This document shows, piece after piece, positions 1 to 63,741 of a stretch of DNA of 63,741 nucleotides. The notes beneath the pieces were generated by a model that saw only the letters and a list, made by a program, of their open reading frames with translations, was not told the origin of the DNA and ran no database searches. Within the stretch, counting starts at the first letter, position 1. Each line of letters starts with the position of its first letter. The translations under genes and the position numbers were made by a program. This DNA is from Phocaeicola plebeius (lineage in GTDB: Bacteria > Bacteroidota > Bacteroidia > Bacteroidales > Bacteroidaceae), in contig JALEPZ010000039.1 of the NCBI GenBank assembly GCA_022767125.1, positions 1 through 63,741 on the forward strand, given 5' to 3'.

Positions 1-236
1 TAGGAACCTTGCACGCAGAATTCAACACTCGGCAGCAAAGCAGTTTTCGCCGATGCTACCCCTTCTTCTGCCGCCTTCAGTGCCACTTCGCTGACCTTGA
101 TGCGCTGACTCTGCTGGTCAGCCAAGTCAAATAGCGACTGAAGACTCATCCTTTGCTGTGCGCACACAGGCACACAACATTTTGCCCCGACCATCGTAGT
201 GACAGCCAGAGCACAAAGAAACTTGTGATTGTTCAT
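1..236 (-). CDS. TolC-family outer membrane efflux protein, N-terminal fragment
   Basis: Only the first 78 codons lie in the window; the frame is open to the left edge. The minus-strand ATG at 236-234 opens a short basic N-terminus (MNNHKF), then a hydrophobic stretch ending in VCAQQ, which looks like a Sec signal peptide cleaved after Ala. The mature start MSLQSLFDLADQQ and the following heptad-like stretch with KVSEVALKAAEEGV and AKTALLPSV resemble the first helix and following turn of TolC/OprM-like outer membrane channel proteins, which work with an RND or ABC pump. This is inference from the first 80 residues; the rest of the gene and any pump partner genes would be to the left. Unusually, two adjacent Cys lie in the signal peptide. 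Confidence 0.62.
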   Translation of the reverse strand, partial: MNNHKFLCALAVTTMVGAKCCVPVCAQQRMSLQSLFDLADQQSQRIKVSEVALKAAEEGVASAKTALLPSVEFCVQGS

Positions 237-605
237 TAATAAGATAAGTGTATTCTTATGATTCATTATTCGTCACAAAAAAATTCCTTCCCTCGGAAAT
301 ACGAATAATGAACCTTGATGGCTCGGACAAACCTTGCGTTTGCCGCAATGCGCTACAGACCTCTCTGATTAGGGAAAAAATCAGGAGAAGAATTTCGAGC
401 ACTATTAATTGCGAAATCCAAAATCGGCTGCAAAATTACAAAATTGTGGGCAAATATGAAATAATCTACAGAAAATGTCGCATTTTATACAACGCTTTTA
501 ACATTAAACGAGGATACAGTACAACTTTATATTATATATTTGGGAAGAATACTGCCTACTAATAAAAATGTTTCCCACTTACGTTTGCTCTAAGTTGGAA
601 ATATA
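237..605. other. Intergenic region, no gene recognised
   Basis: A 104-codon open frame exists here on the plus strand, but its translation is low-complexity, unlike any family I recognise, and the stretch is AT-rich. I see only the candidate TolC promoter and a weak hairpin near 368-394 (CTGAT/ATCAG). Confidence 0.5.
431..438 (-). promoter_or_regulatory. Candidate -7 box for the TolC-like gene
   Basis: Reads TAATTTTG on the minus strand, matching the Bacteroidetes TAnnTTTG box. It would give a leader of nearly 190 nt before the ATG at 236. No well-spaced TTTG -33 box is seen, so this is tentative. Confidence 0.3.
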
Positions 606-644
606 ATGGGTGCAAATATCTGTAATTCAGATATTTGCACCCAT
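606..644 (-). terminator. Rho-independent terminator-like hairpin after ppdK
   Basis: Perfect 17-bp inverted repeat, 606-622 with 628-644 (arms begin ATGGGTGCAAATATCTG), with a 5-nt loop. On the minus strand it lies 22 nt past the ppdK stop and is followed by TATATTT. It is symmetrical enough to act on both strands. Confidence 0.8.
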
Positions 645-666
645 ATTTAAGGACTTACAGAATTTC

Positions 667-3390
667 TTATTCCTGTTCGAGAGCGCCCTGGGCCGCAGCA
701 AGGCGAGCGATAGGCACACGGAACGGTGAGCAGGAAGCATAATCAAGACCGATGCGAGCGCAGAACTTCACTGAAGTAGGTTCGCCACCATGTTCGCCAC
801 AGATACCGGTACGCATGCCCGGACGAACGGCGCGGCCTTTTTCTACGGCCATCTTGATGAGCTGGCCGACACCCTTCTGGTCGAGTACCTGGAACGGGTC
901 TACCTTCAGAATCTTCTTCTCCAGATATACCGGCAAGAAGCTGGCGATGTCGTCGCGAGAATAACCGAAGGTCATCTGCGTTAAGTCGTTCGTACCGAAG
1001 GAGAAGTATTCGGCTTCGGTAGCGATGCGGTCGGCTGTCAATGCTGCACGCGGGATTTCGATCATCGTACCTACTTCGAATTCTACTTCTACACCCTGTT
1101 CTGCGAATACTTCCTTCGCTGTCTTCATGATGATTTCTTTCTGCTGCTTGAATTCATACAGAATACCAATCAGCGGCACCATGATTTCGGGTTTCGGATC
1201 CTTGCCTTCCTTCTTCAGCTCGCAGGCTGCAGTGAGGATGGCGCGAGTCTGCATAGCAGTGATTTCGGGGAAGGTGATACCAAGACGGCAGCCACGGTGA
1301 CCCAGCATCGGGTTGTTTTCAGCCAAACTGGCCACACGCTTCTTGATTTCTTCTACGCTGACACCCATTTCTTCTGCCATGATTTCCTGTCCTTTGAGAT
1401 CGTGGGGAACGAATTCGTGCAAGGGCGGGTCGAGCAGACGGATGTTGACCGGACAGCCGTCCATGGCTTCCAGGATACCCTTGAAGTCTGCCTTCTGATA
1501 GGGCAACAACTTGGCCAATGCCTTTTCACGGCCTTCGGAGCTGTCGGCCAGAATCATTTCACGCATAGCGACAATCTTCTGGTCATCGAAGAACATGTGT
1601 TCTGTACGAGTCAGACCAATACCCTTGGCACCGAAAGCACGGGCTACCTGGGCATCGTGCGGAGTGTCTGCGTTGGTGCGAACCTGCAACTTGGTGTATT
1701 TGTCGCACAAATCCATCAGTTCCTTGAAGTCGCCTGACAATTCAGCGGCCTTGGTCGGAATCTGGCCGGCAAATACCTGGCCGGTTGTACCGTTCAGAGA
1801 GATGTAGTCTCCTTCTTTGTAAACAACGCCTTCGATTTCAACGGTCTTGGCCTTGTAGTTAACGTTGATGGCACCTGCACCCGATACACAACACTTACCC
1901 ATACCACGGGCAACAACGGCAGCGTGAGAAGTCATACCGCCACGAGCTGTCAAGATACCTTCGGCGGCAGACATACCGGCCAAGTCTTCGGGAGAAGTCT
2001 CGATACGAACCATTACTACACGGTGGCCGTCCTTGTTCCATGCCTGAGCATCGTCAGCGTGGAAGACAATCTGACCGCAAGCAGCACCCGGAGAAGCGGG
2101 CAGACCCTGCGTGATGACTTTGGCGGATTTCAAGGCATTCTTGTCGAATACCGGGTGGAGCAGTTCGTCCAGTTTCTGGGGTTCGCAGCGCAGAATGGCT
2201 GTCTTTTCGTCAATCAGACCTTCGTGCAGCAAGTCCATGGCAATCTTGACCATCGCTGTACCGGTACGCTTACCGTTACGAGTCTGCAGGAACCAGAGCT
2301 TGCCTTCTTGTACGGTGAATTCCATATCCTGCATGTCGCGATAGTGCTTTTCCAGTTTGTCCTGGATGGCATTCAGTTCCTGATAGATTTCAGGCATTGC
2401 TTCTTCCATGGAAGGATATTTCTCGATACGTTCTTCTTCGCTAATGCCTGCACGTTCAGCCCAACGCTGAGAGCCGATTTTCGTGATCTGTTGCGGAGTA
2501 CGGATACCTGCTACAACGTCTTCACCCTGTGCGTTCACCAGGTATTCACCGTTGAAGAGGTTTTCGCCATTACCGGCATCGCGGCTGAAGCATACGCCTG
2601 TAGCAGAAGTTTCACCCATGTTACCGAATACCATGGCCATAACGGATACGGCAGTTCCCCATTCGTCGGGAATACCTTCCATCTTGCGGTAGAGGATAGC
2701 ACGTTCGTTCATCCAGCTGCGGAATACAGCACAGATGGCACCCCAAAGCTGTTCCATAGGATCGGTGGGGAAGTCGCTGCCCGTCTGTTCCTTGATGGCT
2801 TTCTTGAAACGGGCTACCAGCTCTTTCAGTTCATCAACAGAGAGGTCTTTGTCGAGCTTGATGCCGCGGATTTCCTTGACTTCTTCGATAATGGCTTCGA
2901 AGGGGTCGATGTCTTCCTTGTTGACCGGCTTCATGCCCAGCACAACATCGCCGTACATCTGTACGAAACGACGGTAGGAGTCGTAAACAAAATGGGGATT
3001 TCCCGTCTTTTTCACCATGCCTTCGGCAACTTCGTCGTTCAAACCCAGGTTGAGGATGGTGTCCATCATACCCGGCATAGACGCACGTGCACCTGAGCGT
3101 ACGGATACCAGCAACGGGTTGGCTACATCGCCGAACTTGCTGTTCATCAGTGTTTCGATGTGAGCTACAGCGTTGTTCACTTCTTCCTGCAACAGTTCGA
3201 CGATACGGTCTTGTCCTACAGCATAATACTCGTTGCAAACATCTGTTGTGATGGTAAATCCCGGGGGTACGGGTACACCAATAAGATTCATTTCTGCCAG
3301 ATTGGCACCCTTACCACCCAAAATTTCGCGCATCTGCGCATTACCTTCGGCCTGTCCGTTTCCGAAGGTATAAACTCTTTTTGTTCCCAT
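667..3390 (-). CDS. ppdK: Pyruvate, phosphate dikinase
   Basis: Interconverts pyruvate + ATP + Pi with PEP + AMP + PPi; in anaerobic Bacteroidales it links glycolysis and gluconeogenesis in the cytoplasm. The 907 residues match the usual length of about 880-910. An N-terminal ATP-grasp-like nucleotide domain (GGKGANLAEMN near residue 25) is followed by the phosphohistidine swivel domain GGMTSHAAVVARG near residue 486, whose His carries the phosphate, and a C-terminal PEP/pyruvate TIM barrel with GHRGCRLG, SFGTNDLTQ and the catalytic Cys of GICGEHGG near residue 867. It is a single gene with its own terminator (606-644) and -7 box (3444-3451). The start ATG is the first after that box. No separate PpdK regulatory protein (DUF299) gene is adjacent. 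Confidence 0.97.
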   Translation of the reverse strand: MGTKRVYTFGNGQAEGNAQMREILGGKGANLAEMNLIGVPVPPGFTITTDVCNEYYAVGQDRIVELLQEEVNNAVAHIETLMNSKFGDVANPLLVSVRSGARASMPGMMDTILNLGLNDEVAEGMVKKTGNPHFVYDSYRRFVQMYGDVVLGMKPVNKEDIDPFEAIIEEVKEIRGIKLDKDLSVDELKELVARFKKAIKEQTGSDFPTDPMEQLWGAICAVFRSWMNERAILYRKMEGIPDEWGTAVSVMAMVFGNMGETSATGVCFSRDAGNGENLFNGEYLVNAQGEDVVAGIRTPQQITKIGSQRWAERAGISEEERIEKYPSMEEAMPEIYQELNAIQDKLEKHYRDMQDMEFTVQEGKLWFLQTRNGKRTGTAMVKIAMDLLHEGLIDEKTAILRCEPQKLDELLHPVFDKNALKSAKVITQGLPASPGAACGQIVFHADDAQAWNKDGHRVVMVRIETSPEDLAGMSAAEGILTARGGMTSHAAVVARGMGKCCVSGAGAINVNYKAKTVEIEGVVYKEGDYISLNGTTGQVFAGQIPTKAAELSGDFKELMDLCDKYTKLQVRTNADTPHDAQVARAFGAKGIGLTRTEHMFFDDQKIVAMREMILADSSEGREKALAKLLPYQKADFKGILEAMDGCPVNIRLLDPPLHEFVPHDLKGQEIMAEEMGVSVEEIKKRVASLAENNPMLGHRGCRLGITFPEITAMQTRAILTAACELKKEGKDPKPEIMVPLIGILYEFKQQKEIIMKTAKEVFAEQGVEVEFEVGTMIEIPRAALTADRIATEAEYFSFGTNDLTQMTFGYSRDDIASFLPVYLEKKILKVDPFQVLDQKGVGQLIKMAVEKGRAVRPGMRTGICGEHGGEPTSVKFCARIGLDYASCSPFRVPIARLAAAQGALEQE

Positions 3391-3443
3391 ATTCCTTCTT
3401 TAGATTCAGAGGTTTTTACGTTTTTAAAATAGATTAACTACAG

Positions 3444-3474
3444 CAAAGCTAAATAAAAAAAATCAAACTTGCAA
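3444..3474 (-). promoter_or_regulatory. ppdK promoter
   Basis: Minus-strand -7 box TAGCTTTG at 3451-3444 and a TTG -33 core at 3474-3472, spacer 20 bp; fits the Bacteroidetes housekeeping promoter. The start codon is about 55 nt downstream. Confidence 0.6.
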
Positions 3475-3541
3475 CAAAACGACAGATTTCTTGTGGGAAA
3501 ATTGTAATATTTACTTAGACAAAGAAGTTTTAGGAAAAAGG

Positions 3542-3573
3542 TTGCATTTTCTGAGGAATAATTTGTAACTTTG
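3542..3573 (+). promoter_or_regulatory. rlmD promoter
   Basis: TTG at 3542-3544, 21-bp spacer, then TAACTTTG at 3566-3573. Transcription would begin near 3580, only about 20 nt before the GTG start of rlmD. Confidence 0.6.
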
Positions 3574-3601
3574 CCCCAAATATGGATTTATTGAAAACGA
3601 C

Positions 3602-5020
3602 GTGGCAAGAAAGAAAAAAGAACTCCCATTACTGGAGAAAATTACCATAACAGATGTGGCAGCCGAGGGCAAGGCCCTGGCAAAAGTAAATGACTTGGTG
3701 GTCTTTGTACCGTATGTAGTGCCGGGTGACGTGGTGGATTTGCAGGTAAAGCGCAAGAAAAACCATTATGCCGAGGCTGTCGCCGTGAAATTTCATGAAT
3801 GGTCGCCCATGCGGGCACAACCTTTCTGTCAGCATTTCGGAGTCTGCGGAGGTTGCAAATGGCAGTGCCTCGCGTATGACGACCAGCTTAGGTACAAACA
3901 AAAGCAGGTGTTTGACAACCTGACGCGGATCGGTAAGGTGGAGCTGCCGGAATTCCGGCCGATCATGGGGTCTGAAAAGACTCGCTTCTACCGCAACAAA
4001 CTGGAATATACGTTTTCGAACAAGCGTTGGCTCACTGAAGAGGAGGTGAAGCAGGAGGTGACATACGACCAGATGAATGCGGTGGGGTTTCATATCCCGG
4101 GAGCCTTCGACAAGGTGCTTGCCATCGAAAAATGCTGGTTGCAGGATGATGTTTCGAATAGGATCCGGAATGCCATCCGGGATTATGCCTATGAGCATGG
4201 GTATGCATTTTTCAACCTCCGGACGCAGGAGGGCCTGTTGCGGAACATGATGGTCCGTACCTCATCGACCGGTGAACTGATGGTGCTGTTGCAATGTAAG
4301 GTGACGGACGAGGAAGACCGGGCGAAGATGAAACGGCTGTTGCAGTATGTGGGTGACACGTTCCCGGAAATCACGTCGCTGCTTTATGTGGAGAACGACA
4401 AGTGTAACGATACAATAGGGGACTTGCCGGTAGAGGTGTTCAAGGGCAACGACCATATCTTTGAAGAGATGGAGGGGCTCCGGTTCAAGGTAGGCCCGAA
4501 ATCATTCTATCAGACTAATTCGGAACAGGCCTATAATTTATATAAGGTGGCACGCGAGTTTGCCGGGCTTTCCGGAAGTGAGTTGGTGTACGACCTTTAC
4601 ACGGGTACGGGTACCATTGCCAACTTCGTGTCGAGGCAGGCACGGCAGGTCATCGGGATAGAGTATGTCCCGGAAGCGATTGAGGACGCAAAAGTGAATT
4701 CTGCCTTGAACGGTATCGGAAATACCCTGTTCTATGCGGGTGACATGAAGGATATCCTTACCCAGGAGTTCATCAACGAGCATGGGCGCCCTGACGTCAT
4801 CATTACGGACCCGCCACGTGCCGGTATGCATACCGATGTCATCAACGTGCTGCTCTTCGCCGAGCCGAAGCGTATCGTGTATGTCAGCTGCAACCCGGCC
4901 ACTCAGGCCCGTGACCTGCAGCTGCTCGACGGCAAATACCGGGTGACTGCTGTTCAGCCGGTGGACATGTTTCCCCACACGCATCATGTAGAGAACGTCG
5001 TATTACTTGAAAGAAGATAA
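3602..5020 (+). CDS. rlmD: 23S rRNA (uracil-5-)-methyltransferase, RumA/RlmD-like
   Basis: S-adenosylmethionine-dependent C5 methylation of a uridine in 23S rRNA, or possibly in tRNA, since the TrmA/RlmC/RlmD specificities are hard to separate by eye. The 472 residues contain an N-terminal TRAM-like RNA-binding domain (residues 10-70), an iron-sulfur cysteine set CxxxxxCxxC at about 76-85 with a fourth Cys in EKCWLQ near 178, the SAM motif DLYTGTGTIANF, the TDPPRAGM motif, and the catalytic Cys in YVSCNPAT near residue 430. The start is GTG: the ATG at 3582 is out of frame and no in-frame ATG precedes the conserved region. The next gene starts 16 nt after the stop, forming an RNA-modification pair. 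Confidence 0.9.
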   Translation: MARKKKELPLLEKITITDVAAEGKALAKVNDLVVFVPYVVPGDVVDLQVKRKKNHYAEAVAVKFHEWSPMRAQPFCQHFGVCGGCKWQCLAYDDQLRYKQKQVFDNLTRIGKVELPEFRPIMGSEKTRFYRNKLEYTFSNKRWLTEEEVKQEVTYDQMNAVGFHIPGAFDKVLAIEKCWLQDDVSNRIRNAIRDYAYEHGYAFFNLRTQEGLLRNMMVRTSSTGELMVLLQCKVTDEEDRAKMKRLLQYVGDTFPEITSLLYVENDKCNDTIGDLPVEVFKGNDHIFEEMEGLRFKVGPKSFYQTNSEQAYNLYKVAREFAGLSGSELVYDLYTGTGTIANFVSRQARQVIGIEYVPEAIEDAKVNSALNGIGNTLFYAGDMKDILTQEFINEHGRPDVIITDPPRAGMHTDVINVLLFAEPKRIVYVSCNPATQARDLQLLDGKYRVTAVQPVDMFPHTHHVENVVLLERR

Positions 5021-5036
5021 AAGACTAATAGCAACT

Positions 5037-5987
5037 ATGGGTAAAAATACTACCAAACCGGTGGCACGTGCCGCCAAAAAGTGTACGGTTTTGAATGTGA
5101 CGGAACCGGCCGAACTGATGGCATTCCTGATGCAGAAGATGGCCGGCATCAGCCGGACACGTGTCAAGGCATTGCTCTCGAACAGGGTGGTGATGGTCAA
5201 CAATAACATCGAGACTCAGTATAACTTTCCCCTGCAGCCGGGGATGAAGGTGCAAATCTGCCGGGAAAAAAACATGCACGAATTCCGGCATTCGATGCTG
5301 AAAATCCTCTATGAGGATGCTTACCTCATCGTTGTGGAGAAAAAAGAGGGACTATTGTCGGTGGCAACGGAGAGGCAGAAGGAACGGACGGCGCAGCACA
5401 TTCTTAATGAGTATGTGAAGCGCCAGCACCGAGGCAACCGGATTTTCGTGGTGCATCGGTTGGATCGCGAAACGTCGGGCATCATGATGTATGTCAAGGA
5501 TGAGAAGACGCAGCATACGATGCGTGACAACTGGCATGACATCGTTTGCGACCGCCGCTATGTGGCGGTGGTGCAAGGGGAGATGGAAAAGGACCAGGAC
5601 ACCATCAAGTCGTGGCTGACCGACCGGAAGCTCTATGTCAGTTCATCGCCGGTAGATGATGGCGGCAAGTTCTCGGTGACGCATTATCGTACCATCCGCC
5701 GAGGTGACGGCTGTTCGTTGGTGGAACTGGAACTGGAAACCGGGCGCAAAAACCAGATACGTGCCCATATGGAGTCGATCGGTCATCCGATTATCGGAGA
5801 CGAACGGTATGGGTGTGAGTTGAATCCCTTGGGACGACTGGCCTTGCATGCGTTCAAGCTTTGTTTCTATCATCCTGTGACTCACCAGTTGATGGAGTTT
5901 GAAACGCCTTATCCGGGAGCGTTCAAGAATCTGCTGAGCAAGGGTGCGGACGGGACAGGAGCGGGCGGTAAAAAGGTAGTGAATTGA
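5037..5987 (+). CDS. RluA-family pseudouridine synthase
   Basis: Isomerises uridine to pseudouridine in rRNA or tRNA. An S4-like RNA-binding segment occupies residues 20-75 (SRTRVKALLSNRVVMV). The catalytic domain carries the RluA signature HRLDRETSG near residues 139-147, whose Asp is the nucleophile, and the later GRKNQIRAHMESIGHPIIGD block. The ATG at 5037 is chosen over an upstream in-frame ATG at 5007 because the latter lies inside rlmD and its ten extra residues look unlike the family. 316 residues is the usual length. The target base cannot be read from the sequence (RluA, RluC and RluD are candidates). Likely co-transcribed with rlmD. Confidence 0.9.
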   Translation: MGKNTTKPVARAAKKCTVLNVTEPAELMAFLMQKMAGISRTRVKALLSNRVVMVNNNIETQYNFPLQPGMKVQICREKNMHEFRHSMLKILYEDAYLIVVEKKEGLLSVATERQKERTAQHILNEYVKRQHRGNRIFVVHRLDRETSGIMMYVKDEKTQHTMRDNWHDIVCDRRYVAVVQGEMEKDQDTIKSWLTDRKLYVSSSPVDDGGKFSVTHYRTIRRGDGCSLVELELETGRKNQIRAHMESIGHPIIGDERYGCELNPLGRLALHAFKLCFYHPVTHQLMEFETPYPGAFKNLLSKGADGTGAGGKKVVN

Positions 5988-6048
5988 CAAGTAAACTAAC
6001 ATTCCCCTTACGAATGCATGATTTTCCAATAAAAAAAGTTTCATTTTA

Positions 6049-6079
6049 TTTGTTCGTTCAAAAAAAGCCTTTACCTTTG
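6049..6079 (+). promoter_or_regulatory. ilv operon promoter
   Basis: TTTG at 6049-6052, 19-bp spacer, TACCTTTG at 6072-6079: a full match to the Bacteroidetes promoter. Predicted start near 6086, about 20 nt before the leader peptide ATG. Confidence 0.75.
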
Positions 6080-6105
6080 CAGCCGAATAGAAAAAATGAG
6101 AGATA

Positions 6106-6201
6106 ATGAACGCAACTATTGTTCTACATAATTTGGCAGTCCTGCATATTCTTCGCGTCGTGGTCGTGGCACCAAGGGGTGAGAAAGGCTCGTGTATATA
6201 G
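6106..6201 (+). CDS. ilv operon leader peptide
   Basis: A 31-codon open frame directly after the ilv promoter. Thirteen of its codons are Ile, Val or Leu, including ATT-GTT-CTA at codons 5-7, GTC-CTG at 12-13, ATT-CTT at 15-16 and four Val codons in a row at 18-21. The last codons (25-28) form the first arm of an RNA pairing (6178-6189). This is the layout of leader peptides that sense charged branched-chain tRNA in enterobacterial ilv operons. The frame ends at TAG 6199-6201. A second short frame from the ATG at 6096 runs only 11 codons and lacks such codons. It is not an annotated family that I know in Bacteroidales; the call rests on composition and position. Confidence 0.75.
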   Translation: MNATIVLHNLAVLHILRVVVVAPRGEKGSCI

Positions 6202-6259
6202 TTGTATTGTAATATAGGTACAGAAGGCCTTTCTCACCGGATGATGAGAGAGGCTTTTT
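6178..6259 (+). promoter_or_regulatory. ilv transcription attenuator: antiterminator and terminator
   Basis: Three segments compete. Segment 2 (6178-6189, GGTGAGAAAGGC) pairs perfectly over 12 bp with segment 3 (6227-6238). Segment 3 also pairs, through 6227-6236, with segment 4 (6245-6254, TGAGAGAGGC; one G-U), forming a 10-bp hairpin followed by five U residues at 6255-6259, an intrinsic terminator 20 nt before the ilvD ATG. A ribosome stalled on the Val/Ile/Leu codons would leave segment 2 free and favour readthrough; a ribosome reaching the leader stop would cover segment 2 and allow termination. The mechanism is inferred from the enterobacterial precedent; the pairings are directly seen. 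Confidence 0.82.
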
Positions 6260-6279
6260 AATTGATAAGAAATAAGGAT

Positions 6280-8082
6280 ATGAAACATCAGTTACGCAGT
6301 TCGCTGAGCACGGAAGGCCGTCGTATGGCAGGCGCCCGCGCACTTTGGGTGGCCAATGGCATGAAGAAAGAAATGATGGGAAAGCCTATCATCGCCATCG
6401 TCAACTCGTTTACACAATTTGTTCCCGGACATACGCACTTGCACGAAATCGGTCAGCAGGTGAAGGCGGAAATCGAAAAGCTGGGTTGCTTTGCAGCCGA
6501 ATTCAACACAATCGCCATTGATGACGGTATCGCTATGGGACACGATGGGATGCTTTACTCCCTGCCATCCCGCGATATCATTGCCGACAGCGTGGAATAC
6601 ATGGTCAATGCCCACAAGGCGGATGCCATGGTCTGCATTTCCAACTGTGACAAGATTACTCCGGGAATGCTGATGGCTTCCATGCGACTGAATATTCCTA
6701 CTGTCTTCGTTTCGGGTGGACCGATGGAGGCCGGCGAATGGAACGGACAGCACCTGGACCTTATTGATGCCATGATCAAGTCGGCAGACCCGACGGTAGA
6801 CGATGAGGAAGTGGCTGAGATTGAACGTCATGCTTGTCCGGGTTGCGGTAGCTGTTCGGGCATGTTTACGGCCAACTCGATGAACTGTCTGAATGAAGCC
6901 ATCGGATTGGCATTGCCCGGCAACGGCACCATTGTGGCCACGCACAAGAATCGTGCCCGTCTGTTCAAGGATGCGGCTGCCCTGATTGTGAAGAATGCCT
7001 ACAAGTATTATAACGAGGGCGACGAGAGTGTATTACCCCGGAGCATCGCCACTCGTCAGGCTTTCCTGAACGCCATGACACTGGACATCGCTATGGGCGG
7101 ATCGACCAATACGGTGCTGCACCTTCTGGCGGTGGCCCATGAAGCCGAAGTGGACTTCAAGATGGATGATATCGATATGCTTTCACGTCGCGTACCCTGT
7201 CTGTGTAAAGTGGCTCCCAATACCCAGAAATACCATATCCAGGATGTCAACCGTGCAGGTGGCGTACTGAATATCTTGGGCGAACTGGCCAAGGGAGGCC
7301 TGCTGGATACGACAGTGCACCGCGTGGACGGAACAACGCTGGCAGAAGCCATCGAAAAATATAACATTTGTGCCTCTCAGGTGGATGAGGATGCTCTTCG
7401 CATCTATAGCAGTGCTGCCGGCGGCCAGTTCTGCATCAAGTTGGGATGGCAGGCAGCACAGTTCCAGGAACTGGACACCGACCGGGCTACGGGCTGTATC
7501 CGTGACCTGCAGCATGCCTATAGTAAGGACGGTGGCCTGGCTGTCCTAAAGGGTAATATCGCTCAAGACGGCTGTGTCGTGAAGACCGCGGGGGTAGACG
7601 AAAGCATCTGGCGCTTTGCGGGACCTGCCAAGGTGTTCGATTCACAGGAATCGGCCTGCGAAGGCATCTTGGGCGGCAAAGTGGTGAGCGGTGACGTGGT
7701 AGTCATCACTCATGAAGGCCCCAAGGGTGGACCGGGCATGCAGGAAATGCTGTATCCCACCTCGTACATCAAATCGAAACATTTGGGAAAGGAGTGTGCG
7801 CTCATTACGGACGGACGCTTCAGCGGCGGTACATCCGGCCTGAGCATCGGTCACATTTCTCCCGAAGCGGCAGCAGGTGGCAACATCGGTAAAATCGTGG
7901 ACGGTGACATCATCGAAATCGATATTCCCAACCGTAGCATCAATGTCCGCTTGAGTGACGAAGAGCTGGCGGCTCGCCCCATGGCTCCTGTCACCCGCGA
8001 CCGCAAGGTGTCGAAAGCCCTGAAAGCCTATGCAAGCATGGTAAGCTCGGCCGATAAGGGAGGCGTAAGAATCATTGACTAA
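6280..8082 (+). CDS. ilvD: Dihydroxy-acid dehydratase
   Basis: Dehydrates 2,3-dihydroxy-isovalerate and dihydroxy-methylvalerate to the 2-keto acids, the third common step of Ile/Val synthesis; an iron-sulfur cytoplasmic enzyme. 600 residues. Cluster and metal ligands are visible in [12 protein letters not shown] (about residue 120) and [13 protein letters not shown] (about 190). The C-terminal region shows [12 protein letters not shown] and [11 protein letters not shown]. The start is the ATG at 6280 rather than an in-frame TTG at 6262 that lies within the terminator tail. First structural gene of the operon, directly after the attenuator; ilvB follows after 15 nt. Confidence 0.97.
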
Positions 8083-8097
8083 ATTATCACAATCAAT

Positions 8098-9801
8098 ATG
8101 GAAAAACAACAGATTACAGGAGCAGAAGCGATGATGCGCTCGTTGGAGCACGAGGGAGTGAAGACTCTTTTCGGGTATCCCGGGGGAGCCATCATGCCGG
8201 TTTACGACGTGCTGTATGACCATCGTGACCGTCTGAATCATATATTAGTTCGACATGAACAGGGAGCTGCCCATGCGGCCCAAGGGTTTGCCCGGGTATC
8301 GGGCGAAGTAGGCGTATGCCTGGTCACGAGCGGGCCGGGTGCTACCAACACCATTACCGGCATTGCAGATGCCATGATTGACAGTACGCCTATTGTGGTG
8401 ATTGCTGGTCAGGTAAGTGCTGGCCTGTTGGGAACGGATGCCTTCCAGGAAGTAGACCTGGTGGGTGTTACGCAGCCTATCTCAAAGTGGAGCTATCAGA
8501 TTCGGCGGGCGGAAGACGTGGCGTGGGCAGTAGCCCGTGCGTTCTACGTGGCCCGTAGCGGACGCCCCGGTCCTGTTGTTCTCGACTTTGCCAAGAATGC
8601 CCAGATCGGCATGTGCGATTACGAACCGGTGAATCTTGATTTCATCCGTAGCTACGACCCCGATCCGGAAACAGATCCGCGTGCGGTAGGAGAGGCCGTT
8701 GCCCTCATCAACGAGGCCAGGAAGCCGCTGGTTCTGGTGGGACAAGGTGTCGAGTTGGGCAATGCGCAGGAAGAACTGAAGGCGTTTGTAGAAAAGGCGG
8801 ACATTCCTTGCGGATGTACCTTACTGGGACTTTCGGCATTGCCCTCTGATCATCGGCTGAACAAGGGCATGCTGGGCATGCACGGCAATCTGGGACCGAA
8901 TGTGAAGACGAACGAATGCGACGTGCTGATTGCCGTCGGCATGCGTTTCGATGACCGTGTGACGGGCAAGCTGGAAACGTATGCCAAACAGGCGAAAGTG
9001 ATTCACCTGGATATCGATCCGTCGGAAATCGGCAAGAACGTACCCGTGGATGTGCCTATCCTTGGCAACTGCAAGCGGACTTTATCGCTGCTCACCGAAC
9101 TGATTCAGAAACATGAACATACGGAATGGATTGACAGCTTCAAGCAGTATGAAGAGAAAGAATATAATCAGGTGATTCGTCCGGAGGTGTTCCCCGGTGA
9201 AGGCCCAATCAATATGGGTGAGGTGGTGAATGCCGTCAGTGAGGCGACCCGCCACGAAGCGGTACTGGTGACCGATGTCGGACAGAACCAGATGATGGCC
9301 TGCCGCTATTTCAAACACACGAAGAACCGGAGTGTCATTACATCGGGCGGTATGGGTACAATGGGCTTTTGCCTTCCCGCTGCCATCGGTGCTACCTTTG
9401 GTGCGCCGCACCGTACGGTCTGTGCCTTCATGGGCGACGGTGGACTGCAGATGACCATCCAGGAACTGGGTACGGTGATGGAACAGAAAGCTCCGGTGAA
9501 GATTGTGCTGATGAACAACAACTATCTGGGCAATGTGCGCCAGTGGCAAGCGATGTTCTTCCGCCACCGTTACTCGTTTACACCGATGATGAATCCCGAC
9601 TACCGCCAGATTGCTTCGGCCTATGGAATTGGTTATCGCCGGGTGATGGAACGGGAGGAACTGCAGGACGGTATCCGTGAAATGCTGGAAACAGAAGGAG
9701 CTTTCCTGCTGGAAGTCTGCGTGGTAGAGGAAGGCAATGTGTTGCCTATGACCCCTCCGGGCGGCTCGGTGAACTACATGATGCTGAATTTGGATTGCTA
9801 A
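8098..9801 (+). CDS. ilvB: Acetolactate synthase, large catalytic subunit
   Basis: ThDP-dependent condensation of pyruvate with pyruvate or 2-ketobutyrate, the committed step of Val/Leu/Ile synthesis. 567 residues in three domains: an N-terminal PYR domain with the catalytic Glu in HEQGAAHAAQG (about residue 51), a central FAD-type domain (about 190-330), and a C-terminal PP domain with the ThDP motif MGDGGLQMT then NNNYLGNVRQWQ (about 446-485). The biosynthetic type is supported by the adjacent ilvN. It is 15 nt after ilvD, with 21 nt to the small subunit. Confidence 0.96.
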   Translation: MEKQQITGAEAMMRSLEHEGVKTLFGYPGGAIMPVYDVLYDHRDRLNHILVRHEQGAAHAAQGFARVSGEVGVCLVTSGPGATNTITGIADAMIDSTPIVVIAGQVSAGLLGTDAFQEVDLVGVTQPISKWSYQIRRAEDVAWAVARAFYVARSGRPGPVVLDFAKNAQIGMCDYEPVNLDFIRSYDPDPETDPRAVGEAVALINEARKPLVLVGQGVELGNAQEELKAFVEKADIPCGCTLLGLSALPSDHRLNKGMLGMHGNLGPNVKTNECDVLIAVGMRFDDRVTGKLETYAKQAKVIHLDIDPSEIGKNVPVDVPILGNCKRTLSLLTELIQKHEHTEWIDSFKQYEEKEYNQVIRPEVFPGEGPINMGEVVNAVSEATRHEAVLVTDVGQNQMMACRYFKHTKNRSVITSGGMGTMGFCLPAAIGATFGAPHRTVCAFMGDGGLQMTIQELGTVMEQKAPVKIVLMNNNYLGNVRQWQAMFFRHRYSFTPMMNPDYRQIASAYGIGYRRVMEREELQDGIREMLETEGAFLLEVCVVEEGNVLPMTPPGGSVNYMMLNLDC

Positions 9802-9822
9802 TTGAGATAGGAGAAGGAATTT

Positions 9823-10374
9823 ATGGAAAACAAGACATTATATACCATCATCGTCCACTCGGAAAACATTGCCGGTATTCTGAACCAGATTACCGCCGTG
9901 TTTACCCGTCGTCAGCTGAACATCGAGAGTCTGAACGTTTCGGCTTCTTCCATCAAGGGAGTCCACAAATATACCATCACTTGTTGGACAACCCCTGATA
10001 TTATTGAGAAGGTGGTCCGCCAGATTGAGAAAAAGCTGGATGTGATCCAGGCTCATTACTTTACGGACAAGGAAATCTTCCTTCGTGAGGTAGCTATGTA
10101 CAAACTGGAGACCCCCAAGCTCGAAGCGAATGCGGAAGTGTCGAAGGTCATCCGTCGTTATAGTGCACACATCGTGGAAGTGAACCAGGTGTTTGCCATC
10201 GTGGAAATGACGGGCATGAGTGCGGACATCACTTCGCTATATGAAGAACTGAAAGCCTTGAACTGCGTACTTCAATTCGTCCGCTCCGGACGCATTGCTG
10301 TGTCTACCAGCTGCTTCGAACGGGTGAATGAATACCTGGCCCATCGTCAGGAACGTTACGAAAAGGGTAAATAA
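9823..10374 (+). CDS. ilvN: Acetolactate synthase, small regulatory subunit
   Basis: Binds IlvB, raises its activity and confers valine feedback inhibition. 183 residues: an N-terminal ACT domain (YTIIVHSENIAGILNQI, about residues 5-80) and a C-terminal ACT-like domain (about 95-165) containing ETPKLEANAEVSKV. The N-terminal segment matches the IlvN/IlvH family, slightly longer than the usual 160-175 residues. Second domain motif FVRSGRIAVS is typical. Could equally be named ilvH. It sits between ilvB and the thioesterase gene with short gaps, so it is clearly in the same transcript. Confidence 0.95.
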   Translation: MENKTLYTIIVHSENIAGILNQITAVFTRRQLNIESLNVSASSIKGVHKYTITCWTTPDIIEKVVRQIEKKLDVIQAHYFTDKEIFLREVAMYKLETPKLEANAEVSKVIRRYSAHIVEVNQVFAIVEMTGMSADITSLYEELKALNCVLQFVRSGRIAVSTSCFERVNEYLAHRQERYEKGK

Positions 10375-10385
10375 ACCATAAAGGG

Positions 10386-11177
10386 ATGATGAGCAACGAA
10401 GGAAACAAAGTCGGTACGTACGAATTCGTGGTGGAGCCATTCCATACCGACCTGACAGGACAACTGACCATGGGAGTGTTGGGCAATCATTTGCTGAACT
10501 GTGCCGGTTTCCATGCGGAAGACAGGGGATTTGGCATGGCTTCCCTCCATGAGCATCACTACACATGGGTCCTTTCCCGACTGGCTGTAGAAGTGTTTGA
10601 ACAGCCTAAGGCTTATGAACGTTTCTCTATACAGACATGGGTGGAGAATGTTTACCGTCTGTTTACCGACCGTGACTTCGCTGTGCTCAATGCGGAGGGA
10701 AGGCCAGTGGGGTATGCCCGGTCTATCTGGGCCATGATTGATCTTGACACCCGTAAGCCGGCTGACTTGCTGACCCTCCACGGAGGCAGTATTACGGACT
10801 ATATCTGCGGAAAGGAATGTCCCATCGAGAAGCCCGGACGCATCAAGGTGACGAACGGAGAGGTGGCCGGCGAACATCAGGTCCGGTATAGCGACATCGA
10901 CATCAACGGGCATGTGAACAGTATTAAATACATCGAACATATACTCGACCTGTTCCCGATGGAGCTGTTACGCGACCAGGGTATACGCCGGTTTGAAATG
11001 GCATATGTAGCCGAGAGTTATTATGGCGATATGCTGACATTTACCCGTGAGGAGATTCGTCCTGGCGAATACGATATCGAAGTGAAAAAGAACCATGCCG
11101 AGGTGGTGGTCCGCAGCAAAGTACTATTTAACGCTTCGGCTTCTGTAGAGGAAGCCGGAGACAAGAAAGAAGAATAA
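10386..11177 (+). CDS. Acyl-ACP thioesterase (FatA/FatB-like), inside the ilv operon
   Basis: Predicted to hydrolyse acyl-ACP and release free fatty acids. 263 residues with two hot-dog domains: the first around residues 10-135 (HEHHYTWVLSRLAVEV), the second around 155-250 with the conserved segment VRYSDIDINGHVNS that carries the Asp/Asn/His residues of plant and bacterial acyl-ACP thioesterases. Two adjacent ATGs (10386, 10389) are possible starts. The gene lies 11 nt after ilvN and 30 nt before ilvC, so it is under the ilv attenuator. The link to branched-chain metabolism is an inference: branched 2-keto acids are the primers of iso/anteiso fatty acids and sphingoid bases abundant in Bacteroidales. 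Confidence 0.88.
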   Translation: MMSNEGNKVGTYEFVVEPFHTDLTGQLTMGVLGNHLLNCAGFHAEDRGFGMASLHEHHYTWVLSRLAVEVFEQPKAYERFSIQTWVENVYRLFTDRDFAVLNAEGRPVGYARSIWAMIDLDTRKPADLLTLHGGSITDYICGKECPIEKPGRIKVTNGEVAGEHQVRYSDIDINGHVNSIKYIEHILDLFPMELLRDQGIRRFEMAYVAESYYGDMLTFTREEIRPGEYDIEVKKNHAEVVVRSKVLFNASASVEEAGDKKEE

Positions 11178-11207
11178 TTAATCAACACTTAAAAACAATA
11201 AATTATT

Positions 11208-12251
11208 ATGGCAAAAATGAATTTTGGCGGTGTTATCGAAAATGTTGAAACCCGCGAAGAATTTCCTTTGGACAAAGCACGTGAAATCTTGAAAGACGAA
11301 ACTATCGCTGTAATCGGTTACGGTGTACAGGGCCCCGGCCAGTCGCTGAACCTTCGTGACAACGGCTTCAATGTCATCGTTGGCCAGCGTCAGGGTAAGA
11401 CTTACGAGAAGGCGGTTGCTGACGGTTGGGTTCCGGGCGAAACTTTGTTTGACATCAAGGAAGCTTGCGAACGTGCTACTATCATCGCCGTTCTGTTGTC
11501 GGATGCCGCACAGATTGCTGTATGGCCTACTATCAAAGAAACACTGACTCCGGGCAAGGCATTGTACTTCTCGCACGGTTTCGCCATCAACTGGAGTGAC
11601 CGTACAGGCGTTGTTCCTCCCAAAGATATCGACGTAATCATGGTGGCTCCTAAAGGATCGGGTACTTCTCTGCGTACGATGTTCCTGGAAGGCCGTGGCT
11701 TGAACTCTTCGTATGCTATTTACCAGGATGCCACCGGAAAGGCATGGGATCGTGTGATTGCTATGGGTATCGGTATCGGTTCGGGTTACCTGTTTGAAAC
11801 TACTTTCAAGCGTGAAGCTACTTCCGACTTGACCGGTGAACGTGGTACACTGATGGGAGCTATCCAAGGCTTGCTGTTGGCACAGTATGAAACACTGCGT
11901 GAACACGGACACACTCCTTCGGAAGCTTTCAACGAAACTGTGGAAGAGCTGACTCAGTCGCTCATGCCGCTGTTTGCAGCCAAGGGTATGGACTGGATGT
12001 ATGCCAACTGCTCGACGACGGCCCAGCGGGGTGCTTTGGACTGGATGGTTCCGTTCCACGACGCTACCAAGCCCGTGTTCGAAAAGCTGTACAAGTCGGT
12101 ATGCGACGGCTTGGAAGCACAGCGTTCTATCGACTCCAACTCTCAGCCGGATTATCGTGAAAAGCTGAATGCAGAACTGAAGGCACTGCACGACAGCGAA
12201 ATGTGGCAGACTGCCGCTGTAGTTCGTCAGCTCCGTCCTGAAAACAACTGA
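11208..12251 (+). CDS. ilvC: Ketol-acid reductoisomerase (NADP+)
   Basis: Second step of Ile/Val synthesis: isomerisation and NADPH reduction of acetolactate. 347 residues, a class I enzyme. The Rossmann motif GYGVQGPGQSLNLRDNG (about residues 36-52) differs from the common GYGSQGHAxxxNLRDSG in carrying Pro-Gly in place of the usual His-Ala pair. Acid residues for Mg2+ are in SDLTGERGTLMG (about 207-218), and the C-terminal knotted domain has the NCSTTAQRGALDW segment (about 268). Last gene of the ilv operon; a long hairpin (12278-12358) follows. Confidence 0.95.
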   Translation: MAKMNFGGVIENVETREEFPLDKAREILKDETIAVIGYGVQGPGQSLNLRDNGFNVIVGQRQGKTYEKAVADGWVPGETLFDIKEACERATIIAVLLSDAAQIAVWPTIKETLTPGKALYFSHGFAINWSDRTGVVPPKDIDVIMVAPKGSGTSLRTMFLEGRGLNSSYAIYQDATGKAWDRVIAMGIGIGSGYLFETTFKREATSDLTGERGTLMGAIQGLLLAQYETLREHGHTPSEAFNETVEELTQSLMPLFAAKGMDWMYANCSTTAQRGALDWMVPFHDATKPVFEKLYKSVCDGLEAQRSIDSNSQPDYREKLNAELKALHDSEMWQTAAVVRQLRPENN

Positions 12252-12277
12252 TTCATCTTATCTGAGTGAAGCATAAG

Positions 12278-12358
12278 GAATGAAGACCGAGAGGAGGTCA
12301 ACGCAGACATCGAGACATATATCTTTCGACTGTCGACACCTCCTCTTGTTCTTCATTC
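12278..12358 (+). terminator. Long hairpin downstream of ilvC
   Basis: 21-nt arms at 12278-12298 and 12338-12358 pair along their whole length with two G-U pairs; the loop is 39 nt. There is no clean T-tract after it, so it may be a terminator, an mRNA-stabilising 3-prime structure, or a partial stop before the nitroreductase gene 22 nt further on. Confidence 0.6.
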
Positions 12359-12380
12359 TTGTATATGTAAAAAAGCAATT

Positions 12381-12905
12381 ATGAATAATCATTTTTTAGA
12401 CATTATCAAAACTCGTCGCAGCTGCAGGAAGTACAGTGCAGAACAGATAACCGATCAGGAACTCGCTGCCGTGTTGGAAGCCGGCACGTATGCGCCCACG
12501 TCCAGAGGGTTGCAGTCGCCTTTCATTGTAGCGGTCCAGCAGAAGGAACTGCGGGAATTGCTGGCCCGGATGAATGCGGAAGTAATGGGGGTTACTTCCA
12601 ATCCCTATTATGACGCACCTACATATATTTTGGTCTTTGCTCCGAAGGATGCTCCCAATCCTGTGCAAGATGGTAGTTTGGTGCTGGGTAACATGATGTT
12701 GGCGGCGCATGCATTGGGACTGGGCAGTTGCTGGATTCATCGGGAGAAAGAGATGTTTGCGTCGCCCGCAGGACAGCAGTGGATGAAAGAATGGGGATTA
12801 CCGGATGGCTTGATGGGAATCGGAGCCTTGTCCATTGGTTATCCTGAACCGGAAGACCGTCCGCTGAAACCGAGAAAAAAGGACTATACACGTATCATCC
12901 GATAA
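12381..12905 (+). CDS. Nitroreductase-family flavoprotein
   Basis: FMN-dependent NAD(P)H oxidoreductase of unknown substrate. 174 residues, the family norm. FMN phosphate-binding motif IKTRRSCRKY at residues 9-18, the helix AGTYAPTSRGLQSPF (about 34-48), and the C-terminal ALGLGSCWIHR and LSIGYPE blocks that line the flavin. It follows ilvC after the long hairpin, so it could be a weakly expressed distal gene of that transcript or have its own promoter (a TATCTTTC sequence lies in the hairpin loop near 12320). Its stop codon lies in a 20-bp tandem repeat. Confidence 0.88.
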   Translation: MNNHFLDIIKTRRSCRKYSAEQITDQELAAVLEAGTYAPTSRGLQSPFIVAVQQKELRELLARMNAEVMGVTSNPYYDAPTYILVFAPKDAPNPVQDGSLVLGNMMLAAHALGLGSCWIHREKEMFASPAGQQWMKEWGLPDGLMGIGALSIGYPEPEDRPLKPRKKDYTRIIR

Positions 12906-12936
12906 GTCCGTCACTTATCCGATAAGTCCGTTACTG
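12897..12936. repeat. 20-bp tandem direct repeat, two copies
   Basis: Copies at 12897-12916 and 12917-12936, both beginning ATCCGATAAGTCCGT, 18 of 20 identical. The first contains the TAA stop of the nitroreductase. A TCCGTCAC/GTGACGGA pair (12907-12914, 12946-12953) could form a hairpin between the two convergent genes. Confidence 0.75.
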
Positions 12937-12938
12937 AT

Positions 12939-13781
12939 TCAGTTCGTGACGGAAGCAGACAAATCTACCTCTTCTGTATCGAAAGTATAGAGCTCTGAAG
13001 GTGTCATTCTACGGAGAGGAAGTACCTGTACGTCTTTCCCGACAACAATTCCTTTCTTTAGGAATGCCATTTCAATAGTTTTCAATACGAGTTCAGGATG
13101 ATTGTTGTCCTTGCTTAAATGGCAAGGCCAGAGATACCGCAGTCCGGGAGGGAAGTGCTCCGCCAGATAGTCGGCCATTTCCCGGTTGCTTAGGTGTCCG
13201 TTCAGTCCGGCAATACGGGCTTTCAAATAATTGGGGTAGTGTCCCATCTGTAACATGGCTTCGTCGTAGTTGGCTTCCAGGATCAGATAGTTGGCCCGTT
13301 GAATGTATGCTGCTGCTGTTTCGGTAATGTGTCCGATGTCTGTCAGAAAGACAAAAGTCAGGCTTCCCGCCTCCATGCAGTAGCCTACATTGTCTGTCCC
13401 GTCGTGCGGCACGTCGAAACAGGTCACCCGAAAGTCTTCCACCTGGATGGCTTCTTCTTTTTTGAGAAACCGGGTGTGAAGGGGACTCAGTTTTTCCGTC
13501 ATGCAGTAGCTGCGCTTCATTCCTTTGTGTACTTCGGGGGTGGCATAGATGGGCAGGTTGAAGCGTTCGCCAAGATGGCCCACTGCCTTGATGTGGTCAG
13601 CATGGTCGTGAGTAACCAATACAGCACGGACCATTGAAAAGTCCATACCGGCTTCTTTGAATGCCTTTCGAATGGTACGGACACCGATGCCTGCATCAAC
13701 GAGCAGGCCACTCCGGTCGGTACCCAGATAATAACAGTTGCCGCTGCTACCACTGGCCAAGCTCTTGAAGTAGATTCTCAT
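12939..13781 (-). CDS. MBL-fold metallo-hydrolase, YycJ/WalJ-like
   Basis: Predicted metal-dependent phosphodiesterase/nuclease of the metallo-beta-lactamase fold. 280 residues. N-terminal FKSLASGSSGNCYYLG (residues 5-20) is typical of the YycJ subgroup; the metal-binding motif VTHDHADHI is near residues 56-64, with further His/Asp in FDVPHDGTDNVGYC, FLTDIGH and EANYDEAML. YycJ is known in Firmicutes as a 5-prime to 3-prime exonuclease linked to mismatch repair; whether this holds in Bacteroidales is inference. Divergent from nif3; ends head-on to the nitroreductase with 33 nt between. Confidence 0.85.
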   Translation of the reverse strand: MRIYFKSLASGSSGNCYYLGTDRSGLLVDAGIGVRTIRKAFKEAGMDFSMVRAVLVTHDHADHIKAVGHLGERFNLPIYATPEVHKGMKRSYCMTEKLSPLHTRFLKKEEAIQVEDFRVTCFDVPHDGTDNVGYCMEAGSLTFVFLTDIGHITETAAAYIQRANYLILEANYDEAMLQMGHYPNYLKARIAGLNGHLSNREMADYLAEHFPPGLRYLWPCHLSKDNNHPELVLKTIEMAFLKKGIVVGKDVQVLPLRRMTPSELYTFDTEEVDLSASVTN

Positions 13782-13962
13782 GGTTTTATTCTCCTCTCTG
13801 AATGGTTTTGGGGTGCAAATTTAGGGAAAACTTGGGAGAATTGAAAGAAGAGGACCTTGATTATTTCCAAGAGCTCCGGCAAAACGGGAAGGAGAAAACA
13901 GGGTATGGAGGAACCGCGAAAAAATGTAGGGAAAAGATTGCCTGGAATTGTCGAAAAATCAC

Positions 13963-13970
13963 TATCTTTG
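13963..13970 (+). promoter_or_regulatory. nif3 operon -7 box
   Basis: TATCTTTG, with a TTG at 13938-13940 at a slightly long 22-bp spacing. The ATG at 13992 is the first in-frame ATG after it, which decides the start. Confidence 0.5.
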
Positions 13971-13991
13971 CATCAAATTTTTTTGCGAAAC

Positions 13992-15086
13992 ATGAAGATT
14001 AAGGAAATTATCCATGCCCTTGAAATGTTCGCGCCTCTGCCCTTGCAGGACGGATTCGATAATGCCGGTCTGCAAGTTGGATTGACAGACGCGGAAGCTA
14101 CAGGGGCATTGTTGTGTCTTGACGTGACGGAAGCGGTGGTAGATGAAGCCATAACGATGGGACTGAACCTGATTGTTGCCCATCATCCCTTGCTGTTTAA
14201 AGGATATAAGTCCATTACGGGCAAAGACTATATCGAACGTTGTATCATCAAGGCACTGAAGAACGATATCGTGATTTATGCCATGCATACCAATATGGAT
14301 AATGCCATGCAAGGAGTCAGCTTCAAGATGGCCGAGAAAATTGGATTGCAGAAGGTGCGTTTCCTCGTCCCTAAAGAGCAGTCGCTTCTGAAGCTGGTGA
14401 CGTTCGTACCGGTCCGTCGGGCCGAAGCGGTACGCGAGGCATTGTTTGCGGCAGGCTGCGGACATATCGGCAAATATGACGCTTGTAGTTACAATGTGGA
14501 AGGACAAGGGACTTTCCGTGCCGGAGAAGGTACGCATCCTTATTGTGGCACGGTGGGTGAACTGCATGTGGAGCCAGAAACGCGGATTGAGACCATTCTG
14601 CCTGCCTTCCGACGGACGGCTGTAGAGCGTGCGTTGAAAGAGGCGCATCCCTACGAAGAACCCGCATATGATTTTTATCCCGTAGCAAACATCTGGCAGC
14701 AGGCGGGAGCGGGTGTAGTGGGTGAGCTGGCGGAACCGGAAACTGAAACAGAGTTCCTGAAACGTATCAAGCGACTCTTTGAGGTGGGGTGTGTAAAGCA
14801 TTCCAAAATGACCGGACGGCTTATCCAGACAGTGGCCCTGTGTGGAGGAGCCGGTGCTTTTCTGTTGCCCCAGGCTGTGGGTGCAAGGGCAGATGTGTAT
14901 ATCACCGGTGAAGTGAAATACCATGACTATTTCAGTTTCGAGAATGACATTCTTGTGGCAGAGATAGGGCATTATGAGAGTGAACAATATACAAAAGAAA
15001 TTTTTTATTCCATTATTCGGGAAGCGTTCCCGGCCCTGGAAGTGTCCATGACCCGCGTGAATACCAATCCCGTAAAATATTTGTAA
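13992..15086 (+). CDS. Nif3-like dinuclear metal centre protein (GTP cyclohydrolase 1 type 2 homologue)
   Basis: 364 residues, the long YqfO-type form. The N-terminal and C-terminal halves hold the dinuclear metal site: IVAHHPLLFKG (about residue 60) and AEIGHYESEQY near the C-terminus. A PII/CutA-like insert domain lies between about residues 130 and 230. The biochemical role is unsettled despite the old GTP cyclohydrolase label. An open frame continues upstream to 13857, but the -7 box at 13963 shows that the ATG at 13992 is the start. The C4 zinc-ribbon gene begins 9 nt after the stop; this pairing is common in Bacteroidetes and beyond. Confidence 0.9.
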   Translation: MKIKEIIHALEMFAPLPLQDGFDNAGLQVGLTDAEATGALLCLDVTEAVVDEAITMGLNLIVAHHPLLFKGYKSITGKDYIERCIIKALKNDIVIYAMHTNMDNAMQGVSFKMAEKIGLQKVRFLVPKEQSLLKLVTFVPVRRAEAVREALFAAGCGHIGKYDACSYNVEGQGTFRAGEGTHPYCGTVGELHVEPETRIETILPAFRRTAVERALKEAHPYEEPAYDFYPVANIWQQAGAGVVGELAEPETETEFLKRIKRLFEVGCVKHSKMTGRLIQTVALCGGAGAFLLPQAVGARADVYITGEVKYHDYFSFENDILVAEIGHYESEQYTKEIFYSIIREAFPALEVSMTRVNTNPVKYL

Positions 15087-15095
15087 TTATCGACT

Positions 15096-15887
15096 ATGGC
15101 TAAAGAAGTTAAGAAAGACCCGAACGAACTGAGCGTAGAGGAGAAGCTGAGCGCTTTGTATCAACTGCAGACGATGCTGTCGGAAATTGACAAAATCAAG
15201 ACGTTGAGAGGTGAGTTGCCACTGGAAGTGCAGGACCTGGAGGATGAAGTGACAGGACTGACCACCCGCATTGAGAAAATCAAGACGGAGATTGAGGAAC
15301 TGAGATCTAACGTATCCAACAAAAAGATCGAAATCGAAACGGCCAAGGCTTCTATCGAAAAATACCAGTCGCAACAGGACAATGTACGTAACAATCGTGA
15401 GTACGACGTCTTGACGAAGGAAATTGAGTTCCAGTCGCTGGAAGTGGATTTGTGCGAGAAGCGTATCCGCGAATTTACGGCCAGCATTGCTGCCAAGCAG
15501 GAAGAAATCGAGAAGAGCACGCATGCGCTGGAAGAACGCAAGAAGGACCTGGAGGTAAAGAAGAATGAATTGGACGAAATCATTGCCGAAACAAAACAGG
15601 AAGAAGAAAAGCTGAGAGAAAAGGCAAAGGTATTGGAAACCACTATCGAACCACGTCTGCTGACTGCCTTCAAACGGATTCGCAAGAATTCTCGCAACGG
15701 ACTGGGGATTACCTATGTGCAGCGCGATGCCTGTGGCGGTTGTTTCAATAAGATTCCGCCCCAGAAGCAGCTGGATATTCGGATGCGCAAGAAAATCATA
15801 GTTTGCGAATACTGCGGACGCATCATGATTGACCCGGAACTGGCGGGTGTGATGCCCGAACGTCAGTTGGAAACAAAGATGAAATAA
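15096..15887 (+). CDS. Coiled-coil C4 zinc-ribbon protein
   Basis: 263 residues. Residues 15-185 are heptad-rich and charged and should form a long antiparallel coiled coil; the C-terminal part has a CGGC...CEYC zinc ribbon (about residues 209-240, spaced by IPPQKQLDIRMRKK). This matches the DUF164 / CT398-type family, which has been linked to nucleic-acid binding and, in Chlamydia, to sigma54 and secretion. Function here is unknown. Co-transcribed with nif3, followed by a strong terminator. Confidence 0.85.
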   Translation: MAKEVKKDPNELSVEEKLSALYQLQTMLSEIDKIKTLRGELPLEVQDLEDEVTGLTTRIEKIKTEIEELRSNVSNKKIEIETAKASIEKYQSQQDNVRNNREYDVLTKEIEFQSLEVDLCEKRIREFTASIAAKQEEIEKSTHALEERKKDLEVKKNELDEIIAETKQEEEKLREKAKVLETTIEPRLLTAFKRIRKNSRNGLGITYVQRDACGGCFNKIPPQKQLDIRMRKKIIVCEYCGRIMIDPELAGVMPERQLETKMK

Positions 15888-15924
15888 GAGGGCAGTACGC
15901 TCTTGATGAAGAGCCGATGACCGT

Positions 15925-15979
15925 AGAGGTGAAAGCCGGGGTGAGAGAGTTACCTTCCCCGATTTTCACCTCTGTTTTT
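15925..15979. terminator. Bidirectional terminator between zinc-ribbon and HSDR_N genes
   Basis: Outer stem AGAGGTGAAA (15925-15934) with TTTCACCTCT (15964-15973), inner stem CGGGG (15937-15941) with CCCCG (15957-15961), followed by a T-rich tail. It serves the zinc-ribbon gene and perhaps the convergent gene that ends at 15985. Confidence 0.8.
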
Positions 15980-15984
15980 ATTGT

Positions 15985-16473
15985 TTAATCCCGCGTGGCA
16001 TCGTCTTGCTCCAAAGAGGCATAATCGGGAATGTCGGGGAGAAAGGAATAGGTACCCATAGAGTAGTCGATGCGGCAGCAATAATGGGAGAGTCCATTAC
16101 TTACGACGAGATAGTCAACATGCAACACCATGTTGTAGCGCGTAATCTGGTCGAATACAGCCTGAGTGATGGGGATGTAGGGGGCTTTGTATTCAATGAT
16201 CATCCGGGCGGACAGATCACGGTGGAACAACACCGTGTCACAACGCTTTTTTGTGCCGTTTAAGCTCACTTGCACCTCATTGGCCAGTAATCCTTGCGGA
16301 TACCCCTTTACGTGCAGCAGGTAATGCGTAAAATGCTGTCGTACCCATTCCTCTGGAGTGAGGGCAACATATTTGCGGCGTAGCACGTCAAAGATGTAGT
16401 TTTTCCCACCTTTATTAGAGAATTTAAACGAAGCCTTCGGTAAGTTTAACGCTAACATTTTATATATTTGCAA
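15985..16473 (-). CDS. Stand-alone HSDR_N-type nuclease-domain protein
   Basis: 162 residues. Similar in layout to the N-terminal endonuclease domain of type I restriction HsdR subunits: KRCDTVLFHRDLS (Asp near residue 78) followed by MIIEYKAPYIPI (Glu-x-Lys near 93-95) gives a PD-(D/E)xK-like D...ExK core, and a later conserved QITRYN helix. There is no helicase or methylase gene nearby, so it is not part of a type I restriction system here. The family is widespread in Bacteroidetes as a lone gene; its role is unknown. Divergent from the AMP nucleosidase gene, with a clear promoter at 16493-16523. Confidence 0.8.
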   Translation of the reverse strand: MQIYKMLALNLPKASFKFSNKGGKNYIFDVLRRKYVALTPEEWVRQHFTHYLLHVKGYPQGLLANEVQVSLNGTKKRCDTVLFHRDLSARMIIEYKAPYIPITQAVFDQITRYNMVLHVDYLVVSNGLSHYCCRIDYSMGTYSFLPDIPDYASLEQDDATRD

Positions 16474-16492
16474 TTGTGGTTACTCTTTCTTG

Positions 16493-16523
16493 CAAAAGTA
16501 ACACAAAGGTTTGTAACCCCAAA
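16493..16523 (-). promoter_or_regulatory. Promoter of the HSDR_N-type gene
   Basis: Minus strand: TTTG at 16523-16520, 19-bp spacer, TACTTTTG at 16500-16493. A perfect consensus match; leader of about 15 nt. Confidence 0.7.
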
Positions 16524-16534
16524 ACAAAAAATGG

Positions 16535-17308
16535 ATGAAAACCAAAGAAGATATTGTGGCGAACTGGTTGCCAAGGTACACCCGGCGCCCATTGCACTCA
16601 TTCAGTAAATATATTTTGCTGACTAATTTTAATAATTATGTTGAGATTTTTGCTCGTACGTTCCAGACGGAGATAGTGGGTAAGGAGGCTAACATGACAT
16701 CGGCCGACGGAGGGGGTATGACCATTGTCAACTTTGGCATGGGAAGCCCGAACGCTGCGATCATCATGGATTTGCTGGGAGCCGTTTCGCCGAAAGCCTG
16801 CCTGTTTTTGGGAAAGTGTGGCGGACTGACCGAGAAGACCAAGGTGGGTGATTATATCTTGCCCATTGCTGCCATTCGCGGGGAAGGTACCTCCAATGAT
16901 TATTATCCCCCGGAAGTACCTGCCTTGCCGTCGTTCATGCTTCAGCGTGCCGTTTCGTCGGCCATTCTTGAGCATAGTCATGACTATTGGCCAGGAATGG
17001 TATATACGACGAACCGGCGTATCTGGGAACATGATGAAAACTTCAAGCATTATTTGCTGAAGACGCGTGCCATGGGAATAGACATGGAGACAGCTACGCT
17101 TTTTACGACTGGGTTCGCCAACCACATTCCTGTGGGGGCACTGTTGTTGGTATCTGATCAGCCGATGGTACCTGAAGGTATAAAGACTGAGGAAAGCGAC
17201 TGGCAAGTGACGAAGAATTACGTAGAGGAGCACATTGCCATAGGCATTGAAGCCATGAGGATGATTATAGACGAGCGCGAAACATTGAAGCACCTGCGCA
17301 TGGAATAA
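16535..17308 (+). CDS. amn: AMP nucleosidase
   Basis: Hydrolyses AMP to adenine and ribose 5-phosphate. 257 residues, the short Bacteroidetes form lacking the N-terminal domain of the E. coli enzyme. Phosphorylase-type catalytic fold: MTIVNFGMGSPNAAI (about residues 62-76), FLGKCGGLTEKTKVGD (about 91-106), AIRGEGTSNDYYP, and the substrate Glu motif MGIDMETATLF (about 179-189). The start ATG has an in-frame context without an SD. It overlaps nothing; holA starts 14 nt later with the strong SD AAAGGAGGAG. A possible -7 box TATATTTG lies at 16463-16470. Confidence 0.88.
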   Translation: MKTKEDIVANWLPRYTRRPLHSFSKYILLTNFNNYVEIFARTFQTEIVGKEANMTSADGGGMTIVNFGMGSPNAAIIMDLLGAVSPKACLFLGKCGGLTEKTKVGDYILPIAAIRGEGTSNDYYPPEVPALPSFMLQRAVSSAILEHSHDYWPGMVYTTNRRIWEHDENFKHYLLKTRAMGIDMETATLFTTGFANHIPVGALLLVSDQPMVPEGIKTEESDWQVTKNYVEEHIAIGIEAMRMIIDERETLKHLRME

Positions 17309-17322
17309 AAAGGAGGAGATTT

Positions 17323-18342
17323 ATGTCAAAAGATATGACCTACGAAGAAGTAGCAAGAAGCATCAAGAACCGCCAGTTTGCTCCGGTATATTTCTTGATG
17401 GGGGAAGAAGATTATTACATAGACCGCTTGTCTGACTACATTGTACAGATGGCACTTGATGAAGCAGAAAAAGAGTTTAACCTTACCGTCATGTATGGTC
17501 CGGAAACGGATATTGTCACGGTGATCAACGCCGCCAAGCGTTATCCGTTGATGTCCGAACACCAGGTGGTCATGGTCAAGGAAGCGCAGGGAATGAAAAA
17601 TCTCGATGACCTGGTGTTTTATCTACAGAAACCGCTCACCTCCACTATCCTGGTGTTCTGTTATAAACATGGGGTGCTGGACAGAAGAAAAAAATTGACA
17701 GCACAGTTGGAAAAGGCAGGGGTCTTATTCGAGTCGAAAAAGCTCAAAGATGCCCAACTTCCTGGTTTCATCGCAGCTTATTTGAAACGGAAGCAGATAG
17801 AAATAGAACCGAAGGCACAGGAAATGTTGGCTGAATTCGTGGGGGCAGACCTGAATAGAATGGCGGGTGAATTGGAAAAATTAATTATCACCCTTCAGCC
17901 GGGTAGGAAGCGTATCACACCCGATCAGATTGAGCGGAATATCGGAATCAGCAAAGACTACAATAACTTTGAATTGAAGAATGCTTTGATTGGAAGAAAC
18001 ATTATGAAGGCGAATCAGATTGTGAAGTATTTCGAAGAGAATCCAAAAAACAATCCACTGGTCCTGACATTGAGCATTCTGTTTTCATTCTTTTCGAATC
18101 TCATGCTGGCCTATTATGCTCCGGATAAGTCGGACCGTGGAATTGCAGCCTATCTCGGACTGCGTTCCCCCTGGCAGGCGAAAGAGTACATGGCTGCCAT
18201 GCATGCGTTTTCTGGCAGAAAGGTAATGGCGATTATCGGTGCTCTTCGGGATTGTGATGCCCGGTCTAAAGGAGTGGGAAATTCATCCGTTGCAGACGGT
18301 GAACTGCTAAGAGAACTGGTGTATTTTATTCTTCATGACTAA
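17323..18342 (+). CDS. holA: DNA polymerase III, delta subunit
   Basis: Clamp-loader subunit that opens the beta sliding clamp. 339 residues. N-terminal AAA+-like domain begins YFLMGEEDYYIDRLSDYI (residues 18-35), followed by the delta-type sequences RRKKLTAQL and LNRMAGELEKLIIT (about 185-198), and a C-terminal helical collar domain (about 215-335). The delta subunit has no functional P-loop, as seen here. Preceded by an unusually good Shine-Dalgarno (GGAGGAG, 17311-17317) for this phylum, in the same transcript as amn. Confidence 0.88.
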   Translation: MSKDMTYEEVARSIKNRQFAPVYFLMGEEDYYIDRLSDYIVQMALDEAEKEFNLTVMYGPETDIVTVINAAKRYPLMSEHQVVMVKEAQGMKNLDDLVFYLQKPLTSTILVFCYKHGVLDRRKKLTAQLEKAGVLFESKKLKDAQLPGFIAAYLKRKQIEIEPKAQEMLAEFVGADLNRMAGELEKLIITLQPGRKRITPDQIERNIGISKDYNNFELKNALIGRNIMKANQIVKYFEENPKNNPLVLTLSILFSFFSNLMLAYYAPDKSDRGIAAYLGLRSPWQAKEYMAAMHAFSGRKVMAIIGALRDCDARSKGVGNSSVADGELLRELVYFILHD

Positions 18343-18400
18343 GAGAGCTCAAGAAAGGAGCACGGAGGTGCGAAACCGGCTTGTATCTACCTGTACCATT

Positions 18401-18452
18401 AGAATCGAAAAATCACGGACAATCATAAGATGACGCGCGATTTTTCGATTCT
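18401..18452 (+). terminator. Hairpin downstream of holA
   Basis: Perfect 14-bp arms, AGAATCGAAAAATC at 18401-18414 and its complement at 18439-18452, loop 24 nt. No long T-tract after it, but it separates holA from the AT-rich region. Confidence 0.6.
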
Positions 18453-18517
18453 CACCGATTGAGCATGTCGTGCTCAGTATAAATCAAGGTCAGTTAATAT
18501 ATTCGTTCCTGCTATTC

Positions 18518-19032
18518 TTTACATCTGTATATATTTCCTGATTACAAATATACATGTACATCTGTAAATCGTAATAAATGTATATACAAGGCAAGCGGTT
18601 TACATTTGTATCTTCTATCTATTTGATAAGTCTGCATCCCATATTTAGTTGTAATAGTTTACATACGTGGATGTAAATGCATACATATTCTATCTGTCGC
18701 AGATGTCAATAACATTCAATATATCAGTTATATACAATTTTATATCTATATTTTAGATGAAATATTACCATTTCTATCATTTCTAAATGTAAATCGTTGC
18801 ATTGTATTATAGTAATATAACTATAGTAATCACTAAACAAATCTATAAATCATATATATTGAAGTAAATTCTATGATTTTTCCAATTGTATAAACATATG
18901 TAAAGTGTATCGTTGGTTAACAAATGTGTTTTGTGAATTACATATGTAACAATAAGGTTCTAAAAATAAATTTGCAAATGAAAATTTTAATGTTTACCTT
19001 TGTAATCGCTAATTAATAACTCCAGATGTAAA
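18518..19032. repeat. AT-rich region with repeated TTTACAT/ATGTAAA half-sites
   Basis: The 0.5 kb before the XRE gene contains no gene. It holds repeated copies of a half-site, TTTACAT in either orientation: TTTACATCTGTA 18518-18529, TACATCTGTAAA 18557-18568, GTTTACATTTGTA 18598-18610, an inverted pair TTTACAT/ATGTAAA 18658-18664 and 18671-18677, ATGTAAA 18787-18793, ACATATGTAAA 18894-18904, the perfect palindrome TTACATATGTAA 18938-18949, and ATGTAAA 19026-19032 touching the start codon. Interpreted as an operator array, probably for the adjacent regulator. The AT-richness alone makes some chance matches likely. Confidence 0.55.
18971..19002 (+). promoter_or_regulatory. XRE regulator promoter
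   Basis: TTTG 18971-18974, 20-bp spacer, TACCTTTG 18995-19002. The -7 box is itself embedded in a GTTTACcTTTGTAA half-site-like sequence, suggesting repression by occlusion. Confidence 0.7.
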
Positions 19033-19484
19033 TGAAGGACCGAATCTATTCTATCATGCAGAAAGAAGGCTTGACGAATGCAGAGTTTGCCGATAAAATA
19101 GGCATTTCTACTTCTTCGCTGTCGCACATATTCAGTGGCAGAAACAAGCCGAGTTTAGATGTGGTGATGCGCATACAGAAGGCTTATCCATCCATTAATC
19201 TGAACTGGTTGCTCTATGGTGAAGGAGACATGAACCAGGCGTTGCCTTCTCAGCCTGCAGGTATCCAACTTGTTTCTCAGGCGCCTGAGAATCCTGAAAA
19301 TACCGACCTGTCTCTGAGCGATGCGGATTTTCGCAAGCAAAACTGTGTATATCCTCCCAATTATGGAAGTGAAGCAGTTGTGAAAGAGCAGATTAAATAC
19401 GTAGAGAAACCGCATCCGAGAATTACCGAAATAAGAATTTTCTTCGACAATGGTACATACGAGGTATTTAAGCCTGACCGCTAG
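19032..19484 (+). CDS. XRE-family helix-turn-helix transcriptional regulator
   Basis: 150 residues. Residues 1-65 form an XRE/Cro-like HTH (AEFADKIGISTSSLSHIFSGRNKPSLD, split by the turn at about 23-40) ending in the NWLLYGEGDM motif seen in many phage- and Bacteroidetes-type regulators. The remainder is a Pro/Gln-rich linker and a C-terminal stretch ITEIRIFFDNGTYEVF of unknown role, perhaps a dimerisation or ligand part. The gene is preceded by the half-site array, suggesting autoregulation, and followed by pyrK whose promoter region resembles its own. Target and signal are unknown; control of pyrimidine genes is only an inference from position. Confidence 0.85.
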   Translation: MKDRIYSIMQKEGLTNAEFADKIGISTSSLSHIFSGRNKPSLDVVMRIQKAYPSINLNWLLYGEGDMNQALPSQPAGIQLVSQAPENPENTDLSLSDADFRKQNCVYPPNYGSEAVVKEQIKYVEKPHPRITEIRIFFDNGTYEVFKPDR

Positions 19485-19561
19485 GAAGTGGTATGCAGGT
19501 ACAAGTGAATCTATCTGAAAAATATATTTCCTTATTTCCTAAAAAATACAAGTATAAATGT

Positions 19562-19569
19562 TATCTTTG
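19562..19569 (+). promoter_or_regulatory. pyrK-pyrD -7 box
   Basis: TATCTTTG. The surrounding 25 nt (AATGTT..CTTTGTAATC) closely copy the XRE gene promoter at 18989-19010. Leader to pyrK is about 95 nt and contains short inverted segments (AGTCG/CGGTGACT around 19578-19612). Confidence 0.55.
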
Positions 19570-19670
19570 TAATCATTAGTCGCTGCCGAGGTGATGGATT
19601 CCTTACGGTGACTGAAATTTTTGTTGATTCCAGAGAGTATAATGATGAAGTGATTATCTTATTATAAAGT

Positions 19671-20447
19671 ATGAAGAAATATATTTTAGATCTGAAAGTG
19701 ACGGAGAACGTAAGATTGCATGCTAATTATGTTCTCATTAAGTTAACCCAGCAGAATCCGCTTCCTGAGATGCAGGCAGGACAATTTGCGGAAATCCGGG
19801 TGGACGGTTCAAGCACTACGTTTCTCCGTCGGCCCATCTCTATCAATTATGTCGACAGATCCACCAATGAGGTATGGTTCCTTGTCCAGTTGGTGGGAGA
19901 CGGGACTCGCAAGTTGTCAACTGTCCGGGCGGGCGAAACGGTAAATGTGGTTCTTCCGTTAGGAAACGGATTTACGATTCCTGATAATCCATCCGACAGG
20001 GTTCTTCTTGTAGGCGGTGGTGTGGGTACAGCTCCCATGTTGATGCTTGGCCATACGCTACGTGAAAAAGGTTTCAACCCAGTGTTCCTGTTAGGAGCTA
20101 GATCAGCCAGCGACCTGTTACAGCTGGATTTGTTCCGTTCTATCGGTGAAGTGTACATGACGACAGAAGATGGCTCCTTGGGAGAGAAAGGATATGTGAC
20201 ACAGCACAGTCTGTTGCAAATGCGTCGGTTCGACCATATCTTTACTTGTGGCCCGAAGCCTATGATGATGGCAGTTGCAAAATACGCTCATTCTGTCGGG
20301 ACAGATTGTGAGGTATCGTTGGAAAATACGATGGCATGTGGGGTAGGTGCCTGTCTCTGTTGTGTGGAAAATACCCACGAAGGCCATGTGTGTGTGTGTA
20401 AGGAAGGTCCTGTATTTAATATCAAGAAACTATTATGGCAGATTTAA
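19671..20447 (+). CDS. pyrK: Dihydroorotate dehydrogenase B, electron-transfer subunit
   Basis: FAD and [2Fe-2S] subunit that passes electrons from dihydroorotate oxidation to NAD+. 258 residues. N-terminal ferredoxin reductase-like FAD domain (FLRRPISIN near residue 52), nucleotide domain with [15 protein letters not shown] (about 107-121), and a C-terminal cysteine cluster [10 protein letters not shown] plus CVCKEGP (about 223-248) for the iron-sulfur cluster. Its 3-prime end overlaps the pyrD start by 13 nt, implying translational coupling. Confidence 0.95.
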
Positions 20448-21346
20448 GTGTAAATATTGGCCAGTTGAAACTAGCCAATCCGGTAATGACAGCCTCCGGA
20501 ACCTTTGGATATGGTCTTGAATTCCAGGATTTCGTAAATCTGGAAAAAATCGGTGGAATTATTGTTAAGGGAACTACCCTCCATGCCCGTGAAGGCAATC
20601 CATATCCCCGAATGGCAGAAACGCCCATGGGAATGCTGAATGCAGTGGGCTTGCAGAACAAGGGAGTGGACTATTTCGTTAATCATATCTACCCGAAAAT
20701 CAAGGATATACGTACGAATATGATTGTTAACGTGTCGGGTTCGCAAATCGAGGATTACGTGCAGACTGCAGGCATTATCAATGAGTTAGACAGAATACCG
20801 GCTATTGAACTGAACATTTCCTGCCCGAATGTAAAGCAGGGTGGAATGGCCTTTGGCGTAAGTCCGCAGGGAGCAGCAGAAGTGGTGAACGCTGTTCGTA
20901 AGGTTTACGACAAGACGCTGATTGTCAAATTGTCGCCCAATGTGACCAACATTGCCGAGATTGCGTTGGCAGTAGAAGCGGCAGGTGCAGACAGCGTATC
21001 TCTTATCAATACCTTGTTGGGAATGGCTATCAATGCAGAAAAACGGAAGCCCGTGTTATCTACCATCACGGGGGGCATGAGTGGAGCTGCTGTCAAGCCC
21101 ATAGCGTTGCGGATGGTATGGCAGGTTGCCCGAGCGGTGAAGATTCCTGTAATCGGACTGGGTGGTATAATGAACTGGAGGGATGCCGTAGAATTCCTCT
21201 TGGCCGGTGCATCTGCCATACAGATAGGTACAGCGAACTTTATCGATCCTTCAGTAACGGTAAAGGTGGCAGATGGTATAGAAGACTATCTCCATCGTCA
21301 TGGATTCTCTTCTGTCAAGGAGATTGTAGGCGCACTGGAAGTGTGA
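20435..21346 (+). CDS. pyrD: Dihydroorotate dehydrogenase B, catalytic subunit
   Basis: FMN enzyme oxidising dihydroorotate to orotate in pyrimidine synthesis; class 1B, working with PyrK. 303 residues, TIM barrel. N-terminal [13 protein letters not shown] (about residues 12-24), KGTTL (about 45), the class 1B catalytic region [11 protein letters not shown] with the base Cys (about 128-138), and phosphate-binding [14 protein letters not shown] and [12 protein letters not shown] (about 240-268). Overlaps pyrK by 13 nt; no other pyr gene is in the window. Followed by a bidirectional terminator. Confidence 0.95.
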
Positions 21347-21360
21347 TTCTTCAGTGACAT

Positions 21361-21425
21361 CAGGCAGCCATTTGAAGTTCCGTCAAGGCTTCTCCTTCGG
21401 ATTCATATGGCTGCCTGATTTTTAT
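21361..21425. terminator. Bidirectional terminator between pyrD and trmD
   Basis: Perfect 11-bp arms CAGGCAGCCAT (21361-21371) and ATGGCTGCCTG (21407-21417), then ATTTTTAT. Lies between two convergent genes. Confidence 0.8.
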
Positions 21426-21449
21426 CGGGGTACTATCTGTTGTGAATAT

Positions 21450-22124
21450 TTACTTTAGTAAATCCGGTCGCAGCCGTTGGGTACGTTCGATAGATTGCTG
21501 AAGTTCCCATTCTCTGATTTTGGCTTCATGACCGGAAAGGAGGATATCTGGAACCTTCCATCCATGGTAGTCGGCAGGACGAGTATACACAGGTGGGGCC
21601 AGTAAATTATCTTGAAACGAATCGGATAGTGCGGATTGTTCGTCAGAGATGACTCCTGGGATAATACGAACAATAGCATCCGAGATAACAGCGGCTGCCA
21701 GTTCACCGCCGGTGAGCACGTAGTCCCCGATACTGATTTCTTTGGTGATGAAATGCTCGCGGATACGATAGTCAATGCCTTTAAAATGTCCGCAGAGGAT
21801 AATCAGGTTCTGGCACATAGAAAGCGTGTTGGCCATCGGCTGGTCAAAGCGCTCCCCGTCCGGAGATGTGAAGATGACTTCATCATAGGTACGTTCGGAC
21901 TTCAGCGCAGTGATGCAGCGGTCTATGGGTTCAATTTTCATTACCATTCCTGCACATCCTCCGAACGGGTAGTCATCGACTTTCCGATAATGGTCGTAGG
22001 CATAGTCGCGGAGGTTGTGCAGATGGATCTTTGCAATGCCTTTTTTCTGGGCGCGGCTTAGAATGGAACAATTGAAGAATCCTTCAATCATTTCCGGCAA
22101 GACTGTGATAATATCTATTCTCAT
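21450..22124 (-). CDS. trmD: tRNA (guanine-N1)-methyltransferase
   Basis: Forms m1G37 next to the anticodon, preventing frameshifting. 224 residues, near the usual 225-250. Begins [12 protein letters not shown]; the SAM-binding SPOUT knot appears as [16 protein letters not shown] (about residues 109-124) and [14 protein letters not shown] (about 131-144). The C-terminal domain includes ESALSDSF-like QSALSDSF and [14 protein letters not shown] -7 box TACTTTTG lies at 22153-22146. Transcribed alone, divergent from ligA. Confidence 0.96.
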
Positions 22125-22145
22125 ATATTCTCATGTTATTTTTTG

Positions 22146-22153
22146 CAAAAGTA
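22146..22153 (-). promoter_or_regulatory. trmD -7 box
   Basis: TACTTTTG on the minus strand; 21 nt before the start codon. No clear -33 element. Confidence 0.5.
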
Positions 22154-22198
22154 AGAATATTCTTTTGTTTGGCCATCAGCGGCCAATCACATTTTTCG

Positions 22199-24301
<2,103 letters not shown>

Positions 24302-24360
24302 GCGGATTTGCTACATGGAAAAAAAAAGATAATAATGTTAGCGGAAAAAGAAATAATTCG

Positions 24361-24368
24361 TACTTTTG
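24361..24368 (+). promoter_or_regulatory. dapA -7 box
   Basis: TACTTTTG, 30 nt before the dapA ATG; no good TTTG -33 box seen. Confidence 0.5.
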
Positions 24369-24398
24369 CAAACTGAATAACGAGTTTACCATTCATTT

Positions 24399-25292
24399 AT
24401 GATACATAGAAGATTAAAAGGAATGGGAGTGGCACTGATTACTCCCTTCAAGGAAGATGGCAGCGTCGACTACAAGGCTTTGGTAAAATTGGTGGAATAC
24501 CAACTTCAAAACGGTACAGATTTTTTGTGTGTACTGGGTACAACAGCTGAAACACCGACACTCACATCAGAGGAAAAGAAGAAAATCAAGGAAACAGTTA
24601 TCGAACGTGTTGCTGGCCGTATTCCTATTTTGTTGGGTGTCAGCAGCAACTGCACGCAAACAGTAATCGACACTTTACAGAATGAGGATTTCACAGGGGT
24701 AGATGCTGTGTTGGTAGCTGTTCCTTATTATAATAAACCTTCGCAGGAAGGTATTTATCAGCACTATAAGGCTATTGCACAGTCCAGCCAGTTGCCAGTT
24801 GTACTGTATAATGTGCCGGGCCGTACAGGTGTGAACATGACGGCAGAAACGACCCTTCGTTTGGCACGCGATTTCGATAATATCGTTGCCATCAAAGAAG
24901 CTTCTGGAAATATCACCCAGATGGATGATATCATCAAGAACAAGCCAGCTAACTTTGATGTTATTTCGGGCGACGATGGCATCACTTTCCCTCTCATCAC
25001 ATTGGGAGCAGTGGGGGTCATTTCAGTAATCGGCAATGCTTTTCCTCGTGAATTTAGCCGTATGACACGATTGGCATTGGCTGGAGATTATGCGAGTGCC
25101 TTGACTATACATCATAAGTTTACCGAATTGTTTAAGCTGCTTTTCGTAGATGGCAATCCTGCTGGAGTAAAGGCAATGCTGAATATGATGGGGATGATTG
25201 AGAACCGTTTACGTCTGCCATTGGTTCCCACTCGTATCACCACTTTTGAGGAAATGAAGAAAATCCTCGATTCGCTTAAGATAAAATGCTAA
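24399..25292 (+). CDS. dapA: 4-hydroxy-tetrahydrodipicolinate synthase
   Basis: Condenses pyruvate and aspartate semialdehyde, the first committed step to mDAP and lysine. 297 residues, TIM barrel. GVALITPFKEDGSVDY at residues 6-21, TTAET (about 48), catalytic Tyr in VLYNVPGRTG (about 134-143), Schiff-base Lys in VAIKEASGN (about 163-171), and GDDGITFPLITLGAVG (about 189-204). Monocistronic with its own promoter and a strong terminator; the later pathway genes dapF and dapL are about 35 kb away. Confidence 0.96.
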   Translation: MIHRRLKGMGVALITPFKEDGSVDYKALVKLVEYQLQNGTDFLCVLGTTAETPTLTSEEKKKIKETVIERVAGRIPILLGVSSNCTQTVIDTLQNEDFTGVDAVLVAVPYYNKPSQEGIYQHYKAIAQSSQLPVVLYNVPGRTGVNMTAETTLRLARDFDNIVAIKEASGNITQMDDIIKNKPANFDVISGDDGITFPLITLGAVGVISVIGNAFPREFSRMTRLALAGDYASALTIHHKFTELFKLLFVDGNPAGVKAMLNMMGMIENRLRLPLVPTRITTFEEMKKILDSLKIKC

Positions 25293-25318
25293 TGTAATGT
25301 GCAAGATGCAATAAATTA

Positions 25319-25366
25319 GCGAACGGCATAGGAAAAAGAGGCTCTTCTTTTCCTATGCCGTTCGTT
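25319..25366. terminator. Bidirectional terminator between dapA and rfbC
   Basis: 16-bp perfect arms, GAACGGCATAGGAAAA (25321-25336) and its complement (25348-25363), extended by C-G outside; loop 11 nt, followed by TTTG. Strongest terminator in the window. Confidence 0.88.
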
Positions 25367-25394
25367 TGATATCGGTCAGATTGTAATGGATAGA

Positions 25395-25967
25395 TTATTC
25401 ATACAGGTTTTCTCCGAAACGGAATACGGGCTCCAAATCTTTCAGAAGCGGATGGTAAGCATCTTTCGCTGAAAGAATGATTTGTTCTGCTGGAATCCTC
25501 CAATTGATACCCAATGTTGTATCATTCCAGGCAACAGCCCCCTCACTTGTGGGGTCATAGAAATTGTCGCATTTATACTGGAAGATGACTTCAGGAGTCA
25601 GCACGCTGAATCCGTGGGCGAATCCTCTTGGGATAAACAATTGCCGATGGTTTTCTTCCGATAGTTCAACGGCTACGTGCTGGCCGAAGGTAGGGGAACC
25701 TAGACGTATGTCGACGGCAATATCCAATACGGTGCCTTTGATGACCCGTACCAGCTTGCTTTGTGCATAGGGCGGCTTTTGGAAGTGCAGTCCGCGAACT
25801 ACTCCGTAGGTGGACTTGCTTTCATTGTCTTGCACAAAATGAATCTCACGAACTTGTCGGTTAAAGTCTCGCTGGGAGAAGGATTCGAAAAAATAGCCTC
25901 TTGCATCTTCAAACAAACGGGGTTCTATGATAACGACTCCATTGATGGCTGTTGGGATGACTGTCAT
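25395..25967 (-). CDS. rfbC: dTDP-4-dehydrorhamnose 3,5-epimerase
   Basis: Third step of dTDP-L-rhamnose synthesis for surface polysaccharide. 190 residues, cupin fold. RGYFFESFSQRDF (about residues 23-35), catalytic His region YGVVRGLHFQKPPYAQ (about 54-69) with the second His/Asp pair in DIAVDIRLGSPTFG, and PRGFAHGFSVL (about 113-123). Three nt separate it from rfbA. RfbB and RfbD, which complete the pathway, are not in the window. Confidence 0.95.
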   Translation of the reverse strand: MTVIPTAINGVVIIEPRLFEDARGYFFESFSQRDFNRQVREIHFVQDNESKSTYGVVRGLHFQKPPYAQSKLVRVIKGTVLDIAVDIRLGSPTFGQHVAVELSEENHRQLFIPRGFAHGFSVLTPEVIFQYKCDNFYDPTSEGAVAWNDTTLGINWRIPAEQIILSAKDAYHPLLKDLEPVFRFGENLYE

Positions 25968-25970
25968 GAC

Positions 25971-26861
25971 TTATCGGTTATTTTTCAATTCGTCTATTAC
26001 TTTCAGCAGGTATTGTCCATATTGGTTCCTCAACATGGGCTGTGCCAGCGAACGCATTTTTTCTTCATCAATCCATCCTTTGCGGAGAGCAATGCCTTCT
26101 AGGCAGGCCACTTTCAACCCTTGACGTTTCTCGATAACCTCAATATAGGTACTGGCCTCGGCCAACGAGTCATGGGTACCTGTATCCAGCCAGGCAAATC
26201 CGCGTCCTAAAGTCTGGACTTTCAACTCACCGTCTGTTAGGAACATTTGATTGACAGTGGAAATTTCCAACTCGCCTCGTGCAGAAGGCTTTATCTGGTG
26301 GGCAATCTCCACTACCTTGTTCGGATAAAAATAAAGCCCTGTCACGGCATAGTTAGATTTGGGATGTGTCGGTTTCTCTTCTATGGAAAGGCATTTCCCT
26401 TCCTTGTCGAATTCAGCCACCCCGTAACGTTCGGGGTCACTAACCCAATAACCGAACACTGTAGCTTTTCCTTCCTTTTCTGCAGCGCGGACTGCTTCTT
26501 TCAACAAGGCAGTGAAGCCGTTTCCGTGAAAGATATTATCACCCAATACCAGGCAGACACTGTCATCACCAATAAATTCCTTGCCGATGATAAACGCCTG
26601 TGCAAGTCCGTCAGGTGAAGGCTGTTCTGCATATTCAAATCGAACTCCATAATCACTTCCATTACCCAATAGTCGCCGGAAACCGGGTAAATCGTACGGC
26701 GTGGAAATGATAAGGATATCACGGATTCCAGCCAACATCAATACAGAGATAGGATAGTAAATCATGGGCTTGTCAAAAATAGGCAAGAGCTGTTTTGAAA
26801 CACCCTTCGTGATGGGGTAGAGGCGAGTTCCCGATCCCCCTGCTAATACAATTCCTTTCAT
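25971..26861 (-). CDS. rfbA: Glucose-1-phosphate thymidylyltransferase
   Basis: Makes dTDP-glucose from dTTP and glucose 1-phosphate, first step of dTDP-sugar synthesis. 296 residues. Nucleotide-binding [20 protein letters not shown] at residues 8-27, [22 protein letters not shown] (about 107-115, Asp for metal), [19 protein letters not shown] (about 161-179). No -7 box is seen directly upstream, and the GNAT gene ends only 30 nt before its ATG, so the order GNAT-rfbA-rfbC is probably one transcript. Confidence 0.96.
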
Positions 26862-26891
26862 GTGTGATACAGTTTTTATATGATTGACTTA

Positions 26892-27404
26892 TTATGGTTG
26901 TTCTTCCAAATCCAGAAAATAGAGATTCCTGGGATAATTATGCCGCTGAAAATGCCCAAACCACTTCATCCCCAATCGTTGCAAAGAGGAGTTACTGGGA
27001 ATATTGTCTGGATGCGCAGTGGCAACAAGATAGCGCAGCTGCTGCTGTTGGGCAGTTTTCAGAATACTCTCGTTGATCATCCTCATATACCCGTTGTTCC
27101 GATGACGGGGAGAGGTCATACAGCCGCCGATTTCAGCCATCTGCTGGAAATCATAGCCTTGTAGCTCCGGCAAATCGTAGAAGTCTGACAAATCATACAA
27201 CAATCCAGACACCGCGACCAGCTGGTCCTTTTCGAAAATGCCCAAAAGAATATCCTTGGCTTCGGGCGAAAAATCTTTCTCGATTTCTATTTCGGTAAAT
27301 GGTATAAAGAAAGATGGGTCCATCTGCTTATAGAAAGTGTCCTTATTCATCTGCATGAACGCTTCCTTGTCATGGGGAGTAAGTTGTCGAACAGTTGGTT
27401 TCAT
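26892..27404 (-). CDS. GNAT-family N-acetyltransferase-like protein
   Basis: 170 residues. The acyl-CoA-binding pattern of the GNAT fold can be traced: AEIGGCMTSPRHRNNGYMRMINESIL (motif A, about residues 87-112, read as GGCMTSPRHRNNGY) and VATAHPDNIPSNSSLQRLG (about 125-143). Substrate unknown. An open frame reaches 27458, but the -7 box TATTTTTG at 27441-27434 would lie inside it, so the start is 27404 (MKPTVRQL) or possibly the ATG at 27416. Leads into rfbA, which suggests but does not show a sugar-nucleotide role. Confidence 0.75.
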   Translation of the reverse strand: MKPTVRQLTPHDKEAFMQMNKDTFYKQMDPSFFIPFTEIEIEKDFSPEAKDILLGIFEKDQLVAVSGLLYDLSDFYDLPELQGYDFQQMAEIGGCMTSPRHRNNGYMRMINESILKTAQQQQLRYLVATAHPDNIPSNSSLQRLGMKWFGHFQRHNYPRNLYFLDLEEQP

Positions 27405-27433
27405 TATTAATATCATTTTCCGTTTATTCACTA

Positions 27434-27441
27434 CAAAAATA
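27434..27441 (-). promoter_or_regulatory. GNAT-rfbA-rfbC -7 box
   Basis: TATTTTTG on the minus strand; decides the start of the GNAT gene. No strong -33 box seen. Confidence 0.5.
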
Positions 27442-27590
27442 GTGAATTCTTTGTACATACACTTTGTTTTTTAAAAGAAAATGTAATTCCGGTCTTTAAT
27501 TAAACATAATGCCAATTATAGAATGATTGTAGTGATGAAAATGGATAAGCATTTCTTTCTGAAACACTTCTCCCGTTTTCAATAAAGTTG

Positions 27591-27598
27591 TAACTTTG
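27591..27598 (+). promoter_or_regulatory. HAD hydrolase -7 box
   Basis: TAACTTTG, 29 nt before the ATG at 27628. Confidence 0.5.
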
Positions 27599-27627
27599 CT
27601 TCGTGAATTTATGCTAACTGATAAACA

Positions 27628-28449
27628 ATGAATGCTATGATAAAATATAAGCTATTGGTACTTGACTTGGACGGTACACTTACCAATCAGAAAAAAGAAG
27701 TAACTTCTTATACACTTGAGACATTGAAGAAAGCGCAGGAAGCCGGTGTGCGAATTGTACTGGCCTCCGGACGTCCAACATATGGTGTAGCACCCTTAGC
27801 CGAACTTCTTGAGCTAAATCGGTATGGAGGATGTATTCTCTCGTACAACGGCGGAGAGATTATCGATTGGAAGACAGGTAAAATGATGTACAAGAACTTG
27901 TTGGATCCTGAAGTGTTACCTTATTTATATAATTGTGCCAAAGAGCAGAATTTTGCCATTCTTTCTTACGATGGGAAATTTGTACTAACCGAACATCCTG
28001 AAAACGAATACGTGCAGCATGAGGCCCGCCTTAATAAGATGGAAATCAAGAAGGTCAATCATTTTCTAGAAGCTCTTCCCCATCCTGTTGCGAAATGTCT
28101 GATTGTGGGAGATCCCCAGCCATTAGCGGCTTTAGAAACGAGAATGGCGGAGCATCTGAAAGACAAGATGGGGGTTTTCCGTTCCGAACCTTTTTTTCTG
28201 GAACTTGTACCAAAAGGGATTGACAAGGCCTTGTCGCTGGGAGTTCTGTTACAAGAGATAGGATTGCTGCGTGAAGAGATGATGGCCATCGGCGACGGCT
28301 ACAACGATTTGTCCATGATTAAGTTCGCTGGATTGGGAGTCGCCATGAGCAATGCACAACAAGTGGTTAAGGACAACGCCGACTTCATTACTCTTTCCAA
28401 TGAAGAAGACGGCGTTGCCTATGCGGTCAACAAGTTCATTCTGTCTTAG
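27628..28449 (+). CDS. Cof-type HAD-IIB family phosphatase
   Basis: Haloacid-dehalogenase phosphatase acting on a small phosphorylated metabolite, substrate unknown. 273 residues. Motif I DLDGTLTNQKK with nucleophile Asp (about residues 10-20), motif II VLASGRPTYG (Ser near 47), motif III Lys in KGIDKALSLGVLL, motif IV IGDGYNDLSMIKFAGLGVAM (about 222-241). The cap between motifs II and III is the IIB type. The last 14 nt overlap, tail to tail, the convergent DUF2148 gene, so both stop codons lie inside the other gene. Confidence 0.93.
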   Translation: MNAMIKYKLLVLDLDGTLTNQKKEVTSYTLETLKKAQEAGVRIVLASGRPTYGVAPLAELLELNRYGGCILSYNGGEIIDWKTGKMMYKNLLDPEVLPYLYNCAKEQNFAILSYDGKFVLTEHPENEYVQHEARLNKMEIKKVNHFLEALPHPVAKCLIVGDPQPLAALETRMAEHLKDKMGVFRSEPFFLELVPKGIDKALSLGVLLQEIGLLREEMMAIGDGYNDLSMIKFAGLGVAMSNAQQVVKDNADFITLSNEEDGVAYAVNKFILS

Positions 28450-28969
28450 GTTTCCTGTCGAAGAAAGGATTTTTGGAGGATGCACTGACAGGAATGGCAA
28501 AGACATGGGTACAACCGTCCAGCCAATCCAGACGCTGGGCCGCCAGTCCGGCTGAGAACATCACACGGGTATCAACGCGGTGGTCAGCGGCTACTGAACA
28601 AGCAGATCCAATGGCAATACCTACGTCGATTGTATTCAAGGCACAGGGCACCCCTTCTTCCCTATCTCCGCACCGGGCGAATCCACAATGGCCACAATCC
28701 AAACCTTGTGGCTGTTGGCGGGTGCCTATCAAGACAATACATTCCGCTTGAAGAATGTTGTCTGCATCCCGCAAGAAGAATTTAAAACCGTTTTCTTCAT
28801 ATATCTGTTTCAGGGTGTCGGAAAGAATCTGGATGTTGCTTTCCGTTACCAGTGCCACCTCAATAACATCAATTCCTTTCCCTTTGGGAGCCGTCCGGGC
28901 AGCAATCATCATCTGTTGGGCTATTTGCAACACTTCCTCGTGGCGGCAATCGCGTTCGTTCAAGATCAT
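28436..28969 (-). CDS. DUF2148 ferredoxin-domain protein
   Basis: 177 residues. Cysteine-rich core CGHCGFARCG (about residues 92-101), later VPCAL and SACSVAADH, probably an iron-sulfur site; the N-terminal half (MMIAARTAPKGKGID) is the family signature. Found in anaerobes, function unknown. Overlaps the HAD gene by 14 nt at the 3-prime ends. It lies downstream of spt on the same strand, separated by a hairpin (29003-29072). Confidence 0.82.
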   Translation of the reverse strand: MILNERDCRHEEVLQIAQQMMIAARTAPKGKGIDVIEVALVTESNIQILSDTLKQIYEENGFKFFLRDADNILQAECIVLIGTRQQPQGLDCGHCGFARCGDREEGVPCALNTIDVGIAIGSACSVAADHRVDTRVMFSAGLAAQRLDWLDGCTHVFAIPVSASSKNPFFDRKPKTE

Positions 28970-29002
28970 GGTCTGTTCAAGATTTATATGGAATAATAAG
29001 GA

Positions 29003-29072
29003 AAAGGAGCCTTATCTTCTTTCCAACCACAAAGATAATACATTGCGCAGGGGAAACGGATAAGGCTCCTTT
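29003..29072 (-). terminator. Hairpin after spt
   Basis: Perfect 14-bp arms AAAGGAGCCTTATC (29003-29016) and its complement (29059-29072), 42-nt loop. On the minus strand it follows the spt stop by 22 nt; it also lies in the leader of the DUF2148 gene. Confidence 0.75.
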
Positions 29073-29094
29073 GAAAAAAATATGCTTGTAATGG

Positions 29095-30282
29095 TTATTT
29101 AAGAATCTCCAACTGCTTGAAACATTGAGTCAGTTTGTCTATGGCAAAGTCAACCTGCTCTTTCGTATGGGTAGCCATCAGCGCAAAACGTACCAACGTA
29201 TCTTGAGGAGCACAGGCAGGTGGAATAACAGGATTGATGAATACGCCTGCATCGAATGCCAGTCTAGTTACTTCGAACGTCTTGTCCGTATCGCGCACAT
29301 ACAACGGGATGATAGGGCTTTCCGTATCGCCGATTTCAAATCCTACTTCACGGAAACACTTCAGGGCATAATTGGTAATCTTCCACAGATTTTCCTGACG
29401 TTCAGGCTCTGTCTGCAGGATATGAAGAGCCTCCATGGCAGCCGCAGTGGCAGCCGGTGTATTACTAGCGGAGAAAATATATGAGCGAGAGTTGTGACGC
29501 AACCAGTTGATGGTATCCTTGTCAGCAGCAATGAATCCACCAATGGATGCCAAGGACTTGGAGAAAGTACCCATAATCAGGTCTACCTTATCGGTCAGTC
29601 CGAAATGATCGCATACACCTCTACCCTGTCTCCCGAATACACCCAGACCATGTGCCTCGTCAACCATGATGCTTCCCTTGTATTGTTCGCTGAGTTTCAC
29701 GATTTCCGGCAATTTGGCCAAATCTCCTTCCATGGAGAATACCCCATCTACTACAATCAGTTTCACTGATTCAGGCCTGCATTTGATCAGTTCTTTTTCC
29801 AAAGCGGCCATATCATTATGCTTGTATTTCAGCTGTGTAGAAAACGAGAGACGACGGCCGTCCACAATAGAGGCATGGTCGCGGTCATCGCAGATGATGT
29901 AGTCATTGCGGTCTGTCAGGCAGGAAACGACACCTTCATTGACAGTAAAACCAGTAGAATAGACCAATGCTTCGTCCTTCCCTACAAATTCGGCCAATTC
30001 GTGCTCCAACTGTACGTGTAAATCCAAGGTTCCGTTCAAAAAGCGAGACCCAGCACAACCGGTTCCGTACTTTCGTGTAGCAGCTATGGCTGCTTCAATG
30101 ATTCTTTTGTCATAGGTCAATCCCATGTATGAGTTGGAACCGAACATTAAAACCTTCTTTCCATCCATCATCACCTCTGTGTCTTGATGGCTGTCAATCT
30201 CACGGAAATAAGGATACACACCTTTCTGCATATACAGCTGAGGCAATCTGAATTTACTTAATTTGTCTTGTAATAATCCCAT
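29095..30282 (-). CDS. spt: Serine palmitoyltransferase
   Basis: PLP-dependent condensation of L-serine with palmitoyl-CoA (or branched acyl-CoA) to 3-ketosphinganine, first step of Bacteroides sphingolipid synthesis. 395 residues, alpha-oxoamine synthase family. FGSNSYMGLTYDKRI (about residues 47-61), GSRFLNGT (about 78), the His-Asp pair in DDRDHASIVDG and VDEAHGLGVFG (about 210), PLP Lys in GTFSKSLASIGG (about 237-248). KBL (glycine C-acetyltransferase) is the close alternative; the N-terminus MGLLQDKLSKFRLPQ and the adjacent lipid kinase favour SPT. An in-frame TTG at 30297 is less likely than the ATG at 30282. Confidence 0.88.
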   Translation of the reverse strand: MGLLQDKLSKFRLPQLYMQKGVYPYFREIDSHQDTEVMMDGKKVLMFGSNSYMGLTYDKRIIEAAIAATRKYGTGCAGSRFLNGTLDLHVQLEHELAEFVGKDEALVYSTGFTVNEGVVSCLTDRNDYIICDDRDHASIVDGRRLSFSTQLKYKHNDMAALEKELIKCRPESVKLIVVDGVFSMEGDLAKLPEIVKLSEQYKGSIMVDEAHGLGVFGRQGRGVCDHFGLTDKVDLIMGTFSKSLASIGGFIAADKDTINWLRHNSRSYIFSASNTPAATAAAMEALHILQTEPERQENLWKITNYALKCFREVGFEIGDTESPIIPLYVRDTDKTFEVTRLAFDAGVFINPVIPPACAPQDTLVRFALMATHTKEQVDFAIDKLTQCFKQLEILK

Positions 30283-30293
30283 ATTAAAATATC

Positions 30294-30320
30294 TCAAAAA
30301 AAAGCCGCTGAGGACTTCAT
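30294..30320 (-). other. Possible 8-codon leader frame before spt
   Basis: In the spt leader, ATG at 30320 reads M-K-S-S-A-A-F-F-stop, with two serine codons, over a GCGGC followed by eight T. A distant GCCGC (minus strand, 30351-30347) could pair with it. Could be chance. Confidence 0.25.
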
Positions 30321-30372
30321 TTATAATTCCTTGATTTCCCGTCTATGCGGCGGGATTCTTTAAAAGAACGTG

Positions 30373-30380
30373 CAAAGATA
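30373..30380 (-). promoter_or_regulatory. spt -7 box
   Basis: TATCTTTG on the minus strand; a TTTG at 30406-30403 is spaced 22 bp upstream. Leader about 85 nt. Confidence 0.55.
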
Positions 30381-30474
30381 GTAAAATATTGAATACTGAC
30401 CTCAAAAATGGCAAAAAAAATACATTCAAAGGTAATTATCATGGAGAAACAACTAGTTTTTCCGAAATCCATCG

Positions 30475-30482
30475 TACTTTTG
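30475..30482 (+). promoter_or_regulatory. Lipid kinase -7 box
   Basis: TACTTTTG. It lies downstream of two in-frame ATGs (30408, 30441), so those cannot be the start if this promoter is used. Confidence 0.5.
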
Positions 30483-30512
30483 CAGCGGATAAAAATCAGC
30501 AACCAATCAATA

Positions 30513-31559
30513 ATGAAGATGAATGAGAAGAAGCGTGTGACATTTATTGTCAATCCGATTTCGGGAACACATGGGAAAGAAGCTATTTTGCGGACGGTGG
30601 AAGAAAAGATAGACCGAAACCAGTACGATTATACTATCTGTAGAACCCAATATGCCGGTCATGCGGAGGAGTTGGCTCTTCATGCTGCTCAGGAAGAGAC
30701 GGATATAGTGGTCGCTATCGGGGGTGACGGCACCATCAATGAAATCGGCCGGGCACTCATTCATACCGAAACGGCTTTGGGGATTATCCCTTGCGGTTCC
30801 GGAAACGGCTTGGCCCGCCATTTACACATTCCGATGGATACTTCCGGGGCATTGCAGGTCATCAATGATGGTCATTGTCGGCAAATTGACTATGGAATCA
30901 TCGACAAACATCCGTTTTTCTGTACATGCGGTGTCGGTTTTGATGCCTTTGTCAGTCTGAAGTTTGCCAATTCCGGGAAGCGGGGACTACTCACCTATCT
31001 GGAGAATACACTTCATGAAAGCCTGACGTACAGCCCCGAAACATACGAAATCGAGAATGCCTCCGGAACTAAGAAGTATAAAGCTTTTCTGATTGCCTGC
31101 GCCAATGCTTCTCAGTATGGGAACAATGCCTATATCGCCCCACAGGCTTCTTTGTCCGACGGAATGATGGATATCACCATTCTCGAACCGTTCACGGTAT
31201 TGGATGTCCCTTCTCTCTCTTTCCAGCTGTTCCACAAGACCATTGACCAGAACAGCCGCATCAAGACAATGAAGGACAAGAAAATTACCATCCGAAGGCA
31301 GTCGGAAGGAGTGTTCCATTACGATGGAGATCCGGTAATGGGCGGAACAACGTTAGAGGTAGAAATTATTCCTGCAGGATTGAAGATTGTTGCCCCTGAA
31401 AAGAAGTTACCTGGGCCCCAGGAGTCTTCCATGAATATCCTGCAGCATTTCCTGGAATTTTTCGAGGGGAATCCGTTGGCCGTCTCCCTCTCGGAAAGGC
31501 ACCGTCAACTGTTGAAGCTCAACCAAAACTTGTTGCGCAGGCTGTCAAAGCGGTCATGA
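30513..31559 (+). CDS. Diacylglycerol/sphingosine kinase-family lipid kinase
   Basis: ATP-dependent phosphorylation of a lipid hydroxyl. 348 residues. VTFIVNPISGTHGK (about residues 8-21), catalytic core AIGGDGTINEIGRAL (about 69-83), PCGSGNGLARHL (about 94-105), and a C-terminal beta-sandwich with FHYDGDPVMGG (about 269-279). The substrate is not decided by sequence: divergence from spt, with the two promoters about 100 bp apart, makes a sphingoid base or ceramide a reasonable guess, diacylglycerol the default. The start is 30513 or the in-frame ATG at 30519, set by the -7 box at 30475. Confidence 0.83.
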   Translation: MKMNEKKRVTFIVNPISGTHGKEAILRTVEEKIDRNQYDYTICRTQYAGHAEELALHAAQEETDIVVAIGGDGTINEIGRALIHTETALGIIPCGSGNGLARHLHIPMDTSGALQVINDGHCRQIDYGIIDKHPFFCTCGVGFDAFVSLKFANSGKRGLLTYLENTLHESLTYSPETYEIENASGTKKYKAFLIACANASQYGNNAYIAPQASLSDGMMDITILEPFTVLDVPSLSFQLFHKTIDQNSRIKTMKDKKITIRRQSEGVFHYDGDPVMGGTTLEVEIIPAGLKIVAPEKKLPGPQESSMNILQHFLEFFEGNPLAVSLSERHRQLLKLNQNLLRRLSKRS

Positions 31560-31743
31560 CGGGCAACTTGTTTATAGGACTCCCTTCGAGAACTTTGGGC
31601 ACCTGTCTTTTTTGTCATTAGGAACGGAGTGAAGCACCTGAATCTATTCTTTGTAGATGCAATACTATAATACATTCCCGGTGATGAGAGATTTAAAAAA
31701 AGAAAGAAGAGACTTTTTTCGGCGAGCCCAGGCCAGGTCTCCC

Positions 31744-32454
31744 TTACAGCCTGATGTAAAAATCCTTTAATAGCCTTATGAATTCAGGGCTGTAGACGCC
31801 AGCTTCCGATTCGATAATGAGCAGGTCGGTCTGTGTAGCAACCGGATGGCGGACAAACGTCATCAACACCCGTTTGGCGGGCTTGGCCGGCCTGGTATGG
31901 ACCCAGGTCTGATGGTGCAGATACAACTGGTGATGCAATGCCGTAGCCAGAAACTCGTTACAGGCATCTGCGGGAAGCACAACCGAGAAGGTCCCGTCTT
32001 CTGTTAGCAGGTTGTCTACTGCCAGAAGTAGCTGTTCGAAACTGAGGCTGTCGGTATGGCGGGCTGCATGACGGGCCGCATCGGGACAAGCTACACGCTC
32101 TACAAAATAAGGAGGATTGGACACCACGACATCATACCTGCCCTGTCTTGCTCCCAGTCGGCAAACATCCTTGCAGACCATCTCAATGCGTTGTCCCCAG
32201 GGAGATGCGGCCGCATTGCTCCGGGCTTGACGGATGGCTGCTTCATCGATGTCGATGCCCGTAATGCGGGCGGATGGCGAGCGTTGAGCCAGCATCAGGG
32301 CAATTAGTCCGGATCCAGTCCCGATATCCAGTATACGGTGCGCTGCTTCCACTGGTGTCCATGCTCCCAGCAACGTGCCGTCAGTGCCTACCTTCATGGC
32401 ACATTGGTCGTGATAAATGGTGAATTGTTTGAATTGAAAATATGGATTCGACAT
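31744..32454 (-). CDS. tRNA1(Val) adenine-N6-methyltransferase (TrmN6/YfiC-like)
   Basis: SAM-dependent N6 methylation, in E. coli of A37 in tRNA-Val. 236 residues. Class I Rossmann motif LDIGTGSGLIALMLAQ (about residues 35-50), acidic DIDEAAIRQA, and the amino-methyltransferase motif VVSNPPYFV (about 112-120). Starts at the ATG 32454 (MSNPYFQFKQF); the longer frame to 32487 includes the -7 box TATTTTTG at 32483-32476. Convergent with the lipid kinase; between them (31560-31743) no gene is seen. Confidence 0.85.
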   Translation of the reverse strand: MSNPYFQFKQFTIYHDQCAMKVGTDGTLLGAWTPVEAAHRILDIGTGSGLIALMLAQRSPSARITGIDIDEAAIRQARSNAAASPWGQRIEMVCKDVCRLGARQGRYDVVVSNPPYFVERVACPDAARHAARHTDSLSFEQLLLAVDNLLTEDGTFSVVLPADACNEFLATALHHQLYLHHQTWVHTRPAKPAKRVLMTFVRHPVATQTDLLIIESEAGVYSPEFIRLLKDFYIRL

Positions 32455-32475
32455 GGTTTCTTGTTTTTTGGGAGG

Positions 32476-32483
32476 CAAAAATA
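32476..32483 (-). promoter_or_regulatory. trmN6 -7 box
   Basis: TATTTTTG on the minus strand, 22 nt before the chosen ATG. Confidence 0.5.
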
Positions 32484-32547
32484 GCAAAGTTTTTTTATTT
32501 TATGGTTATTTGCTCTAAATCTTCTTCCATAATCGGAGTGGAATGAT

Positions 32548-32555
32548 TAACTTTG
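32548..32555 (+). promoter_or_regulatory. lon -7 box
   Basis: TAACTTTG, 64 nt before the ATG at 32619. No heat-shock-like inverted repeat (CIRCE) or recognisable alternative promoter is visible, which leaves the stress control of lon open. Confidence 0.5.
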
Positions 32556-32618
32556 TACCCAATTTTGAAGAACTGAACAGTGCAATTATAGAAGAATAAC
32601 GATAGGATTTTGACAACT

Positions 32619-35126
32619 ATGATAGAAACAACTCGTAAAGGCATGTGGCTGGCGCAAGAGGAAACAGAAGCCACGGTTTCAATGATGGCGGAAATAGATG
32701 CTACTCCTTTTGATATAAGTCCGGCCGATCTTTCTGGAGAATTGCCGATTATGCCGTTGCGCAATGCGGTGATGTTTCCCAGTGTCATTCTGCCGGTGTC
32801 TGTAGGTCGGCCCTCTACTATGAAATTAGTCAAGGCGGCCCAAAAGAAAGAGTCGCTAATTGTCATCGCTACCCAGAGAATGACGGATGTGGAAGAGCCG
32901 GAACTGAAAGACCTCTATCGGATAGGTGTCATAGGCAAAGTGTTGCGTATCTTCGAACTGCCGGGCGGAAATGCGACAGTACTCCTGCAGTCCAATGGTC
33001 CGAAAATACACCTCGACACCATTACGGCTCGCTTCCCTTACCTCAGAGGTACGGTCACTGTCGTCCCCGAAAACATGCAGGAAGATGAGAATGACGATGA
33101 AATGAAGATACTGGAAAAGACTTGCCGTGAAAGCAGTCTGAAGTATATTGAACTCTCCGACCAACTGGTTGCCGATACGGCCTTCGCCATCAAGAACCTG
33201 AAAGGGGTAGAGATGCTGGCCAACTTCATCGGATCTAACTTCCCGCTTCCTGTGGAAGATAAGATGAAACTACTGGAGATTAATGTTCTGAAGGAACGTC
33301 TGTATCTGTTGAACAGTGTCTTGGACCGCCAAAACCAGCTGGCGATGCTGAAACTGAATATCCAACAGCGGACGCAGGTGGACCTTGACCGCCAGCAGCG
33401 CGAATATTTTCTGCAGCAGCAACTTAAGAACATTCAGGATGAACTGGGAAACGGTAACGACGATGACATGGCCCTGCTGAGTGCAAAGTCAAAGAAGAAG
33501 CATTGGCCGGCCTATGTAGACGAGGCGTTTGCCCGGGAATTAAAGAAACTCAGCCGCATCAATCCCCAGTCGCCCGATTACAACGTACAGCTATCCTATC
33601 TGCAGACCCTTTTGGCATTGCCTTGGGAGGTCTATTCGAAAGACGACATCAACCTTAACAATGCAGACCGGATTCTCAACCGCGACCATTATGGGATGGA
33701 GAAGGTGAAAGAACGTATACTGGAGCATTTGGCTGTCCTGAAGCTAAAGGGGAACCTGAAGTCCCCTATCCTTTGCCTGTTCGGCCCTCCAGGAGTGGGC
33801 AAGACCTCATTGGGCCGGTCTATCGCCGACTCCCTGAAGCGAAAATATGTTCGCATGTCGTTGGGGGGCGTCCATGATGAAGCCGAAATCCGAGGTCACC
33901 GCAAGACGTATATCGGTGCCATGCCGGGACGCATTGTCAAAAGTCTGATAAAGGCCGAGACTTCCAACCCGGTCATTATTCTCGATGAGATTGACAAATT
34001 GGGAAGCGACCGCCAAGGAGACCCGGCTTCGGCCATGCTGGAAGTGCTCGACCCTGAACAGAACAATACGTTTCACGATAATTATATTGACCTGGACTAT
34101 GACCTCTCGAAGGTCATGTTCATTGCAACGGCCAACAACCTGGCCTCCATTCCTACTCCCCTTCTCGACCGCATGGAACTGATTGAAGTGAGTGGGTATA
34201 TCACGGAGGAGAAAATCGAGATTGCCCGCCGCCATCTCATCCCGAAGGAACTTGAAGCCAACGGGCTGACCAAGAAACAGGTCAAGTTTTCCAAAGATGC
34301 CATTGAATTTATTGTGGAAAACTACACCCGCGAGAGCGGTGTGCGCGAACTGGAAAAGAAAATCGGGAAAATTATGCGTAAGATTGCTCTTGAATTTGCC
34401 CGTGAGGGACATGAAAGCTTGCACAACATCAAGCCAGCTGAGGTTAGGAAATACCTGGGCGTGGAGGAATACTCACGCGATAAGTACCAGGGCAACGGCT
34501 ATGCAGGCGTGGTCACCGGACTGGCCTGGACGGCAGTAGGAGGCGAAATTCTCTTTGTTGAAACCAGTCTGAGCAAGGGAAAGGGAGGACGACTTACCTT
34601 GACAGGCAACCTGGGCGATGTCATGAAGGAGTCGGCTATGTTGGCCCTTGAATATCTTAAGGCCCACAGTAGTCTGCTCGACTTGCCCGAAGGAATCTTC
34701 GACAATTGGAATATTCATATCCATGTTCCCGAAGGGGCCGTGCCGAAAGATGGACCGTCTGCAGGCATTACGCTGGTCACTTCCTTGGCTTCTGCCCTCA
34801 CCCAGCGGAAGGTTCGCAAGAACGTGGCGATGACCGGAGAGATTACGCTCCGTGGAAAGGTGCTTCCCGTCGGTGGAATCAAGGAGAAGATACTGGCGGC
34901 TAAACGGGCCGGCATTACGGATATCGTATTGTGTGCGGAGAACCGCAAGAACATCGAGGAAATCCAACCCATCTATCTCGAAGGGCTGACTTTCCATTAT
35001 GTTCATGACATCAAAGAGGTGTTGGATTTCGCCCTGACTAACGAAAAAGTGCCGGAGGCTATCGATTTCAGCATCGTTACTGAGAACAAACAGGAAGCTC
35101 CCTCTGCAGCAGATGCCCATTCCTAA
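32619..35126 (+). CDS. lon: ATP-dependent protease La
   Basis: AAA+ serine protease degrading misfolded and regulatory proteins. 835 residues. N-terminal LON substrate domain (about residues 42-250, LPIMPLRNAVMFPS), coiled-coil, AAA+ domain with Walker A FGPPGVGKTSLG (about 387-398) and Walker B PVIILDEIDKLG, then the S16 protease domain with catalytic Ser in PKDGPSAGITL (about 713) and Lys in GGIKEKILAAKRAG (about 754). The ATG at 32619 is preferred to an in-frame TTG at 32610. tgt begins about 21 nt after the stop, then lptF/G and cobW follow on the same strand. Confidence 0.97.
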   Translation: MIETTRKGMWLAQEETEATVSMMAEIDATPFDISPADLSGELPIMPLRNAVMFPSVILPVSVGRPSTMKLVKAAQKKESLIVIATQRMTDVEEPELKDLYRIGVIGKVLRIFELPGGNATVLLQSNGPKIHLDTITARFPYLRGTVTVVPENMQEDENDDEMKILEKTCRESSLKYIELSDQLVADTAFAIKNLKGVEMLANFIGSNFPLPVEDKMKLLEINVLKERLYLLNSVLDRQNQLAMLKLNIQQRTQVDLDRQQREYFLQQQLKNIQDELGNGNDDDMALLSAKSKKKHWPAYVDEAFARELKKLSRINPQSPDYNVQLSYLQTLLALPWEVYSKDDINLNNADRILNRDHYGMEKVKERILEHLAVLKLKGNLKSPILCLFGPPGVGKTSLGRSIADSLKRKYVRMSLGGVHDEAEIRGHRKTYIGAMPGRIVKSLIKAETSNPVIILDEIDKLGSDRQGDPASAMLEVLDPEQNNTFHDNYIDLDYDLSKVMFIATANNLASIPTPLLDRMELIEVSGYITEEKIEIARRHLIPKELEANGLTKKQVKFSKDAIEFIVENYTRESGVRELEKKIGKIMRKIALEFAREGHESLHNIKPAEVRKYLGVEEYSRDKYQGNGYAGVVTGLAWTAVGGEILFVETSLSKGKGGRLTLTGNLGDVMKESAMLALEYLKAHSSLLDLPEGIFDNWNIHIHVPEGAVPKDGPSAGITLVTSLASALTQRKVRKNVAMTGEITLRGKVLPVGGIKEKILAAKRAGITDIVLCAENRKNIEEIQPIYLEGLTFHYVHDIKEVLDFALTNEKVPEAIDFSIVTENKQEAPSAADAHS

Positions 35127-35147
35127 CATTCAAGAATTGTGCAGAAT

Positions 35148-36281
35148 ATGATGACATTTCAACTACAGCATACGGATGCTCGCTCCAATGCCCGGGCGGG
35201 ACTGATTACCACCGACCATGGGCAAATAGAAACACCCATCTTCATGCCCGTCGGTACGTTGGGCAGTGTAAAGGGAGTCCATCTCACCGAACTGAAGGAC
35301 GACATCAAGGCTCAGATTATTTTGGGCAATACCTACCATCTTTATCTCCGTCCGGGATTGGAGGTGATTGAGGGGGCGGGTGGCTTGCACAAGTTTAACG
35401 GCTTCGACCGCCCTATGCTGACCGACAGCGGCGGCTTTCAGGTCTTCTCACTGGCCGGCATCCGCAAGATGAAAGAGGAAGGAGTAGAGTTCCGATCGCA
35501 TATTGACGGCTCCAAACACCTATTTACCCCCGAAAAGGTAATGGACATTGAGCGAACCATCGGTGCTGATATCATGATGGCGTTCGATGAGTGTGCGCCG
35601 GGTACCTCTGATTACGAATATGCCCGAAAGTCCATGGAATTAACCCACCGCTGGCTGGATCGTTGTTTGCTCCGTTTCAATGAGACGGAACCGAAATATG
35701 GATACCATCAGGCCCTCTTCCCGATTGTGCAAGGGTGCGTCTACCCCGATCTGCGCCGCCGTTCGGCCGAATACATTGCCTCCAAAGGGGCCGAAGGGAA
35801 TGCCATCGGTGGATTGGCGGTCGGAGAACCGACCGAAAAAATGTATGAGATGATTGAAGTGGTCAATGAAATCCTACCTGCCGACAGACCGCGTTATCTG
35901 ATGGGGGTGGGCACTCCCATGAACATTCTCGAAGCCATCGAACGGGGGGTGGATATGTTCGACTGTGTCATGCCGACCCGTAACGGGCGTAACGGAATGC
36001 TCTTTACCAAAGAGGGTATTATGAACATGCGCAACAAGAAGTGGGAGAACGATTATGCTCCGATCGAGGCGGACGGAGCTTCCCAAGTGGATACGCTCTA
36101 TAGCCGCGCCTACCTGCGCCACCTGTTCCATGCCCAGGAGTTGCTGGCCGTGCAGATAGCTTCCATCCATAACCTTGCCTTCTATTTATGGCTCGTCCGT
36201 GAAGCCCGCAGGCATATCATAGAAGGCGACTACTCCACCTGGAAACCCATGATGGTCAAACGCCTGGCAACGAGATTGTAA
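35148..36281 (+). CDS. tgt: Queuine tRNA-ribosyltransferase
   Basis: Exchanges guanine 34 of GUN anticodons for preQ1. 377 residues, TIM barrel. LGNTYHLYLRPG (about residues 60-71), catalytic Asp region LTDSGGFQVFSLAG (about 91), GGLAVGEP (about 223), second Asp in FDCVMPTRNGRNG (about 270-282). The usual C-terminal zinc ligands C-x-C-x2-C before SRAYLRHL are replaced: here the stretch reads GASQVDTLYSRAYLRHL (about 309-325), no Cys, although the downstream IHN His remains. Two adjacent ATGs (35148, 35151); an in-frame GTG at 35139 is less likely. Lies in the lon-tgt-lptF/G run. Confidence 0.93.
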   Translation: MMTFQLQHTDARSNARAGLITTDHGQIETPIFMPVGTLGSVKGVHLTELKDDIKAQIILGNTYHLYLRPGLEVIEGAGGLHKFNGFDRPMLTDSGGFQVFSLAGIRKMKEEGVEFRSHIDGSKHLFTPEKVMDIERTIGADIMMAFDECAPGTSDYEYARKSMELTHRWLDRCLLRFNETEPKYGYHQALFPIVQGCVYPDLRRRSAEYIASKGAEGNAIGGLAVGEPTEKMYEMIEVVNEILPADRPRYLMGVGTPMNILEAIERGVDMFDCVMPTRNGRNGMLFTKEGIMNMRNKKWENDYAPIEADGASQVDTLYSRAYLRHLFHAQELLAVQIASIHNLAFYLWLVREARRHIIEGDYSTWKPMMVKRLATRL

Positions 36282-36307
36282 TTATACTGCGTATCAAGAC
36301 ACATTAT

Positions 36308-37447
36308 ATGTTTAGGAATTTATTCACAAAAATTGGGTTGGAATACAGGCTCTCAAAAAAGTCATGGCTGAAGCGACTTGACCGTTACATCATTGTCAAG
36401 TTCTTAGGTACGTACTTTTTTGCGATAGCGCTGATCATCTCCATTGCCGTCGTTTTCGACATCAATGAGAACATCGACCGCTTCATCAACAATAAGGCCC
36501 CCCTCAAGGCCATCGTTTTTGATTATTACCTGAATTTTATCCCCTACTACACCAACCTCTTCAGTCCGCTGTTCGTATTCATTGCAGTCATCTTCTTCAC
36601 GTCGAAGTTGGCGGAGAATTCCGAAATCATTGCCATGTTTTCCACGGGCATGAGTTTCAAACGGCTCATGGTGCCCTACATGGTGTCGGCTGCCATTATT
36701 TCCGGAGTCAGTTTCGTGCTTAGCACACAGGTGATTCCCACCGGCAGCGTCACCCGACTGAAGTTCGAGCAGCAGTACAAGAGCAAGAAAAAGGTGGATT
36801 ATGCCCGCAACATCCAGCTGGAGGTAGATTCGGGAGTCATCGCGTATATGGAACGCTATGAGAACTACAACCGGACGGGGTATCGATTTTCGCTCGACAA
36901 GTTCGAAGACCACAAGCTCGTGTCCCACCTTACCGCCCGCCGAATTACCTACGATACGACGCAGGTCCATAAGTGGATCATCAAGGACTACATGATACGT
37001 GAAATGCGCGGTATGCGGGAAGAAATCACAACGGGCGACGTGCTCGATTCCATCATCAAGATGGAACCGCAGGACTTCCTGATTACCCGCGGGCAGCAGG
37101 AGACCATGACCAGTCCCCAACTGAACGACTATATCATCAAGCAGAAGAAGCGGGGCTTTGCCAATATCAAGGCGTTCGAGGTGGAGTATTACCGTCGTAT
37201 TGCCACCTCTTTCGCCGCTTTCATCCTGACCACCATCGGCCTGTCCCTTTCCTCCCGGAAAACAAAGGGAGGGATGGGTTTGCACCTCGGTATCGGGCTG
37301 GCCCTCAGCTTCTCCTACATCCTTTTCCAGACCATTTCCTCCACGTTCGCGGTCAATGGCAATGTACCGCCTGTGATTGCGGTCTGGATTCCCAATATTC
37401 TTTATTTATTCATTGCCATTTATCTCTACCGGAAGGCCCCGAAATAA
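36308..37447 (+). CDS. LptF/LptG-family permease
   Basis: Inner membrane subunit of the lipopolysaccharide export ABC transporter. 379 residues with the family layout: three N-terminal TM helices (about 29-50, 75-95, 115-137), a large periplasmic jellyroll region (about 140-290), and three C-terminal helices (about 297-315, 322-345, 352-373). Only one of the two permease genes is here, as is common in Bacteroidales where LptF and LptG are encoded apart. The start ATG follows tgt by 26 nt. Confidence 0.88.
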   Translation: MFRNLFTKIGLEYRLSKKSWLKRLDRYIIVKFLGTYFFAIALIISIAVVFDINENIDRFINNKAPLKAIVFDYYLNFIPYYTNLFSPLFVFIAVIFFTSKLAENSEIIAMFSTGMSFKRLMVPYMVSAAIISGVSFVLSTQVIPTGSVTRLKFEQQYKSKKKVDYARNIQLEVDSGVIAYMERYENYNRTGYRFSLDKFEDHKLVSHLTARRITYDTTQVHKWIIKDYMIREMRGMREEITTGDVLDSIIKMEPQDFLITRGQQETMTSPQLNDYIIKQKKRGFANIKAFEVEYYRRIATSFAAFILTTIGLSLSSRKTKGGMGLHLGIGLALSFSYILFQTISSTFAVNGNVPPVIAVWIPNILYLFIAIYLYRKAPK

Positions 37448-37494
37448 AGAAGGGTAACTCTGAAAACTTAGGATACGAACCAACATAAAAACAG

Positions 37495-38766
37495 ATGAAT
37501 ATGGAAAAGTCAACAATGACAGTACCTGTATTGCTTCTCACAGGCTATTTGGGAAGCGGTAAGACCACGCTGCTCAACCGCATACTGGCCAACAAAAGCG
37601 GCATCAAGTTTGCCGTAATTGTCAATGACATCGGTGAGGTGAACATCGATGCATCCCTGATTCAGAAAGGAGGAGTGGTGGGCAAGAAAGACGACAGCCT
37701 GGTTGCCTTGCAGAACGGCTGTATCTGCTGCACGCTGAAGATGGATCTGGTAGAACAGATCTTCGACTTGATGAAGATGCAACGTTTCGATTATATCGTC
37801 ATCGAGGCCAGCGGCATTTGTGAGCCTGAACCGATAGCCCAGACTATCTGTTCTATTCCGCGCATGGGCGGTAACTATACGAAATACGGCATCTGCCGTC
37901 TCGACTGCATCGTTACGGTGGTCGATGCGCTGCGAATGCAGAGCGAGTTTGCCTGCGGAGACCGTCTGACACAGAAAGGTATCGATGAAGAAGACATCGA
38001 GAACTTGATTATTCAGCAGATCGAATTCTGTAACGTCATCCTGCTGAACAAGGCTTCCGAAGTGTCGCCCAACGAATTGTGCCGCATCAAGTCCATCTTG
38101 CGGAGCCTCCAGCCCATGGCCGAAATTATCGAGTGCGACTATGCGGAGGTTGACCTCGATTGCCTTGTCAATACCAAATTGTTCAATTATGCTCAGGTAG
38201 CGACTTCAGCCGGATGGGTACAGGGAATTGAAAGACCCGTCACCGAAGAGGAAGAGCGGGAGGCCAAACACGGTCACCATCACCACGACCACGACGACGA
38301 AGAGCATCACCACCATGATGACGAGGATTGCCACGATGAAGAGGAAGGTCATCACTCCCATCATCACCATCACCACCATGACGAAGGCGAAGCCGAAGAA
38401 TATGGTATCGGAACTTTTGTTTACTACCGCCGTCCGCCATTCGATATCCATAAGTTCGACCGTTTCGTGGCGACCAAGTGGCCCAAGAGTGTGATTCGTG
38501 TGAAAGGTGTCCTCTACTTTGCCCATCGTCGGGACATGTCGTACCTGTTTGAGCAGGCGGGTGTGCAGAAGAAACTCACGGAAGCCGGTCTTTGGTATGC
38601 CACCGCTCCTGAAGAAGATCTGGTTCAGCTGATGCAGCAGGAGCCCGACATGATGCGCGATTGGGACGAGCAGTATGGTGACCGTATGATTAAGCTGGTC
38701 TTTATCGGTCAACATATGGACAAGGAGCAGATTATACGCGACTTGGACGAGTGTCTGGAACAGTAG
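37495..38766 (+). CDS. CobW-family GTP-binding metallochaperone with His-rich insert
   Basis: G3E-family GTPase thought to deliver zinc or another metal to target proteins. 423 residues. P-loop LTGYLGSGKTTLLNR (about residues 16-30), metal motif GCICCTL (about 76-82), Walker B EASGICEP (about 104-111), guanine motif NKASE (about 185). Residues about 255-305 form a His/Asp/Glu-rich linker with runs of up to seven His, well suited to metal storage. C-terminal CobW_C domain (about 310-420). No Zur-like box recognised upstream. Last gene before a terminator. Confidence 0.92.
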   Translation: MNMEKSTMTVPVLLLTGYLGSGKTTLLNRILANKSGIKFAVIVNDIGEVNIDASLIQKGGVVGKKDDSLVALQNGCICCTLKMDLVEQIFDLMKMQRFDYIVIEASGICEPEPIAQTICSIPRMGGNYTKYGICRLDCIVTVVDALRMQSEFACGDRLTQKGIDEEDIENLIIQQIEFCNVILLNKASEVSPNELCRIKSILRSLQPMAEIIECDYAEVDLDCLVNTKLFNYAQVATSAGWVQGIERPVTEEEEREAKHGHHHHDHDDEEHHHHDDEDCHDEEEGHHSHHHHHHHDEGEAEEYGIGTFVYYRRPPFDIHKFDRFVATKWPKSVIRVKGVLYFAHRRDMSYLFEQAGVQKKLTEAGLWYATAPEEDLVQLMQQEPDMMRDWDEQYGDRMIKLVFIGQHMDKEQIIRDLDECLEQ

Positions 38767-38794
38767 CCGCTATTGTTGCTGAATCATCTTACAG

Positions 38795-38834
38795 ACGAGG
38801 GGAGGCCTGACGGAAAATGTTAGCTTCCCCTCGT
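38795..38834 (+). terminator. Terminator after cobW
   Basis: ACGAGGGGAGGC (38795-38806) pairs with GCTTCCCCTCGT (38823-38834) with one mismatch, 16-nt loop; 29 nt past the cobW stop. Confidence 0.75.
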
Positions 38835-38899
38835 TCGCTGTCCTGGAAACATTGTTTGTAAGAAGTATGCATGACCTACGAATAGAGGGTTCATGAGAG

Positions 38900-39015
38900 A
38901 CTTGACCCTATGAGCAGAAGGACTTGTCGTTAAGGAATAAAGGTATTGTTCTTCTGCCCATAGGAACAAGTCCTTTGGCTTCTCTCGACCTTGGAGAAAA
39001 GGTACACCTCCAGGT
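38900..39015. other. Structured gene-free segment with competing hairpins
   Basis: Stem A pairs 38907-38912 and 38914-38920 with 38951-38957 and 38959-38964 (13 bp, one mismatch). Stem B pairs AAGGACTTGT (38918-38927) with its complement at 38966-38975 (10 bp). A and B share 38918-38920 and cannot both form in full. A third stem pairs 38988-38996 with 39008-39015 (one bulge). No open frame or promoter box seen. Could be an unannotated RNA, or remnants between convergent genes. Confidence 0.4.
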
Positions 39016-39022
39016 ATTGATG

Positions 39023-39059
39023 AGAATGCCTGTCCGAAGTCACTTCAGACAGGCATTCT
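39023..39059. terminator. Terminator of uxaB
   Basis: Perfect 12-bp arms AGAATGCCTGTC (39023-39034) and GACAGGCATTCT (39048-39059), inner GAAGT/ACTTC extension, TTTC after it on the plus strand. About 65 nt beyond the uxaB stop on the minus strand. Confidence 0.7.
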
Positions 39060-39124
39060 TTCCCGTCGTTAGAAAGCTGTTATCGGCCTTCAGACAGGAG
39101 ATTATGATTTGTAACAGAAATGGT

Positions 39125-40564
39125 TTAGAGGATGCTTTCGACAGTGGCCAGCATACCCTTCCCCTGGATGCTGTCAAGGTTAGCCTTCACAGCTGCAGTC
39201 AGGCCAGGAATGGCATTTAGGTCTTCTCCCCAGATAGAGATAGCGGCCAACACGCCTTCAGCGACTTTCTGGGTGTCACCTGTTGCCCACAAGTCACGCA
39301 GCAAGTCCATAATGTCCTGTGCATCGTTCGGCACGATTTCGGCACCATCGGCACGTACGCCACCCTTGTAATAAGTAATGATGGCTGCCAGACCCAGTAC
39401 CAGTCCCTTCGGCAGTTCGCCCTTGCGCTGCAGATACGTTTTCAGTCCCGGCAAATCGCGAGTCTGGAATTTCGGGAAGGAATTCAGCATGATACTGGTT
39501 ACCTGATGATCTACGAACGGGTTGTTGAAGCGTTCGAGCACATCGTTGGCAAATTTTTCCAGTTCGGGCTTCGGCAGGTTCAGGGTTTCCATCAGTTCGT
39601 CGAACATCACCTTGTGGATGTATTTGCCTACTACCGGATGCTGGCATGCATCGCGGACAATGTTGATGCCCGAAAGATAAGCAACCGGCGAAAGTACGGT
39701 GTGCGGGCCGTTCAGCAGAGTGACCTTCCGTTCGTGGTACGGTTCTTCCGACGGAACGAACAATACATTCAGGCCGGCCTGGTCGGCAGGGAATTCCTTG
39801 GCCACTTCCTGAGGGGCTTCGATGACCCACAGGTGGAAGATTTCTGCCTGTACCACCAGGTTGTCGTCATACTGCAATTTCTCCTTGATGGAGGCAATAT
39901 CCTTGCGGGGGAATCCCGGGACAATGCGGTCCACCAGTGTAGCATACACACCGCATGCCTGTTCAAACCACTGTTTGAAGTCATTACCCAAATTCCACAA
40001 TTCGATGTACTGGTAGATGGTTTCCTTCAGCTTGTGGCCGTTCAGGAATATCAATTCACACGGGAAGATGATCAATCCCTTCGTCAGGTCGCCGTTGAAC
40101 GTCTTGAAACGGTGGTAGAGCAACTGTGTCAGCTTTCCGGGATAGGACGAAGCCGGAGCATCCTCCAAACGGCACGACGGATCAAATGTGATGCCTGCTT
40201 CAGTGGTGTTTGAAATGACGAAACGCATCTCAGGCTGTTCGGCCAGCTGCATGAAGGCTTCGTGCTGGGTATAGGGATTGAGGGCGCGGCTGATGACGTC
40301 AATCATGGTCAGACTGTTCACAGCTTCCCCCTTATCCAAACCCTGCAGGTTCACGTGGTACAGGTCGTCTTGTCCGTTCAGCATGTCTACCATGCCTTTG
40401 TCAATGGGCTGGACGACCACTACACTACTGTTGAAATCGGTCTTCTGGTTCATGTTCCAGATAATCCAGTCTACGAATGCGCGGAGGAAATTGCCTTCAC
40501 CAAACTGGATAATTCTCTCGGGGCGTACTGTCTTTACGGCAGTCTCTTTGTTCAATGCTTTCAT
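39125..40564 (-). CDS. uxaB: Tagaturonate reductase (altronate oxidoreductase)
   Basis: NADH-linked reduction of D-tagaturonate to D-altronate in galacturonate catabolism. 479 residues, long-chain mannitol dehydrogenase-type family. N-terminal Rossmann start IIQFGEGNFLRAFVDW (about residues 19-34), NTTEAGI (about 118), NGHKLKETI and LLNGPHTVLSPVAYL (about 287-301) with the conserved His region HPVVGKYI (about 314). Divergent from uxaC; together they lead from glucuronate/galacturonate toward 2-keto-3-deoxygluconate. uxaA and kdgK/kdgA are not in the window. Confidence 0.92.
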   Translation of the reverse strand: MKALNKETAVKTVRPERIIQFGEGNFLRAFVDWIIWNMNQKTDFNSSVVVVQPIDKGMVDMLNGQDDLYHVNLQGLDKGEAVNSLTMIDVISRALNPYTQHEAFMQLAEQPEMRFVISNTTEAGITFDPSCRLEDAPASSYPGKLTQLLYHRFKTFNGDLTKGLIIFPCELIFLNGHKLKETIYQYIELWNLGNDFKQWFEQACGVYATLVDRIVPGFPRKDIASIKEKLQYDDNLVVQAEIFHLWVIEAPQEVAKEFPADQAGLNVLFVPSEEPYHERKVTLLNGPHTVLSPVAYLSGINIVRDACQHPVVGKYIHKVMFDELMETLNLPKPELEKFANDVLERFNNPFVDHQVTSIMLNSFPKFQTRDLPGLKTYLQRKGELPKGLVLGLAAIITYYKGGVRADGAEIVPNDAQDIMDLLRDLWATGDTQKVAEGVLAAISIWGEDLNAIPGLTAAVKANLDSIQGKGMLATVESIL

Positions 40565-40685
40565 GTTATTATGTCTTTATAAGTAAAGTAATGTATGTCT
40601 TTCTCTCTGTTATATAGTAAAATTTATTGACTATGTATAGGCAATCTGCATCCTTTTCGGGATTAATTTTACTAAAATCACACTG

Positions 40686-40715
40686 CAAATATACGAAATA
40701 TTTTGTTATTCCAAA
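40686..40715 (-). promoter_or_regulatory. uxaB promoter
   Basis: Minus strand TATATTTG at 40693-40686 with TTTG at 40715-40712, spacer 18 bp. Overlaps the divergent uxaC promoter. Confidence 0.6.
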
Positions 40716-40732
40716 TATTTTTTCTACTTTCG
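40702..40732 (+). promoter_or_regulatory. uxaC promoter
   Basis: TTTG at 40702-40705, 19-bp spacer, TACTTTCG at 40725-40732 (one base off the TAnnTTTG box). Its start point falls at the first operator-like repeat. The leader to uxaC is about 135 nt. Confidence 0.6.
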
Positions 40733-40767
40733 TGTTCGATAACGATGATTAATGTGTCCGATAACGG
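40733..40767 (+). promoter_or_regulatory. Operator-like direct repeats in the uxa control region
   Basis: TGTTCGATAACGA (40733-40745) and TGTCCGATAACGG (40755-40767), 22 bp apart, two helical turns, on the same DNA face at the uxaC start. An inverted partial copy CCGTTAT lies at 40807-40813. Likely a binding site for a regulator encoded elsewhere. Confidence 0.5.
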
Positions 40768-40874
40768 AGAATTTTCACAAATTCATGTTGAAGAACATCA
40801 AATCGACCGTTATTACCCTGATAAGGAAATGAAAATTTGTAACAAACGATAGCAATTAACCAAAAAGAAAAGTC

Positions 40875-42281
40875 ATGAAAAAATTTATGGATGAAAATTT
40901 CCTGCTCAAGACAGAAACTGCGCAGGAACTGTATCATGAACATGCCAAGAAGATGCCTATTATCGACTATCATTGCCATCTGATTCCGAAAATGGTGGCC
41001 GATGACTACCGGTTCAAGTCCATCACGGAGATCTGGTTGGGAGGCGACCATTACAAGTGGCGTGCCATGCGCAGCAACGGTGTAGACGAACGTTTCTGTA
41101 CTGGAAAAGATACAACAGACTGGGAGAAATTCGAGAAATGGGCGGAAACAGTACCTTATACCTTCCGCAATCCGTTGTATCACTGGACGCATCTGGAACT
41201 AAAGACGGCATTCGGTATCGATAAAATCTTGAATCCCCGTACGGCACGCGAAATCTTCGAAGAATGCAATGCCAAACTGGCGACTCCTGAATACTCGGCT
41301 CGTAACCTCATGCGCCGGTATCATGTGGAGACTGTCTGCACGACCGATGATCCCGTAGACTCCCTAGAATATCACATCGCTACCCGCGAAAGCGGATTCG
41401 AAATCAAGATGTTGCCCACTTGGCGTCCGGATAAGGCGATGGCAGTGGAAGTGCCTGCCAACTTCCGTGCCTATATGGAAAAGCTATCAGACGTAAGCGG
41501 CGTACAGATCTCTACGTTCGACGATATGGTCGATGCCCTCCGCAAGCGGCATGCCTTCTTTGCTGAACAGGGCTGTAAACTCTCTGACCATGGCATCGAA
41601 GAATTCTATGCCGAGGATTACACGGATGCTGAAATCCGTACCATATTTAATAAGGTTTACGGCGGTACGGAACTGACTCGCGAGGAAATCTTGAAGTTCA
41701 AGTCGGCTATGCTGGTGGTATTCGGTGAGATGGATTACGAAACAGGCTGGACACAACAATTCCACTATGGTGCTATCCGCGACAACAACTCGAAGATGTT
41801 CAAGTTGCTGGGTCCTGACACCGGTTTCGACTCCATCGGCGAGTTCACGACTGCCAAGGCCATGTCGAAGTTCCTCGACCGGTTGAATTCGGAAAGCAAG
41901 CTCACCAAGACCATTCTTTACAACCTCAATCCGTGTGCCAATGAGGTCATTGCTACTATGTTGGGAAACTTCCAGGATGGATCTATCCCCGGCAAGATTC
42001 AGTTTGGTTCGGGCTGGTGGTTCCTCGACCAGAAAGATGGTATGGAGAAGCAGATGAATGCTTTGTCCTTGCTCGGCCTATTGAGCCGCTTCGTGGGTAT
42101 GCTGACCGACTCGCGTTCCTTCCTCTCCTACCCGCGTCATGAATATTTCCGCCGTACATTGTGTAACCTGTTGGGTACGGATGTAGAAAACGGTGAAATC
42201 CCCTACGAAGAAATCGATCGTGTACGCGATATGGTAGAGGATATCTGCTACAACAACGCCAAGAAGTTCTTCGAATTCTAA
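40875..42281 (+). CDS. uxaC: Uronate (glucuronate) isomerase
   Basis: Isomerises D-glucuronate to fructuronate and galacturonate to tagaturonate. 468 residues, amidohydrolase-like TIM barrel. Metal-binding start IIDYHCHLIPKMVAD (about residues 31-45), MRSNGVDERFCTGK, TTDDPVDSLEYH (about 155-166), LPTWRPDKA (about 178), and the C-terminal GSGWWFLDQKDGM, LTDSRSFLSYPRHEYFRR. It is divergent from uxaB under a shared control region and followed by a clear terminator shared with proS. Confidence 0.96.
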   Translation: MKKFMDENFLLKTETAQELYHEHAKKMPIIDYHCHLIPKMVADDYRFKSITEIWLGGDHYKWRAMRSNGVDERFCTGKDTTDWEKFEKWAETVPYTFRNPLYHWTHLELKTAFGIDKILNPRTAREIFEECNAKLATPEYSARNLMRRYHVETVCTTDDPVDSLEYHIATRESGFEIKMLPTWRPDKAMAVEVPANFRAYMEKLSDVSGVQISTFDDMVDALRKRHAFFAEQGCKLSDHGIEEFYAEDYTDAEIRTIFNKVYGGTELTREEILKFKSAMLVVFGEMDYETGWTQQFHYGAIRDNNSKMFKLLGPDTGFDSIGEFTTAKAMSKFLDRLNSESKLTKTILYNLNPCANEVIATMLGNFQDGSIPGKIQFGSGWWFLDQKDGMEKQMNALSLLGLLSRFVGMLTDSRSFLSYPRHEYFRRTLCNLLGTDVENGEIPYEEIDRVRDMVEDICYNNAKKFFEF

Positions 42282-42342
42282 AAGGAAACAGAACAGGTGC
42301 TTGAAAGAATCTGACACCAACGTCTGACACCAGAAACAAATC

Positions 42343-42399
42343 CCCCAAGAGCAAACGGCATTCAGCGGTCACTGATGCCCCTGCTCTTGGGGAATTTTT
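42343..42399. terminator. Terminator between uxaC and proS
   Basis: Perfect 11-bp arms CCCCAAGAGCA (42343-42353) and TGCTCTTGGGG (42382-42392), then AATTTTT. Convergent genes on both sides. Confidence 0.85.
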
Positions 42400-42423
42400 A
42401 GAAGGGATAACGGAGTCCGTTCA

Positions 42424-43914
42424 TCAATAGGCGCGGGCGAACAATACGCGGCGGGCAGAAGGCTTGCCGGTCACCATGTCCACGCCAGGAGTGAGGCTTT
42501 CCTCGTCGGCCTCAAACGGAATGCAACGGATAGTAGCCTTCGTTTCATCCTTGATGCGTTCCTCGGTCTCGGTCGTTCCGTCCCAGTGGGCCAGAATAAA
42601 GCCACCCTTCTCGATCTGCTCCTTGAATTCGTCGTATGTATCCACCTTGATGATGTGCTCATTACGGTATTTCAGGGCCTTCTGATAGATGTTGGCCTGA
42701 ATTTCCTCCAGCAGGTTCTTTACGTATTCTTCGATGCCTTCGCACGTACGGGTTTCCTTTTCCAGTGTGTCGCGGCGCATCACTTCCATGGTGTTGTTTT
42801 CCAAATCTCGTCCGCCCATTACCAGACGCACAGGGACACCGCGCAGCTCGTAATCGGCAAACTTGAAGCCCGGACGCTTGTTGTCTGCATTGTCATATTT
42901 CACAGAGATGCCCATCTCACGCAACTTGTTGACGATGCTTTCTACTTTCGCATCGATTTGTTTCAACTGGTCGTTGTTCTTGTAGATAGGAACAATCACC
43001 ACCTGGATAGGAGCCAGATGCGGCGGGAGCACCAGTCCGTTGTCGTCTGAATGGGTCATGATGGGTGCCCCCATCAAACGGGTAGATACTCCCCATGAGG
43101 TAGCCCAGACATAGTCGAGTTGGTTGTTCTTGTCCACGAACTGTACGTTGAAGGCCTTGGCGAAATTCTGTCCCAAGAAGTGGGAAGTTCCACACTGCAG
43201 GGCTTTACCGTCCTGCATCAGCCCTTCGATAGTGTAGGTATCCAAGGCACCGGCAAACCGTTCGTTGGCCGACTTCACACCCTTGATGACGGGCAGAGCC
43301 ATGTATTTTTCGGCAAAATCGCCGTACACGTGCAGCATCTTCTGTGCTTCGGCTTCGGCTTCTTCACGGGTAGCATGGGCGGTGTGACCTTCCTGCCACA
43401 AGAATTCTGCCGTACGGAGGAACAGGCGGGTACGCATTTCCCACCGCATGACATTGGCCCACTGGTTGCACAAGATGGGCAGGTCGCGGTAAGAGTTGAT
43501 CCAGTTCTTGTAGGTACTCCAGATAATGGTTTCGGAAGTCGGACGGATGATGAGTTCTTCCTCCAGCTTGGCCGCTGGGTCGACAATGACACCCGAACCG
43601 TCTTCGGCATTTTTCAATCGGTAGTGTGTCACCACGGCACATTCCTTGGCGAATCCTTCCACGTGTTCCGCTTCACGGCTGAGGTAGGATTTGGGAATCA
43701 GCAAAGGGAAGTAGGCATTGACGTGTCCCGTTGCCTTGAACATATCGTCCAGCTGGCGTTGCATCTTTTCCCAGATAGCATAACCGTAAGGCTTGATGAC
43801 CATGCAGCCGCGCACCGGCGACTGTTCCGCCAGATCGGCCTTCACCACCAAGTCATTGTACCACTGCGAGTAGTTCTCGCTTCTTTTGGTAAGTTCTTTT
43901 AATTCTTTAGCCAT
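42424..43914 (-). CDS. proS: Prolyl-tRNA synthetase, archaeal/eukaryote-type
   Basis: Charges tRNA-Pro. 496 residues, the short class II form without the bacterial INS editing domain. Motif 1-like [17 protein letters not shown] (about residues 38-54), motif 2 [20 protein letters not shown] with the ATP Arg (about 153-172), motif 3 [12 protein letters not shown] (about 274-285), an anticodon-binding domain (about 300-400), and a C-terminal zinc/structural domain ending in AY. The ending ARAY matches the archaeal type, where a Tyr terminus is usual. Preceded by a -7 box at 43964-43957. Confidence 0.96.
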
Positions 43915-43956
43915 TGCTTCTATCGTATTGTTGTTACGTTATTCTTCTTGAGACTG

Positions 43957-43964
43957 CAAAAATA
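43957..43964 (-). promoter_or_regulatory. proS -7 box
   Basis: TATTTTTG on the minus strand, 43 nt before the ATG. Confidence 0.45.
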
Positions 43965-44037
43965 GCAAAAAAGTAAGGCCCCGCCATGCCTTTCCCTGTT
44001 TTTTTTCAATTGCCGGTGTGCAGGCCAGCTGTTGCCG

Positions 44038-45204
44038 TCAGTATCTCCTTGCAGGAAGCGGCTGGAAGTCAACGTACCACCAGTAGGTGTGTCCATAGGT
44101 TTCGCGCAGAGCTTTGCGACGCTCGTCGATGCTGTTCCACGCTTCACCGGCTTTCAGGTAACCGGCATACTGTTTCACCCAGGCACTGTCGGCCGGCAGA
44201 AGCCGGGATTGGGGAAAGTCGAATGCATAGCGGGCTAAGGCTTCCTGGTAGTGGCGGGGCAGTGAGTCGGTCGATTCGAAAAAGTCACTGGCTACCTGTG
44301 CGAAATCTGCGGTACGCTTCTCCAGCAGCAAGGCGCTGAGGTAGTAGTCCAACGCTGTATATTTCCCTTTGTCTTGGTAGCATAAAGAGTGCAGGAAGTC
44401 TATGTTTTCTTGTCCGTTGTAAGGGCATCCCCCTAACACGAAATAGACGGAATCGTTAGTGTAACGCAGATGCTCCAGCGAGTCGGATGAGAAGAACAGC
44501 CCGTCTGCACCATAGGATTGAGGAAACTCGAACAGCCGTTCGCCCAGCTCACCCGTGTGGGTCAGGGCCAATGCTCGCAAGGCAGTCAGGGTACGACTTG
44601 CGGTAGACGCATGTACTCCGGCTTGGAGTGCCCGGTCATACGATCGTTTGTTCAGAAAATGCTCCGCCTCCGTCTCGTGGTGGAAATCCGGGTCAGCATT
44701 ACCTACCCATACCGTCATCAGACTGAAACCCAGCAGCAACATCAGCCGTTCGTTTAGTTGAGGGGACGCCATCCACTCTTTCCCATTATGTGCCATCGCA
44801 TGGCGGGCCCTCATCAGCCCACCTGCAATCAGCAGTAGCAGCAGGGGCAGCAACCAGTGCCAAAAGGTATGGTAATCAGAGGTATAAATCCCTTTTCCTA
44901 CATCAGTCAGTGCCGCCAGCGACAGGTAGGAGGGTAAATAGGCTACTGTCCGTAATAGTCCTTCCAACCGGAACAGACGGCAGATTCCCACCTGCAAAAG
45001 CATCAGTCCCAATGTGAGGGTCAGTGCGCTGGCCAGAGGGGCATACTGCGTTTTTCCGTGTGCCAGCGAGAAGTGAAGGGCCTCCATCACATACGGCTGG
45101 AAGACATAGAGGTAGACAACGCTGAAGACTGAAAAAAGAAAGCCGCACACAACGGACTGTATGCGGGCGGCTTTTCTATAGATGGATGGTGAATTTTCGG
45201 TCAT
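44038..45204 (-). CDS. Multi-pass membrane protein with extracytoplasmic tail, function unknown
   Basis: 388 residues. About five predicted TM helices in the first 165 residues: 14-34 (SVVCGFLFSVFSVVYLYVF), 55-77, 83-100, 113-131 and 150-168. The last 220 residues are soluble, with a repeated helix pattern and the segment HFLNKRSYDRALQAG that looks TPR-like; they should face the periplasm. I recall a Bacteroidales family of this shape (possibly DUF6057), but cannot confirm it. The ATG lies 4 nt after the glgB stop, so it is the last gene of the yhcH-glgB operon. No terminator is evident before proS. Confidence 0.6.
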   Translation of the reverse strand: MTENSPSIYRKAARIQSVVCGFLFSVFSVVYLYVFQPYVMEALHFSLAHGKTQYAPLASALTLTLGLMLLQVGICRLFRLEGLLRTVAYLPSYLSLAALTDVGKGIYTSDYHTFWHWLLPLLLLLIAGGLMRARHAMAHNGKEWMASPQLNERLMLLLGFSLMTVWVGNADPDFHHETEAEHFLNKRSYDRALQAGVHASTASRTLTALRALALTHTGELGERLFEFPQSYGADGLFFSSDSLEHLRYTNDSVYFVLGGCPYNGQENIDFLHSLCYQDKGKYTALDYYLSALLLEKRTADFAQVASDFFESTDSLPRHYQEALARYAFDFPQSRLLPADSAWVKQYAGYLKAGEAWNSIDERRKALRETYGHTYWWYVDFQPLPARRY

Positions 45205-45208
45205 TCGT

Positions 45209-47245
45209 TTAGGCTTTCACACGTTTTAGTACTACAGCCGATCGGGCAGGAATATACAGTTTCAGCCAGCCTTTGCGGTCTTTGACATAAGCCTGATCCA
45301 GACAAGTGAAGTGAGCCATGCTATCGTCGGTGTTACCGAAGCCCCCGAATTCCTTCGCGTCGGTGTTCAAAACCACCTTGTATTCGCCCTTCGGCACGAG
45401 GAAGCCATAGTCGGTGAACGACTGGGTTGGATTGAAGTTGAATACAAATACATAATCCTTGCGGCGGTAAGCCAGCACCTGGTCGCCGTCGTTGTGCCAT
45501 ATCTCAATGACATCACTCTTCTGAATGTTCTTCACGCCTTCAATGAGGTGTATCATCGCCTTGTCAAAGTCACCCAAATAGTGGTAGCACAATTCCTGAT
45601 TGTCTACCAGGTTCCACTGACGGCGGGCATACTTGTGCGACCACCCGTTGCCTTCGCGAGGGAAGTCAATCCATTCCGGATGTCCGAATTCGTTACCCAT
45701 GAAATTCAGGTAACCGCCGTTAATGGTCGAGGCGGTCAGCAGTCGGATCATCTTGTGCAGGGCAATGCCTCGCTGTACGACTCCGTTCTCGTCCCCTTTC
45801 TTGAAATGCCAGTACATATCGGCATCAATCAGACGGAAGATAATGGTCTTGTCGCCCACGAGCGCTTGGTCGTGGCTTTCACAATACGAGATGGTCTTTT
45901 CGTCCGCACGACGATTGGTCACTTCCCAGAACAAGCTTGACGGTTTCCAATCTTCATCACGGCGTTCCTTGATAATCTTAATCCAGTAGTCAGGAATGTT
46001 CATGGCCATGCGGTAGTCGAAGCCATAGCCTCCGTCTTCTATGGGAGCGGCCAGTCCGGGCATTCCCGAAACCTCTTCGGCAATGGTAATGGCACGCGGG
46101 TTCACTTCGTGAATCAGCTTGTTGGCCAGTGTCAGGTAGCAGATGGCATTGTCGTCCTGCGCTCCGTTGAAATAGTCACCATAGTTGCAAAAAGCTTCAC
46201 CCAGCCCGTGACTGTAGTAGAGCATAGATGTCACGCCGTCGAAGCGGAAACCGTCGAAGTGGAATTCCTCCATCCCGTACTTGCAGTTGGAGAGCAGGAA
46301 ATGCAACACCTCGTTCTTTCCATAGTCGAAGCAGAGCGAGTCCCACGCTGGATGTTCCCTGCGTCCGCCCGGATAGAAATACTGGTTCGGGTCGCCGGCC
46401 AAGTTGCCCAACCCTTCCATTTCATTCTTAACGGCATGGGAATGCACAATGTCCATAATCACACTAATTCCCATCTGGTGAGCCGTATCAATGAGCTGTT
46501 TTAACTCATCGGGAGTACCGAAACGAGAAGAGGGAGCAAAGAAACTTGATACATGGTAGCCGAAACTGCCATAGTAGGGGTGCTCCTGGATGGCCATCAC
46601 CTGAATGCAATTGTAGCCGTCGGCAGCTACTCGCGGCAGCACGTTCTCGCGGAACTCGGTATAGGAACCTACTTTTTCGGCGTCTTGCGACATACCGACA
46701 TGGCATTCATAAATCATCAGAGGCGAAACGTTTGGCACGAATGCCTTCTTCTTGAACTTGTATGGCTTTTCAGGACTCCATACCTGCGCACTGAAAATCT
46801 TCGTCTGCTCGTCCTGCACTACGCGGTTGGCCCATGCAGGTATACGTTCGCCGCAACCGCCTTCCCAATACACTTTCATTTTGTACAGGTCACCGTGCTT
46901 CAACGCGTCGGCGGGCAGTTTGATTTCCCAGTTACCGCTGTTGCGCTGTCTCTTGAGCTTGAACTTGGCGTCCTCCTGCCAGTTGTTGAAGTCGCCAATC
47001 AGATAGATGGCCGTCGCATTGGGTGCCCATTCACGGAATACCCAGCCCTTTTTCTCGTCCCGGTGCAGGCCGAAATACATGTAGCCCGAAGCAAAGTCAG
47101 ACAAGGTTTTCTTACCCACCAGTTCCTTTTCTTTGTTCAGGACATATTGGTGGCGTCCGTTGATGGCATCTGCATAGGGTTCCAGCCAAGGGTCGTTGGC
47201 CAGGATTTTCAGTGTAGGTTCTTTGATGACTTTCTTTTCCTCCAT
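45209..47245 (-). CDS. glgB: 1,4-alpha-glucan branching enzyme
   Basis: Forms alpha-1,6 branches in glycogen. 678 residues, closer in layout to the eukaryotic-type branching enzymes. N-terminal CBM48-type domain (about residues 60-160, REWAPNATAIYLIGDFNNW), GH13 barrel with DIVHSHAVKNEMEG (about 267), FHFDGFRFDGVTSMLYYS carrying the nucleophile Asp (about 329-346), TIAEEVSGMP with the acid Glu (about 393), and a transition-state Asp in YCESHDQALVGDK (about 460). C-terminal beta domain (about 570-675). Lies between yhcH and the membrane-protein gene in one operon. Confidence 0.94.
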   Translation of the reverse strand: MEEKKVIKEPTLKILANDPWLEPYADAINGRHQYVLNKEKELVGKKTLSDFASGYMYFGLHRDEKKGWVFREWAPNATAIYLIGDFNNWQEDAKFKLKRQRNSGNWEIKLPADALKHGDLYKMKVYWEGGCGERIPAWANRVVQDEQTKIFSAQVWSPEKPYKFKKKAFVPNVSPLMIYECHVGMSQDAEKVGSYTEFRENVLPRVAADGYNCIQVMAIQEHPYYGSFGYHVSSFFAPSSRFGTPDELKQLIDTAHQMGISVIMDIVHSHAVKNEMEGLGNLAGDPNQYFYPGGRREHPAWDSLCFDYGKNEVLHFLLSNCKYGMEEFHFDGFRFDGVTSMLYYSHGLGEAFCNYGDYFNGAQDDNAICYLTLANKLIHEVNPRAITIAEEVSGMPGLAAPIEDGGYGFDYRMAMNIPDYWIKIIKERRDEDWKPSSLFWEVTNRRADEKTISYCESHDQALVGDKTIIFRLIDADMYWHFKKGDENGVVQRGIALHKMIRLLTASTINGGYLNFMGNEFGHPEWIDFPREGNGWSHKYARRQWNLVDNQELCYHYLGDFDKAMIHLIEGVKNIQKSDVIEIWHNDGDQVLAYRRKDYVFVFNFNPTQSFTDYGFLVPKGEYKVVLNTDAKEFGGFGNTDDSMAHFTCLDQAYVKDRKGWLKLYIPARSAVVLKRVKA

Positions 47246-47265
47246 AAAATATCGGTTGAGTTGAG

Positions 47266-47709
47266 TTAGTTGACACGTACTTTAACAATCACTTTTTTTA
47301 CTCCTTCGGCACTGATGCCCGGTGCGTGGGCATCTTCGGGGAAGAAGATAGCGAACATGCCAGGCTGGATGTCCAGATAATCGGCTGCCAGTCCCGGATA
47401 GAAGGAGATATCTTTCGCGGCATCGTAATCGGCTTCTGCCAGGTCGGCACGTGGAGTATAGCCCATGGTTTCCACTCCCGACAGCGGGATTTGTATGTCG
47501 ATGAAGTCGTTATGGGTCTCAAGTTTGGCTTCGTCTTTCGACTTAGGCTTGGTCTGCGCAAAACTTACCACCAGTTCGCCTTCTTTCAGCACTTCTTTTC
47601 CTGTTTCGTGAGCTGCAAGGTCAGTCGAAGCCAGGTAGTCAAGAGCCTGTGCAAACAGCGGATGAAGCGCAACATAATTTTTCAGGTTTTCAAATTTGTC
47701 TATTACCAT
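47266..47709 (-). CDS. YhcH/YjgK/YiaL-family (DUF386) cupin-like protein
   Basis: 147 residues. Family patterns ETHNDFIDIQIPLSGVETMGY (split as ETHNDFID and IPLSGVETMGY, about residues 64-84) and the C-terminal FAIFFPEDAHAPGI (about 118-131) with metal-binding His/Glu. E. coli YhcH has been linked to sialic acid and sugar handling, but no activity is established for this group. First gene of the operon with glgB 20 nt downstream; its role in glycogen metabolism is inference from position. A consensus promoter lies at 47748-47778. Confidence 0.85.
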   Translation of the reverse strand: MVIDKFENLKNYVALHPLFAQALDYLASTDLAAHETGKEVLKEGELVVSFAQTKPKSKDEAKLETHNDFIDIQIPLSGVETMGYTPRADLAEADYDAAKDISFYPGLAADYLDIQPGMFAIFFPEDAHAPGISAEGVKKVIVKVRVN

Positions 47710-47747
47710 AATCTTATGTATTAATGAATCGGAGTCTTACTACTTCA

Positions 47748-47778
47748 CAAACTTACGATATTTTTTTCGATTTGCAAA
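47748..47778 (-). promoter_or_regulatory. yhcH-glgB operon promoter
   Basis: Minus strand TTTG 47778-47775, 19-bp spacer, TAAGTTTG 47755-47748. Leader about 30 nt. Confidence 0.7.
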
Positions 47779-47846
47779 GAAAAACAGAAAAAAAACAGGA
47801 GAAAGTTCTCACACAGGTAAGTCCGTTGGTAGTCAGTTCCCTGGGT

Positions 47847-48971
47847 TTATGGATTCAGCAGTCTCCCGGCACGGAAAGTGCCCTGGCGGGTCACGTTGCC
47901 TTGTGCGTCTTTTTCAACAAAAGGGCCGTCTTTCTTGCCGTTCTTGAAGGAGCCTTCAAATCGCGAGCCGTCCTTGTTCACAATAACGCCTTTCCCGTGT
48001 TCCTTTCCCTGGGCGAACTGGCCGGTATAGACCGATCCGTCCTTCATGCGCAGTTCTCCTTCGCCTTCCGCGCGGTCGTCTTTCCATTGTCCGATGTATT
48101 CATCCCCGTTTCCCCATAGGTAGCGGCCCTGTCCTGAACGGTGGTTTTTCGCCCATCCGCCCTCGTATACAGCTCCGTTTGCCCATGAAAAGGTACCTTC
48201 GCCTTCCTTCCATCCGTTTCTGAACTGTCCGGAATATTTGTCGCCATTCGGGTAGTAGTAAATACCGTTCCCAGTGCGCTCGCCCTTGGCATAGTCACCC
48301 TCGTAGCGTTCGCCGTTCTGGAAATAGTACACACCTTTTCCGTGTTGGATATCGTTAACCCACTCCCCTTCGTAGCGGTCGCCGTTGGTGTAGTGAAAGA
48401 CCCCTTTCCCGTGGCGAACTCCTTCTTTCCAATCGCCTTCGTATTTCGACCGGTCTTCCCATTCCATCACCCCTTTGCCGTCCTTGAGGTCATTTTTCCA
48501 TTCCCCTTCGTAACGGGCACCTCCCTTCCACAGGTAGATTCCTTTCCCGTTCCGTTGGTCGTGATACCACTGGCCTTCGTAGCGGTCGCCATTGTAATAG
48601 TACATAATGCCTTCTCCTTCCTGGAAGTCGGTGTACCACATCCCCTCGTAGCGGTTGTTGTTCATGAAATAATAGGTACCTTTGCCGTGTTGCTGGTCCT
48701 CAACCCAGTGTCCCACGTATTTTTCTCCGTCATTGAAGGTGTAGGTGCCTTCTCCTTCGCGTTTCCCTTTCACGTATTCTCCTTCGTACACATCGCCGTT
48801 AGGAAATACCGTGCGGCCTTTGCCGTTCGGTTTCTTGCCTTTCAGTTCGCCGGTATATTCGGCGCCGTCCTTGAATTTATAATATCCGATGGATAATTGG
48901 GCATAGGCTTCGCCGCATCCGGCGGCCATCCATACGCAGCCCAGAAGGAATGAGGTTATCTTTTTGTTCAT
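47847..48971 (-). CDS. Secreted MORN-repeat protein
   Basis: 374 residues: signal peptide (residues 1-25, hydrophobic SFLLGCVWMAAGCG then AYA), then fourteen MORN repeats of 23 residues with pattern YEG-x-W-x(5)-GKG, e.g. YEGEWKNDLKDGKG (about residue 150). The last repeat is imperfect (FEGSFKNGKKDGPF). Outside eukaryotes MORN proteins are poorly understood; the repeats form a beta-hairpin rod, here probably in the periplasm or at the surface. A Cys follows Gly in the signal region (AAGC), which could be a lipobox. Follows the M16 gene by 22 nt, in the kdsB-M16-MORN operon. Confidence 0.87.
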   Translation of the reverse strand: MNKKITSFLLGCVWMAAGCGEAYAQLSIGYYKFKDGAEYTGELKGKKPNGKGRTVFPNGDVYEGEYVKGKREGEGTYTFNDGEKYVGHWVEDQQHGKGTYYFMNNNRYEGMWYTDFQEGEGIMYYYNGDRYEGQWYHDQRNGKGIYLWKGGARYEGEWKNDLKDGKGVMEWEDRSKYEGDWKEGVRHGKGVFHYTNGDRYEGEWVNDIQHGKGVYYFQNGERYEGDYAKGERTGNGIYYYPNGDKYSGQFRNGWKEGEGTFSWANGAVYEGGWAKNHRSGQGRYLWGNGDEYIGQWKDDRAEGEGELRMKDGSVYTGQFAQGKEHGKGVIVNKDGSRFEGSFKNGKKDGPFVEKDAQGNVTRQGTFRAGRLLNP

Positions 48972-48993
48972 GTCTTGTTCTTGATTAATGGTT

Positions 48994-50289
48994 TCACACT
49001 TTCTTGCCGGCTACGACCTCCAGAAAGTTTTCCTTGCGCAAATAGTTGCGGGCAGTTTGCTGCAGTTCTTCTGGTCGGATGGTACAGATGGCTGCAGCCG
49101 TCCGTTCCAGAAAGTCGTCAGGGAGTCCGGCGGTATCTTGCATGATCCAGGCATCCGAAACAGAGAACGCACTTTCATAGGTGCGGCACAAATCGCCCAT
49201 CAGGTAGTTTTTCACCATCTCCAGTTCGTCGGAAGGGACAAGCTCTTCACACAGACGGTCCATTTCATGGTACACTTCGCGGACGAGTGGATCTACGTAT
49301 TCATTGGCAGCCTCACAGCCTATGATGACCATTCCGGCATCTGGATAGTGCACCATTCCGGCAGCAATGCCATAGGTATAGCCTTTCTCTTCGCGAATGT
49401 TGCTCATCAGGCGGCTGCCGAAGTAGCCTCCAAAAAGGGTGGTCAGCACTTTCATCCTTGCATAGTCAGGGTGAAGCTGGCCGATAGTAAAGCTCCCCAG
49501 CCGGACGGCACTTTGCAAGGCATCCGGTTTCTCAATCAGCCGGCGTTTCTCCGTAGCCGGCCGGATGGGAAATACAGGCAGTACAGAAGGAGCCGCCCCT
49601 TCCCTTCCCCACGGTGTGTCGCCAAAATGCCGCTCGATACATCGCAAGGTATCTTCGCTCACTTTTCCCGACACATAAAGCGTGCAGTTGGAAGAATGGT
49701 AATGGGCTTCGTAGAAACGGCGGAGCGCGTCTGGCGTGATGCGGTCGTAATCCGCTGCTTCCTTCAGGTACCCCAGAGGGTGTCCTTCACCAAACAGGGA
49801 GCGGGCCATCCATTGGCGGGCTATTGATTCCACGCGCTGGGCATTCACCAGAAACTGACGCTTGTTGGTGTTGACCACCACACTCAGTTCATCATCCGGA
49901 AAGACCGGCTCTTTCAGGAGGGAGGCAAGGATCTCTGCCGACCGTTCGAAATATTTGCCCAATGTATACAAAGTCACGATATTGCAGTTTACCGAGGAGG
50001 AAAGGTCCAGCCATGCACCATAGAAGTCCAGCCGTTCGGCAATCTGTGCAGACGTGTAGCCGCGCGTTCCTTCCCGTAGCATCCGGTTGGTAAAGATGGC
50101 CTGCAGCGGCTGTTCCTGACACCATTGTCCGCCGCGCATCAGGACATCGAAACGGACGACATCTTCGTCGCCCATCCGTAGCACATTCAGCAGGACGCCG
50201 TTGCGCAAGCTACGGCGTTCAGGAACGGCCAGGGTAAATCCTTCCATGGGCCGGATGGCAGGAGGAGTGGTTCTGTCCAGCATCATCAT
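48994..50289 (-). CDS. M16-family peptidase-like protein, apparently lacking the zinc site
   Basis: 431 residues, two M16-type halves: N-terminal domain (about 15-210) and C-terminal domain (about 225-420). The zinc motif HxxEH, normally before a conserved (L/M)F(K/R)GT, is absent: the aligned stretch is FTNRMLREGT (about residues 65-74), with neither His. The R/Y-type motif REEKGYTYGI (about 307-316) of the C-terminal half is kept. M16 proteins often work in pairs with one inactive partner, but no active partner gene is in the window. Shares an ATGA overlap of 4 nt with kdsB; alternative starts at the next two ATG codons. Predicted cytoplasmic, no signal peptide seen. Confidence 0.8.
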   Translation of the reverse strand: MMMLDRTTPPAIRPMEGFTLAVPERRSLRNGVLLNVLRMGDEDVVRFDVLMRGGQWCQEQPLQAIFTNRMLREGTRGYTSAQIAERLDFYGAWLDLSSSVNCNIVTLYTLGKYFERSAEILASLLKEPVFPDDELSVVVNTNKRQFLVNAQRVESIARQWMARSLFGEGHPLGYLKEAADYDRITPDALRRFYEAHYHSSNCTLYVSGKVSEDTLRCIERHFGDTPWGREGAAPSVLPVFPIRPATEKRRLIEKPDALQSAVRLGSFTIGQLHPDYARMKVLTTLFGGYFGSRLMSNIREEKGYTYGIAAGMVHYPDAGMVIIGCEAANEYVDPLVREVYHEMDRLCEELVPSDELEMVKNYLMGDLCRTYESAFSVSDAWIMQDTAGLPDDFLERTAAAICTIRPEELQQTARNYLRKENFLEVVAGKKV

Positions 50290-51044
50290 CTTCCTTGTTG
50301 GGCTGCCAGGAATGCCTCGGCTCGGGCTAGGTCCTGAGGCGTGTCAATGCCAATGGTCTCCACTTCGCTCAGTCCCACTTTGATGACATAACCATTCTCT
50401 AACCATCGCAGCTGCTCCAGCGATTCCGCCAGTTCGAGCGACGACTGCGGCAGGGCGGTAATTTCCTTCAGGACATCGGCCCGATAGGCATACAGCCCGA
50501 TATGTTTATAATAGGTATGTCCCTTTAGCCATGTGGCAGTATCTACACCCCTACGGTACGGGATGACAGACCGGCTGAAATAAAGGGCCCGTCCGCGGGC
50601 ATCTACCACTACCTTGGGAGAATTGGGGTTCTGGAGGGCTTCCCACCCGTCGGCTTCCGTGAAGGGCTTCACCAGCGTAGCGATTTGCGTATCGGCATCG
50701 GAGAAGCAGGCCTTCAACGCCTCCAGTTGGGAAGGCTGGATGAAGGGTTCGTCGCCTTGGATGTTCACCACCACGTCTGCGTTATTACCTACCTTCCCAT
50801 AGGCTTCGTAACAACGGTCTGTCCCGCTCTTATGATGGACCGAGGTCATGACCACTTGTCCGCCAAAGGCCTTGACGGCTTCCTCGATACGGACATCGTC
50901 GGTAGCCACCCATGCATCGTCCAATACTCCTTTTACCTGTTCGTATACCCGTTGAATGACAGGTTTTCCTCCCAACATAGCCAAGGGCTTGGCCGGAAAG
51001 CGGGTCGATGCATACCGGGCGGGGATGATTCCTATATATTTCAT
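50286..51044 (-). CDS. kdsB: 3-deoxy-manno-octulosonate cytidylyltransferase
   Basis: Activates Kdo to CMP-Kdo for lipid A-core synthesis. 252 residues, the family norm. IIPARYASTRFPAKPLAMLGG (read as IIPARYASTRFP and KPLAMLGGKPVI, about residues 5-30), SGTDRCYEAY (about 72), VVNIQGDEPFI (about 91-101) with the metal Asp, YFSRSVIPYRR (about 153), HIGLYAYR (about 182-189), EQLRWLENGY (about 209). First gene of a three-gene operon with the M16 and MORN genes; a cell-envelope theme is possible. Confidence 0.96.
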   Translation of the reverse strand: MKYIGIIPARYASTRFPAKPLAMLGGKPVIQRVYEQVKGVLDDAWVATDDVRIEEAVKAFGGQVVMTSVHHKSGTDRCYEAYGKVGNNADVVVNIQGDEPFIQPSQLEALKACFSDADTQIATLVKPFTEADGWEALQNPNSPKVVVDARGRALYFSRSVIPYRRGVDTATWLKGHTYYKHIGLYAYRADVLKEITALPQSSLELAESLEQLRWLENGYVIKVGLSEVETIGIDTPQDLARAEAFLAAQQGR

Positions 51045-51073
51045 TGTCGTATATTCTTTATTAAGTCAGTTTG

Positions 51074-51105
51074 CAAATATAGTCAATTTCCTCGAAACTC
51101 GCAAA
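51074..51105 (-). promoter_or_regulatory. kdsB-M16-MORN promoter
   Basis: Minus strand TTTG 51105-51102, 20-bp spacer, TATATTTG 51081-51074. Confidence 0.7.
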
Positions 51106-51320
51106 GTATTGCCTTTCTTTTTGGGAAAAGACTGCCGCCACCAGACAATTGCAGGAACGCTCGAAATGGAATGTTACGAATCGGAGGATATAAACCTTTC
51201 ACGTGTTCATTTCGACATAAAAATGGCGATAATTATTTCTATCCGTAAGTTTCTGGAAGAAGCGTCCATAATTCCAATCACAAAACTCCTCCCCAGGAAA
51301 ACATTTTGCAATATATTTTC
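51106..51320. other. Gene-free region between kdsB and gltB promoters
   Basis: Open frames of 143 and 187 codons cross it but run into or out of kdsB antisense and are shadows. No hairpin, repeat or further promoter is evident; space enough for nitrogen-responsive operators, none recognised. Confidence 0.4.
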
Positions 51321-51328
51321 TACTTTTG
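51321..51328 (+). promoter_or_regulatory. gltB operon -7 box
   Basis: TACTTTTG, 55 nt before the ATG. A TTTG is 12 bp upstream, too close for a normal -33 element, suggesting activator dependence or a nonstandard -33. Confidence 0.45.
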
Positions 51329-51383
51329 CAGTCACAATAGGAGTTAATTCAATAGGAAATCATAAAAAAGAAAGCAAACGCCA

Positions 51384-54300
51384 ATGAAAGAGGTTACTTT
51401 TATCAGTAAAGAGAGAAGTGCGGGCGCACAAAGTCAGCCACAGAGAGCCGGACTTTATGATGCAGCCAATGAGCACGACGCATGTGGTGTAGGTATGATT
51501 GTTGACATTCATGGTAACAAGTCACACGAACTGGTCGATTCGGCCTTGAAGGTCCTGGAGAACATGAAACATCGTGGCGCAGAAGGTGCAGACAACAAGA
51601 CCGGCGATGGTGCCGGCATCCTGTTGCAGATTCCCCATGAGTTCATTCTGCTGCAAGGCATCCCTGTCCCCGAAAAGGGAAAGTATGGAACGGGACTGGT
51701 GTTCCTGCCCAAGGACGAAAAGCTGCAGTCGCACATCCTGAGCATCATGATCGAAGAAATCGAGCGCGAAGGATTGTCGCTGATGCACCTCCGTTCGGTA
51801 CCGGTCAACTCGTCCATTCTTGGGAAGAGTGCATTGGAGACCGAACCGGATATCAAGCAAGTGTTCATCACCGGCACCAACGACGTGGAGAACTTCGAGC
51901 GGACGCTCTACATCATCCGTAAGAAAATCGAGAAGCGCATCAACAACCGCGATTTCTACATCGTTTCGTTATCGAGCAAGAGTATTATATATAAAGGTAT
52001 GCTTTCGTCCGTACAGGTACGCGAATATTTTCAGGACCTGACACAGCCTTACTTCACCAGCGGGCTGGCCATTGTCCATTCGCGTTTCAGTACGAATACC
52101 TTCCCTACCTGGAGCCTGGCACAGCCGTTCCGTCTGTTAGCCCACAACGGGGAAATCAATACCATCCGCGGCAACCGGGGATGGATGGATGCCCGCGAAA
52201 GTGTGCTCAGCAGTCCCGCACTGGGCAACGTGAAGGACATCCGGCCGATTATCCAGCCGGGCATGAGCGACAGTGCATCACTCGACAACGTGCTGGAGTT
52301 CTTCGTCATGTCAGGATTGAGCCTTCCCCATGCCATGGCCATGCTCGTTCCCGAATCGTTCAACGACAAGAACCCCATCAGCGAAGACCTGAAGGCGTTT
52401 TATGAATACCACTCCATTCTGATGGAGCCGTGGGACGGACCCGCCGCCCTGCTGTTCAGCGATGGCCGGTATGCCGGCGGTATGCTCGACCGTAACGGTC
52501 TGCGTCCCGCGCGTTACCTGATTACGAAAAACGATATCATGGTGGTGGCCAGTGAGGCAGGTGTCATTAATTTCGAACCCGAGAGCATCAAGGAGAAGGG
52601 ACGGCTGCAGCCGGGCAAAATCCTGCTCATCGATACCCAAGAAGGTCGCATCTACTACGACGGCGAACTGAAGGAACAGCTTGCGTCGGCCCGTCCCTAC
52701 CGCCAGTGGCTGTCGGCCAACCGCATCGAGCTGGATGCGTTGCGCAGCGGGCGTAAGGTGGCCAATAATATTGAAGACTACGACCGCCATCTGCGGGCCT
52801 TCGGATTCACTCGCGAAGATATTGAGCGGACCATCACGCCGATGTGTATGAATGGAGCAGAGCCCACGGCATCAATGGGAAATGACACCCCGTTGGCTGT
52901 TTTGAGCGACTTGCCCCAGATTCTGTTCAACTACTTCCGCCAGCAGTTCGCTCAGGTGACAAATCCGGCCATCGACCCTATCCGCGAGGAGCTGGTGATG
53001 TCGCTCACCGAATACATCGGTGCGGTGGGAACCAACATCCTGCAGCCCAATGAAAGCCATTGCAAGATGGTGCGTCTGCCCCACCCCATTCTGACCAATA
53101 CGCAGCTGGATATCCTTTGCAACATCCGTTACAAGGGATTCAAGACCGTGAAACTGCCCATCCTCTTTGAGGTAAGCAAAGGCAAGGCCGGCCTGCAGCA
53201 GGCCTTGACGGAACTGTGCAAGGAGGCAGAGGAATCCGTAACCGAGGGAGTCAACTATATCATCTTGTCCGACCGTGGCATAGATGCCGAACACGCCGCC
53301 ATCCCCTCGTTGCTGGCCGTAAGTGCAGTACACCATCACCTCATCAGCGTCCAGAAGCGAGTACAGACGGCACTGATTGTCGAGAGCGGTGAAATCCGCG
53401 AAGTGATGCACGCTGCGTTGTTGCTGGGCTATGGAGCCAGTGCCATCAATCCCTACATGGCCTTTGCCGTAGTGGACGAACTGGTGAAGCGCGGCGACAT
53501 CCAGATGAACTATGAAACAGCAGAGAAGAACTATATCAAGGCGGTCTGCAAGGGACTCTACAAGATTATGAGTAAGATGGGTATCAGCACTATCCGCTCC
53601 TACCGAGGCGCGAAGATCTTCGAGGCAGTCGGCTTGAGCCAGGAACTGCTGAGCACCTACTTCGGAACGGCCACTTCTACGGTAGGCGGTATCCGGCTGG
53701 AAGAGATTGCCAAAGACTATATTGCTTTCCACGATGCCGGTTTTGCCACTGAGACCGTCGATCCGCTGTTGCCCAACATCGGCCAGTTCTCTTACCGTAA
53801 GGACGGTGAGCAGCATGCCTGGAACCCGGAAAGCATCAGTGCCCTGCAGTTGGCTACACGTACGGGTAGCTACAAGAAATTCAAGGAATTCACGCGGCTG
53901 GTGGACACGAAGAAGCATCCGGTTTTCCTGCGCGATTTCTTCGAGTTCAAGCGGAACCCCATCTCTATCGACCAGGTGGAACCGGTGGAGAACATCGTGA
54001 AACATTTCGTGACGGGAGCCATCTCGTTCGGTGCCATCAGCAAGGAGGCCCACGAGGCCCTGGCGCTGGCGATGAACAAGCTGGGTACCCGCAGCAATAC
54101 TGGCGAAGGTGGTGAAGATTCCGTCCGTTTCCACGAAACCTACGACGGCATTTCGCTCTGTAGCAAGACCAAGCAGGTGGCTTCGGGACGTTTCGGCGTC
54201 ACGGCAGAGTATTTGGTCAATGCGGAGGAAATCCAGATTAAGGTAGCACAGGGAGCCAAGCCGGGCGAGGGCGGACAGCTGCCGGGCTTCAAGGTGAACG

Positions 54301-55907
54301 AGATCATTGCCCGCACCCGTCACTCCATCCCGGGTATCTCCCTGATTTCTCCTCCCCCTCACCACGACATCTACTCCATCGAAGACCTGGCGCAGCTTAT
54401 CTTCGATTTGAAGAATGTGAATCCGAAGGCAAAGATTAGCGTGAAGCTGGTCGCCGAAAGCGGTGTCGGCACCATCGCTGCCGGAGTGGCCAAAGCCAAG
54501 GCCGACCTGATTCTGATTTCGGGAGCGGAAGGAGGCACGGGGGCATCACCCGCTTCTTCTATGCGCTATGCCGGTATCTCTCCAGAAATCGGATTGAGCG
54601 AAACACAGCAGACCTTGGTGCTGAACGGATTGCGCGGACAGGTGCGCCTGCAGACCGATGGACAGATGAAGACCGGGCATGACATCATCAGCATGGCCTT
54701 GCTCGGAGCCGAGGAGTTCGGATTCGGCACCACAGCCTTGATTGTCTTGGGCTGCGTCATGATGCGCAAGTGTCATGCCAACACGTGTCCCGTCGGGGTA
54801 GCTACCCAAGACCCGAAACTGCGTGCCCATTTCCGCGGCCACTACGAATACGTGGTCAACTATTTTCGGTTCCTGGCCGAAGAGGTACGCGAGTATCTGG
54901 CTGAGATGGGCTTCAGCCGGCTGGATGATATCGTGGGACGCACGGACCTGATTGAGATCAAGCCGTCACTGCCCGGCTCGAAAGCTGCCTTACTCGATTT
55001 TGGGCGCATCCTGAACAAGGTGGACAACGGATCGGCTCTGCACAATGTAAGCCAGCAGCAGCACGACATCGACCAGGTGAAGGACGTGGCTATGCTGGCG
55101 GCGGCGGCAGATGCGCTGGAAAACCAAAAAGAGGTGTCGCTTGAATATGCCATCGGCAATACCGACCGTTCCGTAGGTGCCATGCTGTCGGGTGCGGTGG
55201 CTGCCCGCTACGGACAAGCCGGACTGCCGCAACAGACCATCAACGTGAAGTTCAAGGGGTCGGCCGGACAGAGTTTCGGTGCTTTCCTGGCCCACGGCAT
55301 CAGCTTCAAGCTCGAAGGGGAAGCCAATGACTATCTGGGCAAGGGACTGAGCGGCGGACACATCTCCGTACAGCCGCCTGTACGCAGCAACTTCGATGCC
55401 GAAAAGAATACCATCGTGGGCAACACCCTGCTCTACGGAGCCACCAGCGGTGAGGTCTACATCAATGGCTGCGCCGGCGAACGTTTTGCCGTCCGCAATT
55501 CCGGTGCCATTGCCGTAGTGGAAGGTGTCGGCGACCACTGTTGCGAATACATGACCGGCGGTCGTGTGGTTGTGCTCGGTGAAACGGGACGCAACTTTGC
55601 GGCCGGCATGAGCGGCGGCGTGGCATATGTATGGGACAAGAACCACAATTTCGACTATTTCTGTAACATGGAAATGGTGGAACTCTCCCTGCTCGAAGAT
55701 GCCACCGCCCGCAAGGAACTGCACGAACTGGTGCGCCAGCACTACCTGTACACCGGTTCGCAGCTGGCCCGTACGATGCTGGACAACTGGAACCATTACA
55801 TCGATGAGTTCATTCAGGTAACTCCCATCGAATACAAGAAGGTATTGGCCGAAGAGCAGATGCGCAAGCTACAACAGAAGATTGCAGAAGTACAACGAGA
55901 TTATTGA
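51384..55907 (+). CDS. gltB: Glutamate synthase (GOGAT), large subunit
   Basis: Transfers the glutamine amide nitrogen to 2-oxoglutarate, reduced by the small subunit. 1507 residues. Class II glutaminase with the mature N-terminal Cys expected in HDACGVGMIVD (about residue 34, after a propeptide); PH of glutaminase HSRFSTNTFPTWSL (about 232); central domain (about 460-800); FMN domain with SGAEGGTGASPASSMRYAG (about 1050, read in two parts); [3Fe-4S] cysteines in GCVMMRKCHANTCPVG (about 1124-1139); C-terminal GXGXG beta-helix (about 1250-1480). First gene of gltB-gltD-asnB-dapF-dapL. Confidence 0.97.
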   Translation: MKEVTFISKERSAGAQSQPQRAGLYDAANEHDACGVGMIVDIHGNKSHELVDSALKVLENMKHRGAEGADNKTGDGAGILLQIPHEFILLQGIPVPEKGKYGTGLVFLPKDEKLQSHILSIMIEEIEREGLSLMHLRSVPVNSSILGKSALETEPDIKQVFITGTNDVENFERTLYIIRKKIEKRINNRDFYIVSLSSKSIIYKGMLSSVQVREYFQDLTQPYFTSGLAIVHSRFSTNTFPTWSLAQPFRLLAHNGEINTIRGNRGWMDARESVLSSPALGNVKDIRPIIQPGMSDSASLDNVLEFFVMSGLSLPHAMAMLVPESFNDKNPISEDLKAFYEYHSILMEPWDGPAALLFSDGRYAGGMLDRNGLRPARYLITKNDIMVVASEAGVINFEPESIKEKGRLQPGKILLIDTQEGRIYYDGELKEQLASARPYRQWLSANRIELDALRSGRKVANNIEDYDRHLRAFGFTREDIERTITPMCMNGAEPTASMGNDTPLAVLSDLPQILFNYFRQQFAQVTNPAIDPIREELVMSLTEYIGAVGTNILQPNESHCKMVRLPHPILTNTQLDILCNIRYKGFKTVKLPILFEVSKGKAGLQQALTELCKEAEESVTEGVNYIILSDRGIDAEHAAIPSLLAVSAVHHHLISVQKRVQTALIVESGEIREVMHAALLLGYGASAINPYMAFAVVDELVKRGDIQMNYETAEKNYIKAVCKGLYKIMSKMGISTIRSYRGAKIFEAVGLSQELLSTYFGTATSTVGGIRLEEIAKDYIAFHDAGFATETVDPLLPNIGQFSYRKDGEQHAWNPESISALQLATRTGSYKKFKEFTRLVDTKKHPVFLRDFFEFKRNPISIDQVEPVENIVKHFVTGAISFGAISKEAHEALALAMNKLGTRSNTGEGGEDSVRFHETYDGISLCSKTKQVASGRFGVTAEYLVNAEEIQIKVAQGAKPGEGGQLPGFKVNEIIARTRHSIPGISLISPPPHHDIYSIEDLAQLIFDLKNVNPKAKISVKLVAESGVGTIAAGVAKAKADLILISGAEGGTGASPASSMRYAGISPEIGLSETQQTLVLNGLRGQVRLQTDGQMKTGHDIISMALLGAEEFGFGTTALIVLGCVMMRKCHANTCPVGVATQDPKLRAHFRGHYEYVVNYFRFLAEEVREYLAEMGFSRLDDIVGRTDLIEIKPSLPGSKAALLDFGRILNKVDNGSALHNVSQQQHDIDQVKDVAMLAAAADALENQKEVSLEYAIGNTDRSVGAMLSGAVAARYGQAGLPQQTINVKFKGSAGQSFGAFLAHGISFKLEGEANDYLGKGLSGGHISVQPPVRSNFDAEKNTIVGNTLLYGATSGEVYINGCAGERFAVRNSGAIAVVEGVGDHCCEYMTGGRVVVLGETGRNFAAGMSGGVAYVWDKNHNFDYFCNMEMVELSLLEDATARKELHELVRQHYLYTGSQLARTMLDNWNHYIDEFIQVTPIEYKKVLAEEQMRKLQQKIAEVQRDY

Positions 55908-55937
55908 TGCTATAACTTATCAAACGAATACAGACAT

Positions 55938-55993
55938 CGGGAGGAGGCGGAGCGTATACGTCCGTAGCGGCGCCGCCCGCCCCTTCCTCCCTG
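55938..55993 (+). promoter_or_regulatory. GC-rich intercistronic hairpin between gltB and gltD
   Basis: GGGAGGA (55939-55945) pairs with TCCTCCC (55985-55991), GGCGG (55946-55950) with CCGCC (55973-55977), and GGAGCGTATACGTCC (55949-55963) is nearly self-complementary. No T-tract, so processing or partial pausing rather than full termination. Confidence 0.4.
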
Positions 55994-56018
55994 ACGTCGG
56001 ACAAAAACAACTACAATT

Positions 56019-57362
56019 ATGGGAAATCCTAAAGCATTCTTAACTGTGCCGAGACAAGAAGCCGGTTATCGCCCTATACACGACCGCATCCTCGATTTCG
56101 GGGAAGTGGAACAGACGCTGAACACCAGCGACCGCAAACTGCAGGCGTCGCGTTGCATGGATTGCGGCGTGCCATTCTGCCACTGGGCCTGCCCGCTGGG
56201 CAACCGCCCGCCTGAGTTCCAGGATGCCATGTATAAAGGCAAGTGGGAAGAAGCCTATTCAATATTGACACACACCAACGACTTCCCCGAGTTTACGGGC
56301 CGTATCTGTCCTGCGCTGTGCGAGAAGAGTTGCGTACTGAAACTGAGCATTGATTCACCGGTGACCATCCGCGAGGATGAAGCGGCCATCATCGAGGCAG
56401 CGTTCCGTGAAGGCTACGTCAAGCCCCAGCACTATACACGCAACGGCAAGAAAGTGGCCGTCATCGGTTCGGGTCCTGCCGGACTGGCGGCTGCCAACCA
56501 GCTCAACCGCCGGGGCTATGAGGTGACGGTGTTCGAGAAGCTCGAATACGTGGGCGGACTGCTCCGTTTCGGCATTCCTAACTTCAAGCTGAACAAGGCC
56601 ATCATCGACCGACGCATCCGGGTGATGGAGGCAGAGGGCGTGGTCTTCCACACCGATGCAGCCAGCGACCTCAACAAGTTGCCCGAGGGATTCGATGCCT
56701 ATTGTATTTGCACGGGCACTCCTCAGGCCCGCGACCTGAACATTCCGGGACGCGACCTCAAGGGTATTCATTTTGCACTCGAATTTCTGGGACAGCAGAA
56801 CCGCGTACTGGCCGGCCAGCAGTTCTCGAAGGAAGAGCGGATCACGGCCAAAGGCAAACACGTGCTGGTCATCGGTGGCGGCGACACGGGCAGCGACTGC
56901 ATCGGTACGAGCAACCGTCAGGAGGCAGCCAGCGTGACCCAGATTGAAATCATGCCCAAGCCGCCGGTTGGCCATAATCCCACCACCCCGTGGCCGCAGT
57001 GGCCGCAGGTGCTGAAGACGAGCAGCAGCCACGAAGAAGGCTGTGTCCGCCGCTGGTGTCTCACCTCGAACAAGTTCATCGGCAAGAACGGCCATGTGAG
57101 TGGGGTCGAAGTGGAGGAAGTGGAATGGCTGCCCAATCCCGATGGAGGCCGTCCCATCCTGCAGCCCACCGGCAAGAAGGAAACACTGAAGGCCGATCTC
57201 GTGTTGCTGGCCATGGGTTTCCTCCGTCCCGAGCATCCGCAGTATGCAGAAAATGTCTTCCTGGCAGGAGATGCAGCAACCGGAGCCAGCCTGGTGGTTC
57301 GTTGCATTGCCGGAGGACGAAAGGCAGCGGCAGATATCGACGCTTACCTGAAACAGAAATGA
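56019..57362 (+). CDS. gltD: Glutamate synthase, small subunit
   Basis: FAD and iron-sulfur subunit that takes electrons from NAD(P)H. 447 residues. N-terminal Cys motifs CMDCGVPFCHWACPLG (about residues 46-61) and CPALCEKSCVL (about 99-109) for [4Fe-4S] clusters, FAD motif AVIGSGPAGLAAANQL (about 147-162), NAD(P) motif VLVIGGGDTGSDCIG (about 283-297). C-terminal VFLAGDAATGASLVVR (about 413-428). Forms the GltBD complex; 111 nt after gltB with a GC-rich hairpin between them. asnB starts 34 nt later. Confidence 0.96.
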   Translation: MGNPKAFLTVPRQEAGYRPIHDRILDFGEVEQTLNTSDRKLQASRCMDCGVPFCHWACPLGNRPPEFQDAMYKGKWEEAYSILTHTNDFPEFTGRICPALCEKSCVLKLSIDSPVTIREDEAAIIEAAFREGYVKPQHYTRNGKKVAVIGSGPAGLAAANQLNRRGYEVTVFEKLEYVGGLLRFGIPNFKLNKAIIDRRIRVMEAEGVVFHTDAASDLNKLPEGFDAYCICTGTPQARDLNIPGRDLKGIHFALEFLGQQNRVLAGQQFSKEERITAKGKHVLVIGGGDTGSDCIGTSNRQEAASVTQIEIMPKPPVGHNPTTPWPQWPQVLKTSSSHEEGCVRRWCLTSNKFIGKNGHVSGVEVEEVEWLPNPDGGRPILQPTGKKETLKADLVLLAMGFLRPEHPQYAENVFLAGDAATGASLVVRCIAGGRKAAADIDAYLKQK

Positions 57363-57396
57363 TTTTTCCAGTAAACCATCAAACAACTATACAACT

Positions 57397-59067
57397 ATGT
57401 GTGGAATAGCAGCAATATTCAAAATACATCAACCCACAAACGAGCTTCGCACCAAGGCACTGTCCATGGCCAAGAAAATCCGTCATCGCGGACCCGACTG
57501 GAGCGGCATCTACTGTGGAAAGACGGCCATCCTGGCCCACGAACGTCTGTCCATTGTCGACCCGCAGAGTGGTGGACAACCGCTGTTCTCCCCCGACCGG
57601 AAACAGATTCTGGCCGTGAACGGTGAAATCTATAACCATCGCGACATCCGCAAACAGTACGAAGGGCGTTATGCCTTCCAGACCGGCAGCGACTGCGAGG
57701 TCATCCTGGCGCTCTATCGCGACAAGGGCATCCACTTTCTGGAAGACCTGAGCGGCATTTTCGCCTTTGCCCTCTACGATGAGGAGAAGGACGACTTCCT
57801 CATCGCCCGCGACCCCATTGGTGTCATTCCCCTTTACATCGGATACGACAAGGACGGGAAGGTGTATTGTGCCAGCGAGCTGAAGGCGCTGGAAGGCTTC
57901 TGCGATGAGTACGAACCCTTCCTGCCGGGACATTACTACTGGAGCAAGGAAGGGAAGATGCACCGCTGGTACACCCGCGACTGGATGGACTATGAAGCCG
58001 TCAAAGACAACCCTGCATCGGTGGATGCCATCCATGACGCCCTGGAAGATGCGGTGAAGCGCCAGCTGATGAGCGACGTGCCCTATGGGGTCCTGCTGTC
58101 GGGTGGTCTGGACAGCTCGGTCATCTCGGCCGTGGCAAAGAAGTTTGCTGCCCGACGCATCGAGACCGACGATCAGCACGCTGCGTGGTGGCCGCAGCTC
58201 CATTCGTTTGCCGTAGGCTTGAAGGGAGCACCTGACTTGGCCAAGGCACGCGTGGTGGCCAACCACATCGGTACGGTGCACCATGAAATCAACTATACCA
58301 TTCAGGAAGGACTGGATGCCATACGCGATGTCATCTATTACATCGAGACTTACGATGTGACGACTGTCCGGGCATCTACACCGATGTATCTCCTGGCCCG
58401 CGTCATCAAGAGCATGGGTATCAAGATGGTGCTGAGCGGCGAAGGGGCCGACGAGGTGTTCGGTGGCTATCTGTACTTCCATAAGGCTCCCGACGCCAGG
58501 GCTTTCCACGAAGAGACCGTGCGCAAGTTGTCCAAGCTCCATCTCTATGACTGCCTCCGCGCCAACAAGTCGTTGTCGGCCTGGGGAGTTGAGGGACGTG
58601 TGCCCTTCCTCGACAAGGAATTCCTCGACGTGGCCATGCGCACCAATCCGGCTGCGAAGATGTGTCCGGGAAAGACTATCGAAAAGAAGATTGTGCGCGA
58701 GGCATTTGCCGACATGCTGCCCGAAAGCGTGGCCTGGCGGCAGAAGGAGCAGTTCTCCGACGGAGTAGGCTACAGCTGGATTGATACGTTGAAAGCTGTG
58801 ACTGCTGCAGCTGTAAGCGACGAGCAGATGGCCCATGCAGCCGAACGCTTCCCCATCAATACCCCGATGAACAAGGAAGAGTATTACTATCGCAGCATCT
58901 TCGAGGAGTATTTCCCCAGTGAGAGTGCGGCCCGCAGCGTGCCCAGTGTGCCCAGCGTGGCTTGTTCTACGGCCGAAGCCCTGGCCTGGGACGCATCGTT
59001 CAAGAATCTGAACGACCCCAGCGGACGTGCGGTGGCCGGGGTACACGAAGAAGCGTACGAAAAATAA
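57397..59067 (+). CDS. asnB: Asparagine synthetase (glutamine-hydrolysing)
   Basis: Makes asparagine from aspartate, glutamine and ATP. 556 residues. Class II glutaminase with nucleophile Cys2 (MCGIAAIF), RHRGPDWSG (about residues 29-37), EIYNHRD; synthetase domain with the PP-loop LLSGGLDSSVIS (about 230-241), AVGLKGAPDLAKA, LSGEGADEVFGGYLYF (about 347-362), and EGRVPFLDKEFL (about 402). The last 40 residues form a short Ser/Pro-rich tail. In the gltBD operon, so a coordinate use of glutamine and glutamate is likely; dapF follows by 12 nt. Confidence 0.95.
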   Translation: MCGIAAIFKIHQPTNELRTKALSMAKKIRHRGPDWSGIYCGKTAILAHERLSIVDPQSGGQPLFSPDRKQILAVNGEIYNHRDIRKQYEGRYAFQTGSDCEVILALYRDKGIHFLEDLSGIFAFALYDEEKDDFLIARDPIGVIPLYIGYDKDGKVYCASELKALEGFCDEYEPFLPGHYYWSKEGKMHRWYTRDWMDYEAVKDNPASVDAIHDALEDAVKRQLMSDVPYGVLLSGGLDSSVISAVAKKFAARRIETDDQHAAWWPQLHSFAVGLKGAPDLAKARVVANHIGTVHHEINYTIQEGLDAIRDVIYYIETYDVTTVRASTPMYLLARVIKSMGIKMVLSGEGADEVFGGYLYFHKAPDARAFHEETVRKLSKLHLYDCLRANKSLSAWGVEGRVPFLDKEFLDVAMRTNPAAKMCPGKTIEKKIVREAFADMLPESVAWRQKEQFSDGVGYSWIDTLKAVTAAAVSDEQMAHAAERFPINTPMNKEEYYYRSIFEEYFPSESAARSVPSVPSVACSTAEALAWDASFKNLNDPSGRAVAGVHEEAYEK

Positions 59068-59079
59068 GGAGGGCGGACT

Positions 59080-59898
59080 ATGAAGATCAGATTTACGAAA
59101 ATGCACGGTCTGGGTAACGACTACATCTATGTCAACACATCACTCTACCCCATTGCCCACCCCGAACAGGTGTCGGTGGAGTGGAGCCGTTACCACACGG
59201 GAATCGGCAGCGACGGACTGGTGCTGATCGGTGCATCCGATAAGGCCGACTTCAGTATGCGCATCTTCAATGCCGACGGTTCGGAGGCCAAGATGTGCGG
59301 CAATGCCAGCCGCTGCATTGGTAAGTACTTGTATGAGTACGGCCTGACTGATCGGACGGACATCACCCTGGACACCCTCTCGGGCATCAAGCTCCTCCAC
59401 CTGGAGGTGAAGGACGGAGAGGTGGAGTCGGTCACGGTCGATATGGGCATTCCTTCCGACATCCGTCCCGTCGACTTGGGCAGCGGCTACGGCTATACCG
59501 AAGGCATAGCCGTCAGCATGGGCAATCCCCATCTGGTCCTCTTTGTGGAGGATATCAGCCAGGTGGACCTGCCAAAGGTGGGTCCTCTTCTCGAACGCCA
59601 TCCGCTGTTTCCCGACCGGGTAAATGTGGAGTTTGCCCAAGTGCTCGACGACGGTCATATCCGTATGCGGGTGTGGGAACGGGGCTCCGGCATCACCCAG
59701 GCGTGTGGCACCGGGGCTTGTGCCACGGCTGTGGCGGCTGCCTTCACACATCGTTGTCGTCCTCAATCGGCTGTCTGCATGGACGGCGGTACCCTCCACA
59801 TCCGATGGATGGGAATGGGAAACCGGCTGTTCATGACGGGACCTGCCACGAAGGTTTTCGACGGTGAAATTGAGTTAGAGACAAAGAATAATGACTAA
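59080..59898 (+). CDS. dapF: Diaminopimelate epimerase
   Basis: Converts LL-diaminopimelate to the meso form for peptidoglycan and lysine. 272 residues, two pseudo-symmetric halves. [14 protein letters not shown] (about residues 5-18), first catalytic Cys in [14 protein letters not shown] (about 69-82), [16 protein letters not shown] with the second Cys (about 205-220). Preceded by a good Shine-Dalgarno AAGGAGG (59066-59072), unusual here. dapL, the enzyme that makes its LL-substrate, begins 24 nt downstream: a sensible pathway pair. Confidence 0.96.
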
Positions 59899-59922
59899 TC
59901 CTATCTATAATTATCGTTCAAA

Positions 59923-61146
59923 ATGGCTTTAGTAAACGAGAATTTTCTGAAACTTCCCGGCAACTACCTCTTCTCTGAAGTAGCTAAAAAGGTAGCTGCT
60001 TTCAAAACGGCCCATCCCGATGCAGACATTATCCGTCTCGGCATCGGTGATGTTACCCGTCCCCTGCCTCCTGCCAGCATCGAGGCCATGCACCGTGCGG
60101 TCGACGAACTGTCGCGCAGCGAAACGTTCCGTGGCTACGGACCTGAGCAGGGATATGACTTCCTCATCGAATCCATCCTCCGCCACGATTACGCTACCCG
60201 CGGCATCTCCCTCAGCCCGTCTGAGGTTTTTGTCAGCGACGGGGCCAAGAGCGATACGGGCAATATCGGCGATATTCTGGGTCAGGACAATACCATCGGG
60301 GTTACCGACCCGGTCTATCCGGTCTATATCGACAGCAATGTCATGGCAGGCCGCACGGGCGACCTGGTCAATGGCAAGTGGAGCAACGTGACCTACATGC
60401 CTTGCACGGCCGAGAACGGCTTCATCCCTGCTCTCCCCGAAAAGCGGGTGGATGTCATCTACCTCTGCTATCCCAATAACCCTACCGGCACTACGCTGAC
60501 CCGCACTGAACTGAAGAAGTGGGTGGACTATGCACTGGCCAACGAAGCCATCATTATGTACGATGCCGCCTACGAAGCCTATATCAGCGAGGAGGATGTT
60601 CCCCACTCTATCTACGAAATCAAGGGGGCGAAAAAAGTGGCCATCGAGTTCCGCAGCTTCTCCAAGACGGCCGGTTTCACCGGTGTGCGCTGTGGATATA
60701 CCATCGTGCCGAAAGAGGTGATGGCGGTTACGGAAAGCGGTGAACGTGTGCCGCTGAACCACCTTTGGAACCGTCGGCAGTGCACGAAATTCAACGGCAC
60801 CAGCTACATTACCCAGCGCGGGGCGGAAGCCATCTACACGTCCGAAGGCCGGCAGCAAATCCAGGAAACCATCCGGTACTACATGGAGAATGCCCGCATC
60901 ATGCGCCAAGGCCTTCAGGCTGCCGGCTTCCAGGTTTATGGGGGTGTGAATGCGCCGTATATCTGGCTGAAGACTCCCGAAGGCACTACCTCCTGGCAGT
61001 TCTTCGACCGGTTGCTGCATGAGGTCCACATCGTAGGTACTCCGGGTGTCGGCTTCGGCCCGAGCGGAGAAGGCTACTTCCGTCTCACCGCGTTTGGCCA
61101 GCGGGAGGATACCCTCCGGGCCATGGAGCGGATTGCCAGGTGGTAA
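59923..61146 (+). CDS. dapL: LL-diaminopimelate aminotransferase
   Basis: Direct conversion of tetrahydrodipicolinate to LL-diaminopimelate, bypassing the succinylase/acetylase steps. 407 residues, fold-type I PLP enzyme. [14 protein letters not shown] (about residues 37-50), [14 protein letters not shown] (about 108-121), [13 protein letters not shown] (about 182-194), PLP Lys in [16 protein letters not shown] (about 243-258), [12 protein letters not shown]. This is the variant used by Bacteroidetes, chlamydiae and plants. Last gene of the nitrogen operon; 38 nt to the convergent GH35 gene. Confidence 0.96.
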
Positions 61147-61184
61147 TCCAACATCGGTAGACCTATCACAGGGGCCCCATCGGA

Positions 61185-63551
61185 TCAGCGGAACAAGAAG
61201 AACTGTGGTCGGGCATATACCCTTATGTCCTTCACCTTTCCGGAAAGGAAAGATCCTTTGCGTACCTTCAGCCGTAGGGACGACACCTGGTAGATTTCCT
61301 GCAGGTCGATAATGATGCGGTGCGGGGGTGTTGCTTCCGTTTTGGCATCTGTATGCCAGAACGAGGAAACATCCCCGTCAATCAAGTTTTCGGCCACACC
61401 CATGTTCTTCTCCGTCCGTTCGCTGCTCACGTAGACCACTTCCCATGCCGATTTTTCGATGGCCCGTCCCTGCTCGTCTGTCAGTTCCAGTTCCGACAGG
61501 CAGGACTGTCCGTCATCGGTATAGGACGAGAGGGTTTCGATGCAGAGATGACGGAGCGAGACAGGGTTCGGCAGTTCCAGGGTCTGCCAGTCATTCGTTT
61601 CCTGCAAGGTTGCTTCCAGCACCCGGTCGCCTTCGTCCAGCACAGGTGTTCCCCGGTTCGGCCGGCGAGGCCCCTCGCGGAAATTCTTGTCCTGCCCCAG
61701 GCTGTTCAGCACGGGGCGGTCCAGTCCTTCGACCGAACGGTTTCCCGTATCTTCCATTTCAAAGACAATGATTTCGTTCTCCCCTTCTTTCAGCCACGGC
61801 GCCGGAAGATACAGGGTCTGTTGCGGACCGATGTTCCAGAATCGGCCCAACGACCGTCCGTTCACCCATACCGCCCCTTTTCCCCAGCGGCTCATGTCAA
61901 CAAAGCAGTCGCCCACAGTGTCTACCCTGAATGTTGCCCGGTGGAAGGCCGGAACCCCGTTCAGCGGATCCCCAAAAGGAAGGGCGGATACGTTTTCCTT
62001 GTACAGCGGCAGCGGAGTAACAGACCAGCCCTTCAGTTTCTCGTCACCCCACATCACTTGTCCGGTGATTCCCTTCCGGTTGAAAGGAATATCCGGCCCA
62101 TAGTTCACGCGTCCCGTATTCTCCACCAGCAGTTCCAAGGTAGCCGGCACTTTCTTCACCTCCAGTGTCACGCTGTTCTGGTTGTAGCGGCGGTCCAGAC
62201 TGGCCACCGGCTGTCCGTTGAGCAATACGACGGCATAGTCGCGCAAGTCCTGCAACACCAGCTTCCGCCGTCCACCTTGGTGCAGCGTCGTCCGGTAATG
62301 GATGTATCCGAAGTCCATTCCAACATCTTCCATCGACAGCACCTCGTCCGAAGTCACGGTCTGATGGAAGGCAGCCGACAGCGGAGTACTTTCGCGAAGT
62401 TCCACCGTGGCAAACGTCGTGGTCGGATTGTCGGCCGGCACATCGGGCAATGCGGTTCCCGCCGGCAGGTGCTTCTGGATGACATCGCGGAAGGCGTAAT
62501 ACTTCGGTGAGCAGTTGCCCCATTCCCCCAGTGGTGCGTCATAGTCATAACTGGTTGGCTGGGGCTCGAACCCCCCGTTGGTGTTCGCTCCGTTCGTGTA
62601 CCAGAAATTCGTGCCTCCGTGGAACATGTACATGCTGACCGATATCCCGTGTTCCAGCATCCAGTCCAGCTGGGCAGCCGGTCGCTGCCAGGCCAAGGAC
62701 GAATGCCGCTTTCCCCACACGTCGAACCAGGCCGGATAGAATTCCGCTACAAAATACGGTCCGCCAGGTCGGTACTTGTCTACGATGCGGAAGATGTCTT
62801 CGCCGAACACACCGTTCAGCGTGGGCAAGGCCCCGTCTACGTGGCCTGCTTCTACCTGTCCTCCTCCGTCGCAGGTCAGCAACGGCACGTCGAATCCTGC
62901 CTCCCGAATCATGTCGCGCAGGGCAGCCAGGTATTCCTTGTCGGCCGCGTAGGAGCCGTATTCATTCTCCACCTGCACCATGATGAGGTTGCCGCCCTTG
63001 TTGGCACTGAAGGGAGCCAGTTGCTTGCCCAGTTCCTGAAGGTAGCGGCGGCAGTAGGCCAGGAAGCGGGGGTCATTGCTACGGTAGTTCATCCCCTTCT
63101 CTTTCAGCAGCCACGCCGGGTAGCCGCCGAAGTCCCATTCTGCACACACGTAGGGGCCGGGGCGCAAGATGACATACAGCCCTTCTTCCTGTGCCGTGCG
63201 CACGAAGGCGGCGATGTCGGCCTGTCCGCTGAAATCGAATACGCCCGGTGTGCGTTCGTGGAAATTCCAGAACACATATGCCGACAGGGTGTTCAGACCC
63301 ATGGCGCGTGCCCTGCGCATCCGGTCTCGCCAGTATTCGCGGGGGATGCGGGGATAGTGCATCTCTCCGCATATCAGTTGCACGTTCTTGCCGTTGATGC
63401 TAAAAGTTCCGTGGTCCAGGATCACCTGTGCTTGTACAACGGTACAGGCGGTTGGGAACAACAGGGCCGAGAAGCCAAGGGCTATCGCCACCTGGCGCAG
63501 CTGCTTGCGCAGTTTCCTCCCATGGATGGGGGTATATCCTTTCATGTTCAT
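61185..63551 (-). CDS. Glycoside hydrolase family 35 beta-galactosidase
   Basis: Exo-acting hydrolysis of terminal beta-galactosides. 788 residues: signal peptide (about 1-41, ending in VVQA), GH35 TIM barrel (about 45-360) with FEWDFGGYPAWLL-like CAEWDFGGYPAWLL, acid/base Glu in VQVENEYGSY (about 196) and nucleophile Glu in FVAEFYPAWFD (about 270). Two central beta domains (about 400-620) and a C-terminal discoidin/F5-8C-like domain (about 640-780, IIDLQEIYQVSSLRL). Cys35 in TACTVV could be a lipobox; secretion to the periplasm or surface is likely. No SusC/SusD pair or regulator is next to it in the window. Confidence 0.92.
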   Translation of the reverse strand: MNMKGYTPIHGRKLRKQLRQVAIALGFSALLFPTACTVVQAQVILDHGTFSINGKNVQLICGEMHYPRIPREYWRDRMRRARAMGLNTLSAYVFWNFHERTPGVFDFSGQADIAAFVRTAQEEGLYVILRPGPYVCAEWDFGGYPAWLLKEKGMNYRSNDPRFLAYCRRYLQELGKQLAPFSANKGGNLIMVQVENEYGSYAADKEYLAALRDMIREAGFDVPLLTCDGGGQVEAGHVDGALPTLNGVFGEDIFRIVDKYRPGGPYFVAEFYPAWFDVWGKRHSSLAWQRPAAQLDWMLEHGISVSMYMFHGGTNFWYTNGANTNGGFEPQPTSYDYDAPLGEWGNCSPKYYAFRDVIQKHLPAGTALPDVPADNPTTTFATVELRESTPLSAAFHQTVTSDEVLSMEDVGMDFGYIHYRTTLHQGGRRKLVLQDLRDYAVVLLNGQPVASLDRRYNQNSVTLEVKKVPATLELLVENTGRVNYGPDIPFNRKGITGQVMWGDEKLKGWSVTPLPLYKENVSALPFGDPLNGVPAFHRATFRVDTVGDCFVDMSRWGKGAVWVNGRSLGRFWNIGPQQTLYLPAPWLKEGENEIIVFEMEDTGNRSVEGLDRPVLNSLGQDKNFREGPRRPNRGTPVLDEGDRVLEATLQETNDWQTLELPNPVSLRHLCIETLSSYTDDGQSCLSELELTDEQGRAIEKSAWEVVYVSSERTEKNMGVAENLIDGDVSSFWHTDAKTEATPPHRIIIDLQEIYQVSSLRLKVRKGSFLSGKVKDIRVYARPQFFLFR

Positions 63552-63634
63552 ACGATATGATAAAGGTTAATGGTGTGGAAAGATATAAAAAAAGCCAGGT
63601 TATCAGTCTCCTTGTCTGATTTCCTGGCTGAAAG

Positions 63635-63707
63635 TACACTCTCAGGGATTCGAACCCTGGACCCACTGATTAAGAGTCAGTTGCTCTACCAACTGAGCTA
63701 AGAGTGC
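63635..63707 (-). tRNA. tRNA-Lys (anticodon CTT)
   Basis: 73 nt. Acceptor GCACTCT pairs with AGAGTGT (G-U at one position), D-arm with AGTTGGTAGAGC, anticodon stem ACTGA/TCAGT with loop CTCTTAA giving CTT, T-loop TTCGAAT. The 3-prime CCA is not encoded. It lies 84 nt upstream of the GH35 gene on the same strand. Confidence 0.93.
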
Positions 63708-63713
63708 CTAAAG

Positions 63714-63741
63714 AGGTTCCTGGCGGATTCGAACCGCCGTG
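63714..63741 (-). tRNA. tRNA, 3-prime end only
   Basis: T-stem and loop GGCGG-TTCGAAT-CCGCC and acceptor 3-prime strand AGGAACC with discriminator T; the rest is beyond the window edge, so the isotype cannot be read. It is 6 nt from tRNA-Lys, forming a tRNA cluster. Confidence 0.8.

Follow-up and report, generated by a model that had tools for sequence, protein, structure and literature searches.

The ilvD gene of Phocaeicola plebeius is preceded by a short leader reading frame, rich in codons for isoleucine, leucine and valine, and by two RNA stems that share one arm. We found these features in a window of 63,741 nucleotides, which is the whole stretch of DNA analysed here. The leader and the competing stems are real. 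Very probably, they constitute a ribosome-mediated transcription attenuator responsive to branched-chain aminoacyl-tRNA. This reading, already put forward in the original prediction, is supported by two lines of evidence. First, the frame, stems and promoter recur in the Bacteroidales. Second, the leader codons match the product of the pathway here and at the leu, his and trp operons.

All features are on the forward (+) strand and coordinates are positions in the window. A TTTG sequence is located at positions 6049–6052 and is separated by 19 nt from TACCTTTG (TAnnTTTG) at positions 6072–6079. By the Bacteroides −33/−7 consensus, we take these elements (6049–6079) to be the −33 and −7 elements of a Bacteroides-type promoter; the −7 box also recurs in relatives. 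A generic σ70 scan did not list a promoter at 6049–6079, and such scans do not cover promoters of the Bacteroides type. The leader ORF (6106–6201) starts with ATG at position 6106 and ends with TAG at 6199–6201. It encodes the peptide MNATIVLHNLAVLHILRVVVVAPRGEKGSCI and 13 of its 31 codons specify Ile, Val or Leu. The last dense group of control codons is a run of four consecutive Val codons, GTC GTG GTC GTG, at 6157–6168. A second ATG frame, of 11 codons (6096–6131), overlaps the leader start and is out of frame with it. Region 2, the 5′ arm of the antiterminator (6178–6189), lies within the end of the leader ORF. It pairs with region 3 (6227–6238) and all 12 of the 12 pairs are Watson–Crick. 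Region 3 is a shared arm, being both the 3′ arm of the antiterminator and the 5′ arm of an intrinsic terminator. The 3′ arm of the terminator is region 4 (6245–6254). The assignment of all three regions draws on pairing and on alignment with relatives. A U5 tract (6255–6259) follows and is the predicted release point; the terminator stem can be extended outward into this tract through A–U pairs. The ilvD start codon, ATG at 6280, is downstream of the T5 sequence at 6255–6259. When the sequence was read base by base, the promoter, the 31-codon leader with its 13 Ile/Val/Leu codons, the four-Val run and the perfect 12 bp antiterminator all agreed with the original prediction. The predicted 10 bp terminator was correct in position, in length and in its T5 sequence, but one pair of 6227–6236 with 6245–6254 is G–U and only nine are Watson–Crick.

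The first gene of the putative regulated operon is ilvD (6280–8082; PF00920, PF24877). It is followed by ilvB, for the large subunit of acetolactate synthase (8098–9801; PF02775, PF00205 and PF02776, with the name taken from context), and ilvN, for the small subunit (9823–10374; PF10369). An acyl-ACP thioesterase gene (10386–11177; PF01643, PF20791) sits inside the cluster, between ilvN and ilvC. The ilvC gene (11208–12251; PF07991, PF01450) encodes ketol-acid reductoisomerase. The genes ilvD-ilvB-ilvN-thioesterase-ilvC presumably form one transcript. Upstream of the cluster is a gene assigned by Pfam to an RNA pseudouridine synthase.

We compared the ilvD upstream region with those of relatives. 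Two sources supplied the relatives: named genome contigs (the best 80 of at least 596 confirmed) and genomes drawn from within the genus, the family and the order; for some of the genus, family and order draws only part of the matches was fetched. The window and 244 loci, 245 records in all, yielded 229 distinct upstream regions, after removal of those that repeated an identical last 250 nt or had less than 150 nt of upstream sequence. A joint signature was then scored. It required an intrinsic terminator together with an upstream stem that competes with it (combined score of at least 50) and, close to arm 2, the end of a leader frame whose Ile/Leu/Val excess reaches P ≤ 0.05. The signature was present in 124 of the 229 distinct regions, window included, compared with 0 of 687 dinucleotide shuffles. 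With the loosest setting (a score of at least 40 and any leader frame) the counts were 140 of 229 real regions and 17 of 687 shuffles. The 105 regions that fall below the thresholds include some that have a leader and miss one threshold. Hence, the counts are probably low. For instance, locus L084 fails on its P value (0.085) and L122 on its stem score (48.5). A sliding scan of the window (1154 windows of 330 nt, both strands) returned two matches, which overlap and are both on this site. We also counted the TAnnTTTG box in 123 of the 124 passing regions, the remaining one being too short in sequence. The box was found no more than 75 nt from the leader start in 116 of the 123, compared with 121 of 2460 mononucleotide shuffles.

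By draw, the distinct regions that pass are 37 of 43 for the genus, 14 of 21 and 7 of 39 for the family, 20 of 26 and 15 of 20 for the order, and 30 of 79 for the named contigs. Judged by the names on the records, the passing loci belong to Phocaeicola, Bacteroides, Tannerella, Candidatus Azobacteroides, Dysgonamonadaceae, Paludibacter, Saccharicrinis, Alistipes, Odoribacter, Marinifilum and Labilibaculum. Thus, as the original prediction anticipated for orthologous ilvD leaders, the leader frame, the competing stems and the promoter box recur in many Bacteroidales. Among the 11 loci from Prevotella, Prevotellaceae or Marseilla, one passes (L029). The switch is below the thresholds in the other 10 (L010, L016, L018, L019, L022, L025, L028, L030, L031 and L036). 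It was also missing, at the thresholds used, from 32 of the 39 distinct regions in the further family set (L185–L224). The absence from the Prevotella-type loci and from the further family set suggests loss of the switch and some other control of the pathway. The failing locus L010 still carries an Ile/Leu/Val-rich frame. None of the 13 kept loci from outside the Bacteroidota passes (Fibrobacter, Spirochaetes, Treponema, Desulfobulbaceae and others); a fourteenth, L075, was dropped because its upstream sequence was too short. Some of the 29 phylum-level ilvD loci that we read, such as L311, L319 and L320, have Ile/Leu/Val-rich frames; this reading covered frames.

To assess covariation we aligned 118 distinct regions that pass, all of them selected because they contain stems; cells in this alignment count relatives and not events. 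Of the cells for the 10 terminator pairs of the window, 94.7% hold a standard pair. This compares with 47–69% when the 3′ side was slid by 1–3 columns and with no more than 89.8% in 300 shuffles (mean 88.6%). Double changes occupy 61 cells, compared with at most 17 in the slid and 22 in the shuffled controls. For the 12 antiterminator pairs the equivalent values are 89.7% of cells, 43–60% when slid and no more than 87.6% when shuffled (mean 86.4%), with 35 double-change cells compared with at most 23 slid and 20 shuffled. The shuffles stay highly paired because the alignment columns vary little, and the pairing percentages are inflated because the 118 regions were selected for stems. Two further antiterminator measures did not beat the slid controls: eight pairs have a double change, compared with up to nine, and there are 25 extra pair types, compared with up to 25. 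Hence, of the covarying stems sought in relatives, the terminator is clearly seen (61 double-change cells against at most 22 in controls), but covariation of the antiterminator is modest (35 against at most 23, with the two other measures negative). When arms were swapped between regions, own arms paired better in only 1910 of 3100 comparisons. This test is weak because the arms hardly vary. The sequence AGAAAGG is conserved in arm 2. We considered pairing of this motif with the 16S rRNA tail and dropped the idea; the tail pattern matched 0 of 5 genomes and most leu arm 2 sequences are without the motif.

We next consider the geometry of the leader. Across the 124 passing regions, arm 2 starts at a median of 13 nt past the last dense control codon. 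The distance is at least 9 nt in 85% of the regions, at least 12 nt in 73% and below 9 nt in 15%. For a terminating ribosome we assumed a footprint from −17 to +14 relative to the stop codon. On this assumption, the median overlap of the ribosome with arm 2 is 11 nt, and 91% of the 124 regions have an overlap of at least 6 nt. In the 118 distinct leaders the stop codon is inside arm 2 in 63 cases, after it in 41 and before it in 14. In the window, the Val run ends with the codon at 6166–6168, arm 2 begins at 6178 and the stop codon is at 6199. The stop codon therefore follows arm 2, 21 nt from where the arm begins. Under the assumed footprint, the arrangements of stop codon and arm 2 would suit a classical attenuation switch.

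Folding predictions were made for the same leader. The free segment from 6172 to 6262 folds to the antiterminator (−28.2 kcal/mol). Masking the stretch under the terminating ribosome results in the terminator fold (−20.2 kcal/mol). Thus, the two stems are predicted to compete. For the untranslated leader the two states are equal (−42.8 compared with −42.6 kcal/mol). Folding of the window leader gave no clear protector (1:2) hairpin.

We propose that the leader would operate as follows. Transcription would start ~20 nt before the leader, as judged from the promoter, and a ribosome would trail the polymerase along the leader. With Ile, Val and Leu tRNAs charged, the ribosome would reach the stop codon at 6199 and cover region 2. 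Region 3 would then pair with region 4 and transcription would stop at 6255–6259. With charged tRNA short, the ribosome would stall on the Ile, Leu or Val codons, most likely those of the Val run, and region 2 would be left free. Pairing of region 2 with region 3 would then block the terminator and ilvD-ilvB-ilvN-thioesterase-ilvC would be transcribed. Leader translation, ribosome stalling and a change in read-through at the predicted attenuator are all steps that we infer from the DNA sequence.

The strongest argument for ribosome-mediated sensing, as the proposed function, is that leader codons match the pathway product at each of four operons in a single genome. In the genome of the window, hisG has a His-rich leader, MILRYAHHRHHAPNTNEG, with a terminator and a competing stem. 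The leuA leader, MNALFLHILLCGLLILLVKPVGSESCA, is rich in Leu and Ile and both stems are present. The trp leader, MNTQLTNTFFWWRRLQLPKS, is rich in Trp and has a terminator; a competing stem was not found there by the scan. Within the genus, a leader, terminator and competing stem occur together at 28 of 30 leuA loci and 25 of 30 hisG loci, compared with 0 of 300 shuffles in each case. At trp loci the full set occurs at 2 of 20 (0 of 200 shuffles), and a leader with terminator alone at 20 of 20 (0 of 200 shuffles). The leader patterns for leu, his and trp were written after the leaders had been seen, and the stem settings were slightly looser than in the ilvD test. Under the different limits of a previous scan, 25 of 30 leu loci and 26 of 30 his loci were positive. 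A generic leu pattern found both stems at 22 of 30 real loci, compared with 3 of 300 shuffles. The shuffle controls for leu and his offset the modest covariation of the ilv antiterminator; hence, our confidence in attenuation is unchanged. By eye, the leu (L394) and ilv (6227–6271) terminators of one genome are very similar, with the identical stretch TTTTTAATTGATAA. Upstream of thrA, short frames bearing Thr, Ile and Met codons and ending MT(P/L)(R/Q)G are found in 9 of 10 loci (L384–L393, where L384 is the genome of the window). In the four of these loci that were folded (L384, L389, L390 and L393) the frames precede a TTTCTACGTGA...hairpin stretch that the loci have in common; these four loci gave no clear intrinsic terminator and no Rfam match at gathering level, and we do not claim an attenuator at thrA.

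The leaders themselves bear on whether codons or the peptide would be sensed. Within Phocaeicola and Bacteroides the leader core NLAVLHIIRVVVV is well kept. This would be consistent with an arrest peptide, in which the nascent chain stalls the ribosome and senses free branched-chain amino acids, not uncharged tRNA. We regard this as improbable since one would expect a motif to be conserved in such a peptide, yet across the order distant leaders, which were partly picked for their Ile/Leu/Val content, have little in common except that content. Likeness in Ile/Leu/Val content only fits codon sensing. Similarly, the his and trp leaders vary around runs of their own residue. Differences between related leaders fall at codon position 3 in 156 of 354 cases (P = 1.7 × 10−5; 34 independent leader pairs).

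The RNA arms bear on a second alternative. The terminator could be a fixed damper, or be set by a protein, Rho or a small RNA, with the short frame incidental or encoding a small protein. The unusually constant arm sequence, GAGAAAGG/CCTTTCTC, does resemble a binding site. However, three relatives (L166, L242 and L243) have quite different arms and retain the three-way pairing; in L242 and L243, for example, the arms are wholly different. Furthermore, the terminator is accompanied by a second stem that overlaps the leader end, the leader has a third-position excess, and codon content matches product at four operons of one genome. We consider this alternative to be slightly less probable than an arrest peptide. 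Control by a known riboswitch or T-box is far less probable still. The position and the terminator would fit, but the sole Rfam match in the window at gathering level is to a distant tRNA. Between 6000 and 6300 there are 10 matches at E ≤ 10. These belong to unrelated kinds of family and score far less than the gathering thresholds; Rfam models of attenuators, riboswitches or T-boxes do not match this interval, either at gathering level or at E ≤ 10. Least probable of all is a chance arrangement: the codon content of the leader is by itself just modestly unlikely (P = 0.007, uncorrected, with an assumed background of 0.22), but none of the 687 shuffles passed the joint thresholds, no other site emerged from the 1154 windows and the signature recurs in relatives.

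Bacteroidia ribosomes fail to recognise Shine–Dalgarno sequences (PMC9976891), and an attenuator of this kind needs close coupling of transcription and translation. This is why the ilv leader matters. We think it likely that Bacteroidales run leader-peptide attenuators of the enterobacterial style, for ilv, leu, his, trp and perhaps thr, and do so without Shine–Dalgarno initiation. If so, they must keep the first ribosome near RNA polymerase, at least over these leaders. On the same view, the ilv and leu switches, being alike in terminator sequence, may share an origin, and the ilv switch has been lost from most Prevotella, which must regulate the pathway in some other way. The original prediction described coupling in this phylum as debated; we found no support for this among the papers listed, judged by their titles and the openings of their abstracts. 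A translation-dependent attenuator would be a built-in reporter of transcription–translation coupling. Recurrent, product-matched leaders make the tightness of coupling directly testable in genetically tractable gut commensals. The ilv leader also offers a mechanism for setting branched-chain amino acid synthesis in these bacteria.

Leader-peptide attenuation of branched-chain operons is well known in Escherichia coli. The enterobacterial ilvGMEDA, ilvBN and leuABCD operons likewise have an Ile/Leu/Val-rich leader frame, a mutually exclusive antiterminator and terminator, and a terminator just ahead of the first biosynthetic gene. Unlike the enterobacterial leaders, the leader described here has a Bacteroides-type promoter and no clear protector hairpin was found in it. 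The gene order, ilvD-ilvB-ilvN-thioesterase-ilvC, also differs. In addition, 63 of 118 Bacteroidales leaders, though not that of the window, place the stop codon inside antiterminator arm 2. Vitreschak et al. (2004) reportedly mention Bacteroidetes/Chlorobi in their abstract and may have predicted this leader earlier. A description of this ilv leader did not turn up among the matches listed, from a search with most subscription journals outside its range.

In 2010, before presenting their own Firmicutes case, the authors of PMC2965389 knew of no leader peptide system outside the Proteobacteria and Actinobacteria. For the Bacteroidetes, Rfam RF01692 (Bacteroid-trp) is listed as cis-regulatory in PMC2864571. 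We detected RF01692 in 38 of 60 genomes of the same genus at E ≤ 0.001, with 33 of 60 above the cut-off, and a short frame with WW was present in 20 of the 20 loci read. This element is from the same phylum and genus, but has Trp codons and precedes trp genes. It does not match the ilv leader (gathering level, or E ≤ 10 in 6000–6300), nor the trp leader of the same genome (E ≤ 0.001, or gathering level). In B. thetaiotaomicron, short frames resembling leaders are noted within long 5′ UTRs (PMC7366714). A transcriptome paper, PMC9723704, reports strong clues that operons for amino acid biosynthesis in Flavobacterium psychrophilum are controlled by leader-peptide attenuation. That organism is of the same phylum, but is a flavobacterium, and the passage concerned mentions no ilv leader and presents no covariation. 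Thus, the kind of device was already known, from RF01692 and the flavobacterial clues. What is added here is the ilv case, its spread in the Bacteroidales, its absence at the thresholds used from 10 of 11 Prevotella-type loci, and the product-matched set of leaders.
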